Source of the DNA: a virus
Reading direction: 5' to 3' (one strand)
DNA: 40,847 bases
Virus record (IMG/VR): IMGVR_UViG_3300020179_000067
Span: 1 to 40,847 of that record
Of the stretch, positions 1 to 40,847 are shown in pieces. The stretch's first letter is position 1; each line of letters starts with the position of its first letter. The translations under genes and the position numbers were made by a program. The notes under the pieces were generated by a model. It worked only from the letters and a program-made list of their open reading frames with translations. It did no database searches and was not told where the DNA came from.

Positions 1-2170
1 CAACCGGCCCAGGTTGAATGGTGCCGGACGCAAGTTCGACAGGAAGCCCGCCTCCCGGCTGAGTAGGATTCCAGTCAATATAATACGTTGGCGTTACCGA
101 GTTTTGTTGTAGCGAAAAGTACATTCTAACACTATTAAAAAGGATTGTTATACTTGAATTGTAATACAATCCACCTATTGTGTTTCCTAATAAGGAAATA
201 GGATATCTAATCCAAATGGAAAATGTGTATGACCGCTGCGTATAAGCTGTATTGTCCCAAGCTGTCGGCCCGGTAGCAAAACCTAGTGCAAGGGGTAGAT
301 TCACAAAACCATCAGCCAGTCCGCGCAAGGCATATGTTCCAAGGCCAGGCACAAACAAACCAGACGCAATGTAATTGATTTCCGAAAACGATATCCCCCC
401 CCCTATTTGAAATGGGGGGATGGGCCCTTGAGTGAGCGTATTTGTCGAATAGGAATCTTGAAGGGATACATCAAACTTGTAATTGTGAACAGGTTGATTT
501 AGCTGGGGTCTGACGTTTATCGTGACGAAAGAGATTGAAAGGCTTACATTTTGCTGACCATCTGCCGACCCGAGTAATTGCTCGACCGCGACAGTCTCAA
601 ATAGCCCGTTTGCATGAGTGCTGGTAATCCCGTCACCAGTACCCTCCGCGCTGGGTGGAGGCATCAATATAGGCAGGAATGAAACAAGGGGAGTTGCCCC
701 GCCCGCAGCGATTCCATCAAGAGAGCTAATACTGACTGTATTAGATGCCCCGGTAGCAGACGATCCTCCAGTTGCGTTTCCTGTTGCGGATACAACAGCA
801 GGGCGCGGGGGGAATACGGGCCCTAGCGCTCCAATCGCGGTCGCACTTAGCCCGTATGCCTCGGTTCCTAAGCCGTTGTTCCACAGCTGCACCGCATCCA
901 GGCCGGTTAGCGCGACCTCGTAAAACCTCACCTCGTCCACATACGTAGTGCATGGAGTAGCATTAGTACCGTTATCAAACATCCATCCTGTAATATCGTT
1001 TACGGACCTTCCAGACGCTACTTGCCCCACTACATATACGTCATTATTTGCATCTATAGAATAGGCTGTAAATCTTTCATAGTCGTCATTGTACACATAC
1101 AGCCCGTATGCGCTCGTCCGGCCGATCGGGTCGTTTGCTCCATAAATGCTGTTTGCTATTTGGCTTCCATTAAACTGGGTGGCATACGGGTCATTCCCAT
1201 CATCAGCATTGATCGACCTGGTTACTGGCCCGCATTCAAACTGCGGATACTGAGTCGCCCCATCCGTGCCTGTCACTTGTTGCCAGAATGAAATTGAAAA
1301 CGACCCACTAGAGGTCGCGCTGCCTCCGTAACTCGCATCACTCGTTTGCACGCTGTCGCCGTCCGCTTCCAGTGCGATCGCATTAGAGCTGGCCGAAAAT
1401 AGGCCCGACCCTTTGAAATTTGTAAAAGTGGCGGTTGCGTCAATTCCTCCCGCGCTTGCTGTTAGGTTCCCGTTTAGCTTGTGCTGACGCAATGGTACTG
1501 CGTAATTAGTTACAGATGGCGCCGCTAATTCATTTGGTGCGCCGAGGTTGTATATTTGGTCCACTTCCGCTGGTGTCAGTAACGAATTGAAAATTCGCAA
1601 TTCGTCTAGCTGGGCGTCAAAAGGCGTGTACGAATTGGTGCTGCCGACTCTCAGCGTATCGTATGCCACGGCAGGGCTGTACCCGTTTTGCACCGGCGCT
1701 CCGTCATTAACGGACATATAGTGGTAGCCGTCATTGTCAAGATAGTAATGAACGAAGAACCATTCGCCGAATGGTGCTTCTACTGACGCGACCCCTTGCG
1801 CGTAGTTGAAGTAAAGTTGAACAGGATTGCCGGAAAAGTAATCTATCGTGACAGGTATGCCTACCACGCCTTCCAGGGACAGGATCGAGGAGGGGTAATT
1901 GTAATCGTTTATTCTTAGCCAAAATGTAATTGAGAAGCCGGAGCTAGAGCCATTTGCCTGCGTCGAATTTGTCGCTAAAACGCAATTCTGGCGCGCACCC
2001 TGGGCGATCGCTCCCCAATACGGAGTGAACGGGGAGGGCGTCCCCGTTACTCCTTGGCCCAATATGCCTGTCTGGAATACTGGCGACCCAGAGTGGGTTC
2101 CTAAATCGAATCCGTATCCGGATGAATCTAGGAGGTTGCCGTTAAATTTGTAATACCTAACGAGGGCCAT
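1..2170 (-). CDS. LamG-domain tail fibre / adhesin, N-terminal 723 codons (continues at 40847)
   Basis: The frame opens at ATG 2170 behind a GGGGG stretch and stays open to position 1, where it leaves the window. It resumes in the same frame at 40847 (total 1257 codons). Two concanavalin A/LamG-like jelly-roll domains are visible, each closed by the family signature: LDELRIFNSLLTPAEV near residues 185-205 and VDEVRFYEVALTGLDAV near residues 405-425. A Gly/Ala/Ser linker (about 436-555) holds a short copy of the repeat seen in the C-terminal part. A third LamG domain starts near residue 556 and crosses the join. LamG domains in phage fibres usually bind surface glycans, so a host-recognition fibre is the likely role. 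The gene lies between head-completion and connector genes. Confidence 0.8.
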   Translation of the reverse strand, partial: MALVRYYKFNGNLLDSSGYGFDLGTHSGSPVFQTGILGQGVTGTPSPFTPYWGAIAQGARQNCVLATNSTQANGSSSGFSITFWLRINDYNYPSSILSLEGVVGIPVTIDYFSGNPVQLYFNYAQGVASVEAPFGEWFFVHYYLDNDGYHYMSVNDGAPVQNGYSPAVAYDTLRVGSTNSYTPFDAQLDELRIFNSLLTPAEVDQIYNLGAPNELAAPSVTNYAVPLRQHKLNGNLTASAGGIDATATFTNFKGSGLFSASSNAIALEADGDSVQTSDASYGGSATSSGSFSISFWQQVTGTDGATQYPQFECGPVTRSINADDGNDPYATQFNGSQIANSIYGANDPIGRTSAYGLYVYNDDYERFTAYSIDANNDVYVVGQVASGRSVNDITGWMFDNGTNATPCTTYVDEVRFYEVALTGLDAVQLWNNGLGTEAYGLSATAIGALGPVFPPRPAVVSATGNATGGSSATGASNTVSISSLDGIAAGGATPLVSFLPILMPPPSAEGTGDGITSTHANGLFETVAVEQLLGSADGQQNVSLSISFVTINVRPQLNQPVHNYKFDVSLQDSYSTNTLTQGPIPPFQIGGGISFSEINYIASGLFVPGLGTYALRGLADGFVNLPLALGFATGPTAWDNTAYTQRSYTFSIWIRYPISLLGNTIGGLYYNSSITILFNSVRMYFSLQQNSVTPTYYIDWNPTQPGGGLPVELASGTIQPGPV

Positions 2171-2188
2171 CGTTTCCCCCGCCGGTAA

Positions 2189-2605
2189 TTAGTTTTGGAA
2201 TCGCAACGGGCTGGAAACAGTCACGGCAAACGTGCCGGCGGTGGAAGTGACATCCGCGCCAAAATCGACATACCCGACCAGCTCGTCAGCAGATGCCAGA
2301 CCGCCTCTCGATTTGTAAATCACCCCAGCGCGGGCCGTGATTGTCGCAGTAGTCCATGAAGTAATAGACCAGGCAACATCTACCCTATTATTGACGTTAT
2401 CAATTGTCACCGTCGCAGCCGCCGCATTTCCGCCGGCGGTGTAACCGGTGCCGCTCACTTCGTTCGTAATATCGGACCTTTTGCTGTGGGTCTTGCTCGC
2501 CGTGTAAGTAGATGTTACGAGCATCATCTTAAACGTATCGGTGTCAAAATCAATCGAGCCGATGGCGGCGTCGCGGACGGCTGAGTTGTATACGAGTGAT
2601 GGCAT
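2189..2605 (-). CDS. putative virion structural protein
   Basis: This 138-residue protein is mostly predicted beta strand (KMMLVTSTYTASKTHS, GTGYTAGG, VGYVDFGADV). The N-terminal pattern of a short strand, K-MMLVTS-Y, then a GTGYTAGG turn occurs in small structural proteins of many siphoviruses; I recall this only as a general similarity. It has a strong ribosome-binding site (AGGAGGG, 7 bases before ATG 2605), as expected for an abundant virion protein. It sits between the neck protein and the LamG fibre, so a head-fibre, decoration or fibre-anchoring role is plausible. No enzyme motif is seen. Confidence 0.6.
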   Translation of the reverse strand: MPSLVYNSAVRDAAIGSIDFDTDTFKMMLVTSTYTASKTHSKRSDITNEVSGTGYTAGGNAAAATVTIDNVNNRVDVAWSITSWTTATITARAGVIYKSRGGLASADELVGYVDFGADVTSTAGTFAVTVSSPLRFQN

Positions 2606-2616
2606 TGCGAACCCTC

Positions 2617-3072
2617 CTAGTAAAGTAAATTGTCAGACACAGTGTAACGCAAACTCACTCCGGCAATTGCTCTCAGTTGCGGCAACAGGTCTTTCAGTGT
2701 ACGGCGCAGCCCGAGCCTCTTGTATTTCACCTCCAGGACAGCACCGTAAAAGGCATTCGACCGCAAGCCGACCCGGACTGTCCCTTCCTGCGCAATCTGG
2801 ATGGGGTCCAGTGGCTCCATCCAGACGTTTGCCTGTAGGAACCCTGTGCGCTTGCGCGGGTATTCGCCTGGAGCGCTTGCGCCAGTATACCGCACTCGTC
2901 CGCGACGGCGGACAGCAGGCGCCGGTGTGTTTAGTCGCTGCTGATGCTGGTTCATCAGGTAGACGGCAGCACGCATCAGTTTTTTAGTTTGCCTTTCGGA
3001 TAACGCAATTGCAGCAGGCCCCTGGGAGGCCCGTGTTGCCAGCGCTTGCGCAACTCCGACTGACAGACGCAT
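2617..3072 (-). CDS. putative HK97 gp10-like head-tail joining (neck) protein
   Basis: The product is 151 residues, basic and helical at the N-terminus. A GEYPRKRTGFLQANV segment is followed by a strand-rich part with AFYGAVLE and a C-terminal LLPQLRAI helix. The order 'P-x-x-x-T-G-x-L' then 'Y-x-x-x-L-E' is characteristic of the gp10-type tail-completion/neck family, which seals the portal-tail interface. Its position, downstream of the capsid gene and upstream of the tail genes across the genome join, agrees. The start overlaps the stop of the preceding gene (TAATG at 3074-3070). A minor structural protein of another family is possible. Confidence 0.55.
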   Translation of the reverse strand: MRLSVGVAQALATRASQGPAAIALSERQTKKLMRAAVYLMNQHQQRLNTPAPAVRRRGRVRYTGASAPGEYPRKRTGFLQANVWMEPLDPIQIAQEGTVRVGLRSNAFYGAVLEVKYKRLGLRRTLKDLLPQLRAIAGVSLRYTVSDNLLY

Positions 3073-3392
3073 TAGACCAGAGACTCCACGTAGGTAAGAT
3101 GCCCGCCGACCGTTACCGCGCCGCCAACATTCAGGACCAATGCTTCCCCCGGCTCAGTGACCAGCACGGGCAACCCACCGCCGGGCCATTGGTCGCCCAG
3201 GTGTATCGCTATGCTTGAGCCGCCACTCATGTGCATTTCCCCGCTGATGGGAGTTGCCCCGGATTTCCAGCGAATATGACTGTTGCTGCTAATGGACAGG
3301 GTGTAAGCCAGCACACGGATGCGTTTTTCTGAGATTGCGGCAATAATCGTCGAATCCCCTGGTGCTGTCGTGCTGATGATTGCGGTTTTCAT
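3072..3392 (-). CDS. small beta-rich structural protein, unknown
   Basis: The product has 106 residues and is beta-rich (IIAAISEKRIRVLAYTLSI, LVLNVGGAVTVGGHLTYVE). I do not recognise a family by name. Short phage proteins with a 'lAy-lsi-s---i-f-sG---isG' pattern occur near capsid genes, and this matches loosely. It overlaps its neighbours by 1 base downstream and 4 bases upstream (ATGA), and lies inside the head-completion operon. A capsid-fibre, spike or head-decoration role is an inference from that context. Confidence 0.55.
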   Translation of the reverse strand: MKTAIISTTAPGDSTIIAAISEKRIRVLAYTLSISSNSHIRWKSGATPISGEMHMSGGSSIAIHLGDQWPGGGLPVLVTEPGEALVLNVGGAVTVGGHLTYVESLV

Positions 3393-3607
3393 ACGCGAAT
3401 CCTCGTAATTCGTTGGTATGGTCCGGCAAGGTTTTGCTGCGCTTTTTGCAGGGCGTCCAATTGCCGGGTAAGCATGTCCAGATAACTCGACCAGCTCACC
3501 GACTGACCGTTCACGGAGTAATCCGGCTTCGGGTTGGCCGTGATCTCGCGTATTTGGGCTGCGATGTTTTCGATCGCCGCTCCGACGTTTTCAGCTGGCG
3601 TAGGCAT
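3389..3607 (-). CDS. small helical protein in the head operon
   Basis: The product has 72 residues, with two predicted helices (VGAAIENIAAQIREITA and LDMLTRQLDALQKAQQNL) around a short turn NGQSVSWSSY. The size, helix-turn-helix arrangement and YSVNGQSVSWSSYLDML stretch resemble small head-tail or capsid-assembly accessory proteins found after the capsid gene in other siphoviruses. The exact function is unknown. It overlaps the preceding reading frame by 17 bases and the next by 4 bases. Confidence 0.55.
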   Translation of the reverse strand: MPTPAENVGAAIENIAAQIREITANPKPDYSVNGQSVSWSSYLDMLTRQLDALQKAQQNLAGPYQRITRIRV

Positions 3608-3806
3608 GGGGCGCCTCGCTCACGGTTAGCGCCCGGCTGGCATGCAACCCATACCATTCCCGATATCGGGCTTGTGCTTCTTCCGCGTTGTATGCTTGCA
3701 CCAGGCGTAATGGGCAGGCGGGATGCTTGACCTCGTAAAGCCGCAGAGCCGGCGCGGCTTGCGCCTCGACCGGCTCCCGCTTGATGGCGCCCTTAGACGG
3801 CTGCAT
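3591..3806 (-). CDS. small unknown protein after the capsid gene
   Basis: The frame is open further upstream to 3845, but the start at 3806 is chosen. It has AAGGGAG 6 bases before the ATG and begins just after the capsid stop, while 3845 would sit inside the capsid gene without a ribosome-binding site. The resulting 71-residue protein has a central LYEVKHPACPLRLVQAYNAE followed by AQARYREWYGL. This is a small alpha/beta arrangement in which a 'P-x-x-x-V-x-A-x-x-x-E-A' helix follows a strand. Function is unknown; head-operon location only. Confidence 0.5.
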   Translation of the reverse strand: MQPSKGAIKREPVEAQAAPALRLYEVKHPACPLRLVQAYNAEEAQARYREWYGLHASRALTVSEAPHAYAS

Positions 3807-3817
3807 CAGTAACTCCC

Positions 3818-5155
3818 TTAGTTTTTGTTGCGGACGACGTGCCAAGGAGAAATGATTGCTGGTACGCCCCGCTCGTTGGCGAAATACGCCGCGACGATTC
3901 CACGGTCCAACATCTCGTAAGTGTTGGGCGCGGCCTGGGAGACGCTGAGCGGGTAGTTTTGCATGTACTGCATAAACTTTCCCTTCTCAAACGCCCACCA
4001 ATACTCGTCGGCGTTCGCTTGGGCGAGGTTCAGCCCGTCAGAAGCCGTGCAACGCTGCTCGATCAGCGGTGAGGTCATCTGAGCAAGCCCGGTGTAAGGG
4101 GCGCCTGGCGAAACACTGACGTTGAGCGGATTGCTCGCGGTTTGCGCCGGCGATCCCGAGCCGGTGCGGCGCTCGGTCTGAGTCGCCGACAGGATGAGCG
4201 CGGCGGTGGCAACCTTGGCAGGGTTTACCACAACCGTGTCGATGTTCACCAGGATTCGCTTTGCAGTCTGCGGGTCCTGCTGGCGCTGAGCAAGCAGCAT
4301 AGTCGCCTGAATGGCTGTCCAGTCATTCAGCGGGTTGCTATGGTCGTTCAGGTAGCCTTGCGTCCTGGAAGTTACATACGTGTTGTATGCCGTGCCACCA
4401 TAATTAAAGGTATTTGTAACGCCGATGAACGCATCAATCACTCGCAGCTCTTTGCGGTAAGCGATTTCCTCGCCGACCAGCGCGGCATTTTGGAGAATCT
4501 GACCGGTTAGGTCGAAGAATACCGCTTCTTTCGTGACCTCGACTGCGAGTGCAAACTCGGCGGTTTCGGGGGTTTGCACCCATCGCTCATTGAATTGCCC
4601 GCGAGGATGCGGCTCGCCAGGCTTTCGCTCTTTCGCAAGGTCGCCGATTCGGTTGACCCCGATAATTTTTTGTCCGTTCAGTTTTGTCGGGGTCGCTGGC
4701 GCAAGCCGGTCGGCAATCAAGGCAGGATTTTGAAATGCCTCCAAAATCTTTACCTCGATAAGCCCACCAACGACGCTTGAAAATGCGTTGATGTTCAAAA
4801 ACGAAGTCGGGTCGATTGGCACGCCGGTATTTTCGAGCAGGGCCCGAGGGTCCCCGCCGAACCGGTTTTCCATGACGCTGCGCGCAGAGAGGTATTTGCT
4901 CAACGCGTTGTTGTCTGGCGAAAACAGGCTGCGCCAGCTGGGCCCGATGATTCCCTCGGCCAGCTCTTGCAGGCTCAATTGCTCAGGCAACCAGCGGCGG
5001 TCCTTCAGCAACCGGTTGCCCGCCAGGTCCTTGTGCTCGTTGCCGTTGGCGTCGCACAGCCCGAGCCCTTGGCGCATCTCCGACACAAAACGCAAGCGCC
5101 CGTTGCTTTGCTTGGCGCGAGACTCATACAGGCTGCGGATCTTCAAGGGATTCAT
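3818..5155 (-). CDS. major capsid protein (HK97 fold, inferred)
   Basis: The product has 445 residues and follows the protease-scaffold gene and a decoration candidate, the usual HK97-type order. The N-terminal 100 residues are charged and helical, compatible with a delta/scaffold region removed by the protease. The middle (FLNINAFSSVVGGLIEVKIL, EVTKEAVFFDLTGQILQNA, GEEIAYRKELRVIDAF) matches the spine-helix and 'K E ... D ... L ... A---G--I---kE' pattern seen in capsid proteins of Mu-like and related phages. The ribosome-binding site is very strong (AGGAGGT, 6 bases before ATG 5155), as expected for the most abundant virion protein. Family identity is inferred from context and pattern. Confidence 0.8.
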   Translation of the reverse strand: MNPLKIRSLYESRAKQSNGRLRFVSEMRQGLGLCDANGNEHKDLAGNRLLKDRRWLPEQLSLQELAEGIIGPSWRSLFSPDNNALSKYLSARSVMENRFGGDPRALLENTGVPIDPTSFLNINAFSSVVGGLIEVKILEAFQNPALIADRLAPATPTKLNGQKIIGVNRIGDLAKERKPGEPHPRGQFNERWVQTPETAEFALAVEVTKEAVFFDLTGQILQNAALVGEEIAYRKELRVIDAFIGVTNTFNYGGTAYNTYVTSRTQGYLNDHSNPLNDWTAIQATMLLAQRQQDPQTAKRILVNIDTVVVNPAKVATAALILSATQTERRTGSGSPAQTASNPLNVSVSPGAPYTGLAQMTSPLIEQRCTASDGLNLAQANADEYWWAFEKGKFMQYMQNYPLSVSQAAPNTYEMLDRGIVAAYFANERGVPAIISPWHVVRNKN

Positions 5156-5179
5156 GGCATACCTCCTGAAAATGATTTC

Positions 5180-5671
5180 TTAGAACACTTGACGCGCTGA
5201 TTTGCCGTACAGGCGAACCCTAACTGTAGTCGTAGCGGTGGGGTGATTAGCAACCACGACGCCGATTGCTTCGGCCGCAAGTGCGGTGGTGTCAACTTTT
5301 TGGTCCTGTATGGCTCCAGCGGCAGCTGCACCGCTGGAAAATGCGGTCACCAGGTCGCCGGGGGCAAAAGTGTTGGACGCGCAATCAGCCGAGTAAATGC
5401 AGTCCGTTTCTACTGTCACGGTTCCGTCGGCGGTCTGAAGCGCAATTCGCGCAGACCGGGCAACGCCGACAAAATTATCATGAACAAATACCTGGTCGGT
5501 ATTCACTGTGCCGCTTCCCGTTTTGGCGCTGAGCGGCTTGGCGAACCCATCAGCGGTATCAAGATACAACAGGTCGCCGACGCTGATAACTATGCCGCCC
5601 TTGGCCGGATACACCACCGTCCGAGTAAGGGTAGGCTGAACAAAACGCGAGCCGCCGAAAGTGGATGACAT
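5180..5671 (-). CDS. putative capsid decoration / cement protein
   Basis: The product has 163 residues, nearly all beta. It contains GIVISVGDLLYLDTADG, FVGVARSAR, DGTVTVETDCIY, FAPGDLVTAF and AAEAIGVVVANHPT followed by a final strand. The 'G-x-V-x-x-G-D-L', 'F-V-G-V-A' and 'A-I-G-V-V' pattern is typical of small capsid-stabilising proteins encoded between the protease-scaffold gene and the capsid gene. The ribosome-binding site AAGGAGG precedes ATG 5671. It may form surface trimers on the head; a different structural role cannot be excluded. Confidence 0.6.
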   Translation of the reverse strand: MSSTFGGSRFVQPTLTRTVVYPAKGGIVISVGDLLYLDTADGFAKPLSAKTGSGTVNTDQVFVHDNFVGVARSARIALQTADGTVTVETDCIYSADCASNTFAPGDLVTAFSSGAAAAGAIQDQKVDTTALAAEAIGVVVANHPTATTTVRVRLYGKSARQVF

Positions 5672-5683
5672 GGCGTAACCTCC

Positions 5684-6220
5684 TTAGTTTGCAAGCCAGT
5701 TGAACAGGGCCTCTCCGTCTGGTATGCCGGGCGTTTTTGCTTCAGGGATCGCATACCCTGCCGATCGCGGTTTGGTGGCTTTGCTCGCCAGGGACAACCG
5801 TTGCACGGTCCGTTTTGCGGCGTCGTGCGGAAGATTTGCCAGGTCGGCCAGCAATGCCTTGTCGGGGGCGACTCCAGCGGACTCGCACAGCTCGCGCACG
5901 CGCTCGCGGGCTCTCAGGGCTCGGTTTTCCACGGCCAGCTTTGACAGCTTGCTCTCCATTGCGCCCTTCTTGCTGTCGTCCTCGTCGCTGTCGTCGCTTT
6001 CTTCGGTATCGGCTTCGTCCTTCTCGGAATCGGAGTATTCCGCTTCTTCCGTATCGGACGTTTCCTCGTCCTTGGCTTCCTCGGTTTGCTCATCCGCGCC
6101 TTCAGACTCCATGGCATCTTTCTCGGAGTCGTCAGAGCCGTAAGCCTCTTTAATATAACCTTCCATTCTGTTCATTGCTTCGCGCATACAGTCGAGCGCT
6201 TCTCGTAGCTGATCGTTCAT
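5684..6220 (-). CDS. scaffold protein from an internal start (nested in the protease gene)
   Basis: Inside the protease frame, ATG 6220 is preceded by AAGGAG with a 6-base gap, a better ribosome-binding site than that of the full-length gene. Translation from here gives 178 residues starting MNDQLREALD, which contain only the acidic, coiled scaffold region. Nested scaffolds sharing the 3' end of a protease gene are well known in lambda (C/Nu3) and related phages. A second in-frame ATG at 6499 also has AAGGGAG 6 bases upstream and would give 271 residues. The long form would supply the protease, the short form bulk scaffold. This is inference from start-site quality. Confidence 0.6.
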   Translation of the reverse strand: MNDQLREALDCMREAMNRMEGYIKEAYGSDDSEKDAMESEGADEQTEEAKDEETSDTEEAEYSDSEKDEADTEESDDSDEDDSKKGAMESKLSKLAVENRALRARERVRELCESAGVAPDKALLADLANLPHDAAKRTVQRLSLASKATKPRSAGYAIPEAKTPGIPDGEALFNWLAN

Positions 6221-7003
6221 GGCAAGCTCCTTCGTTTCGCCCTCGATGGATTCCCGTTGCCTCTTTTTACCAGATCGCCTGGCGTTCTGTTCTTTTCGCA
6301 AAACGCTCGCCTGGTCCCGATAGTAACCACCATCATCGGTATTGTTGGCGCGGTCCATTGCGTCGGCGTGCTTCAGGGTGTCAAGGATATCTTGCAAATG
6401 GTGAGAAATCTCTGTATCCGACATTTGAGCGACTTGCCGCTCGTAATCAGAGAAGTTCAGCCGCTTTCCCATTGCCTCACGTGTTTTTTTGCGGCGCATC
6501 TTGGCTCCCTTCGATTCAGATAACGACTTGGTGGTGGCGGGGTCGGCAACCAGGTCCACATGCCGCACGTCTACGATTTTGCTCACGACGAATACCCCGT
6601 CCTTGCCTTCCTCGCCTTCACCCTGAGCATTGTGCGAGAGGCCAAACGCGTCCGGCATTCGCTCTGCGGCCTCGCAAATGCGCCGGGCCATCGGATGCGT
6701 CATTAAAATTTGCAAGTCGCCATACAGCCCTTCGCCTTCAATGTATCGAATGTTAGTCAGCCTGCCAAGGCGGTCGTATGCGGATCGCGGTTGCTCGGCG
6801 TCCTTTTCCGGGTGGTCCACGTTGACGCGAATGCCTTCGTATAGCTTCGCCGCCGCCTTGACGGCGCCGGGAGTGTAGCGCCGGCCGTTCTCGCTGACCA
6901 ACCCCAACACTTTTACATCACGAATGATTCCCGCTTGCCTGTCCACCCGCAACGAGGCGGTGGACATGACGGATTCGCGAATGGCCTTTGTTGCGCGCTT
7001 CAT
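5684..7003 (-). CDS. prohead protease with C-terminal scaffold domain
   Basis: The product has 439 residues. The frame is open further upstream, but that extension lies inside the next gene and has unrelated composition; ATG 7003 follows GGAA and starts the recognisable fold. Residues 20-165 form an assemblin-type serine protease: VNVDHPE (His64) and FGLSHNA (Ser123, His124), followed by VDLVADPATT, are the expected catalytic blocks. Residues about 170-270 are basic and helical. Residues about 280-360 are extremely acidic (Asp, Glu and Ser runs), and the rest is a coiled helix (LAVENRALRARERVRELCE). The second half is a typical internal scaffold. Internal starts at 6499 and 6220 are described separately. 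Confidence 0.85.
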   Translation of the reverse strand: MKRATKAIRESVMSTASLRVDRQAGIIRDVKVLGLVSENGRRYTPGAVKAAAKLYEGIRVNVDHPEKDAEQPRSAYDRLGRLTNIRYIEGEGLYGDLQILMTHPMARRICEAAERMPDAFGLSHNAQGEGEEGKDGVFVVSKIVDVRHVDLVADPATTKSLSESKGAKMRRKKTREAMGKRLNFSDYERQVAQMSDTEISHHLQDILDTLKHADAMDRANNTDDGGYYRDQASVLRKEQNARRSGKKRQRESIEGETKELAMNDQLREALDCMREAMNRMEGYIKEAYGSDDSEKDAMESEGADEQTEEAKDEETSDTEEAEYSDSEKDEADTEESDDSDEDDSKKGAMESKLSKLAVENRALRARERVRELCESAGVAPDKALLADLANLPHDAAKRTVQRLSLASKATKPRSAGYAIPEAKTPGIPDGEALFNWLAN

Positions 7004-7046
7004 ATTTCCAATGATACGGCAATCGGCGAGTGAATGCAAAAGCGCC

Positions 7047-7739
7047 TTAACAAAAGCAGCGGCGACAGGTTCGGCAAGCGTCGGCGATGCTTTCCAGCGT
7101 ATTGAGTGGGCATATTTCAGGACCATCAATTCCATCCGGCATCTTGTAGTCATGACCAAAAACAATCTTGATTCCGTCAGGATAATGCCCGCTCTCATCT
7201 TTATCGTACTGGTAACTGAAGTGGTGCTTGGCCCGGATCCCCCCAAGCGCATAAACCTCGTCACGGCGGGACAGGCTGTAACGGTCAAGAGAGAAATGAA
7301 CATAGACATTCTGACGGGGCACAACCCTGACCGCCATTTGCGGTATGCGTGTCCTGACCCAAATTGGCACCCATGGTAGCCTGACGGCCACCCTATCCAA
7401 CGCCTCAATCGACTCTAGGAACAGGTCGCCAGCCCCATTCCAAGTGATGTAATCCGCCTTGCGAAAACGGATCACCCTTTCCGCAAATGCAATCGGATTG
7501 TCAATACACGAATTGCGCACCCTCATTTGCTTTTTCAGGCTTGCCGTCCATGTGATCGGCCCACAAGCGGCGTAACAAGTTTGAGCGCAAACTTTTGTCG
7601 GCTTGCAGGTTTCCACGATGGGGAAGTTGATCGACTCGCCCGTGACCATGTTTGCGGAAAACGGGCTTTCATCCCCCCCCAGCAAACCGTCGGTGACGGT
7701 TTGCATCTTCAAACTTAGCCGTGCGTATCGTGATGACAT
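7047..7739 (-). CDS. Gp88-like cysteine-rich protein (moron candidate)
   Basis: The product has 230 residues. The N-terminal third has INFPIVETCKPTKVCAQTCY, a Cys-x5-Cys-x3-Cys-Tyr arrangement, and the C-terminus ends with CPLNTLESIADACRTCRRC. This pairing (C...C..CYA near the front and C..C..C at the end) is what I know from the Gp88 family of actinobacteriophages and from relatives on many mobile elements, possibly metal or iron-sulfur binding. The middle has alternating strands and an SLDRYSLSRRDEV segment. It interrupts the usual portal-MuF-protease order. The ribosome-binding site is weak (AAGG). Function is unknown, and the family assignment is by pattern only. Confidence 0.5.
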   Translation of the reverse strand: MSSRYARLSLKMQTVTDGLLGGDESPFSANMVTGESINFPIVETCKPTKVCAQTCYAACGPITWTASLKKQMRVRNSCIDNPIAFAERVIRFRKADYITWNGAGDLFLESIEALDRVAVRLPWVPIWVRTRIPQMAVRVVPRQNVYVHFSLDRYSLSRRDEVYALGGIRAKHHFSYQYDKDESGHYPDGIKIVFGHDYKMPDGIDGPEICPLNTLESIADACRTCRRCFC

Positions 7740-7753
7740 TAAAGCGCCTTGTA

Positions 7754-9184
7754 TTATTTTTGCTTTCGCCGCTGAGCAGGCTTTGCCTTAGATTTTGGTT
7801 TTTTTATCGGTTTCCGCCGTTTTGCTGGGGCAACCGGCTTGGCCTTGACGGGCGCTTTTACGAGGGGTGGCAATTTGGAAGGCGCCGGCGCCGGAGTTGA
7901 TGGGGGAGGCGTCGGGGAAATGATCGGAGGTGTTTCTGGTTCTGGCAATTCGTCTGGAGGGATCAAGTAACCGAACCGGGATGCTTGCACCGTCAGCTCG
8001 CGCCGCTGGGCAATAACGTCGTCAACCCGTCCGATCCGGGTTTGTCGTCGTTTTTGTGTTTCTCCCTGCAAACGCTGCAATGGAAGCAACGCGCCGGTGG
8101 TCGGTTCAAGAAAATGCGACCAGGTTAATTGCTCTCCGGGTTTCAGCTGAGCAGTAACGGTTGCCAGCCGGCGGGCACCGACAGCCCACCGGCGCTCCTG
8201 GTCCGACGCGGTGGCAAACCAGTCGGCATAGGTGACGGGATCGGGCACTAGCTTTCGGTCATTGTCGGTAAACAGCGCTTTTGCCGCCGGGTTGTTCTCA
8301 ATATCAGGATCCACTGACAAGACGGGCGTGAGATAGCAACGGCAATTGTGCGCAACCGATCCGTCGGCTTCAAGCGGTGGCCGAGGCATTTGCGCGGTGG
8401 AGGGTTGGCCGGGGCCGGGGTTTCGGTAATAGATAGTCCCGTTGCGAGCGGCATGATGGGGGCGCACTCGCCAGTCCATTGTTGCGTGAATCTGATATCC
8501 GATGACAAGATCCCCTAGCCCATCGTATGCGGTCATTCGCGCTTCATGGGCAACGCGCATTCCCTCGGTGCGAGCGATGCGGCGGGCGGAAGTGCGGACT
8601 CTTTGCACGCTCGGCAAAATCATTCTGGCCATGCGGTCCACTGTCTGCCCCTGGCTCATGCCCTGAACCACCAGCGCCGCCAGTTGCTCGGGAGGCGCCA
8701 GCCCGCTGATGCGGGCGATTCGGGCATTCCACGTCATTCCGTTAGTCGGTTGCATGACGATTTGCGTTACGCGGTCGGCAGGCAGCGCGGGAAACAATTG
8801 AGCTTGCACCTGCCTGCGTTGCGGCTCTGTCAGCTGTCGTGCCTCTCGCAGTGATAGGGCAACCGCTAGTGCGGCTTGTGGGGTGTCGTCCAGCAAAGTG
8901 TTTGTCGTCCGGGCGTGGCTGGCGCGAGCAATGCCCGCCATTCCGTCCGCCAGCCGGTGTAACGTCAGCGAGTAAACCTCTCGCAGCCAGCCGGCGATTT
9001 TGTCAGTGGCATCGAGCGGTAAAGGCCTGGCCGCCATCAAGCGCAAAATGCGCCCCCAAACGCGCCCCACCTGGGCATCAATTGTGTCCGCGATCCGGTC
9101 GGCGTGCGCGAGTGTTCGCGCTTGCTCGATTCCCACTTGCGCCGCCGCTCGGCTATTGAACAGGGTTGCCACTGGCCGCCTCAC
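7754..9184 (-). CDS. Mu gpF-like minor head morphogenesis protein
   Basis: The product has 476 residues and starts with GTG overlapping the portal stop (GTGA). Residues about 150-290 carry the Mu F signature: RTSARRIARTEGMRVAHEAR, then MDWRVRPHHAARNG and finally VAHNCRCYL, where the 'W R ... H ... G' and 'N C R C' blocks (residues 237-248 and 280-283) define the domain. These proteins are minor capsid components injected with or bound near the portal. The C-terminal 90 residues are Pro/Lys/Ala-rich (PPSTPAPAPSKLPPLVKAPV, then a Lys-rich tail), unlike the folded part, and may bind DNA or the capsid interior. Confidence 0.85.
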   Translation of the reverse strand: MRRPVATLFNSRAAAQVGIEQARTLAHADRIADTIDAQVGRVWGRILRLMAARPLPLDATDKIAGWLREVYSLTLHRLADGMAGIARASHARTTNTLLDDTPQAALAVALSLREARQLTEPQRRQVQAQLFPALPADRVTQIVMQPTNGMTWNARIARISGLAPPEQLAALVVQGMSQGQTVDRMARMILPSVQRVRTSARRIARTEGMRVAHEARMTAYDGLGDLVIGYQIHATMDWRVRPHHAARNGTIYYRNPGPGQPSTAQMPRPPLEADGSVAHNCRCYLTPVLSVDPDIENNPAAKALFTDNDRKLVPDPVTYADWFATASDQERRWAVGARRLATVTAQLKPGEQLTWSHFLEPTTGALLPLQRLQGETQKRRQTRIGRVDDVIAQRRELTVQASRFGYLIPPDELPEPETPPIISPTPPPSTPAPAPSKLPPLVKAPVKAKPVAPAKRRKPIKKPKSKAKPAQRRKQK

Positions 9185-12100
9185 TTTTCGTCAGCGGCAT
9201 CCATCTGGCGCACAATTTTGCGCGCCCACGCATAACCTGAGTCGCCGCCCCAGCCGTGCCAGGCCTGCCAGCCGGCGCCTTGCTCATCCCATCCGGCGCC
9301 TTGCTTGTCCTTTTGGTGCCTGTCGAAAAATGCCTTCATCCGTCTGACGGTATCGGGAGACAGCTTGGAGCCGTTGGCGAGGTCGCGCGCCCTTGCAATT
9401 CCTACGGGAGTCATTCCGCGCTGGCTTGCCGGTTTGCTCTTTCGCACTTCCAGGGACCGGTTTGCCGCCGCCCTGGCGCCCTTTGGCGGCGTAAAATCTA
9501 TGTGATCGTATTTTCCGCCTTCGGCTTCCTGCGCTTGCTGAAATGCGTCCTTGTCGGGGTAATCAGCGGAGCCTTTGCGTGCTCGCCGCTCTCCACGCTT
9601 TCGCTTTGCTCGAATGTTTGCCCATAGGCCGGGCTTTTCGTTTGCTTCGTTTGCACGTTTTCGGCGTTTTCCTTTGCTCTCCTCCGCTGACCAGTCGCGC
9701 CCTGAATACTCGTCATCGCCAGGAAGAATGCCGCCGAACGGGTCCTCAGGGGAATCGTCTTTTCGCATACCAGGGAGGTCCCACGCGTCGTCCAGGGCTT
9801 TGCGGTATATTTCTTCTCGGTTGGGAGGCCGGAGCCCTTTACGCGGGTTAATGATGTCCAGTATTCGTTGCCCGTTGTCGCCGGTTTCCCCACCGACGTA
9901 CCCTTGCCCCTTGACATATGTTGCGGCCCGCCTGGTGTCGTCGTTGCCATAGATTCCCTGGTCCGATAACAATCCCCCCGTAACGTATTCGCTGCCCGAC
10001 GCGGACAGTGACGCCTGTATCTGGTCGTATCCTGGTATGCTTTCCCACTCGTCCTTGTCCCAACCTTTCCACCTGGCGCTTGGAATTGGCTTGCCGGTGA
10101 ACGACCGGAACAACCGGCGCACCTCGGCTCTCATTTTTAGTTTGAGCTGATACTTTTCGTTTTCCGCGCGGTATTGCTCTCTCGCGTGGTCCAGCACGCC
10201 TTCGGGATCCAAGCCGGCTTCAGCAGCGTCGGCCATTAGCTTTTTCTCGGAAGGCAACGTCGGCCGGGCCCGTTTTTTTCTGGCCGGTTTCTCTGGCTCA
10301 GCCGGCGCCGGCTCAGGCTTTGCCGGCTCTGGTTCCGGCTCTGGCGCTGGCGCGGGCTCAGGCTCGGGGGTGACTGATTTTGGCGGCTGCGTGTCTTTGC
10401 CGAATATGGTGCCCTGGGCCGGTACGGGGTCGTCTCCTATGCGTTGCTGCTTTTTGATTTCGTTGGGCTTTTTGCCCATCATGTGCGCGGGCCCTTTGGT
10501 GATGTTTCCGTCGCCGTCGATATAGACGGCAACGCCGCCGCGCTTCACGGCACCCTCGCCGTCCTCTCGGTTGCGCGTGGCTTGGGCGCCGATAGTTACC
10601 CACCGCCCGTCCTCGGTTATGCCCCATACTGGCGTGCCGCCTTCAGGCAATTCACCCAGGGAGGAGTCCGGTGGCAACTGGTCCGGGCTTGTGGGCAATT
10701 GCGCTCCAGTGCCAAGCTCCTGCCGCGCCTCTTGCTGGTTCTGCATCTCCTCGTCCCAATCCAGCCCGATTTCGTGGGCAATTGTTTGCGGCGACTTGAC
10801 CCCGAGCGTCGCATAAACCTGGTTGGCCTGGGCTTCTTGCGCCTTGTCTCGTGTCTCGACGCTCGGCGCCGTGACTTGTACATGGATCAGATCCAGTATA
10901 TTTCGCGGCAGTTTGCCCGCTTTTGCCGCTGTCTCCAGCACCGCGTAAATAACTCGGCAGAACGGCCGTTCGTAAAACTTCTGCAGCCTCAGGCATGTGC
11001 GCAAAAACGGGCTTTCGGCTGTCAAACTGCTGGCGTAATTATTGTTGGAGGCGTTGGAGCTGACGAGCCATTCCGGTGCATTGTGACGGTTGCCAGCGGA
11101 GCGCAAAAGCGCTTGAAAGATTTCCAGGTGAGCGCTTGCATTGTTCGCTCCGGGTGGAGGGACGTAATTCATCCCCTTCGGTATGTCGAGGAAGGATCCC
11201 GATTGAATCGTCTGGTAATCGGTTTCTTTGCTGGTGATCGGTGATACCGTTGAATAGTCAATTTGTTGCTGCGTGAACGTCTCGACCTGGTTCAGGTTGG
11301 CGGTGTCGTGCTGCCGAATGCCGGCGATCGCTGCTTGCACCGCCGCGCCTTCGCCCATGTTGGCGCGCAATTTCCCCGCAATGAGAAACGCATCGCACGT
11401 ATCGTAACTGAAATCCGTTAACCCTCTTTTGATTGCGCGCTTTACGTTGCACTTAATATGAACCACATTCTCCGCATTTACTTCTTCGCCGAGTGTGGCG
11501 CCGGATTCAGCGCTTTCCCCGCCTGGCGCAAGATAGTGGACGTAATACGCCTGAATCTCAAATACATCGTCCGGGTCCGTCTTGATGCCGTAAGACCAGT
11601 TTGGTAACGTGCTTCCAGGCGGCTGGAACACTTGCTCTGGCTCGATAGTCCGCACATGCAGCTTTCCATTCCCTTGCGGGAACAACCGCAAAAACGCTTC
11701 GCCATCTTCTCGGGACCGCCAGAACAGCTCTTGCTCCATTTCCGCCCAACTGTTGTCCTCGCAAAACTCATCAATTGCATTTTGTGCCTGGGTGATAAGC
11801 TCGTCGGAAATATCGGCGCCGTCCTTCGCCGCAACCTTGTAGCTGTATCCGGTTCCGATGACATACGAACACAGCCCATTCAGTAGCCCCTGGGCGTTGG
11901 GCGACATGGTTGTAACCATTCGCGCTTGCGCTCGAAGAAGGGACAGCTGTTGCTCACTGGACCAGAACGGGAAGTTTCCTCCATACCTTCTGTCGGTCGG
12001 CTGGCTGATGGGGTAAGTGAGCACCCCACCGTCACGATATCGGGCCAGCACGTCCGCATACGCGGTCATCCAGTAATCCTGGTTGGCATACGATTCCATC

Positions 12101-12225
12101 ACTTTTTGCGCGCGTTTCAGCCGCTGCAACTTTAATTGCTCCTCCAGTTCCTCGCGTTGCTGGCGAGGCGTCGGCTGCGCGTCGGGTTTTTTTTTGCTTC
12201 CAAATAGTCGCTCGAACCATGTCAT
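9181..12225 (-). CDS. portal protein with long C-terminal extension
   Basis: The product has 1014 residues, about twice a usual portal. Residues 1-520 are the portal, with a Trp-rich N-terminus, SPNAQGLLNGLCSYVIGTG, DEFCEDNSWAEMEQELFWRS, VRTIEPEQVF and HLEIFQALLRSAGNRHNAPE. Residues about 600-680 are a Pro/Glu/Ala/Lys linker and 690-900 are charged and probably disordered. Residues about 930-1010 hold a compact domain (TPVGIARARDLANGSKLSPD, RRMKAFFDRH, WHGWGGDSGYAWARKIV) that occurs on phage head proteins as the 'S..T..RM..FF.RH...K' plus 'W.LWGGD.G..WA' module. The start overlaps the terminase stop (ATGA). The large extension could be a fused internal protein. Confidence 0.85.
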   Translation of the reverse strand: MTWFERLFGSKKKPDAQPTPRQQREELEEQLKLQRLKRAQKVMESYANQDYWMTAYADVLARYRDGGVLTYPISQPTDRRYGGNFPFWSSEQQLSLLRAQARMVTTMSPNAQGLLNGLCSYVIGTGYSYKVAAKDGADISDELITQAQNAIDEFCEDNSWAEMEQELFWRSREDGEAFLRLFPQGNGKLHVRTIEPEQVFQPPGSTLPNWSYGIKTDPDDVFEIQAYYVHYLAPGGESAESGATLGEEVNAENVVHIKCNVKRAIKRGLTDFSYDTCDAFLIAGKLRANMGEGAAVQAAIAGIRQHDTANLNQVETFTQQQIDYSTVSPITSKETDYQTIQSGSFLDIPKGMNYVPPPGANNASAHLEIFQALLRSAGNRHNAPEWLVSSNASNNNYASSLTAESPFLRTCLRLQKFYERPFCRVIYAVLETAAKAGKLPRNILDLIHVQVTAPSVETRDKAQEAQANQVYATLGVKSPQTIAHEIGLDWDEEMQNQQEARQELGTGAQLPTSPDQLPPDSSLGELPEGGTPVWGITEDGRWVTIGAQATRNREDGEGAVKRGGVAVYIDGDGNITKGPAHMMGKKPNEIKKQQRIGDDPVPAQGTIFGKDTQPPKSVTPEPEPAPAPEPEPEPAKPEPAPAEPEKPARKKRARPTLPSEKKLMADAAEAGLDPEGVLDHAREQYRAENEKYQLKLKMRAEVRRLFRSFTGKPIPSARWKGWDKDEWESIPGYDQIQASLSASGSEYVTGGLLSDQGIYGNDDTRRAATYVKGQGYVGGETGDNGQRILDIINPRKGLRPPNREEIYRKALDDAWDLPGMRKDDSPEDPFGGILPGDDEYSGRDWSAEESKGKRRKRANEANEKPGLWANIRAKRKRGERRARKGSADYPDKDAFQQAQEAEGGKYDHIDFTPPKGARAAANRSLEVRKSKPASQRGMTPVGIARARDLANGSKLSPDTVRRMKAFFDRHQKDKQGAGWDEQGAGWQAWHGWGGDSGYAWARKIVRQMDAADEK

Positions 12226-13721
12226 GCTCGGATTCTCCGCACGATTTGCTGCGAGGATACTTTTCCGTTATACAGCTCGATCATACACCGAACCGCCATT
12301 TCGAGGGCATCCGGGCCGTCGTCATGCGTCGCAACCGGGAAGTCTTTCAGCTGGTCAATTAACAATTTGGTCCCTGAGCAATTTGCCTTGAACCGGATTT
12401 GTCGGCCCTCCAGGTATGGGCCTAACCTTCGTATGCGTATAGGTTTGCTCACCAGGTTATTGATTTGTACCAGTGGCAACGCGACGTTCATTGCCCGCGC
12501 TTTTGCAGACATTTGCGTCGCTAGTAACTCTTGGAATTGGTTCGACTCGACACCGAATACGTCGGGCTTAAACTTTGCGGCGTGAGTCAGCGCGTCGTCA
12601 ATGATTTGCTCTGACGGGCGCCTGGCAAGATCAGCCTGACAATACAGCGTCCCATCGGAAGCGCGGCCGAGCAATACGATAGCGGAGTAATCCCCCTGCC
12701 TGCCGTCACGCCCTTTACTCGGGTCGACCGCAATCGTTCTGATGGAGCATGCCGGCCATTCGTCAAAAAACAGGTCGCGCCCTTCCGTGTATGCCGCCGG
12801 CCACTCGACACCACCGCCGGCCCGTGGCGTCTGCTGATACAGCGCCGCCCAATCATAGGCACCGATAGATGCACGAACTCGGTGTAAATCATTTTCGGAA
12901 AACATTTCCGGCCACAGCGCTTCCCCTGGCGCTCTGCGGTCGTACGGCACCGGAACATCCTCGGCAAGCGCTGGAAAGTTAATCACCTCCCACTGGTCGG
13001 CGGCCGGGTCGTTCTGGCTTGCCGAGATGAGCCGGCCTGCCAGATCGTCCGAATGCCAGCGCGTCATGACGACGAGTATGCGCGCGTCTGGTGATTGCCG
13101 GGTATACAGCGTGGACGTGTACCAGTCCCATATTTTATTGCGGTATGTCACTGAGTCTGCTTCTTCACGATTTTTGATGGGGTCATCTACAATCAGCCAC
13201 CGGGCGCCCATGCCCGTGATGCCCCCACCTACGCCGGATGAGCGGTAAGATCCCTTTTTGCCGACAATCTCGAATACGTCGCTATTTCGCAACCAGGATC
13301 CCGACGTGGTCCGCGCGTTCGATTCATTCAGCTTGGACTCGGGAAATAGTATGCCGTACTCGGGGGAGGTCATGATGCGCTGGCAATCCCGATTCATTCG
13401 GGAGGCAAGCTCAGCTGAGTAAGAGCTGGCAATCACCGTGCAATCGGGATCCTGGCCCAGCAGCAACGCAGGAAGGCGCCGGCTGATTAACTCGCTTTTA
13501 CCGTGCCTCGGCGGCATGGACACGATGAGCCGGCGGAGGCTTCCACTCATCATGCGACATATAGCGTCATTCATGTACTGGTGGTGCCAGCCCGGAACGT
13601 AATCGGGCATTGTAAACCTGGAAAACTCAATCAGGTCTGTTCTAGCTCGCCTCCTCCGGAGTAACTGGTTTGCTGCTTCGGCCCGCTTGCTCCTCCCTGA
13701 CGATGGCAACAAGCTCGTCAT
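12222..13721 (-). CDS. terL: terminase large subunit
   Basis: The product has 499 residues. The N-terminal ATPase shows Walker A MPPRHGKS (69-76), Walker B WLIVDD (175-180) and the coupling motif VMTRWHSDDL near 219-227. The C-terminal RNase H-like nuclease shows AVDPSKG (Asp333), GVESN (Glu392) and DDGPDALEMA (Asp467-471). This is the headful-type terminase family with a conserved C-terminal nuclease domain. ATG 13721 lies 80 bases inside the small-subunit gene, behind GGAGAG. No closer ATG exists before the conserved core, so this long overlap is probably real. It packages DNA by powering translocation and cutting concatemers. Confidence 0.93.
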   Translation of the reverse strand: MTSLLPSSGRSKRAEAANQLLRRRRARTDLIEFSRFTMPDYVPGWHHQYMNDAICRMMSGSLRRLIVSMPPRHGKSELISRRLPALLLGQDPDCTVIASSYSAELASRMNRDCQRIMTSPEYGILFPESKLNESNARTTSGSWLRNSDVFEIVGKKGSYRSSGVGGGITGMGARWLIVDDPIKNREEADSVTYRNKIWDWYTSTLYTRQSPDARILVVMTRWHSDDLAGRLISASQNDPAADQWEVINFPALAEDVPVPYDRRAPGEALWPEMFSENDLHRVRASIGAYDWAALYQQTPRAGGGVEWPAAYTEGRDLFFDEWPACSIRTIAVDPSKGRDGRQGDYSAIVLLGRASDGTLYCQADLARRPSEQIIDDALTHAAKFKPDVFGVESNQFQELLATQMSAKARAMNVALPLVQINNLVSKPIRIRRLGPYLEGRQIRFKANCSGTKLLIDQLKDFPVATHDDGPDALEMAVRCMIELYNGKVSSQQIVRRIRA

Positions 13722-14055
13722 CGGTCATGCTCTCCAGGCTGCTGACAGTTACCTTCGTCGTTTGCTGAACTTCCGTCCTCTCCACATACCCACGATTTTT
13801 TGCCTGGCATTTCAGGTAAAAACAGACCGCCCACGCCTCCCCTTGCAAAATAGCTCGATTCAGCGCTGACTCCGCATTGTCTGTCATGCTCTCGCGGAGA
13901 TCGTTTTTCGCCTCCTGCAACTTGGGGCTCTTTGCAATCCTTTGCTCTACACGTCTGCGAGTGTACCCTAGCGCACGCGCTGCAGCCGATACATTTCCCA
14001 TCGACGCTTCCAGCGCCGCCAGCAATTGTTTGTCAGTTTTGCGCGCTTGCGGCAT
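13642..14055 (-). CDS. terS: terminase small subunit
   Basis: The product has 137 residues. Residues 8-50 form a helix-turn-helix (QLLAALEASMGNVSAAARAL, RRRVEQRIAKSPKL) for DNA recognition. Next comes a helical stretch with AILQGEAWAVCFYLKCQAKN and RGYVER, the signature shared by many phage small terminases in which a 'G...A..F.LK..gp...Y..R' block mediates oligomer formation. The C-terminus (SMTDDELVAIVREEQA) would contact the large subunit. It overlaps both neighbours: 80 bases with the large subunit and 23 bases with the ParB-like gene. Confidence 0.85.
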   Translation of the reverse strand: MPQARKTDKQLLAALEASMGNVSAAARALGYTRRRVEQRIAKSPKLQEAKNDLRESMTDNAESALNRAILQGEAWAVCFYLKCQAKNRGYVERTEVQQTTKVTVSSLESMTDDELVAIVREEQAGRSSKPVTPEEAS

Positions 14056-14758
14056 CGTCGCCTTCCTTCAGTTGCGAAACCTGCGAAGTATACTTGGCCT
14101 TTACCCGGGCCTGCGAAATCGTCACCCATGCCCGCTGATACCCCGCATCAGCAAATAGTTTACTAAATCCAGTGATATGCTTCAGTCTAACCAGCTCTTC
14201 CGCCTCCATGCCTAGCTCGTTACATATATCAGCATCCTCCCAGCCATTCTCCAACATGGAAAATACCATGTTTGCCATTCCGGATACGCTGTGCTTTCCT
14301 CTTGCTCGGTTGTGGCGGACCGTGCTGGCCATTCGGTGGTTCATGTCAGCGCTGATGACGACGATCGGCAACAGCCCGTGATTCCGTTCAAGGATATCCG
14401 GATTTACTTTCGCGGTGTAGTACCGGTGAAATCCGTCCACGATGACGTATTTTTGTTTTTCGTCGTCCCATATTGTCACCACCGGCTGAGTGTACCCATC
14501 GTGAAGAATGGACGTATAAAGCAGCTTCATTTCAATGCGAGCGACCGAATTCGGGTTGTAATCATTCGGGGAAACCATGTCGATTGGCACCCACCGCACC
14601 AGGTCGATCGGCTGCGATCGCGTCGGCGAGAGCTCGTGAAGGGATTGCCGGGCTTGCCGCAAAAACTCCCTTTTGTCGGAAGCCTGGTCGTATAACTTTT
14701 GTATTTCAGACAGCACGAATGCCTCCTCTGACTCCAGCGCCGCGTGAATACGACCCAT
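14033..14758 (-). CDS. IbrB-like ParB/sulfiredoxin-fold protein
   Basis: The product has 241 residues. A ParB N-terminal-like domain lies at about 55-150: VPIDMVSPNDYNPN, EMKLLYTSILHDGYTQPVVT and VIVDGFHRY (107-113) match the box I/II pattern of this fold, with DGFHR as the nucleotide-binding signature. The following helical region ends in KLFADAGYQRAWVTIS. The order, an upstream PAPS-reductase-like gene with an overlapping reading frame, is the IbrA-IbrB arrangement first seen in E. coli and found in many phages. It overlaps the upstream gene by 53 bases and the small terminase by 23. It may act as an NTP-dependent partner of the IbrA-like protein; the substrate is unknown. Confidence 0.75.
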   Translation of the reverse strand: MGRIHAALESEEAFVLSEIQKLYDQASDKREFLRQARQSLHELSPTRSQPIDLVRWVPIDMVSPNDYNPNSVARIEMKLLYTSILHDGYTQPVVTIWDDEKQKYVIVDGFHRYYTAKVNPDILERNHGLLPIVVISADMNHRMASTVRHNRARGKHSVSGMANMVFSMLENGWEDADICNELGMEAEELVRLKHITGFSKLFADAGYQRAWVTISQARVKAKYTSQVSQLKEGDDAASAQN

Positions 14759-15821
14759 ACACAGACCGGAATGGGGTGAGCTTGGTGCCCTCCAGGTCGT
14801 TCACTAACATCATGGAAATCTGCACTTTTACCAGGCGATCCATCGCCGGCTGATGTCGCGAGTAATTAGCGTCGTATGTTTGGAATTGTTTTCGGTAGTG
14901 CTCCCTGCTCTCAGGAGCAACAATCGTATTTAGAATATGGTCCCGATACTCCCACCAGTCCGAAAACATCCACGGAAGCTCCTTCGGGCAGTACCATGAG
15001 CTTTGCATCTGGTTCACGGTATTCACTCCGGCCAACCGGCGAGTTACCGCGTTCCACGTTTGCGGCTCAAGCTCCTGCAAGTATGTCAAAAACTCGGTGG
15101 CCGTCTCATGGTGCAAATTAGAGACTCGCATACTTCTTAGCGGAACTCCGTATTGATACATTTGGTCGTACAGAGCGCAATACGCCCACCTATGCGATTC
15201 GATGGCATGCCAGACGTCCGTGTAAGACCAGTCATAGATGGGATAGAAAGTGTAATGGGGCAACTTGGGATCCAAGCGTTTGCCCCATGTCTCCCCCTGG
15301 TACGTATTGGCTACGGTGAGCGCGCGTAACCTCGCCGGGCTTTCTTCGGCGCGCACTCCTCCCAGGATGGCGACGGGCTCGGCGCGAAAATACGCTTTCG
15401 GGAAACGAGAGAATGCCCTCGAAAACCGATCAGTGCCGAGTACGTTTTCCGTGTAACTGTTCGGCTCTTGCGGGCGTATCCACTCGGCACCTGGCTCCCA
15501 GCAATGCAACCAAGGATCCGTTTGCGACGTCGAGTTAAACAGCTTGATTGGTATTTGCAGCCAGTATGGGTTCACTCGCGGGTTGCTCATCACGTCCCGA
15601 ATGTAATCAATTGCAGTTTGCCACTCCGCCTCCTGGTCGATGAACACGACGGGCAGCCGGTCAATTTTTTTCTCTCGCGCAACATCCAGCGCGAGGTTCA
15701 GAATTACCGTTGAATCCTTTCCACCCGAGAAAGCAACTATGACGTTTTGGAACTTGTCGAACACCCACCGTATTCTTCGGTATGCGGCTTCCAGAACATT
15801 CTCGTTCAAGTAAATCCTCAT
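14706..15821 (-). CDS. IbrA-like PAPS reductase / PP-loop ATPase family protein
   Basis: The product has 371 residues. The PP-loop FSGGKDSTVI (31-40) binds ATP for adenylation chemistry. It is followed by VVFIDQEAEWQTAIDYI, GGVRAEESPAR and YPIYDWSYTDVWHAI, the conserved order of PAPS-reductase-family enzymes (SGGKDS, D-x-E, R-x-x-E-S, P-x-x-x-W). The C-terminal part (WMFSDWWEYRDHI) is the extension typical of IbrA-like proteins. It partners with the adjacent ParB-like protein. The family includes sulfur-activating enzymes and DndC-type phosphorothioation proteins; which chemistry occurs here cannot be told. The start overlaps the upstream stop (ATGA at 15821-15818). Confidence 0.82.
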   Translation of the reverse strand: MRIYLNENVLEAAYRRIRWVFDKFQNVIVAFSGGKDSTVILNLALDVAREKKIDRLPVVFIDQEAEWQTAIDYIRDVMSNPRVNPYWLQIPIKLFNSTSQTDPWLHCWEPGAEWIRPQEPNSYTENVLGTDRFSRAFSRFPKAYFRAEPVAILGGVRAEESPARLRALTVANTYQGETWGKRLDPKLPHYTFYPIYDWSYTDVWHAIESHRWAYCALYDQMYQYGVPLRSMRVSNLHHETATEFLTYLQELEPQTWNAVTRRLAGVNTVNQMQSSWYCPKELPWMFSDWWEYRDHILNTIVAPESREHYRKQFQTYDANYSRHQPAMDRLVKVQISMMLVNDLEGTKLTPFRSVYGSYSRGAGVRGGIRAV

Positions 15822-16417
15822 CTGGAATACTCACGTATAAGCACCCCGGATGGCAACCCGTCTATTTCAGGCTGTTGAAATGTGGCCGATTGCCGAAACC
15901 TAGAGCGCTTTCGGTCAATCTCAGAAACTAATGGTAAATGATCGCATAAACTCGGAACGTGGTTCCAATAACGTAACTTGTGAAGCTGCATATAATCACC
16001 CATGAGTAAATCGTATCCGGTGGGGTCCGTTTGCCACCTGGGATGATCTTTTGAAAACTCCAAAAGCGCTTTGCTCATTCCAGCGGGAAAGTATACCGCC
16101 AGGTTTCCGCAAAAACTTTTGCCCGACCTGTACCTAGAGCCAATAGCGAGGTCATCTTTTACGCGAGAGTGAAACTGAATTAAATCCATTGGGTGCGTAG
16201 AAATTATTTGCAACACCGTTTTACAAAATCCTTTGCAGAGGATTATGTCGTCCTCAACGACGACAACCGCATCGCTTCCGGCCGCCTCAAGCACGCTTAA
16301 CCAGGTCAGCCGAGCGGATCGGTGCTGATCCCATACCACCTCCAGCCCTGGAATGTGGCGCCGCAAGTATTCGACTATATGTGCCCGCGTCTGAATTGCC
16401 TGGCAAAGAAAGCGCAT
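15818..16417 (-). CDS. glycosyltransferase-like protein (GT25-like)
   Basis: The product has 199 residues. AVVVVEDDIILCKGFC (about 50-65) holds the Asp-x-Asp-like acidic cluster of GT-A-fold enzymes, here Glu-Asp-Asp preceded by a hydrophobic strand. Further blocks are FCGNLAVYFPAGMSKALLE and VPSLCDHLPLVSEI...RQSATF; the last resembles the 'PSLVQH...S..G....RQS.TF' ending of phage-encoded GT25-like proteins. The ribosome-binding site GGAGG lies 6 bases before ATG 16417. It is sandwiched between ParB-like and IbrA-like genes, so DNA or base glycosylation is a candidate, but virion or cell-surface glycosylation is also possible. Confidence 0.65.
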   Translation of the reverse strand: MRFLCQAIQTRAHIVEYLRRHIPGLEVVWDQHRSARLTWLSVLEAAGSDAVVVVEDDIILCKGFCKTVLQIISTHPMDLIQFHSRVKDDLAIGSRYRSGKSFCGNLAVYFPAGMSKALLEFSKDHPRWQTDPTGYDLLMGDYMQLHKLRYWNHVPSLCDHLPLVSEIDRKRSRFRQSATFQQPEIDGLPSGVLIREYSR

Positions 16418-16418
16418 T

Positions 16419-16997
16419 TTAGCCCTCCACGTCTAGCGAGAACTCGGCACCGCAACTGGGGCAGCATACGTCTCTGAAATTTTTGGGGATTTCCAGAAAC
16501 CGGCCCGTCAATTTTTCCTCCGTATCCGCAATATCCTTAGGCCCAACCAGTTTGTTGCCGGCTTCGGGTGTCAGCTCGGGCTGGAAGGTTTGCCTCGCTG
16601 CCGACTCATTCAAGCCTGCCAGCATTTCCGCCAGCGCCGCGCTCCTGACATGCAGCGAGCCAATCAACTCGGTCAATAGCTTTCCGTCGGTTTTTGCCAT
16701 GGCCGCGAGAGGGTCAAGAGTAACCAGTAACTTGTCCGCCTCAACTTCGTTTACATCCAGAACCAGCACGGGGACCAGAGCGTCCGGCGTGGAGCTGGCG
16801 CGCAAGTGGCCGTCGATTAGCTGAAGTCCTTTCGGCGTCTCGTATGCGATCAGGGCGTCCGCGAACCCGACCTCGGACAGAATACCCTCCAGGGCTTCTC
16901 GTTGTTGTCGGGAATGTTTGCGCCAGTTTTTTTTATTCGGCAACAAGGTTTTCGCCGGCACTCGGCGCAACTCTTTCACTCGGTCCCTAATGTTCAT
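16419..16997 (-). CDS. second ParB-like nuclease-fold protein with C-terminal Zn-binding motif
   Basis: ATG 16997 is preferred over an upstream ATG at 17024 because GGGAG lies 7 bases before it; the product has 192 residues. Residues 10-100 form a ParB-like domain: RRVPAKTLLPNKKNWRKHSR, EALEGILSEVGFADALIAYE and LIDGHLRA (60-67). The C-terminus has CCPSCGAEF (178-186), half of a zinc ribbon. Proteins of this type occur in many phages close to terminase or modification genes. It may bind CTP or ATP, or DNA. It is divergent from the IbrB-like ParB protein encoded 1.7 kb downstream, so the two are not a recent duplication. Confidence 0.72.
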   Translation of the reverse strand: MNIRDRVKELRRVPAKTLLPNKKNWRKHSRQQREALEGILSEVGFADALIAYETPKGLQLIDGHLRASSTPDALVPVLVLDVNEVEADKLLVTLDPLAAMAKTDGKLLTELIGSLHVRSAALAEMLAGLNESAARQTFQPELTPEAGNKLVGPKDIADTEEKLTGRFLEIPKNFRDVCCPSCGAEFSLDVEG

Positions 16998-17328
16998 TTT
17001 CGTTCTCCCATGCCGGTGTAACACCTCTTAGCTTATACGTTTCATGCCGATTGGATGGTGAGAAAGCGGATGACGCAATTACACGATCCTGAGCGTGAAA
17101 CGGCGACCGGTCGCGTCCCACTCGTTCGGATATCACCTGTATTTTCTCAAATGAGCCCGGTTCCGCTTGCGTTGCTCCCCGATCATCTTCGGGCCGATCC
17201 TGGTAAAACTCCGGCAAAATGATTAGGCAAAGCGTCTCCCACGCTGCAAGGTCCATGACGATGCTTGCGCTCGCTTCTTCAATGCGCTCCGCCACCTCGC
17301 GCACCAAAATGGTTGCGTTATGGTTCAC
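16987..17328 (-). CDS. unknown 113-residue protein
   Basis: The frame starts with GTG 17328, inside the end of the RusA gene, and ends 11 bases after the start of the ParB-like gene. The N-terminal half is helical (EVAERIEEASASIVMDLAAW). The C-terminal half is polar and includes a SNRHETYKLRGVTPAW segment. No family is recognised. Tight overlaps on both sides support it as a real operon member. Confidence 0.5.
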   Translation of the reverse strand: MNHNATILVREVAERIEEASASIVMDLAAWETLCLIILPEFYQDRPEDDRGATQAEPGSFEKIQVISERVGRDRSPFHAQDRVIASSAFSPSNRHETYKLRGVTPAWENENEH

Positions 17329-17737
17329 TCGCGCACCGCCTTACCGATACTCGCACATACGCCTTGTCCTTGGCGCTGGCAGGCGAGTAATACGATATCG
17401 AGACTCGTCGCACGACCTCGTAATTGTCGTCCATTATGACGCCGGAATGAACGAGGAAATCTATGATTGGCTTTGCAGCATTGTCTATGTCGCGCCCTTG
17501 TCTCCAGCCTTTTCCGCCATGAATGCTAATGCGAATAACCACCGAACCTAAAATAGCTCCAGCCTGGCCGCAGAGCAAATGCGACGCGCGCAACCATGTT
17601 GAATACGCTCGACTGCGGAATACACCTCCTCCTCGACCGCGTTGCCAAATGCGGTTCACGGAGGGAGGGGGGCCGAGGGTAAGTAATACCCTGCCCTGGC
17701 GAGATTCGGAGCTGTCCGCATGGCTAGGTTCCGCCAT
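17318..17737 (-). CDS. rusA: RusA-like Holliday junction resolvase
   Basis: The product has 139 residues. PPPSVNRIW (23-31) is the RusA opening motif. DIDNAAKPIIDFLVHSG (83-99) followed by IMDDNYEV (101-108) gives the catalytic acids Asp83, Asp85 and Asp103/104, equivalent to the three essential Asp residues of E. coli RusA. It cuts four-way DNA junctions and in phages resolves recombination intermediates before packaging. This fits with the RecA-like ATPase and SSB-like protein encoded upstream and the terminase downstream. The length is normal for the family. Confidence 0.9.
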   Translation of the reverse strand: MAEPSHADSSESRQGRVLLTLGPPPSVNRIWQRGRGGGVFRSRAYSTWLRASHLLCGQAGAILGSVVIRISIHGGKGWRQGRDIDNAAKPIIDFLVHSGVIMDDNYEVVRRVSISYYSPASAKDKAYVRVSVRRCASEP

Positions 17738-17755
17738 GCCAGCATGATTGCTGAA

Positions 17756-18193
17756 TCAAATCCAGACCGCAAGCGCAAACTGATGATAGGTCGCGCCCAA
17801 CCGGTCCACGTCCCGCCAGGAGGTAATAAACTTCGTTTTGCTTGTGGCTATCGGGCCCTCCGCCGGGCATTGCAGCCGAATACGTCCGCAGTCAATTCCG
17901 CTGACGACCACGTAATGGCCGACCCCTTCCCGAGTGATTAGGCAAATTACGGGGCGTCGCAATTGCGTCTGGTATTGAAGGTCGTCTAGCGTCATTTCTC
18001 CCGCAATCACTCCGAACCCGCAAAACCGCAACGTAGACTCGATTGCGCGCGGATCGGTTCCGTCAATTAGGCTGGTGCCTAGCCTCGCGGTAAGCTCGGG
18101 CGTCCAGCGGCGACGGTACAGCTTGGCAACGGTACGGCAGGCCGCAAGCCCGCAATCGTGGCTGCCTTCCTGGCGTATATCAGGCAACTTCAT
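17756..18193 (-). CDS. C39-like cysteine peptidase domain protein
   Basis: The product has 145 residues. Gln8 and Cys14 in RQEGSHDCGLAACR, and His93 in GVGHYVVVSGID, form the C39-type (bacteriocin-processing) papain-fold arrangement. The third catalytic position, usually Asp in a 'D-P' pair after a strand, reads QCP here (Cys110), so activity may be altered or another acid may substitute. No transmembrane segment or ABC transporter is attached; it is a free-standing domain. It sits between a sigma-like factor operon and RusA. Possible roles are processing of a phage protein or a host-directed protease. Confidence 0.72.
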   Translation of the reverse strand: MKLPDIRQEGSHDCGLAACRTVAKLYRRRWTPELTARLGTSLIDGTDPRAIESTLRFCGFGVIAGEMTLDDLQYQTQLRRPVICLITREGVGHYVVVSGIDCGRIRLQCPAEGPIATSKTKFITSWRDVDRLGATYHQFALAVWI

Positions 18194-18512
18194 CGGCGCT
18201 GCCCTCGCCGGAATCTAATCGCTTGTATTCCTTGATCGACCACGAAATCAGGCGCCGCGCCTGCCGCAAATCAACAATTGCCTCCGCCGGCCGGTCCCAT
18301 GTGCGAGACAGTATTTCTATTGCTTGCTGCTGCACGCGCTCCACTGTGTAAATATATCGCAAGTGCGCTAGGTCCTGTAAAATTACGATCCCATCGCTGA
18401 CAGTCAGCGCTTCCCCCCGTTGTAAAATCTCGCCCAATTTTCGTATGTGCTCGCATGTCGCAACTCCCGCCGCTGTTCGATCAATGAACTTCGGCAAATC
18501 GTCTAGTGACAT
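18180..18512 (-). CDS. unknown helical protein next to the sigma-like gene
   Basis: The frame is open to 18635, but ATG 18512 has TGGAG 7 bases upstream, and the extension overlaps the sigma-like gene. The 110-residue product MSLDDLPKFIDR... is helical with EHIRKLGEILQRGEALTVSD and VERVQQQAIEILSRTWD. The end is acidic. No family is recognised. Its stop overlaps the start of the C39-like gene by 14 bases. Confidence 0.55.
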   Translation of the reverse strand: MSLDDLPKFIDRTAAGVATCEHIRKLGEILQRGEALTVSDGIVILQDLAHLRYIYTVERVQQQAIEILSRTWDRPAEAIVDLRQARRLISWSIKEYKRLDSGEGSADEVA

Positions 18513-18541
18513 GGCGCAACTCCAGCAGGACGTTTTTTCGA

Positions 18542-19096
18542 TTATAGCGAATGGCCGTTTGCCTTCGGTCCGTGCCCTGTTCCCCACAGGCGCCGGTGCA
18601 ACCTGGCTAGTGCCCGCTTTCGCAAATGGTTCCATCGCTGACGAGAAAACCCTTTTATCTTTGCAAACTGACCCTCTCGCTCCCCGCTCATAATGTTTTG
18701 CAAAACTTCCCGATCTGACGGAATCATTTTGGATATTGCCTCAGCAACATCTAAGCGCATATCCATCGCTTCTGCGGACTCCACGCGGTAATCAATCGGC
18801 TCGCTGCTGTACTCGTTACCATTGTCACGAATACGGTGAATAGATTTCGTGGCATGCGCGGAGCGCTTGAGCGCCGACCGAAAGGATTTTTTCTGCGCTG
18901 CAAACCGGAACGCAATCACATAAACCCACGTGGTAAACTTCCCTTTACTCGGGTTGTAACTGGAAATGCGGCTCCAGACCCGCAGCATCATTTCACTCGT
19001 CCAGTCCTCCAGCTCCATCCAGCGCGGGCAAGATAGGTAAGCGGCTCGGGCAATTGCCCGTTTGTTCTCAAGAAACAGGGATGTGTAATCACTCAT
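18542..19096 (-). CDS. sigma-70 family (ECF-like) RNA polymerase sigma factor
   Basis: The product has 184 residues from ATG 19096 (an in-frame GTG lies 3 bases earlier). Region 2: LEDWTSEMMLRVWSRISSYN, then GKFTTWVYVIAFRFAAQKK, matches the 'D..Qe..lr.w.....f.p..g.f.tWl..ia.n...d' pattern for core binding and -10 recognition. Region 4: IPSDREVLQNIMSGEREGQF and FSRQRWNHLRKRALARLHRR forms the -35 helix-turn-helix. The ribosome-binding site is weak. Sigma-like proteins in phages can redirect host polymerase to late promoters; no late promoter was recognised in this window. Confidence 0.72.
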   Translation of the reverse strand: MSDYTSLFLENKRAIARAAYLSCPRWMELEDWTSEMMLRVWSRISSYNPSKGKFTTWVYVIAFRFAAQKKSFRSALKRSAHATKSIHRIRDNGNEYSSEPIDYRVESAEAMDMRLDVAEAISKMIPSDREVLQNIMSGEREGQFAKIKGFSRQRWNHLRKRALARLHRRLWGTGHGPKANGHSL

Positions 19097-19104
19097 CACT
19101 CTAG

Positions 19105-19203
19105 TTACAGCCTTTTCCTGAAAAGTAAAAAGTACATTATGCCTATGAAAACCATTTCAGCCGCAACCATTAACCCTATGAAAAAAATGGTAAACCAATT
19201 CAT
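19105..19203 (-). CDS. tiny single-span membrane protein (32 residues)
   Basis: A 33-codon frame fills the gap between the primase stop (19216) and the sigma-like start. ATG 19203 is preceded by AAGGGCGGG. The peptide starts MNWFTIFFIGLMVAAEM and ends YFLLFRKRL. It is one long hydrophobic helix with a positively charged C-terminal tail, an N-out/C-in topology by the positive-inside rule. No homologue is recognised. Tight fit, ribosome-binding site and membrane character support it. It might be a holin-like, inhibitor or superinfection protein. Confidence 0.5.
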   Translation of the reverse strand: MNWFTIFFIGLMVAAEMVFIGIMYFLLFRKRL

Positions 19204-19215
19204 GCCCGCCCTTGG

Positions 19216-21303
19216 TCAGTCCGTCGAACTCGGCCTCCACCACAGCCTGCCATCCACTTCGTATTCCACCACCTGGAGGCCATCCTTGGCCCTGTATAGC
19301 CGACTCGCGCCGATGCCATCAGCCTGTGCATCGCGCCGCGTTTGCGCCACCATCTTCGCGCCCGTGGCGAGGTATTCGCGCATCCACTCCATGTCGGCAT
19401 CCAAGTGGCTTGGCCTACCGACCGCCCTAGCGGGCGCAACTTCGTCTGCGCCGGTCGGCGGGTCGTGATCGTATGTGTTTCCTGCTGATCCCATAGTGAC
19501 GCCGAGAGCCGGCGGCTTTTGGCTGTTGGTTTTTTCCACCCACACCCGGCGCCGGTCCTCTTGCGTTTGGTCGGGGGAGTCTAATTTAATCACCTGGCGC
19601 ACTGCGCCCACGATGCGGGCCCCCAACACCTGGCCTCCCCTATTCAAATGAGTAACCAGAATGATGCTAGTGTTATTCCTGGTTGCAATCTCGGCAAGCG
19701 GCTTGAAAAAGGCTTTTGCTTCCTCCGGCCGCCCTTGGTTTCGATCCGTAGCATTTCCCGCCGTATCGACAAAAACAAGAGCCGGCTGCACTCGGCGAAT
19801 GCGCCTCTCAAATTCCGCCAGGTCCTCGATGCTGTCCAGGTTTGTTCCGACGTATGGGTTGCTCCTCCGGCCATTGAGAACGATTGCTTCGGCTGGAAAG
19901 CCGAACGCACCCGGCAACGTGCCCAGCTCAGCCCACTGGCTGTCCGCCGCAATCCAGAGGACGCGGCTTCGGGGAGGCAGGGTAGGCGGTGCGCCATCGG
20001 GCCACGGCTCGGCGTGCCATACACGCCTGGTCAGGTCAGCGCATAGCCGGGTTTTCCCGATACCCGGATCGCTTGCAAGGCATGTAAGCGTCCCGCGCTG
20101 AATCCATCCAGGCCATGTCCATTGCACCGTTGCCTGCAATCGAATCAGGTCGTCGGCGGTGGCATCCGGGTCGTCCTCCGGCGCTTGTGACTCCGGTGCC
20201 GAGTCCGGGCCGGTGTACACAGGCCGCGCGTCGTAACGCGGCGCCCTTCCATCCGGCCGTGCGGGCCGATCATCACGCAATAGGTGCCCACGGTTGACGG
20301 CGTTTTTTACGGCAGAATCTACTTTGTGCTGCAGCTCTCGATCGGTCCATGGTGGCTGGCAGGTCGCATTCCACTCCCGAATAAGTGACAGCGCCGCATC
20401 GCGGTCCAGCGAAAAACCTTCCACCAGTGTCATCGCAACGTGGTAAGTGCGCCCGTGCCCATCTTGCCCGCTGATTGCGCCAGGGATCTTTGCCAGGTAT
20501 GCGCGGGCCCTCTCTGATACGCCGGTCGGTGGGCGTTGGCTCTCCAGCGCTGCAAATGATTGCTGCTGTCTGTCCCACGCGCTTAGCAAAATGGGTATTG
20601 CCGCCGTGTTCTTCTGCCGGTCCTGATCCGTAATCTCACGCAACGGGCTCGCGATGAACGCGACGCGGTGCGGCCTCTCGCCGGTGCTCGGGCCTTTGCG
20701 GGCTCGCGTTCCGTAAAGTTTCCAAATTCGGCCCGCATTAAATGTTTTTGCGTCCACCTTCGCTTTGTCCGTGCTGCAACGCGCATCCAGTCCAATGAGT
20801 ATTTGACGGAATCTCTCTTTGCTCTCGTCGTCGTTCAAGCAATCGACCGGATACGACAGGTGCCAGCCGTTTCCGGAGCTGCCGATGATTGGTTCCGAAA
20901 ATCCGGCTGCGGTCATTGCTGTTTGCACCTGAGTCGCAACCGCCCAGGCGCTTTTGCGCTCCTCGTCGGTGCTGTTTACGCCAGCCGGCCGAACCGGGTC
21001 AACGTCTACCAATAACCAGCGGCGGGCAATAATATCCGCATCCGTGGTGCACCGGCCCGACGGTCCGATCTGATTAGGGCGCCGGCTGAGCAAATTGGCG
21101 GCGACCGGATTGGGTGTGAAGTAAATGCCACGGCATACTGCCGTCCTCTCTAGCTCCACGGCGGCGCGGGCCATGCTCTCCAGGTGCATGTGGTCGAACC
21201 AGCCGGAGTATCCCCCTTCTTCGCCGAACGCTCGCAGCTCCGAGACCTGCCCTGGCTGAATGAAACATCTCAAGTATTCCAAAATGGTCGCGTATTCGCT
21301 CAT
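19216..21303 (-). CDS. bifunctional primase-helicase (AEP prim-pol + RepA-like ATPase)
   Basis: The start at ATG 21303 (GAGG just upstream) gives 695 residues; an in-frame ATG 48 bases earlier lacks a site. Residues about 60-225 are an archaeo-eukaryotic primase-like domain: RWLLVDVDP (Asp100, Asp102), GSSGNGWHLSYP (His148) and AKTFNAGRIWKLYGT. Residues about 265-340 resemble the PriCT helper domain (DGHGRTYHVAMTLVEGF, WTDRELQHKVDSA). Residues about 395-600 are a RecA/RepA-type ATPase: Walker A DPGIGKT (412-418) and Walker B PALVFVDT, then THLNRGG. The C-terminus looks like a winged helix. It would prime and unwind DNA at the phage origin. Confidence 0.9.
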   Translation of the reverse strand: MSEYATILEYLRCFIQPGQVSELRAFGEEGGYSGWFDHMHLESMARAAVELERTAVCRGIYFTPNPVAANLLSRRPNQIGPSGRCTTDADIIARRWLLVDVDPVRPAGVNSTDEERKSAWAVATQVQTAMTAAGFSEPIIGSSGNGWHLSYPVDCLNDDESKERFRQILIGLDARCSTDKAKVDAKTFNAGRIWKLYGTRARKGPSTGERPHRVAFIASPLREITDQDRQKNTAAIPILLSAWDRQQQSFAALESQRPPTGVSERARAYLAKIPGAISGQDGHGRTYHVAMTLVEGFSLDRDAALSLIREWNATCQPPWTDRELQHKVDSAVKNAVNRGHLLRDDRPARPDGRAPRYDARPVYTGPDSAPESQAPEDDPDATADDLIRLQATVQWTWPGWIQRGTLTCLASDPGIGKTRLCADLTRRVWHAEPWPDGAPPTLPPRSRVLWIAADSQWAELGTLPGAFGFPAEAIVLNGRRSNPYVGTNLDSIEDLAEFERRIRRVQPALVFVDTAGNATDRNQGRPEEAKAFFKPLAEIATRNNTSIILVTHLNRGGQVLGARIVGAVRQVIKLDSPDQTQEDRRRVWVEKTNSQKPPALGVTMGSAGNTYDHDPPTGADEVAPARAVGRPSHLDADMEWMREYLATGAKMVAQTRRDAQADGIGASRLYRAKDGLQVVEYEVDGRLWWRPSSTD

Positions 21304-21376
21304 TTCCTCAGCTCCGCATCCGTGCAAATAAGAAACGCCCCGCCGGCGCACTTCGCCGGCAGGGCTTTATATCAGG

Positions 21377-21859
21377 TCAAAATGGAAGGTCATTTTCAAT
21401 CGGTTGCTCAGGCATCGGCGACGCTCCACTCACTCGCGTTTTGATTCGCAAATTGTGGTAAACCTTTCCGTTACCTTTATCTGTCGTCACCTTGGCGGCG
21501 CTGAATGTAATCCCTGCCAGGCCCGGCAAGGACTCGCGCATCATTTTGCTAAATGGCTTCCCATTGCCCACCGTCCAGGTGCTCGTAGGCAACCCCAGCA
21601 AAGCCAGGTCGGCACCCAGGATGTTTACTGATACTTGGGAGCGAAAGAAATTGACGCTTTCAACGACGGAGCCCACCATGCTCGGTCCTTGGACGACCCT
21701 ATACATCCACCGCAAAATATCCTCCCCGGTGCGCTCGGTTTTTACGAGTGCGGCCGATTGCACCGTGAGTACGTAAACCCCATCCTCCAGGCTTTCCAAC
21801 GTGAGCGGCTTCCCCGCGTCTGATGGGTTGTATTCCTTGTCAAACTGGTCAAGACTCAT
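21377..21859 (-). CDS. single-stranded DNA-binding protein-like (DUF669-type)
   Basis: The product has 160 residues. It opens with a DQFDKEYNPSDAGKPL segment and LEDGVYVLTVQSAAL, then strands around WMYRVVQGPSMVGSVVESVN. This pattern is shared by DUF669-like OB-fold proteins in phage replication modules. The C-terminus PIENDLPF is the acidic, aromatic tip used by bacterial SSBs to dock partner proteins. It has a strong ribosome-binding site (AGGAGG, 7 bases before ATG 21859). It sits between the Gp157-like gene and the primase-helicase, so DNA protection during recombination and replication is likely. Confidence 0.78.
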   Translation of the reverse strand: MSLDQFDKEYNPSDAGKPLTLESLEDGVYVLTVQSAALVKTERTGEDILRWMYRVVQGPSMVGSVVESVNFFRSQVSVNILGADLALLGLPTSTWTVGNGKPFSKMMRESLPGLAGITFSAAKVTTDKGNGKVYHNLRIKTRVSGASPMPEQPIENDLPF

Positions 21860-21870
21860 TTGCGCGCCTC

Positions 21871-22380
21871 CTACTTGATGATGAGAACCTGAGACCTCGG
21901 GAGTAAACTGGCGAACGGCAAACTCTCTCCCGATTCCAGAGCTTTCCGTATTTTTTCCATGTCAGCCTCTTTGCTGGCAGGGATGATCTTCGTGAACTCG
22001 TCTGGCATCGGCTCAAAGGGATCGACGACAACCCGTTGCTTTCCGCCGGCGTTTTGCAACCGGACCTTGTAGCGGGTCGTTTCCATTCGCGCAATGCCTA
22101 GCCTTCCAAACACTTCTCTCAAGACGGCCCGCATGCGCTCGGCTTTGCGAGAGTCGTACGCGGCAAGCTCAGCGACCCGTTTTGCCTCGGCCTTTCGCGC
22201 TTCCGCAAGCGCTTCAAACTCCCCAATAACTGAGCAGTAATTCTCAACCTTTCCTTCCAGCTCACCCTCTTTTGCGGTAAGCCAGTCCGCGAGCGCAGGG
22301 TCAATCTCCCCGTCGGCCTCCATCTCTAGGACGTGCCGCAAGTGCAACAACTCGTCCTGCAAATCAAATATGCTCGGCAT
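21871..22380 (-). CDS. Gp157-like protein of siphovirus recombination modules
   Basis: The product has 169 residues. An N-terminal helix (DLQDELLHLRHVLEMEADGE) and a long coiled coil at about 45-95 (GEFEALAEARKAEAKRVAEL, AERMRAVLREVF) are followed by GIARMETTRYKVRLQNAGGK and a small strand-helix end. This order (long helix, 'R...l...m...g......t...tv.l......v.v.d...vP..f') defines the siphovirus Gp157 family, always found beside SSB and recombinase genes. Exact activity is unknown. The start overlaps the upstream stop (TAATG). Confidence 0.82.
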   Translation of the reverse strand: MPSIFDLQDELLHLRHVLEMEADGEIDPALADWLTAKEGELEGKVENYCSVIGEFEALAEARKAEAKRVAELAAYDSRKAERMRAVLREVFGRLGIARMETTRYKVRLQNAGGKQRVVVDPFEPMPDEFTKIIPASKEADMEKIRKALESGESLPFASLLPRSQVLIIK

Positions 22381-23309
22381 TACTCCGCCCCTCCCTTCGC
22401 GTCCAGTATGCTTCGCAGATGAGCAATAACCTCGGCGGCTTGCTCCTGTCTCAGCTGGCTTGACGACTCCACCTTATACTTCTCCCTCACTTCCTCCCAA
22501 TATGATGAACGCATGCCCGCCGCCGAATACAACTGGCGCATCAGGCTTAGTTGCCCCGGAAGGACAAGCCCACCAGGCGTGGTGGAAGGCGCAAAGGCGG
22601 ACGCGGGTTGCGCCTGTTCGGTTCCCGCCTCCAGCCACTCGCGCAACTGAGACGCAAGCTCGCCACCAGGCTTGGGAATGACCGCATCCGACAGAGCGGG
22701 AATGCGGCTTTTGGTAATGACCAGTTTGTGGTCGTGGTCGATATCGCCGACGATATCAAACTCGTATTCCATTCCATCGCGCTGCACCGGCTGCAACCCG
22801 ACCTTCCGTATGACAGTTTTGCCCCGCTCGTCGCGGTCCTGGACGTACTCCGTTTTGCTCCGCATCGTGCAAATGACGTGGCAAGGGGAAGTGATGATTG
22901 CCTCCACCATGGCGTTGTGTTGGGGGGTAACCTCCCTCCACGCACCAAACGAGTTGCCGGATTTACTGCGAGCGGCGGCCCTGTCCACCAGCTCTAATGC
23001 ACCATCTTTGCCCATCCATGCGTGGGATAGGCTGTCAATCACGACAACCTCGTAACCAGCAGCAGCGGCGGCTTTCAACGCTTCCACGTAACGCTCCGGG
23101 CTGTAACTGGACAACTCCAGAACGTCGAACCCGAACAGGTCGGCGTATTTGGATGCGCTCCCGTGCTCGGTGTCGATGACCGCGACCCGTTGCCCCAGCC
23201 CGGCGGCAATCGCCAGCGCGGTGTAAGTTTTCCCTGATCCGCTCGGACCGATCAGGGCAAACCGGAGCTTTGCCCGGCTTTTTACTGCCCTTCTGAACAC
23301 TGCTGTCAT
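22380..23309 (-). CDS. RecA-like ATPase, Sak4-type single-strand annealing/recombination protein
   Basis: ATG 23309 is chosen because GGGAGGA precedes it by about 7 bases; an upstream ATG (23336) lies in the CsrA-like gene. The product has 309 residues: Walker A GPSGSGKT (21-28), IDTEHGSASKYADLF (adenine-side strand), Walker B YEVVVIDSLSHAW (86-98) and VICTMRSKTEY. This is the AAA_24/Sak4-like phage nucleotide-binding family, seen with SSB genes and acting in annealing. The C-terminal 70 residues form a separate helical region (LVLPGQLSLMRQLYSAAGM). Neighbouring Gp157-like and SSB-like genes complete a recombination module. Confidence 0.85.
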   Translation of the reverse strand: MTAVFRRAVKSRAKLRFALIGPSGSGKTYTALAIAAGLGQRVAVIDTEHGSASKYADLFGFDVLELSSYSPERYVEALKAAAAAGYEVVVIDSLSHAWMGKDGALELVDRAAARSKSGNSFGAWREVTPQHNAMVEAIITSPCHVICTMRSKTEYVQDRDERGKTVIRKVGLQPVQRDGMEYEFDIVGDIDHDHKLVITKSRIPALSDAVIPKPGGELASQLREWLEAGTEQAQPASAFAPSTTPGGLVLPGQLSLMRQLYSAAGMRSSYWEEVREKYKVESSSQLRQEQAAEVIAHLRSILDAKGGAE

Positions 23310-23512
23310 TTTCCATCCTCCCTGGGTGTAGTCCACCTAAGCTCCGCTCTCTGTATCTTGATCTTGGGCCCCGCTAAAATCCGTAACTGAGCCCGCCCAC
23401 CGCTCGCCGCTTCGACAACAATTACGACCTCGTTTTCTCCCTCGCCGATGATGATTTCCTCGCCGGCCGAGCGGGTGAGCCACAGCCCGCCCGCCTGAGA
23501 CGCGTATCCCAT
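23306..23512 (-). CDS. CsrA-like post-transcriptional regulator
   Basis: The product has 68 residues. LWLTRSAGEEIIIGEGENEV (10-29), VIVVEAASGG and AQLRILAGPKIKIQRAEL (41-58) follow the CsrA order LxLTRKxGExIxIGDxI..RLGIxAPxxVxIxRxEL. The RNA-contact positions Leu-Thr-Arg near the start and Arg55 before Ala-Glu-Leu are kept. It carries a 9-residue N-terminal extension. The ribosome-binding site AAGGAG lies 6 bases before ATG 23512. CsrA dimers bind GGA motifs in mRNA leaders; the small-gene block encoded upstream has GGA-rich leaders, making a self-contained circuit plausible. The stop overlaps the ATPase start (ATGA). Confidence 0.83.
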   Translation of the reverse strand: MGYASQAGGLWLTRSAGEEIIIGEGENEVVIVVEAASGGRAQLRILAGPKIKIQRAELRWTTPREDGK

Positions 23513-23521
23513 GATTTCTCC

Positions 23522-23641
23522 TTACTTGATGATTGTGACCGTGATTGTTCCAGGGCCGTGCGTGTAATGCCCCTGGACCTGTATAGTCGTCGCGGAGCAA
23601 CCGGCCAGCAGGCCAGCGCCCAAAATCAATAACGCTCGCAT
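23522..23641 (-). CDS. 39-residue lipoprotein
   Basis: The frame is open to 23737, but the true start is ATG 23641. It overlaps the preceding stop (TGATG) and sits directly behind GGGGGAGG. The peptide MRALLILGAGLLAGCSA is a lipoprotein signal with the lipobox LAGC, lipidated at Cys15. The mature part is only 25 residues and ends in ITVTIIK. Tiny phage lipoproteins may block superinfection by occupying a receptor, or act as outer-membrane spanins. No spanin partner was found nearby. Confidence 0.65.
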   Translation of the reverse strand: MRALLILGAGLLAGCSATTIQVQGHYTHGPGTITVTIIK

Positions 23642-23871
23642 CACCTCCCCCCCGTCGGTTGCCCGACGTCGTAAAACCTCAAACGATCGGAAAACGCTTG
23701 GCGCGCCTTTTGCAGCGAGTCGGTGTAATAGCCGCAAGTGTAAACCTCGCGCGCCAGAGTCCAGACAACGTATGGGTGTATCGTGTCTGTCCCCCGATAC
23801 GCTAGGACGGCGGCTTCATCATCGCCGACTCGCTCGTAACGCAAAATCTCGTAACCGTGAACGGTTTTCAT
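23641..23871 (-). CDS. unknown small protein (76 residues)
   Basis: ATG 23871 overlaps the upstream stop (ATGA); an earlier in-frame ATG lies inside that gene. The product starts MKTVHGYEILRYERVGDDEA, followed by strands (AAVLAYRGTDTIHPYVVWTL) and a helix (DSLQKARQAFSDRLRFYD). The pattern, 'G Y ... VVWTL ... G-Y----l--A---F--R', occurs in small phage proteins of unknown role; it suggests a compact alpha/beta fold. Part of the early accessory block. Confidence 0.5.
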   Translation of the reverse strand: MKTVHGYEILRYERVGDDEAAVLAYRGTDTIHPYVVWTLAREVYTCGYYTDSLQKARQAFSDRLRFYDVGQPTGGR

Positions 23872-24152
23872 CGCTGCCCCCCCGTTGTCTGGTCGACGGC
23901 CGCGCTGGCAATCGCGACCGATTTCATCGACAAGTAAGCGTGCAAATGTTTTTCGTCGGCAATGTTGGACATGCCAGCACAATCGTCTATGATCTCGTCC
24001 CATTTGTCGCTGATGCAGCTTTTCAGGTTTGCTGCCAGCTCAGCCATCCGCACGCGTGTCTCTACCCCTCGGGTGAGCACGATCGCAACAGCGGCCTTCA
24101 GTGATGCCGTAGAAATGATCTTTTCAATATCCATCATCAGCTCATAATCCAT
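23868..24152 (-). CDS. unknown small helical protein (94 residues)
   Basis: The ATG at 24152 is chosen because GGAGG lies 6 bases upstream; a GGGAATG repeat upstream offers other in-frame starts but weaker sites. The product is helical with MMDIEKIISTASLKAAVAIV and VRMAELAANLKSCISDKWDE. No family is recognised. A predicted promoter (24201-24229) lies just upstream. Confidence 0.5.
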   Translation of the reverse strand: MDYELMMDIEKIISTASLKAAVAIVLTRGVETRVRMAELAANLKSCISDKWDEIIDDCAGMSNIADEKHLHAYLSMKSVAIASAAVDQTTGGQR

Positions 24153-24200
24153 TGTAACCTCCATTCCCATTCCCATCCCATCGACACATCGGGCATATTA

Positions 24201-24229
24201 TGTTTAGAAATACTCCGGAATTCTGTCAA
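24201..24229 (-). promoter_or_regulatory. promoter PE, sigma-70-like
   Basis: TTGACA (24229-24224) is separated by 17 bases from TAAACA (24206-24201). It drives the 24152 gene and the lipoprotein/CsrA block below it. The leader lacks the hairpin and AGGACAGGAG stretch of the other four promoters. Confidence 0.6.
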
Positions 24230-24231
24230 GC

Positions 24232-24534
24232 TCAATCCTGATAGTACCAGGATTCGCGCTCGCGCTGTTCGGAGATGGCAACTTCCTCCGGAGTAATCGG
24301 GGCATCAATCGCAACAAACGTGCGCGCCCAATCGCTGGTTTTCCAGGACGTGATCTGCCGCAATTCGCTCGCAAGCTCACGCCTGGTTGCTTCGCCGACG
24401 CCCCGCACCAGGATTCCGTATCGGTCGAAAAGCCTGGTCACTCGCGTTTGCCGGTGCCGGTATCCTGTCTCAATTCTAATGACAAAATGCCCGCCGGCCT
24501 GAACCACATTCCTAGCAAGATCGACCCTGTTCAT
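24232..24534 (-). CDS. unknown 100-residue protein
   Basis: The start is ATG 24534 with AGGAG 8 bases upstream, part of the shared AGGACAGGAG leader stretch. The N-terminal half has strands (VQAGGHFVIRIETGYRHRQT). The C-terminal half has ATRRELASELRQITSWKTSD and an acidic end. No family is recognised; accessory early gene. Confidence 0.5.
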   Translation of the reverse strand: MNRVDLARNVVQAGGHFVIRIETGYRHRQTRVTRLFDRYGILVRGVGEATRRELASELRQITSWKTSDWARTFVAIDAPITPEEVAISEQRERESWYYQD

Positions 24535-24573
24535 GGCAATTACTCCTGTCCTATGGAATCAGCGGTAGGTAAC

Positions 24574-24864
24574 CTAGTGGGAGCAACCGCACTCCCAGCA
24601 TGTACGGGCAGACGAGCTGTTTTCTTCCTCGCAAGCCGGGCAAACCCAGCATCCCGCCGACGCTCTGGGGGCCCTTTCCTTCCGCTGCGTCGGCAACAGC
24701 GCGCACAGGCTGACACCGTTTCCGGACCATACCACCACGTCAACGATGGCCGTCCAGGTTTTTCCGCTCTTGGCGGTAATTGTCAGCTCATCGCCGCGCT
24801 TGGCGCTTCCCGCAACGCGGGCTCCCCATTCGCCAGTTTTTAGCTTGATCGGTGTAGCGTTCAT
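24574..24864 (-). CDS. small protein with RanBP2-type zinc finger
   Basis: ATG 24864 follows GGAGG (8 bases); the product has 96 residues. Residues 1-60 form a compact beta domain (IKLKTGEWGARVAGSAKRGD, WTAIVDVVVWSGNGVSLC), a type seen on phage and mobile-element proteins with 'G..G....V..tk.Gk....v..Vvw'. Residues 72-94 are Trp-x-Cys-x2-Cys-x3-Asn-x6-Cys-x2-Cys, the exact spacing of a RanBP2/NZF zinc finger, which binds single-stranded RNA or ubiquitin in eukaryotes and is uncommon in phages. It lies behind a promoter-hairpin leader. RNA binding is a guess. Confidence 0.68.
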   Translation of the reverse strand: MNATPIKLKTGEWGARVAGSAKRGDELTITAKSGKTWTAIVDVVVWSGNGVSLCALLPTQRKERAPRASAGCWVCPACEEENSSSARTCWECGCSH

Positions 24865-24887
24865 TATCCTGCCTCCTGTCCTGAGTA

Positions 24888-24912
24888 TCACCGGCGCTCA
24901 GTGCACCGGTGA
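24888..24912 (-). promoter_or_regulatory. 5' leader hairpin under promoter PC
   Basis: A 7-pair inverted repeat, TCACCGG with CCGGTGA, closes a loop sharing CACTGAGCG with the PA leader. It starts 4 bases after the -10 box, so at the predicted RNA 5' end. Confidence 0.6.
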
Positions 24913-24916
24913 AATT

Positions 24917-24945
24917 ACCTTAGTCCGATCGACAAACTATGTCAA
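24917..24945 (-). promoter_or_regulatory. promoter PC, sigma-70-like
   Basis: TTGACA (24945-24940), 17-base spacer, TAAGGT (24922-24917). The TGA inside the -35 box is the stop of the preceding gene (24944-24942), so the promoter is embedded in the gene end. Confidence 0.68.
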
Positions 24946-25271
24946 CCCTTTTTCGGGAAAAGTGTAAGATACAGCCCGGTTTCTTTCTCGAATATCCGCA
25001 CCAGGTCCTCGCAACCGACAGCCTCGTAACGAGACTTGATTGCCAGGGGGAGCGCCAGGGGGGAGGCGCCGTTAGCGGAGAAAATTACATCGTAGTAATC
25101 GTCAGCCCGCAACGTAACAGACATGACGTTGATTTTTGCACGGGCCCGAGCTGTCCACCGAATCCGAATTTCATTGCTGTCGCCGGTGTAAATGGATCGC
25201 AAACCGATCATTGCCGTCAGCCTTCCAAGGCCACCGAGCTGGTCAAGTATCGTGCTTTGTATCTGGTTCAT
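24942..25271 (-). CDS. conserved phage/plasmid protein of unknown function
   Basis: The product has 109 residues. ILDQLGGLGRLTAMIGLRSI, then RIRWTARARAKINVMSVTLR, a strand with YDVIF and finally LVRIFEKETGLYLTLF, match a widespread small family on phages and plasmids: 'iL.QLGG.rF..MTG', 'i......n.v.itL...D.Y.v.f', 'L...FE..TGLY..l'. No activity has been assigned that I know of. The ribosome-binding site AGGAG lies 8 bases before the start, in the shared leader. Confidence 0.7.
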   Translation of the reverse strand: MNQIQSTILDQLGGLGRLTAMIGLRSIYTGDSNEIRIRWTARARAKINVMSVTLRADDYYDVIFSANGASPLALPLAIKSRYEAVGCEDLVRIFEKETGLYLTLFPKKG

Positions 25272-25294
25272 CTTCGCGGCTCCTGTCCTGGGTG

Positions 25295-25320
25295 TGTCGC
25301 CGTCGCTCAGTGCGCCGACA
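25295..25320 (-). promoter_or_regulatory. 5' leader hairpin under promoter PA
   Basis: TGTCG pairs with CGACA (5 pairs), followed by a G-G mismatch and two more pairs. It begins 6 bases after the -10 box, so at the predicted transcript start. Confidence 0.55.
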
Positions 25321-25326
25321 GAAATA

Positions 25327-25355
25327 CTTATATCCTACATCGGGTTGCATGTCAA
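25327..25355 (-). promoter_or_regulatory. promoter PA, sigma-70-like
   Basis: TTGACA (25355-25350), 17-base spacer, TATAAG (25332-25327), preceded by an AT-rich upstream stretch. The stop of the helix-turn-helix gene (TGA, 25354-25352) is part of the -35 box. Confidence 0.75.
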
Positions 25356-25669
25356 CTATTATTTTTTGATTCTTTAGTTTTTCTTACGGTCATGTTAAGG
25401 ATGAGTAAATCTGAAATCTTACTGCGTAACCTGACTATTCTTTTGTCTCTGGCCTTGTGTCGCTTCTCCATAAGGCGCAACCGTGCTTGATCTAATTCGA
25501 TTCTTTGGTAAATGATTTCCTCCGCAACGCTTTCGCTCCACACGTAACGCGCCATTACTTTTATTGGTGGGCTGATCGTTTTGCGTTTCACCAACGCCCA
25601 TACGGCTTGTCTGCTTATGTGCAACCTATTGGCCATTTCAGCAACAGACACAAGCAAAGAGCTATACAT
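25352..25669 (-). CDS. helix-turn-helix DNA-binding protein (AlpA/excisionase-like)
   Basis: The product has 105 residues. VSVAEMANRLHISRQAVWAL and VKRKTISPPIKV, then ARYVWSESVAEEI, match the MerR/AlpA/HTH_17 pattern (helix, turn, recognition helix, wing with a Trp). The C-terminal 55 residues are strongly basic and helical (RLRLMEKRHKARDKRIVRLR). The start overlaps the upstream gene by 8 bases with GGGAG 8 bases before it. It is the only obvious small DNA-binding regulator in the early block and may control the repeated promoters. Confidence 0.72.
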   Translation of the reverse strand: MYSSLLVSVAEMANRLHISRQAVWALVKRKTISPPIKVMARYVWSESVAEEIIYQRIELDQARLRLMEKRHKARDKRIVRLRSKISDLLILNMTVRKTKESKNNS

Positions 25670-26156
25670 TTACTTTTCTCCCGCTCACAGGCGCAATCAG
25701 CGGCGCCAGCATTTGCGCAGCATCTCGCAGCTTGTATGCCAAGACGCGCCATGCGTCCACGTCGCAATAGTATTTTTTGTGCGTTCCGGATTCTGCAGCC
25801 AGGATTAACTCCGTTGCGGCCTCCGGCGCATCAAGGCACTGGCACAGGGTCGGGCAGCACAGATACACGCAGGACTCATCACTCCATTCAGTGATGACGT
25901 ATTTTTCGCCGTTGAGCGCAACGCGTATTTCCTCCGGTGCTGAATCAGCGCTCGGGTTCTGCGCTTCAATGTATGTTCCGTCGTCGGGAGAAACATAAAT
26001 TGCCTGCCCATCGTTAAAAGCCGCAATTGCGTTGCCGGTGTGGTCGCAATGCGAAGCGCTCGCCATGTGATAGGTATTTTCGCAATGCGCTATGATCGCC
26101 TTCGGGATGCTCCCATATATTGCGACCTCATCAATCCCAATCGTAATCCTTGGCAT
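25662..26156 (-). CDS. unknown 164-residue protein
   Basis: The N-terminus is beta-rich (RITIGIDEVAIYGSIPKAII), the middle is acidic, and ESCVYLCCPTLCQCL (about 94-108) is Cys-rich. The C-terminus has DVDAWRVLAYKLRDAAQMLA. No family is recognised. It lies between the helix-turn-helix gene and the next gene with a 3-base gap, clearly one operon. Confidence 0.5.
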   Translation of the reverse strand: MPRITIGIDEVAIYGSIPKAIIAHCENTYHMASASHCDHTGNAIAAFNDGQAIYVSPDDGTYIEAQNPSADSAPEEIRVALNGEKYVITEWSDESCVYLCCPTLCQCLDAPEAATELILAAESGTHKKYYCDVDAWRVLAYKLRDAAQMLAPLIAPVSGRKVNV

Positions 26157-26159
26157 TTT

Positions 26160-26639
26160 TCAAACTCCCTGATTGGTGCTGGTAAACCATTCCGGACGAG
26201 CGCGACCTGTCCAGGTGGCCAAGTGCGTTTTGTCACCACAGTAATACGCCCGATACGCCACGACCGCGTCTTGGTTTTTGTACTGATCGGGCATTGCCTG
26301 GGCAAACGGCGCCCAGGCTCCGTCGGCTATTAGGTGCGCTTGGGCTTGGCATGCAAGCAAAACGTCGGCGCACTTGTGCCGACGTGAATACCGGTAAGTG
26401 TATTCGGCGCACAGCGACAGCCCGTATTCGCACGTCCATAAATACGCGGCACGAGACGACGCAACCCATCGCGTGCAAGGGTGCTTGGCGAATGCAGGCC
26501 TGTATGGTCCCGTTGCGCCCGCCAGGTGTAGCGCCGTAGAAACCTGCTGAGCTGCCTCTAGCGGCATTTTAACAATGTGCCGATCCACGTGATACACCGC
26601 ATTGTACGCGTGGTCATAATCCAGAATAAATAGGTTCAT
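26160..26639 (-). CDS. conserved phage protein of the MN-F-LD...KH-VKM family
   Basis: The product has 159 residues. MNLFILDYDHAYNAVYHVDR, HIVKMPLEAAQQVSTAL, HPCTRWVASSRAAYLW and AEYTYRYSRRH are conserved blocks of a common phage family whose usual form is 'MNIF-LD-DP--AA---CDKHVVKM--E-aQmL' with a later 'HP---W-R-s--NY-WL'. The His, Asp and Trp positions suggest an enzyme or metal site; I do not know an assigned activity with certainty. The C-terminus DKTHLATWTGRARPEWF fits the usual ending. The start overlaps the upstream stop. Confidence 0.7.
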   Translation of the reverse strand: MNLFILDYDHAYNAVYHVDRHIVKMPLEAAQQVSTALHLAGATGPYRPAFAKHPCTRWVASSRAAYLWTCEYGLSLCAEYTYRYSRRHKCADVLLACQAQAHLIADGAWAPFAQAMPDQYKNQDAVVAYRAYYCGDKTHLATWTGRARPEWFTSTNQGV

Positions 26640-26833
26640 AAAGCCCCCCGGCCGAGAACCACCACGCGGTCAGTAATCTGCATGATGATGGGGGAATGGT
26701 TGTCCAGGTGAACCGCGCAAAGCCGGCGCCCTTTGCGCCAGTACGATTGAACGCCAGTTACCTTGGAGTCTACCCACACTCCAGCGACCTGTATCCGGTC
26801 CCCAATGTTCAAGCATATCGCAAGTGTTTCCAT
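26636..26833 (-). CDS. unknown 65-residue beta-rich protein
   Basis: ATG 26833 follows AGGAGG by 6 bases; an earlier in-frame start lies in the leader. The product starts METLAICLNIGDRIQVAGVW and continues with alternating strands (VTGVQSYWRKGRRLCAVHLD, QITDRVVVL). A small beta barrel is likely. No family is recognised. Confidence 0.5.
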   Translation of the reverse strand: METLAICLNIGDRIQVAGVWVDSKVTGVQSYWRKGRRLCAVHLDNHSPIIMQITDRVVVLGRGAL

Positions 26834-26859
26834 GGTTTTCCTCCTGTTTCTTGTCCTAA

Positions 26860-27090
26860 TCAATTCCAGAACCAAAACCTCCCGTGCGGCGCGTCACTGT
26901 TTTTGCAACGTCGCCAGTTATTTGCGACAAGCTCCTGCCAGTATTCGCGCGCCTCTTGGAGCGGCATTTCGCGGTCAATGTAAGTGACAGCGCCAATCGG
27001 CCCGTGCAAATGCACCGTATCACCCAAAACCGTAAACTTGATGAATAGCACGGATGATTCGCAATATCGCAACGTAAAAAGTTTGCTCAT
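26860..27090 (-). CDS. unknown 76-residue protein
   Basis: ATG 27090 is chosen: AGGAG (shared leader) lies 8 bases upstream, behind promoter PB. The product has strands (TVHLHGPIGAVTYIDREM) then a helix LQEAREYWQELVANNWRR and a polar end with HGRFWFW. The helix 'L-EAR-YW-EL---GW-R' is a common ending of small phage and plasmid accessory proteins of unknown role. Confidence 0.5.
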   Translation of the reverse strand: MSKLFTLRYCESSVLFIKFTVLGDTVHLHGPIGAVTYIDREMPLQEAREYWQELVANNWRRCKNSDAPHGRFWFWN

Positions 27091-27112
27091 CGCCCCGTCT
27101 CCTGTCCTGGCA

Positions 27113-27137
27113 TGTCGCCGGCAATCGTTCGCCGACA
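27113..27137 (-). promoter_or_regulatory. 5' leader hairpin under promoter PB
   Basis: The same design as the PA hairpin: TGTCG pairs with CGACA, then a G-G mismatch and two further pairs. It starts 5 bases after the -10 box. The loop sequence differs from PA, so the paired arms rather than the loop are preserved. Confidence 0.55.
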
Positions 27138-27142
27138 CTTTA

Positions 27143-27171
27143 TCTATATCGTCGGATTTGCGGTATGTCAA
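27143..27171 (-). promoter_or_regulatory. promoter PB, sigma-70-like
   Basis: TTGACA (27171-27166), 17-base spacer, TATAGA (27148-27143), AT-rich upstream element. It restarts transcription below the ribozyme-separated genes. Confidence 0.75.
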
Positions 27172-27206
27172 CTATTTTTTTCCGGAAAAGCGCATTCAGG
27201 AAATCC

Positions 27207-27247
27207 GTTTGCGTCCCGCCGGTAAGCTCGTCAGCGGGTTAGTCCGC
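27207..27247 (-). other. degenerate hammerhead remnant
   Basis: GGACTAACCCGCTGACGAG (27247-27229) is identical to the 5' part of ribozyme HHR1. It is followed only by a short tail ending CGGGACGCAAA, which resembles the 3' part of HHR2. Stem II, the GAAA core and stem III are missing, so it cannot cleave. It looks like an internal deletion of a fourth ribozyme, downstream of the 27266-27631 gene. Confidence 0.6.
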
Positions 27248-27265
27248 CGTGCGCATGTCTGCCTT

Positions 27266-27631
27266 CTACCTCCCTTCCGCTTTTGCAATAGCAGCCCGGA
27301 GTACGTCGGACAGCGACGAAGATAATCCGGTGTCGTGCATGTCGATTGGCGTATCGGCGGTGGGGTTGTCGTGCGTGTGCCCGTGCTGCTCCATCACGCC
27401 CAATGCGGCCCTGCACGCTTTCAACAGGTCCGGCGCGGCGGCGATCAGCCAGGCGTTCGCGTCGATTTCATCCTGCGCCTTGCTCTGGCTTTCAATTGAA
27501 CCGCACGGTATGCCGTCGTGCTCGACGTGGTTATACAGCACGCAAATGCGATTTCGCGGGCCGGCTTGGATTGCTTGGCATGCTGCCAGCGGCAACAGGT
27601 CCCACGGTCCCGGCGTATGTTTCGTTTTCAT
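27266..27631 (-). CDS. conserved small phage protein, HTPGPW family
   Basis: The product has 121 residues. It starts KTKHTPGPWDLLP, and about residues 56-77 read EIDANAWLIAAAPDLLKACR. 'HTPGPW' at the start and 'NA-LIAAAPDLL-A' later are hallmarks of a very widespread, uncharacterised phage accessory protein. It is preceded by ribozyme HHR1, and AGGAGAGG lies just upstream of ATG 27631. Confidence 0.75.
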   Translation of the reverse strand: MKTKHTPGPWDLLPLAACQAIQAGPRNRICVLYNHVEHDGIPCGSIESQSKAQDEIDANAWLIAAAPDLLKACRAALGVMEQHGHTHDNPTADTPIDMHDTGLSSSLSDVLRAAIAKAEGR

Positions 27632-27680
27632 CGTATCCTCTCCTGGTTAGGTTCGGCCGCCCGAATTGAGCGGCCAGCAT

Positions 27681-27729
27681 CCCGGACGCCTTGCGGCGTT
27701 TCGGCCCCTGCCGGGGCCTCGTCAGCGGG
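27681..27729 (-). ncRNA. hammerhead ribozyme HHR1 (type I candidate)
   Basis: Read on the minus strand: CCCG, the core CUGACGA (27725-27719), stem II GGCCCC/GGGGCC around a GGCA loop, GAAA (27702-27699), stem III CGCC/GGCG with a GCAA loop closed by the required A-U pair, then UC. The cleavage site is predicted after C 27685, followed by CGGG pairing with the initial CCCG. All invariant hammerhead core positions are present. It lies between the stop of the 54-residue gene and the HTPGPW gene. Confidence 0.88.
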
Positions 27730-27894
27730 TTAGTCCTCGGACCATACGCGGATAACCCAGCACTCCGGCGCTGAGTCACCGTACTCTTGCCACCTTCGCG
27801 TAAACTCGGTAACGGCTTCTTCACGGCTCTTGGCCCGAACCAATTGCGTACCGCTGCATCGGTCGTTCTCGTAACCAATCTCGTAAAGGCTCAT
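27730..27894 (-). CDS. 54-residue unknown protein between two ribozymes
   Basis: A short frame from ATG 27894 (AGGAGCC upstream) to TAA 27730. It starts MSLYEIGYENDRCSG, has a helix (AKSREEAVTEFTRRWQEYGD) and ends CWVIRVWSED. The strand-helix-strand pattern, with 'VRAKSREEAV--F' and 'W-IRVW', looks like a small alpha/beta fold seen in phage accessory proteins. It is flanked exactly by HHR2 upstream and HHR1 downstream. Its stop ends one base before HHR1 stem I. Confidence 0.65.
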   Translation of the reverse strand: MSLYEIGYENDRCSGTQLVRAKSREEAVTEFTRRWQEYGDSAPECWVIRVWSED

Positions 27895-27924
27895 GTCTGG
27901 CTCCTGTCTTGTCCTGTTTTGCGT

Positions 27925-27978
27925 CCCGGACCGGGTTGCCCCGGTTTCGGCCGGACGCCTCCGGCCTCGTCAGCGCCG
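27925..27978 (-). ncRNA. hammerhead ribozyme HHR2 (type I candidate)
   Basis: The core CUGACGA (27973-27967), stem II GGCCGGA/UCCGGCC with loop GGCG, GAAA (27948-27945), stem III CCGGG/CCCGG with a GCAA loop, then UC with cleavage predicted after C 27929. Stem I is weaker than in HHR1 and HHR3: two pairs, a two-base bulge and two more pairs. The UGA inside the core is also the stop codon of the upstream gene, so a translating ribosome would sit on the ribozyme core. Confidence 0.82.
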
Positions 27979-28260
27979 GTCGAGAAGTTGTACCCTAACG
28001 CAATACCGGCACAAGAGCGGAGGCCCATCACATTGGCATTCCGTTAGCGGATCATCAGAAACCAAGTGCCAGCGGGTTTCGCTATCGGCGTATCCACCTG
28101 GCAGGAACATGGCAATACCGTAGTCGCCATGAAATAGCCTGGTATGGTCGGCTACTGCTTCGGCAGAAGTGTTGTAAGGACCGGCAAAGGCGGCATCCGG
28201 GCCACAAATGCACAGGTCGATGATGTAAAACTTTCCGGGTATCAACTCGATCTGTTCCAT
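27970..28260 (-). CDS. unknown 96-residue protein between two ribozymes
   Basis: The start is ATG 28260 with UAGGAG 7 bases upstream in a GGA-rich leader. The product has PGKFYIIDLCICGPDAAFAG, AVADHTRLFHGDYGIAMF and a Cys-rich end (ECQCDGPPLLCRYC) that may bind metal. No family is recognised. Its final codons and stop form the 5' stem and core of HHR2. Confidence 0.58.
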   Translation of the reverse strand: MEQIELIPGKFYIIDLCICGPDAAFAGPYNTSAEAVADHTRLFHGDYGIAMFLPGGYADSETRWHLVSDDPLTECQCDGPPLLCRYCVRVQLLDRR

Positions 28261-28296
28261 GTCCAGTCTCCTATCCTATCCTGTCCTGTTTTGCAT

Positions 28297-28350
28297 CCCG
28301 GACGGGCTTGCGCCCGTTTCGGCCCGGCGCCCCGGGGCCTCGTCAGCGGG
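28297..28350 (-). ncRNA. hammerhead ribozyme HHR3 (type I candidate)
   Basis: CCCG, the core CUGACGA (28346-28340), stem II GGCCC/GGGCC, GAAA (28320-28317), stem III CGGGC with GCCCG around a GCAA-type loop, then UC, with cleavage predicted after C 28301. CGGG follows and pairs with CCCG; UUG upstream can extend stem I by pairing with CAA. Cleavage would free a leader with four GGA motifs for the 96-residue gene. Confidence 0.88.
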
Positions 28351-28353
28351 CAA

Positions 28354-28542
28354 TCATCCATTCCACCCATCGGGGCGATTAAACCCCCAGGCGTAACGCG
28401 CCCCCTTTTCTAGCCTTGCCAGCGCGTCATCAATTCGTCCGGCTTCGTAAAGGCGCTTGGCGTCAGAAAGGCACAGCTCTTTCGAGCTGAGCATAAGGCA
28501 TTGAGCGGAAGCGAGAGCGAGGCACTTGGCGGAAAAGGTCAT
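28354..28542 (-). CDS. unknown 62-residue protein, first gene after promoter PD
   Basis: The start at ATG 28542 follows AGGAGCC in the shared leader. The product is a helical, Cys-containing peptide (CLALASAQCLMLSSKELCLS) with a helix-turn-helix-like DAKRLYEAGRIDDALARLEK that resembles a tetratricopeptide-type helix pair. It ends with an aromatic, Gly-rich tail. No family is recognised. Its stop lies four bases before HHR3. Confidence 0.55.
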   Translation of the reverse strand: MTFSAKCLALASAQCLMLSSKELCLSDAKRLYEAGRIDDALARLEKGARYAWGFNRPDGWNG

Positions 28543-28569
28543 GGCAAGGCTCCTGTCCTGAAAGGTGAA

Positions 28570-28587
28570 TCAGCGATCATCCGCTGA
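28570..28587 (-). promoter_or_regulatory. 5' leader hairpin under promoter PD
   Basis: A perfect 6-pair inverted repeat TCAGCG/CGCTGA with a 6-base loop, 8 bases after the -10 box and 10 bases before the AGGACAGGAG stretch. Confidence 0.6.
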
Positions 28588-28595
28588 CAAGGTTA

Positions 28596-28624
28596 ATTTT
28601 ACGCTATGTCGAAAACTTTGTCAA
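28596..28624 (-). promoter_or_regulatory. promoter PD, sigma-70-like, drives the ribozyme operon
   Basis: TTGACA (28624-28619), 17-base spacer, TAAAAT (28601-28596), inside an AT-rich island. It is the first promoter of the small-gene block and lies just below the non-coding repeat region. Confidence 0.78.
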
Positions 28625-28673
28625 CTCTTTTATTTGTTTGTAATTCTAAAACGGAAAATTCTATGGTGCTGTG

Positions 28674-28842
28674 GAATTACAGACAGCGCGTTAAACTGTT
28701 TTCTGGCCATGGGTTGCGTTGTCTAAAATACCCTGAAAAACATTTTTGAAAAATCCAAAAAAAAAATTTTTTGTTGTCTGGAAGTATTTCAGACAGTGAA
28801 TACCACTACAGCGCACCGGTTTAGGTGCGCTGTCTGTAATTC
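28674..28842. repeat. 16-base inverted repeat pair
   Basis: GAATTACAGACAGCGC at 28674-28689 and its exact reverse complement at 28827-28842, 137 bases apart. The arms contain the CAGACAG motif that recurs singly elsewhere in the island. Confidence 0.8.
28810..28833. repeat. 9-pair palindrome
   Basis: CAGCGCACC and GGTGCGCTG enclose GGTTTA. There is no following T-run on either strand, so an intrinsic terminator is not supported. CGGTTTAGGTGC from this element recurs directly at 28886-28897 in the end of the next gene. Confidence 0.7.
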
Positions 28843-28872
28843 TCTGGAGGGTACGGCAAAAGTATTCCAGAC

Positions 28873-29187
28873 TTATAGACTGCTTCGGTTTAGGTGCTTG
28901 AGCAATATGCGCAAAGCGATATCCAGCACTAGGGCCCAGGGGAACAACCCTTCCGATACCCCTTCCGGCGCATCGTGGTTCAAGGCGTCAATCAATACGT
29001 CCTCATCGCTGACGTTATGATTCCCTGCGACGATGGGACCGCCGCCGAGCGTTTTGCCAAGCGCGAACCCTGCCACGTTCCAGCAAACGTGGGCGAGCTC
29101 CGGAGTATTCGGGAATTGTCCTCGTACTGCTTGCAGCAATATGTTCAGGCCCTCTCGGGGAAAGTCCGTCGGATACGGTGTAAGCAT
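28873..29187 (-). CDS. unknown 104-residue protein at the end of the late operon
   Basis: ATG 29187 is preferred (AGGAG 6 bases upstream) over an in-frame start 21 bases earlier. The product starts MLTPYPTDFPREGLNILLQA and ends in a helix ALVLDIALRILLKHL that is hydrophobic enough for membrane association. 'GFALGKTLGGGPIV' forms a Gly-rich turn. No family is recognised. It lies 8 bases downstream of the papain-like gene. Confidence 0.5.
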   Translation of the reverse strand: MLTPYPTDFPREGLNILLQAVRGQFPNTPELAHVCWNVAGFALGKTLGGGPIVAGNHNVSDEDVLIDALNHDAPEGVSEGLFPWALVLDIALRILLKHLNRSSL

Positions 29188-29195
29188 AGTGACTC

Positions 29196-30092
29196 CTAGA
29201 CGTACCAATTCAGCCGGCGAGCTGGAAAACCCTGCAATGCCGAGAATGCCCAGCTGTCCTCCATCCTCAGCATTTTTTCAATCACTGAAGCATCAGCCCA
29301 AAATCCGCAAGGGGGAGGATTTCCCGAGCCCAGCGGACCGGTATGCGCGTCAGGTCCCCATGAATTACAGATCCACCCACCCTCGCGTTTGCCTTCCTGG
29401 TACCCCAAGAGGGCCATGCAATGCGCCCACCTTCCGGACGGGCTTGCGAACCCTTCGCTGTCTCGCTTCATCGTAAACCCGACCGTGCTGCATACCGAAA
29501 TGCCGTATCCCGAGGCGAGCGCTTCCTTCGCTTCGCGCCAGGTTTTTACCATGGTGATAGATTTTACCGGGTATTTGCGAACCTCGGGCTCCAGGTCATC
29601 CGGTACTCCGGTTTTGCCCCAATTGCGGCAACGCGTCTCGTCGTATCGGCTCAGGTCGTATTTGCCATACACCGCTCGGTCCAGCACGCCCCAGCGCCGA
29701 ACAAACTCCGCCGCCCAGGCACCGATCGACCCGTCGCTTCCGCCCAGCCTTCCGCCGCCAACCTCTACTCGGCTGCCTGCGTAAATTACCTCTTGGCACA
29801 GGTCGCGGATACTTTCCGGCTCGCCGGCGAGCACTTCCGCCGCCATTGTTGCCTCAATTGCTGCCGCTGTTCCAAACGAGACGCACGATCCGACTCGGCC
29901 CTGGTTGCGCGACGGCCAGGGTTGCCCGGTTAGCTTCTCTCGGGCTTGCCATAGAAAAACGGCCGGGGGAATCGTCTCCCGATCGGCCGCGTCTGTCATC
30001 GAGAAATACGGTTGCGGCTGAGCACCCACAACGGCGGCAACCGCTTCCGGGTCTTGCACCCATCCTGGCGTGTACAAGGAATCGTCGCTCAT
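29196..30092 (-). CDS. papain-like (C1 family) cysteine peptidase
   Basis: The product has 298 residues. SRNQGRVGSCVSFG (61-74) holds the oxyanion Gln64 and nucleophile Cys70; RWAHCMALLGYQ gives His224; ICNSWGPD gives Asn243, the complete papain set in the right order and spacing. Residues 1-60 look like a short propeptide without a signal peptide. Such peptidases are rare in phages. Its neighbours are a secreted Ig-like protein and a metallophosphoesterase; it may be a lysis enzyme, a virion-processing enzyme or a host-directed protease. Confidence 0.85.
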   Translation of the reverse strand: MSDDSLYTPGWVQDPEAVAAVVGAQPQPYFSMTDAADRETIPPAVFLWQAREKLTGQPWPSRNQGRVGSCVSFGTAAAIEATMAAEVLAGEPESIRDLCQEVIYAGSRVEVGGGRLGGSDGSIGAWAAEFVRRWGVLDRAVYGKYDLSRYDETRCRNWGKTGVPDDLEPEVRKYPVKSITMVKTWREAKEALASGYGISVCSTVGFTMKRDSEGFASPSGRWAHCMALLGYQEGKREGGWICNSWGPDAHTGPLGSGNPPPCGFWADASVIEKMLRMEDSWAFSALQGFPARRLNWYV

Positions 30093-30733
30093 CGCAAGCT
30101 CTCCAGGATATTCGCCGCGCGCTGGTAGAAGTTCACTGCTTTTTGCCGGATTTCTTCTGTGAGCGGGGCTCCGGGTTCTGTCGGCAAAATGGTAGCGACC
30201 TCGTCACCCAGCCGGTCCCGAATGGGCCGCAACGCGTCGTCCGGAAGAGATTTTACCGATATCCCTCGAATGGCATTGTATAACTCGCCGGCGGTCCTCC
30301 ACTGCGGGTCGCCGGCCGCTTTCGCTGCTTGCCGATATACTTTTGCCAATGTCTGTCGTTGTTCGTTTTTTTGGGAATCCTGAATGCCCCCATAAATCCC
30401 TTGAAGCGCCGATTGCAACGGGTCGATGGGCGCCGGCGCTGGAGATTCGCCCACCCGAATGACGCAAACGGCAGCATCGGAAGGAACGTCCCCGGAGGCT
30501 ACCCAGGCGAGCACCCGGTATTCTCCCGCGTTGCTGGCGCTGAATATCGCAGATTTACTCGACTCCATCACAATCAGGTCGGCATCCTCGCCGATCAAAA
30601 ACCATTTCACTAGCTTTTGCTCGCTTTTTGCGGCAATTTGTACCAGCCTGCCAGGCTTCGCTTGCACCGTCGGCGGCAACTGGACTAGCGGGTCTGCGTT
30701 GAGCACCACACATAAAAAATACAATGTAATCAT
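30089..30733 (-). CDS. secreted PKD/Ig-like domain protein, planctomycete type
   Basis: ATG 30733 overlaps the upstream stop (ATGA); an upstream in-frame ATG is in that gene. The product has 214 residues, with MITLYFLCVVLNADPL as a short signal-like start. Residues about 20-95 (VKWFLIGEDADLIV, AIFSASNAGEYRVLAWVASG) form a beta-sandwich. The 'F...G.YRVLAy...GD..S' pattern is familiar from proteins of Planctomycetota and their phages. Residues 100-214 are helical (LAKVYRQAAKAAGDPQWRTA). It could anchor a lysis complex or bind the host surface. Confidence 0.62.
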   Translation of the reverse strand: MITLYFLCVVLNADPLVQLPPTVQAKPGRLVQIAAKSEQKLVKWFLIGEDADLIVMESSKSAIFSASNAGEYRVLAWVASGDVPSDAAVCVIRVGESPAPAPIDPLQSALQGIYGGIQDSQKNEQRQTLAKVYRQAAKAAGDPQWRTAGELYNAIRGISVKSLPDDALRPIRDRLGDEVATILPTEPGAPLTEEIRQKAVNFYQRAANILESLR

Positions 30734-31590
30734 GTCGAATATGCCCTCATGGTTTGCACGTCGAATGCCTGGTTGGTCGCCTTCCGGCAGGCAAACTCCA
30801 CCCACCACCCACCGATCGGCCTGCCAGCCCTTCCCTTTTCGACATGCCAGCCCGATTCCTCCTCTTTGTATGCTCCGCACCGAAGGAACAATTGCTGAAC
30901 TGTATAAACTTTTCCCCTGTCTGTCACGCGGGTAATGATATTTTCGTCTGAGTTTCTTCGATGAATATGCCCGGATACAAATACGTCCCCGTCATATTGT
31001 GAACGCGTGCGCGACTGGTCGATCAGTCCTCGCGTGACCTCTCCGCCTCCGCCATACCCATGATGGTAGTGCAACGTTTTTGTCGCTGAATTGCCGCACA
31101 GATTCCAAATCTGAATTAGCAAATACCCCCAATAACCTCCGAGCTCAATCGGGCTTCCATGTTGTGCCCGCATTAGCGCTACGAAGCGCTCTAGCAGGTT
31201 GGTTTCGTGCTTGGTCTGAATACTGGTCTCGTGGTTCCCCTGGCCTACCAGCGCCAGCACGCGCGCATACGGAGCGAACCATTCAACCGACGTGTTTACC
31301 AGGCTGTCGAGGTAATTTCCTCCCCGATGCTCCGGCCTGAGCTGATCCTGAGACTTTCGCGGGTCCCATTTGCCTTGCATTGCATCGTACAGGTCGCCCG
31401 CAATAAGCACCGGCGTATTTGTCTCAAGCGCTTGCTCAAGGTCTCGCTGCAGAACGTCCCGCCGGCACCATGCCGAATCCCAATGCAGGTCACTGAGCAC
31501 AAGCAAGCGGCACACCCCGGAGGACCTGGGCATCCGATACTGTATTCGGTGTGCGTGCTTGTCTGTTCGCTCGATTGACCATGTATTCAT
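30730..31590 (-). CDS. calcineurin-like metallophosphoesterase
   Basis: The product has 286 residues. The five metal-binding blocks are in order: SDLHWD (33-38), AGDLYD (64-69), GQGNHET (116-122), HYHHGYGG (174-181) and SGHIHR (206-211). The family includes DNA- and phosphodiester-cleaving enzymes and protein phosphatases; substrate is not visible from sequence. The position in a late or lysis block is unusual, since phage members are more often with recombination genes. The stop overlaps the next start. Confidence 0.88.
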   Translation of the reverse strand: MNTWSIERTDKHAHRIQYRMPRSSGVCRLLVLSDLHWDSAWCRRDVLQRDLEQALETNTPVLIAGDLYDAMQGKWDPRKSQDQLRPEHRGGNYLDSLVNTSVEWFAPYARVLALVGQGNHETSIQTKHETNLLERFVALMRAQHGSPIELGGYWGYLLIQIWNLCGNSATKTLHYHHGYGGGGEVTRGLIDQSRTRSQYDGDVFVSGHIHRRNSDENIITRVTDRGKVYTVQQLFLRCGAYKEEESGWHVEKGRAGRPIGGWWVEFACRKATNQAFDVQTMRAYST

Positions 31591-31608
31591 TGCGTGCCCC
31601 CCGGAAGG

Positions 31609-31878
31609 TTAGCGCCGCGACTCCCAGGTTGCCATGCGTTGCTCCAGCGCCTCTACGGTTTCGGATAACCGACGCAAGTCATTTACTAATTGCGCTTGTG
31701 TCGCGCTCATTGTGTCCAAATGTTTTTGCAAATGAGACAGAAAGGCAAAGTGCCGATCCTGCAGCGGAATGATGACGCGGCTGGCCACCCATTGCGCTCC
31801 CTGCCAGGTGGCGTAACTTCCGCACAGCAGTAACATGGTTGGCAAACCAAACTCTCGCAGTAACGTGAGAATTTCCAT
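31609..31878 (-). CDS. single-span membrane protein with coiled coil, holin candidate
   Basis: ATG 31878 is chosen because GAGG then sits 5 bases upstream; an adjacent ATG 3 bases earlier is possible. The 89-residue product has a membrane helix at about 8-25 (FGLPTMLLLCGSYATWQG) and a cytoplasmic or periplasmic coiled coil (LVNDLRRLSETVEALEQRMA). The shape resembles small phage holins or spanin-like proteins at the end of tail operons. No endolysin of known type lies beside it; the papain-like peptidase three genes below is a possible partner. Confidence 0.55.
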   Translation of the reverse strand: MEILTLLREFGLPTMLLLCGSYATWQGAQWVASRVIIPLQDRHFAFLSHLQKHLDTMSATQAQLVNDLRRLSETVEALEQRMATWESRR

Positions 31879-31892
31879 CATCGCCTCGCTGA

Positions 31893-32216
31893 CTATGTTT
31901 TGTAATCGTTACAAGTCGAACATGATTTCCATTGGTTGTTGTTTCCCGCGCGCACGCATTGCCCATGGATTATACACTGATGCAATGGCCCGCACCCGCA
32001 CGCGGCTGTCGGTTGCATCACTTCGCCCAAATATCGGCAAGGGGCCTGAGCGCGCCTTTTGATTTCCAGGATTGCTTGGCGCCGCTGCTCCTGAAATGAG
32101 CTGGCGCACGGAATGGTTTCTCCGCCTCCCCATTGCGCGCGGTATCTAGGGTCGTGGTCATACAGCCAGCAGACTCTGCAAGCGCTGTTTGCTTCGATGT
32201 GTTTACACGGTTTCAT
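31893..32216 (-). CDS. cysteine-rich protein, probable zinc binding
   Basis: The product has 107 residues with eleven Cys: an N-terminal Cys-x2-His...Cys-x2-Cys set (CKHIEANSACRVC) and a C-terminal group with CGCGPLHQC, HGQC and CSTC. At least one metal-binding ribbon is likely. The C-terminal spacing resembles short ribbons fused to planctomycete and phage proteins. It overlaps the upstream gene by 4 bases (ATGA). A minor tail or lysis role is unclear. Confidence 0.58.
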   Translation of the reverse strand: MKPCKHIEANSACRVCWLYDHDPRYRAQWGGGETIPCASSFQEQRRQAILEIKRRAQAPCRYLGEVMQPTAACGCGPLHQCIIHGQCVRAGNNNQWKSCSTCNDYKT

Positions 32217-33076
32217 TCAGTGACCACCACCCGAATTACGCCTGCGCCGGTTGCGCCAATAGTGGATCGCGTCGTCTCCCCTAGTACGTTGGTGTATGAC
32301 CAGTATTCCGGTATATTCAGCGAAAACTCAAGCAAAAACGGTTCGCATGTGAGTGATATAATTTCATTAACATACAGCTGGTTGGTGACAATTTTGAAAA
32401 ATCTGTAATCTTCTCGGGGATTCAAAAGATATGCCGGCATTTGTATTTCACAAACAACGCCAATTGTTCGATATGTCTGCATATTGATTGCTGGATTGCT
32501 GTGCGAGTAATTGCTAGTGCATGATATTTCTAGGTTTACTGCTGTTCTGCTATATGCGGTTGTCGATGGAATAGGAGCGTATACCCCGGACAGCGATTGG
32601 TCATATAATGCTTGGCCAATGCAGTTGCCTATTTGCCAAGTTCCTTGATTGCGCGGCGGATGAGGCGACGCGTCCGCAAAAACACTAGCCCAGTAAGGAA
32701 TAGATGAGAGGTCAAGGCTGGCGTCGTCCCAGTAATCATTTTCGATGTCATAGGGATTCAGTTGCACCCATCGTCGATACGACTTAAATTCCGCGTGTTT
32801 CCCCCAATGAATATAGTGCCAGCTGTTGCGCACATTTGTAAATTGCCCCCAGCCAGAGCGGATGGGGAAAAACCAAGCAGGCTCCACCACTTGCCCCATT
32901 GGCGCTCCAGGCGCAAGGGTTCTGTTCAGCAGATTGATGCTGTAATTGTTCAGGCAGGGCAATGTGCCGTCGTCATCCAAAAACGTCGCCGTCAGCGAGT
33001 CGGGCAAGTCAATCCCATGGCAGCATTTGCTGCAACAGTTTGCGCACGGAATATATTGTGGCAAAGGCTCGATCAT
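32213..33076 (-). CDS. tail-tip / baseplate protein candidate
   Basis: The product has 287 residues. It starts MIEPLPQYIPCANCCSKCC and continues GIDLPDSLTATFLDDDG; the 'C--C------LP--L-aT' start is known to me from structural genes of phages in Planctomycetota-like contigs. The body is beta-rich with many aromatic residues, typical of receptor-binding or tip domains. It follows two other tail genes with ATGA junctions. No enzyme motif is seen. Confidence 0.55.
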   Translation of the reverse strand: MIEPLPQYIPCANCCSKCCHGIDLPDSLTATFLDDDGTLPCLNNYSINLLNRTLAPGAPMGQVVEPAWFFPIRSGWGQFTNVRNSWHYIHWGKHAEFKSYRRWVQLNPYDIENDYWDDASLDLSSIPYWASVFADASPHPPRNQGTWQIGNCIGQALYDQSLSGVYAPIPSTTAYSRTAVNLEISCTSNYSHSNPAINMQTYRTIGVVCEIQMPAYLLNPREDYRFFKIVTNQLYVNEIISLTCEPFLLEFSLNIPEYWSYTNVLGETTRSTIGATGAGVIRVVVTE

Positions 33077-33813
33077 GGACTAACGAACCCCAAGGATATC
33101 GCATTCGGTATTCGCAATTGCTGGTACGTGATTTCCAGGCCGTTGTCTCCGCATGTAAACGAGTATGGAATATATGTTGCCAGATATGTATTTGGCACCA
33201 AAAATATCGGTTTTTCAAGGTAATTGATTGATGTTTGCACTCCGATGTAATCTCCGAGGTCGCGCAAAACTGTAGAGCGTAAAGCGCCTGGGGTCTCGCC
33301 CGCCGTCGGCAATACCCACGCATCAACGCTATATGCTCCCCCCAAGTCACTAAGGACGTACGCAAAATACAACCACCCAATCCCTGTCACTTGCACTGGC
33401 GTATATTGGGGAAACGCTGACCAGTCGGCGATGACGCGCACAACCTTTACGGTCGTTCCGCCTCCGCCCAGGGAAAACTCGTAAACAGCCTGGCCCTGTG
33501 ATTCGGTGCCGCTCCCTCTCACTCGCAGCAAAACGATTGTTCCCGCTTCTGCTGGTGCATCGTTCAACTCATATGCCGGATTGGCCGCACCGGTTCCGGT
33601 CCTTCCTCCACGGGTCGGCTCGTAAACGCTTCCGGTTTTATTTACGCTCATTTCCCGCCAAGTGTATTTAGTTGCGCCGGCCGCGTTTGTTCCGGAGGTC
33701 CCCGTAATTTCCGCAACGATCGGCGGGGCAACCGTACTGGAAAACTCGATGCAATTGCCTGCCAGAGTGATTTCCATGCCCTGGCCAGCGCGTAGCAATG
33801 GAAACTTGCTCAT
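33073..33813 (-). CDS. tail-tip / fibre structural protein, unknown family
   Basis: The product has 246 residues, with an N-terminal beta region (LRAGQGMEITLAGNCIEFSS), Gly-rich turns (GRTGTGAANPAYELNDAPAE) and a C-terminal beta domain. The 'Y--ND----P-GTIV-L-----' motif around residue 80 is common in adhesin-type phage structural proteins. It overlaps both neighbours by 4 bases. Host-range fibre or collar are both possible. Confidence 0.5.
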   Translation of the reverse strand: MSKFPLLRAGQGMEITLAGNCIEFSSTVAPPIVAEITGTSGTNAAGATKYTWREMSVNKTGSVYEPTRGGRTGTGAANPAYELNDAPAEAGTIVLLRVRGSGTESQGQAVYEFSLGGGGTTVKVVRVIADWSAFPQYTPVQVTGIGWLYFAYVLSDLGGAYSVDAWVLPTAGETPGALRSTVLRDLGDYIGVQTSINYLEKPIFLVPNTYLATYIPYSFTCGDNGLEITYQQLRIPNAISLGFVSP

Positions 33814-34850
33814 GCGTCGGGATCCGTGAACAATAACTGGAAGGGAAACGACGGATACAGCGACCGATCACCAATGGTTGATTCTGCGTAATAGTGATAT
33901 TGTCCGCCCGCCCCAAACCACGGCAAAAGGTTGTGGCCTGCTGTTACTTTGTGTTGTGGGCGAGGCGGAGGCGGCAACGCGGGGTCGGTGCGAGGGGCAA
34001 ACCGCTGGAAGGTAAATTCGATATCGACCAGTTTGTTCGTTGACACCGCGCTCGTTTCGTACCAGTTGCTAAACCCAGGATTTACGGGGACGTATCGCCT
34101 GAAAGTTGGCGCCAGAAATAATAGCGTTCCGGCTGGCCACCCATACCATTCCAGCTGGTTTACGTGCCCTATTGCGTCCTCGATGTAACTGGTGTCGCGG
34201 AATGTCGGTTCAATGTACGACAGCGGTACTTGCGACCACGTGAACTTGATTGTGCTTTTGTTTTGCAGTAAACGCACCTGGCCAGGCACGGTCGCGCCTT
34301 CGGGGTTGTTGTTCCCAGCAACCCCCGCCGCCCGGAACACAAACTGCCCTTGCTGCGCCGTGATGTACTCGGCGCTCGGCTGCCCATCGTAATCAGTGAA
34401 CCGTGTGTACTCGTTTGCGTATGTGGTGGCGACCGCGTTCCCCGAGTCGTCCGTGTAATTCAACGGGCGCAACTCAATGCTGTCGTCACTGAGGACTGCA
34501 AACGGGCGCGGACTGAATTGGATTTCCAGTCGGTACAGCTGGTATGACGCATAGGTGAGCAAACTGGGCGCTTCCAGGTTAGGGTCGGCGTCTAGTCGCT
34601 CATTGAATCCAATTCCTGTCACGCTCACCGATTCCGCAAATAGCCAAGGATATTGCGGGTGGGCAATCGGAAGGGTGCGAGACAGCCGGCCGTCGCCTCG
34701 GGGCTCGCATCCGCCGATGATGGTCGTCAGAGTGTCCAGCAAGTCTACGCTGGCAGGGTTCAAGAATCCCGTAATAGTTGCCCGCGACTGCGCCATGGCG
34801 AATTGCGCCGAGGTCGTTTGCCGAATACTCTCCAGGAATGGAAATGACAT
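33810..34850 (-). CDS. distal-tail or tip protein candidate
   Basis: The product has 346 residues and directly follows the tape-measure gene, the usual place of the distal tail protein. SVSVTGIGFNERLDADPNLE, YQLYRLEIQFSPRPFAVLSD and FTWSQVPLSYIEPTF show long beta strands with aromatic residues; the C-terminus is Pro-rich before a final beta part. No family can be named. A tail hub or baseplate component is the most likely role. Confidence 0.55.
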   Translation of the reverse strand: MSFPFLESIRQTTSAQFAMAQSRATITGFLNPASVDLLDTLTTIIGGCEPRGDGRLSRTLPIAHPQYPWLFAESVSVTGIGFNERLDADPNLEAPSLLTYASYQLYRLEIQFSPRPFAVLSDDSIELRPLNYTDDSGNAVATTYANEYTRFTDYDGQPSAEYITAQQGQFVFRAAGVAGNNNPEGATVPGQVRLLQNKSTIKFTWSQVPLSYIEPTFRDTSYIEDAIGHVNQLEWYGWPAGTLLFLAPTFRRYVPVNPGFSNWYETSAVSTNKLVDIEFTFQRFAPRTDPALPPPPRPQHKVTAGHNLLPWFGAGGQYHYYAESTIGDRSLYPSFPFQLLFTDPDA

Positions 34851-34862
34851 GGGCGAATCCTC

Positions 34863-36698
34863 TTACTTAGGGCTGCCGTAAATCATCCATGCGGCCATGT
34901 CGCCCAGGGCTTCGCCTGCGGATTTCAGCGGATTGGCTTCGTAGGCGGCTTTGCCTACGGTTTCGGCCGTGCTGCTGATGGCGTCGGCCACGGATTTTCC
35001 GATCTGCGCTGGCAGCTTCAACAAGTAATCTCCCACTGCCGGAGCGACCGAGTTTACTGCGTCGATCAGCGAGGGGCCGTTGTCTTTGATTCCTTCCAGC
35101 TCCTCGATCATGCCCTGGAAAAAATCTTGATCTGTTTTTTCTTCTTTTTTTCCACCTGGGATTGCGGTAGCAATGACGCTGGCAAGCGCTGCTGATTTGC
35201 CCACTTGTTCAATGCTGGTAAATTGCGCGTTCTGTGCGGCGGCTATGCCTTGGGCGTTTTCCTTTGGTTTGTTCATTTTCTTCAAAAAGTCAATCATTCC
35301 GTTTAGGCCGGCGATGCTTCCAAAAAATTTCAGCATGTAACCAAGCCCGCGAATGAGCGCTGCCGTCAGCATCTTTAGTCCATCTTGTAATCCTTGCATA
35401 ACGTCTTTGAATCCGTCGCCGTCCACTGCGCCAAACAGGCCACGAATGACGCCGACAATTGCGGCAACCATTGAGCCGAGAGCGACGTAAACTTGCTTGA
35501 CGATGTTTGCCAGCAGGGTGAACACTGGCGCCAAAAACTCCAGCGCGTCGCCCACCAGCTGTACGATGGGATCGAGGATTGCGGCCATCACAAAAAATGT
35601 ATCGGTGAGCGCGTCAATTGCCGGCTGCAGGGCTTCGAAAATACCAGACAACGTGGAGCCGACCGTTTTGGCCAGAGGAAGCAGCGCATTAGTAAATTGG
35701 CGAATAATCGGGACGGCTGCCTGGAGGATCGGCTGAAGGGCAATTCCGACGACCGCCGTTAGGTCGCGGAAGGCAAAGCCGAGCGTTTGCACTAGCCCAG
35801 GGTTGATCGCACTTATAAAGCCGGCGATCTGGCTGGCAACGCCGGACACGACTTCCGCAAACGCAATCGGGGCCGCAATCGCAGCGCCGAGGCCGGCTGC
35901 CAGGCCGCCGAGCGCGCCGCCGATAGCGCCGCCCGCCGCTCCCATCATTCCACCGCCTGCCGCCGGCTTTTTCGCCTTGAGCGAGGCGCCTTTAGGCGCA
36001 ACAGCAGGCGCCGCCTCTGGCGGTGACGCTGGTGCGGGTGCGGGTTGCGCTGGCGGACTGGATCCGGCGGTGAATTCGACGCCTATCTTTCGAGAAATTC
36101 CTTGAGCAATTTCAACCAATTGCCGCATCAGGTCTGCCAGCATACTGCTGGCCTCAGAGGGAGGCGGTATAGCTGACGATTGTGAAGAAGCCGGGGTCGG
36201 CAATTGCTCGGGAGTCGGCGCCGCTGGCGAAGTGGCGGCGCGCATTCCAAGCCGGCTGGCGATCGTGCTTGCAAAGCCTGCCAGTCGGTCGCCGATTGAC
36301 GGCAACACGTCGGTATTTTTGTTTGCCTCAGTGCGTTTTGTGACAGCAAGCGGTGCCGGCGGTGGCTGTGGCGCGCGAGGCGGGGCGGGCCTGCGCATAC
36401 CTTGTCCGGGCTGAACGCTCAGCGCTTTTGCTACCCTAGTTGCGCGAGGGGCATTTCGGGAAAACCATTCTGCGATTGCCCGGAATGCCTGGCTGCTCTC
36501 TCTTGGAGGCGCAGAACGCTCCGGCGGAAACTCCGCCTGTGGCGCCGGTGTAACTTGCGACGGGGAAGCGCCACCTATCGCGGCCGCAACGCGCTCCAGG
36601 CCCGAGCTGTACCGAGCCAAGGCGCGGATCAGCTCGTCAAGCCCGCCACTTGGCGCGCCGCCGGCTCCATCAGCTCCGATTTCCACACTAGCTGCCAT
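34863..36698 (-). CDS. tail tape measure protein
   Basis: The product has 611 residues. The N-terminal 260 residues are Pro/Ala-rich and low-complexity. Residues about 250-440 are strongly hydrophobic, Gly/Ala/Ile-rich helices (GGALGGLAAGLGAAIAAPIA, FISAINPGLVQTLGFAF, PVFTLLANIVKQVYVALGSM). The C-terminus is amphipathic. The hydrophobic middle, the position after a frameshifted chaperone pair and before tip proteins, and the length are typical of a tape measure for a short siphovirus tail; at 0.15 nm per residue the tail would be roughly 90 nm. Confidence 0.85.
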   Translation of the reverse strand: MAASVEIGADGAGGAPSGGLDELIRALARYSSGLERVAAAIGGASPSQVTPAPQAEFPPERSAPPRESSQAFRAIAEWFSRNAPRATRVAKALSVQPGQGMRRPAPPRAPQPPPAPLAVTKRTEANKNTDVLPSIGDRLAGFASTIASRLGMRAATSPAAPTPEQLPTPASSQSSAIPPPSEASSMLADLMRQLVEIAQGISRKIGVEFTAGSSPPAQPAPAPASPPEAAPAVAPKGASLKAKKPAAGGGMMGAAGGAIGGALGGLAAGLGAAIAAPIAFAEVVSGVASQIAGFISAINPGLVQTLGFAFRDLTAVVGIALQPILQAAVPIIRQFTNALLPLAKTVGSTLSGIFEALQPAIDALTDTFFVMAAILDPIVQLVGDALEFLAPVFTLLANIVKQVYVALGSMVAAIVGVIRGLFGAVDGDGFKDVMQGLQDGLKMLTAALIRGLGYMLKFFGSIAGLNGMIDFLKKMNKPKENAQGIAAAQNAQFTSIEQVGKSAALASVIATAIPGGKKEEKTDQDFFQGMIEELEGIKDNGPSLIDAVNSVAPAVGDYLLKLPAQIGKSVADAISSTAETVGKAAYEANPLKSAGEALGDMAAWMIYGSPK

Positions 36699-37460
36699 GT
36701 TCGCGCTCCTGCATTTTGCGCTCCCAGGCTTCGACCAGTTTTGCGTGCGGAATACCGACCATTGTACCCATTGCCATGTATTGCACTCGCTCGCGTTCCA
36801 GCTGTTGCGCCTTCGTCAGCTCAGCCCGATCATGTTCCTCCGGCAACGGCAAGGCATTCCCTTCTTTATCCCTTGCCCGGTAATACACCTCGATAATTTG
36901 CCGATCCGTCAGCTCTGCGATCTGCGACCAGCTCAACTGGTACGGTGTATCTACCAGCGACGCATACAAGGCCAGCGCGTTTGGCGGCGTTACAGGCTCT
37001 CCGGAGCCTGGTTCGCCTCCATCCTTTTTTTTTGCACGGTGGGGAATGATTCTTCGACTATCGTTTGGTAAATGGTTTTCAACTCAACGTCGTATTCCGT
37101 CGTCAGCTCAACAATTTCATCGGGGGTGCATGGCCGCTTGGCCTCCACGTCATACGATACGCTAGACAACAATTTTGAGACGCCTGCGACGGTGCCCATT
37201 GCATCGACAAATACGGGCCCATTCCAGCTGTACACTCCTGACGCAATATCCCGACGTATTCCGTCGAGTGACAGCCGGTAACCATCAGCCCCTAATATCT
37301 CACGGTAATCTGCGATTGCTTTCATTGCCGCGCCGGCAAGAAAGCGCTCAAACTCGGATTTTACCTTTTGTGTTATTAGACTGAATCTGTATACCTTCCC
37401 GCCGAGCGTGATTTCGTGCGGCGCCGCGTGCGCCCCTAATGCCTCGGATACTGTTGCCAT
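36688..37460 (-). CDS. tail assembly chaperone, -1 frameshift product (G-T type fusion)
   Basis: Ribosomes that slip back one base at the A9 run (37033-37025) leave the 156-residue frame and continue, without a stop, through KDGGEPGSGEPVTPP into the 36688 frame, giving 257 residues. The downstream part (QIAELTDRQIIEVYYRARDK, YMAMGTMVGIPHAKLVEAW) has no convincing own start: a TTG at 36969 lacks a ribosome-binding site. Phages with tape measures commonly make both forms from such sites; the long form binds the tape measure. Confidence 0.82.
36990..37460 (-). CDS. tail assembly chaperone, short form (gpG-like)
   Basis: The product has 156 residues. EITLGGKVYRFSLITQKVKS is followed by helices, as in tail-chaperone N-terminal domains. 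The terminal codons after the slippery run (RMEANQAPESL) are used only in the non-shifted form. It is placed between the tail-tube genes and the tape measure, the canonical place. Confidence 0.8.
   Translation of the reverse strand: MATVSEALGAHAAPHEITLGGKVYRFSLITQKVKSEFERFLAGAAMKAIADYREILGADGYRLSLDGIRRDIASGVYSWNGPVFVDAMGTVAGVSKLLSSVSYDVEAKRPCTPDEIVELTTEYDVELKTIYQTIVEESFPTVQKKRMEANQAPESL
37023..37033 (-). promoter_or_regulatory. programmed -1 frameshift slippery site
   Basis: Minus strand: nine A followed by GG. The zero frame reads CAA AAA AAA AGG. A -1 slip on A-AAA-AAA lands on AAG GAT GGA, and the downstream frame is open for about 112 codons. Confidence 0.82.
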
Positions 37461-37468
37461 TTCGCCCC

Positions 37469-37828
37469 CTAGATTTGCGCAATAAACTCACCTTCAGACT
37501 GAGCCGTTAGCCGAAACTTTGCCACGTCCTTGACGTCTACGGTAACTTCAAGCTCGCGAATCGTGGCTGTGCCTGTAATGTATGGGCCAGATGCGGAGGC
37601 CGCCATGACAAACGTGTATGCGCCACCTTCCACCAGGCCGATGCTCCCCGACCAGAACCCTTCTGCCGATATCGTAAAGCTACTGATATGCGACACAGTA
37701 ACCATGAACGCGCCAGAGTCCGCGTTGCTCACGTCCTCCAGCTCGTTTTGCGACGCGACCGTAAACGAGGTCAGTTGCAGGCTGACCCCGTCGATCGACA
37801 GAAAGCCGCTTTTACCCGCGTATGGCAT
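37469..37828 (-). CDS. tail tube protein paralogue 2
   Basis: The product has 119 residues. MPYAGKSGFLSIDGVSLQLT, a central SHISSFTISAEGFW and the end VTVDVKDVAKFRLTAQSEGE align residue by residue with the next gene upstream. The 'G-sG-l-i-G--l' start, 'D-Tn---' middle and 'v-v-VKDvAk-----q--G' end are those of tail-tube (major tail) proteins. It starts on the stop of its paralogue (TGATG). It may be a decoration or minor tube variant. Confidence 0.72.
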   Translation of the reverse strand: MPYAGKSGFLSIDGVSLQLTSFTVASQNELEDVSNADSGAFMVTVSHISSFTISAEGFWSGSIGLVEGGAYTFVMAASASGPYITGTATIRELEVTVDVKDVAKFRLTAQSEGEFIAQI

Positions 37829-38187
37829 CAGAAGCTCACGCTAAACGGTCCGGTGCTTTGCGCGGTATAACTGATTTTCGCCACGTCTTTCACGCTCAGG
37901 TCCACTTTAACGCTCGTAATGCGGGCAAGAACGGTGTAAGACGGGCCGGAGCCGGTGGAGAGAATGAATGCTGATATGGTCCCCGGCTGGGCAGCGGATG
38001 AGCCATCGTAAGGACCGCTGGCAGTAATATCGACTGATGAGATTCCCGCTTCAGACTCTTGTGCTCCACCAGACGTAAAGTTAGTGACGTCGATTGCGTC
38101 GGTTTTGCCGTCAATCGACCAATCTGTAAGAGGCTGAAGCGCACCGTTCACACTGATTGATCCCGATTTGCCTGGATAAAACGGCAT
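37828..38187 (-). CDS. tail tube protein paralogue 1 (probable major tail protein)
   Basis: The product has 119 residues, the same length as its downstream paralogue. It shares the VKDVAK motif, 'GKSG' start and the position of a 'DVTNF' segment. The ribosome-binding site AGGAGGG before ATG 38187 is among the strongest in the window, so this copy is likely the major tube subunit. Sequence identity between the two is modest, implying an old duplication. Confidence 0.75.
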   Translation of the reverse strand: MPFYPGKSGSISVNGALQPLTDWSIDGKTDAIDVTNFTSGGAQESEAGISSVDITASGPYDGSSAAQPGTISAFILSTGSGPSYTVLARITSVKVDLSVKDVAKISYTAQSTGPFSVSF

Positions 38188-38201
38188 AGCAAACCCTCCT
38201 G

Positions 38202-38630
38202 TTAGCTGGTTCTCGACTCCATAGACCGATACGTTACTATCATTCCTGCCACGTCGTAATTGCCCGTCGTTCCGGAAACCACTTCCAGCGCGGGGCTTAA
38301 CACTATCATCGTATCAAATACAGACACCGCGCCGGAAAGCGTCACCTGGTAAAGCTCGTTGCGCACTCGCTCGCGTAAATCGAGCCAGGTGTAAACATCA
38401 GGCTCATATACCCGGTTCCCTGCGTTAATTAGGGTAACATTTACCCCGTAATCATAGCAAACGACGCCGGAAAATGCTTCCAGGTTTACCGCTTCTTGAG
38501 CCGGGCTGACGATGAGCAACGGGAGGCGGTCGCCTTCCAGAAGGATCGCGCGTTTGCGCACGACGACAGGGATCCCCAGCGCTTGTAACCGGTTTTTTGC
38601 CTCCGCTATGATTGTTGCGAATACGCCCAT
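38202..38630 (-). CDS. tail terminator / completion protein candidate
   Basis: ATG 38630 overlaps the preceding stop (TAATG); an earlier in-frame ATG lies within that gene. The 142-residue product starts MGVFATIIAEAKNRLQAL and continues with RLPLLIVSPAQEAVNLEAFS, a tail-terminator-like pattern (N-terminal helix, 'P-l-v-----', then 'v-Y---V-li--g' strands). The place just before the tail-tube genes is the usual one for a terminator. Identity is by fold pattern only. Confidence 0.6.
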   Translation of the reverse strand: MGVFATIIAEAKNRLQALGIPVVVRKRAILLEGDRLPLLIVSPAQEAVNLEAFSGVVCYDYGVNVTLINAGNRVYEPDVYTWLDLRERVRNELYQVTLSGAVSVFDTMIVLSPALEVVSGTTGNYDVAGMIVTYRSMESRTS

Positions 38631-39247
38631 TACAACGGCTCTCCTGCATCGGCGGTCGTCTCGATTTCCCACATCGACCGCAAAACGGAATTTGTTACGC
38701 GATTGACCCGATAACGCCTGCCATACGAATCCGTGATAAGGCTGTTAATTTGCGGAGCGTCGGGGCAATCAGTGAGCCACACATTCCAGTTGACGACGGC
38801 GCCAAATGCAGCAACATTACCTGCCATAGCCTGGTCTGCATTGGATGGAAGGCGCAAAGCCCGCGCAATCACTCGCTGGGCGCCATTGCGTTGCGTCAGA
38901 ATGATTTGCTCCAACCCGTCAAATACCGAATGGTCGCCGGAAGGATCCCACCGTAGCAAGGCGGCAGGGCGCTCGGAAGATGACAGCACGCGCAACGTGC
39001 CCGACCGGCTTCCCATTGCGCTTCCGGTCCCCTGCCACTGGTATAGTCCGGTTCCAGGCGTGGAAAGGAAATACCCAAACCTGTATAACCCTTGGCCGAT
39101 ACGATTGATGCCGGTAGCAGTGGAATAAGTCGTAGAAGTCCCGTTGAACTCCATCGTCAAAGTTACGGATGACGGGTCGGTGAGCGTGCCCACCACGTCC
39201 CTGAACGTGGTGTATAGCCTGGCGGTATCTCCCACAAAATACGTCAT
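38630..39247 (-). CDS. head-tail connector / neck protein candidate
   Basis: The product has 205 residues. The first half (YFVGDTARLYTTFRDVVGTL, TLTMEFNGTSTTYSTAT) is an Ig-like beta domain seen in several phage neck or fibre proteins ('GD---l-----d--G-l-DPs-V-l-----g----y'). The second half (VVNWNVWLTDCPDAPQINSL, then GRRYRVNRV) resembles a head-closure-type beta barrel. Both ends overlap neighbours by one codon. A fusion of Ig-like and connector domains is possible. Confidence 0.6.
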   Translation of the reverse strand: MTYFVGDTARLYTTFRDVVGTLTDPSSVTLTMEFNGTSTTYSTATGINRIGQGLYRFGYFLSTPGTGLYQWQGTGSAMGSRSGTLRVLSSSERPAALLRWDPSGDHSVFDGLEQIILTQRNGAQRVIARALRLPSNADQAMAGNVAAFGAVVNWNVWLTDCPDAPQINSLITDSYGRRYRVNRVTNSVLRSMWEIETTADAGEPL

Positions 39248-40847
39248 TAGCTGCCCAACGCTGGAATATCGTAAATGTGTACGCTGGCGCGCCCGCCCAC
39301 GGCCGCCCCTGGTGTCGCCGAGCCCAATGCGGGCAGAACGAATGCGCTTTCTCCCGCCGGTTGCCCGCTTGCCGAGCCGATAGAAGCCCCTGCCGGCGCT
39401 GATATTGCTACGATCGGGAGGGCGCCGTTTGCCGCAGAGATTGGAATTGCTGCGCCAAGCGCGGACGACACAGCGACAGGGGTGAATGCTTCGGCAATAA
39501 GCTGTCCTGTTGCAGTCGCAGACGCCTCGGAAATTGCGATTGTGGGCAGATTGCTTGCCGGACTGACGGACACCACAGCCAGCCCGGAAAACGTTACAAC
39601 GGTGATTGTCGGGACTGCAGCGCTGGCATTGCCTATGCCAGTGCTTGTGGCAAAAGGGGCCGACAGCGTAACGGTGCCGGTGCTTCCGGCGGCGGGGGAG
39701 CTGCCGCTGGCCGCGCCGCCCGAGGGGGTGAGACTGACGCTGGCCATGGCGCCGGAAATGCTGGCAGTGCCACTTACGCCGCCGGCTGGCGCGCCAATGC
39801 TCACGGACGTAAAACTGCCAGCAAATGACGCTATGCCGACGGCAGACCCCACTAGAGCGTTTACGGTAATTGTGCCGATAGCGCCGGATGTGGTTGCGTT
39901 GCTGCTGGCCACGCCGGCCAAGGGGCTGACAGTCACGGAGACCAGCGCCCCAGACGCGGGCGCCGACCCGACGGCCGACCCGACAAGACTAGACAGGGTT
40001 ACGGTGAGCAAAGCGCCGGACGCTGGCGCCGACCCCGTTGCCGATCCGGTTGCCGACGAAACGGTAATTGTCGCCAGCGCTCCAGACGTGAGCGCCGATC
40101 CGGTTGCCGACCCGCCCGCCGCCGATATGGGTATCGTGCCCAGGAGCCCGCCGGCGTTGGTGCCTGCCGTCGCTGATCCGCTCAAGCCGGACGACACCAC
40201 CGTGGACAGCCCACCAGCGCCGCCGGCTCCCCCAATGCTGGAGCCTGCAAACGAGGAAGTGGATACCGCCGCAAACGCTCCAGACCTGGTTGCCGAGCCC
40301 GCAGCCCTTCCGCTGAGCGTTCGTATCAACAGCGCCGGCAGGCTAGAAGAAGGAGTGTAGGAGGCCGAACCGACAAAAGGAACCACGGACAAGGTGGCAA
40401 ATGGGCCAAACGGGTTGCCCTGGGCGTTTGCTGCAAACGGCGTGACGGTTACTGTGGCAAGCGCTCCAGATGTAGTCGCGGTGATTGTGCCACTTGCGGA
40501 ACCGTCAAGAGTGACAAGGTTTACTGTTTCGAGCGGCCCGCCATAAGTCGTAAAAGCCGAACCCGTAATCGAATAGATTGCAACCGGGTCAAATGCCCCG
40601 ATACCGAACCCTTGAGCTGGAATTATGTCTCCTGCCCCATTATTGTAAATGTTTTCTATTTCATATTCATTTAGTGCGTAATTGTAGACGCGTAAGTCGT
40701 CTATATACACGCCTATTCGGGCGCCAATTCCACCAGAACCAACTAATCCTATTGCGCCTCCCGGAGCGCCATAATTCGAATCGCTTGGGCTTACTGAAAC
40801 AATTGATGCGCTAGTTAGCGACCCGTTTTGTCCTGTTATTACTCTTG
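39247..40847 (-). CDS. LamG-domain tail fibre / adhesin, C-terminal 533 residues
   Basis: This is the continuation of the frame that leaves the window at position 1. It begins with the end of the third LamG domain (signature DDLRVYNYALNEYEIENIY near 40710-40650). The remaining roughly 455 residues are almost entirely Ala, Gly, Ser, Thr and Val. They form imperfect 22-residue units of the type SGALxTVTLSSLxGSAxGSA. Seven consecutive units of exactly 22 residues can be counted from about 40086 to 39625, with degenerate units on both sides. Alternating short beta strands and Gly turns suggest a rigid beta-stacked shaft. The stop overlaps the next ATG (TAATG at 39249-39245). The long open frame on the opposite strand here is a by-product of the biased codons. 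Confidence 0.8.
   Translation of the reverse strand, partial: RVITGQNGSLTSASIVSVSPSDSNYGAPGGAIGLVGSGGIGARIGVYIDDLRVYNYALNEYEIENIYNNGAGDIIPAQGFGIGAFDPVAIYSITGSAFTTYGGPLETVNLVTLDGSASGTITATTSGALATVTVTPFAANAQGNPFGPFATLSVVPFVGSASYTPSSSLPALLIRTLSGRAAGSATRSGAFAAVSTSSFAGSSIGGAGGAGGLSTVVSSGLSGSATAGTNAGGLLGTIPISAAGGSATGSALTSGALATITVSSATGSATGSAPASGALLTVTLSSLVGSAVGSAPASGALVSVTVSPLAGVASSNATTSGAIGTITVNALVGSAVGIASFAGSFTSVSIGAPAGGVSGTASISGAMASVSLTPSGGAASGSSPAAGSTGTVTLSAPFATSTGIGNASAAVPTITVVTFSGLAVVSVSPASNLPTIAISEASATATGQLIAEAFTPVAVSSALGAAIPISAANGALPIVAISAPAGASIGSASGQPAGESAFVLPALGSATPGAAVGGRASVHIYDIPALGS

Follow-up and report, generated by a model that had tools for sequence, protein, structure and literature searches.

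Three type I hammerhead ribozymes and a degenerate fourth copy in a small-gene operon of a phage

Known hammerhead arrays and the locus in the window

Clustered hammerhead ribozymes that flank single prophage genes were described by Perreault et al. in 2011, who proposed that they cut the transcript into single-gene mRNAs (PMC3088659). One such cluster, a triple array surrounding ardA in Agrobacterium tumefaciens, cleaves in vitro and in E. coli (PMC3088659). In 2017, de la Pena reported hammerheads close together that flank ORFs for small non-conserved proteins, and called the biological role of bacterial hammerheads an open question (PMC6155905). Here we describe three hammerheads, HHR1 to HHR3, in the window, by which we mean the whole stretch of DNA analysed, a virus contig of 40,847 bases (IMG/VR record IMGVR_UViG_3300020179_000067). 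The array resembles those of 2011 in that several hammerheads flank single small genes of a phage operon. It differs from them in the phage and the genes, in that all three members are of type I and of one subfamily (GGCR/AYGC), and in having an additional, apparently dead copy. From the hammerheads of 2017 it differs in nothing essential: mutual closeness, small ORFs of unknown function and the link to phages are common to both. The glmS ribozyme is likewise a self-cleaving element in bacterial mRNA that sets the fate of the message. It requires a metabolite and sits in a single 5' leader, whereas no ligand is indicated in the window. An earlier note on this DNA took a gene-by-gene array to be something undescribed, a claim that falls with the 2011 paper, in which such arrays are already described and a function is proposed. 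The array thus belongs to a kind known since 2011, to which the dead copy and the rule of stop-codon placement presented below are useful additions. We found no mention of the placement at stop codons, seen in the window and its relatives, in the 2011 text, and among open-licence papers no earlier description of this rule or of the module paralogy.

The genes of the window lie nearly all on the minus strand and include terminase, portal, tape-measure, helicase and Sak4-like genes. No annotated phage has a terminase more than 41% identical to that of the window, and a DNA search with the 12 kb around the array found nothing similar in annotated phages. A sigma-70-type promoter-like site, TTGACA-17-TAAAAT, is found at 28596..28624 (-), about 55 nt upstream of gene A. 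Two promoter-like sites occur in the region while 2.4 are expected from shuffling, and this one, called PD in the earlier note, is the only one with 11 of 12 consensus matches. Behind it, as had been claimed, small genes follow consecutively on the minus strand, each preceded by an AGGAG-type ribosome-binding site: gene A (28354..28542, 62 aa), gene B (27970..28260, 96 aa), gene C (27730..27894, 54 aa) and gene D (27266..27631, 121 aa). Gene D matches phrog_1273, a family of unknown function; family searches with genes A, B and C gave no match, and relatives of gene B were sought in the viral collection and none were found. The hammerheads had been placed in the intergenic gaps. This holds for HHR1, whose stem I begins 3 nt downstream of the UGA stop of gene A (28356-28354), and for HHR3, whose stem I directly follows the UAA stop of gene C. 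It does not hold for HHR2, since the UGA within its core is itself the stop of gene B (27972-27970). From predicted cut to start codon, the leaders of genes B, C and D measure 40, 34 and 53 nt. In the leader of gene D a GGCCGC/GCGGCC hairpin can be read from the sequence (27655..27675, (-)), 9 nt past the predicted 5'-OH end.

Structure of the three hammerheads and of the fourth copy

HHR1 occupies 28292..28350, HHR2 27920..27979 and HHR3 27676..27729, all on the minus strand. The predicted cuts after 28301, 27929 and 27685, proposed before, are derivable from the sequence. CUGACGA, GAAA and the UC cleavage site are present in all three. A covariance model, R2, trained on 13 hammerheads that all come from viral contigs other than the window, scores them at 61.2, 43.5 and 75.8 bits, with rough E-values of 1.8e-12, 2.6e-8 and 6.7e-16. 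The places, core, strands of stems II and III and GCAA loops first reported were recovered. In HHR1, stem I is CCCG/CGGG and stem III is capped by a GCAA loop. Its stem II contains the strands given earlier, but they form 5 bp, a bulged C and 2 bp closing a GGCG loop (GGCCC-c-GG/CC-GGGCC) rather than an unbroken helix. HHR1 and HHR3 pair fully, while HHR2 pairs beside the core and has the weakest stem I of the three (2 bp, a GG bulge, 2 bp). For HHR1 and HHR3 the hammerhead is also the minimum free energy fold. For HHR2 it reaches -24.7 against a minimum of -33.5 kcal/mol, a competitor better by about 9 kcal/mol, because stem I is interrupted and upstream coding bases pair elsewhere. HHR2 had been overrated in the earlier note, which did not look at stem I; it also missed the pseudoknot described below. 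Simple free energy z-scores (0.4 to -1.8) are uninformative because of the high G+C.

Could the three elements be due to chance? A descriptor that matches exactly these three elements in the window has 0, 0 and 1 matches in three 1.06 Mb shuffles, and chance is excluded. Coincidental hairpins are ruled out by shuffle controls together with the co-occurrence of stems in relatives and the pair counts given below. Intrinsic terminators were rejected as well, for the stems are not followed by U-runs and HHR1-3 coincide with no called terminator-like site, and hammerhead types II and III were rejected since the open helix is stem I. A DNA search with HHR3 gave weak, chance-level matches only.

The Rfam model RF00163 (Hammerhead_1) shares with the window elements the core, the three stems, the open stem I and the cut after UC. 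On a 1.2 kb stretch it finds HHR3 and HHR1 at 24.6 and 23.4 bits (E 0.0027 and 0.0065, respectively) with no match to HHR2, and at the gathering score (34 bits) it has no match in the window. A covariance-model search, the check named in the earlier note, therefore gives strong scores with R2 and only sub-gathering ones with Rfam. The window elements differ from RF00163 in scoring below 34 bits, and in a 4-bp stem I and a Watson-Crick pseudoknot between loop II and the 3' side of stem I. We attribute the shortfall to limitations of this model rather than to failed membership of type I, because core, stems and covariation are all in place. By these features the three elements are assigned to the type I hammerheads, and membership in this family suggests that they would cleave themselves.

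Fast cleavage of hammerheads at physiological Mg2+ needs a contact between loop II and stem I. Loop II reads GGCG in HHR1, where it sits beyond the bulged C and two pairs, GGCG in HHR2 and GGCA in HHR3, and the flank 3' of the stem I 3' strand reads AUGC, ACGC and AUGC, respectively. Pairing of the loop's GCR with the flank's YGC is possible in all three, including a G-U in HHR1; in HHR3 the GGCA loop pairs with UGC at 27679-27677. Loop II and the flank offer at least 3 Watson-Crick pairs in 45 of 66 distinct short-stem-I hammerheads, against a mean of 21.8 and a maximum of 31 with shuffled partners, while hammerheads with stem I of at least 6 bp show no excess (10 vs 8.9). A tertiary contact between loop II and stem I is thereby predicted, in the form of this pairing. 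Pseudoknots in all three hammerhead types had already been noted by Perreault et al. (PMC3088659).

Directly 3' of gene D, before gene E, the model R2 gives a degenerate fourth hammerhead at 27210..27238 (-), with 21.8 bits and E 0.003; with the filters off, it stands well above every lower match. The copy reads TAACCCG-CTGACGA-gcttaccgg-CGGGACGCAAA. CCCG CTGACGA is retained and followed, after 9 nt, by CGGGACGCA, so that the 5' core and the two stem I strands remain while stem II, stem III and GAAA are lost, GAAA and stem III by deletion. A descriptor of the retained parts has one match in the window and none in 100 shuffles. Without GAAA the copy lacks the invariant core and, judged by its sequence, must be inactive. 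The 19 nt GGACTAACCCGCTGACGAG are common to it and HHR3, and its 3' part resembles HHR2. Given its position behind gene D, all four genes of the operon formerly had a trailing hammerhead, in the order A-HHR-B-HHR-C-HHR-D-HHR. A second promoter-like sequence, TTGACA-17-TATAGA (27171-27143, (-)), adjoins the dead hammerhead and lies upstream of the DUF1651-like gene E (27090-26863, (-)).

Relatives, stop codons and a repeated module

A scan of IMG/VR for the core with four stem II pairs gave at least 120 stretches. Among the matches listed, 123 distinct sites with flanks had been selected by nothing but the core and the first stem II pairs; in 89 of them stem III has at least 4 pairs and stem I at least 3, where 0.5 would be expected by chance. 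For 13 hammerheads belonging to the subfamily of the window, 96% of cells are paired, and 26 both-side changes are seen against 8.4 after shuffling, with none of 500 shuffles as high; slid registers all fall to 43% or less. These counts leave out alignment A1, in which 6- and 7-bp stems II are mixed. The covariation that the earlier note expected from related phages, as befits a type I hammerhead, is thus borne out. Among the matches listed, 43 stretches contain at least two hammerheads, in every case on one strand; arrays of 3 to 6 so arranged are common, and up to six occur on a contig. The window array is of this clustered phage kind: several hammerheads on one strand of a virus contig, flanking single genes. 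A bacterial match comes from a Gemmatimonadaceae MAG. Genes downstream of the ribozymes, again among the matches listed, are small (median 97 aa) and mostly unknown, and two of 113 encode ArdC-like antirestriction proteins, in agreement with the ardA of Perreault et al. The Rfam type I model at its gathering score reports 0 of 41 descriptor-positive hammerheads in 13 loci (L130, L132, L115, L134, L142, L127, L024, L035, L063, L078, L029, L043 and L122). Phage hammerheads are therefore probably undercounted in routine annotation.

In seven contigs that share the window's neighbouring genes (L021, L122-L125, L129 and L138), the corresponding accessory block contains a single hammerhead, and the small genes beside it are different. 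In L123 (4287-5036), L125, L138, L124, L129 and L021 this lone hammerhead immediately precedes a conserved gene, whose homologue in the window (25662-26156) has none before it. Also common to the seven is a protein represented in the window by 298 aa at 29196-30092 (-), with a Pfam match to papain-family (C1) peptidases (E 5.7e-7). Elsewhere, half hammerheads with the 5' strand of stem I, core, stem II and GAAAC, and without stem III and the 3' strand of stem I, sit just before an ATG: two in L143, on the minus strand near offsets 6590 and 6970 of the reverse complement, and one in L004, on the minus strand near offset 3359.

Where do the ribozymes lie with respect to the upstream genes? In a sample picked by a G-C stem II pattern, from which other phage hammerheads may differ, and drawn from partly related contigs with simple, uncurated open-frame calls, the frame upstream is clear for 121 hammerheads, and in 114 of these (94%) the upstream gene stops at the ribozyme or within it. 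The stop is at -14 to -1 of the core in 75, at the core UGA in 29 and elsewhere inside in 10. The same positions account for 26, 48 and 53 of 386 control CTGANGA sites, of which 60% are read through. When a frame extends into the core, it ends at the core UGA in 29 of 40 hammerheads, compared with 48 of 334 control sites; HHR2 is such a case. Downstream starts lie mostly 22-45 nt past the cut, with a ribosome-binding site. One reading of this placement is that a ribosome at the stop covers stem I and the core and blocks the cut, so that cleavage would occur only if the upstream gene is untranslated, or after termination, and the element would act as a translation sensor or timer. The 114 stops at or within the ribozyme, 29 of them at the core UGA, speak for it, and in HHR2 the competing fold uses the coding ACCGG upstream of the core, which a ribosome would melt. 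However, tight packing behind the gene yields identical geometry, and we consider this control rather unlikely. The general form of the idea, in which phage hammerheads are fused to stops such that termination of upstream translation decides whether and when the transcript is cut, we also hold to be unlikely.

In the same sample, ribozymes are more alike within a contig than between contigs (80% vs 67% identity), and so are the leaders (72% vs 56%), whereas for the coding flanks the two values are nearly equal (0.59 vs 0.57). Thus the repeated unit is stop, ribozyme, leader and ribosome-binding site between unrelated genes. Such units might mainly serve as homology for shuffling small accessory genes, with cleavage secondary. 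The identity values fit this idea, as do the varying genes beside the hammerhead in phages that share neighbouring genes and the mixed likeness of the fourth copy to HHR3 (its 19 nt) and HHR2 (its 3' part). Recombination alone, however, would not need the compensatory changes that preserve the fold, and we regard shuffling as the main role as improbable.

Processing of the operon transcript

What, then, is the array for? The best explanation, and in our judgement a probable one, is a four-gene accessory operon punctuated by stop-placed hammerheads that separate the fates of its mRNAs; it is built on sequence, structure, conservation, position and module paralogy. The early or accessory genes A to D would be transcribed from one promoter, each upstream gene having a type I hammerhead placed right at its stop codon. 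Each ribozyme RNA would fold into stems I, II and III with the short pseudoknot between loop II and stem I, and cut itself 3' of the conserved UC. Hammerheads cut after H17 and leave a 2',3'-cyclic phosphate and a 5'-OH. The upstream message would then end right behind its stop codon with two G+C-rich hairpins and a 2',3'-cyclic phosphate, and the downstream message would begin with a 5'-OH and a leader of 34-53 nt with its own ribosome-binding site. The expected products are an A message with two terminal hairpins, messages of about 372 nt for B and about 244 nt for C, and for D one with the GGCCGC/GCGGCC hairpin close to the start of its leader. In general, RNase E attacks 5'-OH ends poorly, and hairpins at the end of an RNA slow down 3' exonucleases. 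The likely benefit would be independent mRNA fates for unrelated accessory genes, through 3' ends shielded by hairpins, 5'-OH ends that make poor substrates for RNase E and the absence of polar coupling. Polycistronic operons, however, function without such cuts.

The fragments of about 372 and 244 nt, each released between two hammerheads with a 5'-OH and a 2',3'-cyclic phosphate, might instead be circularised by RtcB or by the reverse reaction, as plant retrozymes do (PMC6155905). Perreault et al. looked for spliced or circular products of arrays and found none (PMC3088659), which makes circles very unlikely here.

That the array cuts the transcript into single-gene RNAs is plausible, and doubtful for HHR2, whose poor stem I and competing fold may leave one of the two internal cuts inefficient. 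Since the fourth site has decayed, a cut behind the last gene would be dispensable, and since relatives sharing the neighbouring genes have one hammerhead, gene-by-gene separation is not conserved. We infer mRNA processing as the function under selection.

The purpose of phage hammerheads is a question that has stood since 2011, and the locus offers a compact test case, in which one operon with three intact, graded copies and a natural dead copy would allow cleavage, mRNA stability and protein output to be compared. Present Rfam thresholds miss such phage elements. Placement at the stop codon, found in 94% of those examined, is a rule that any functional account must explain. If the reading of ribozymes fused to stops is true, the array would be a translation-coupled RNA processing system.
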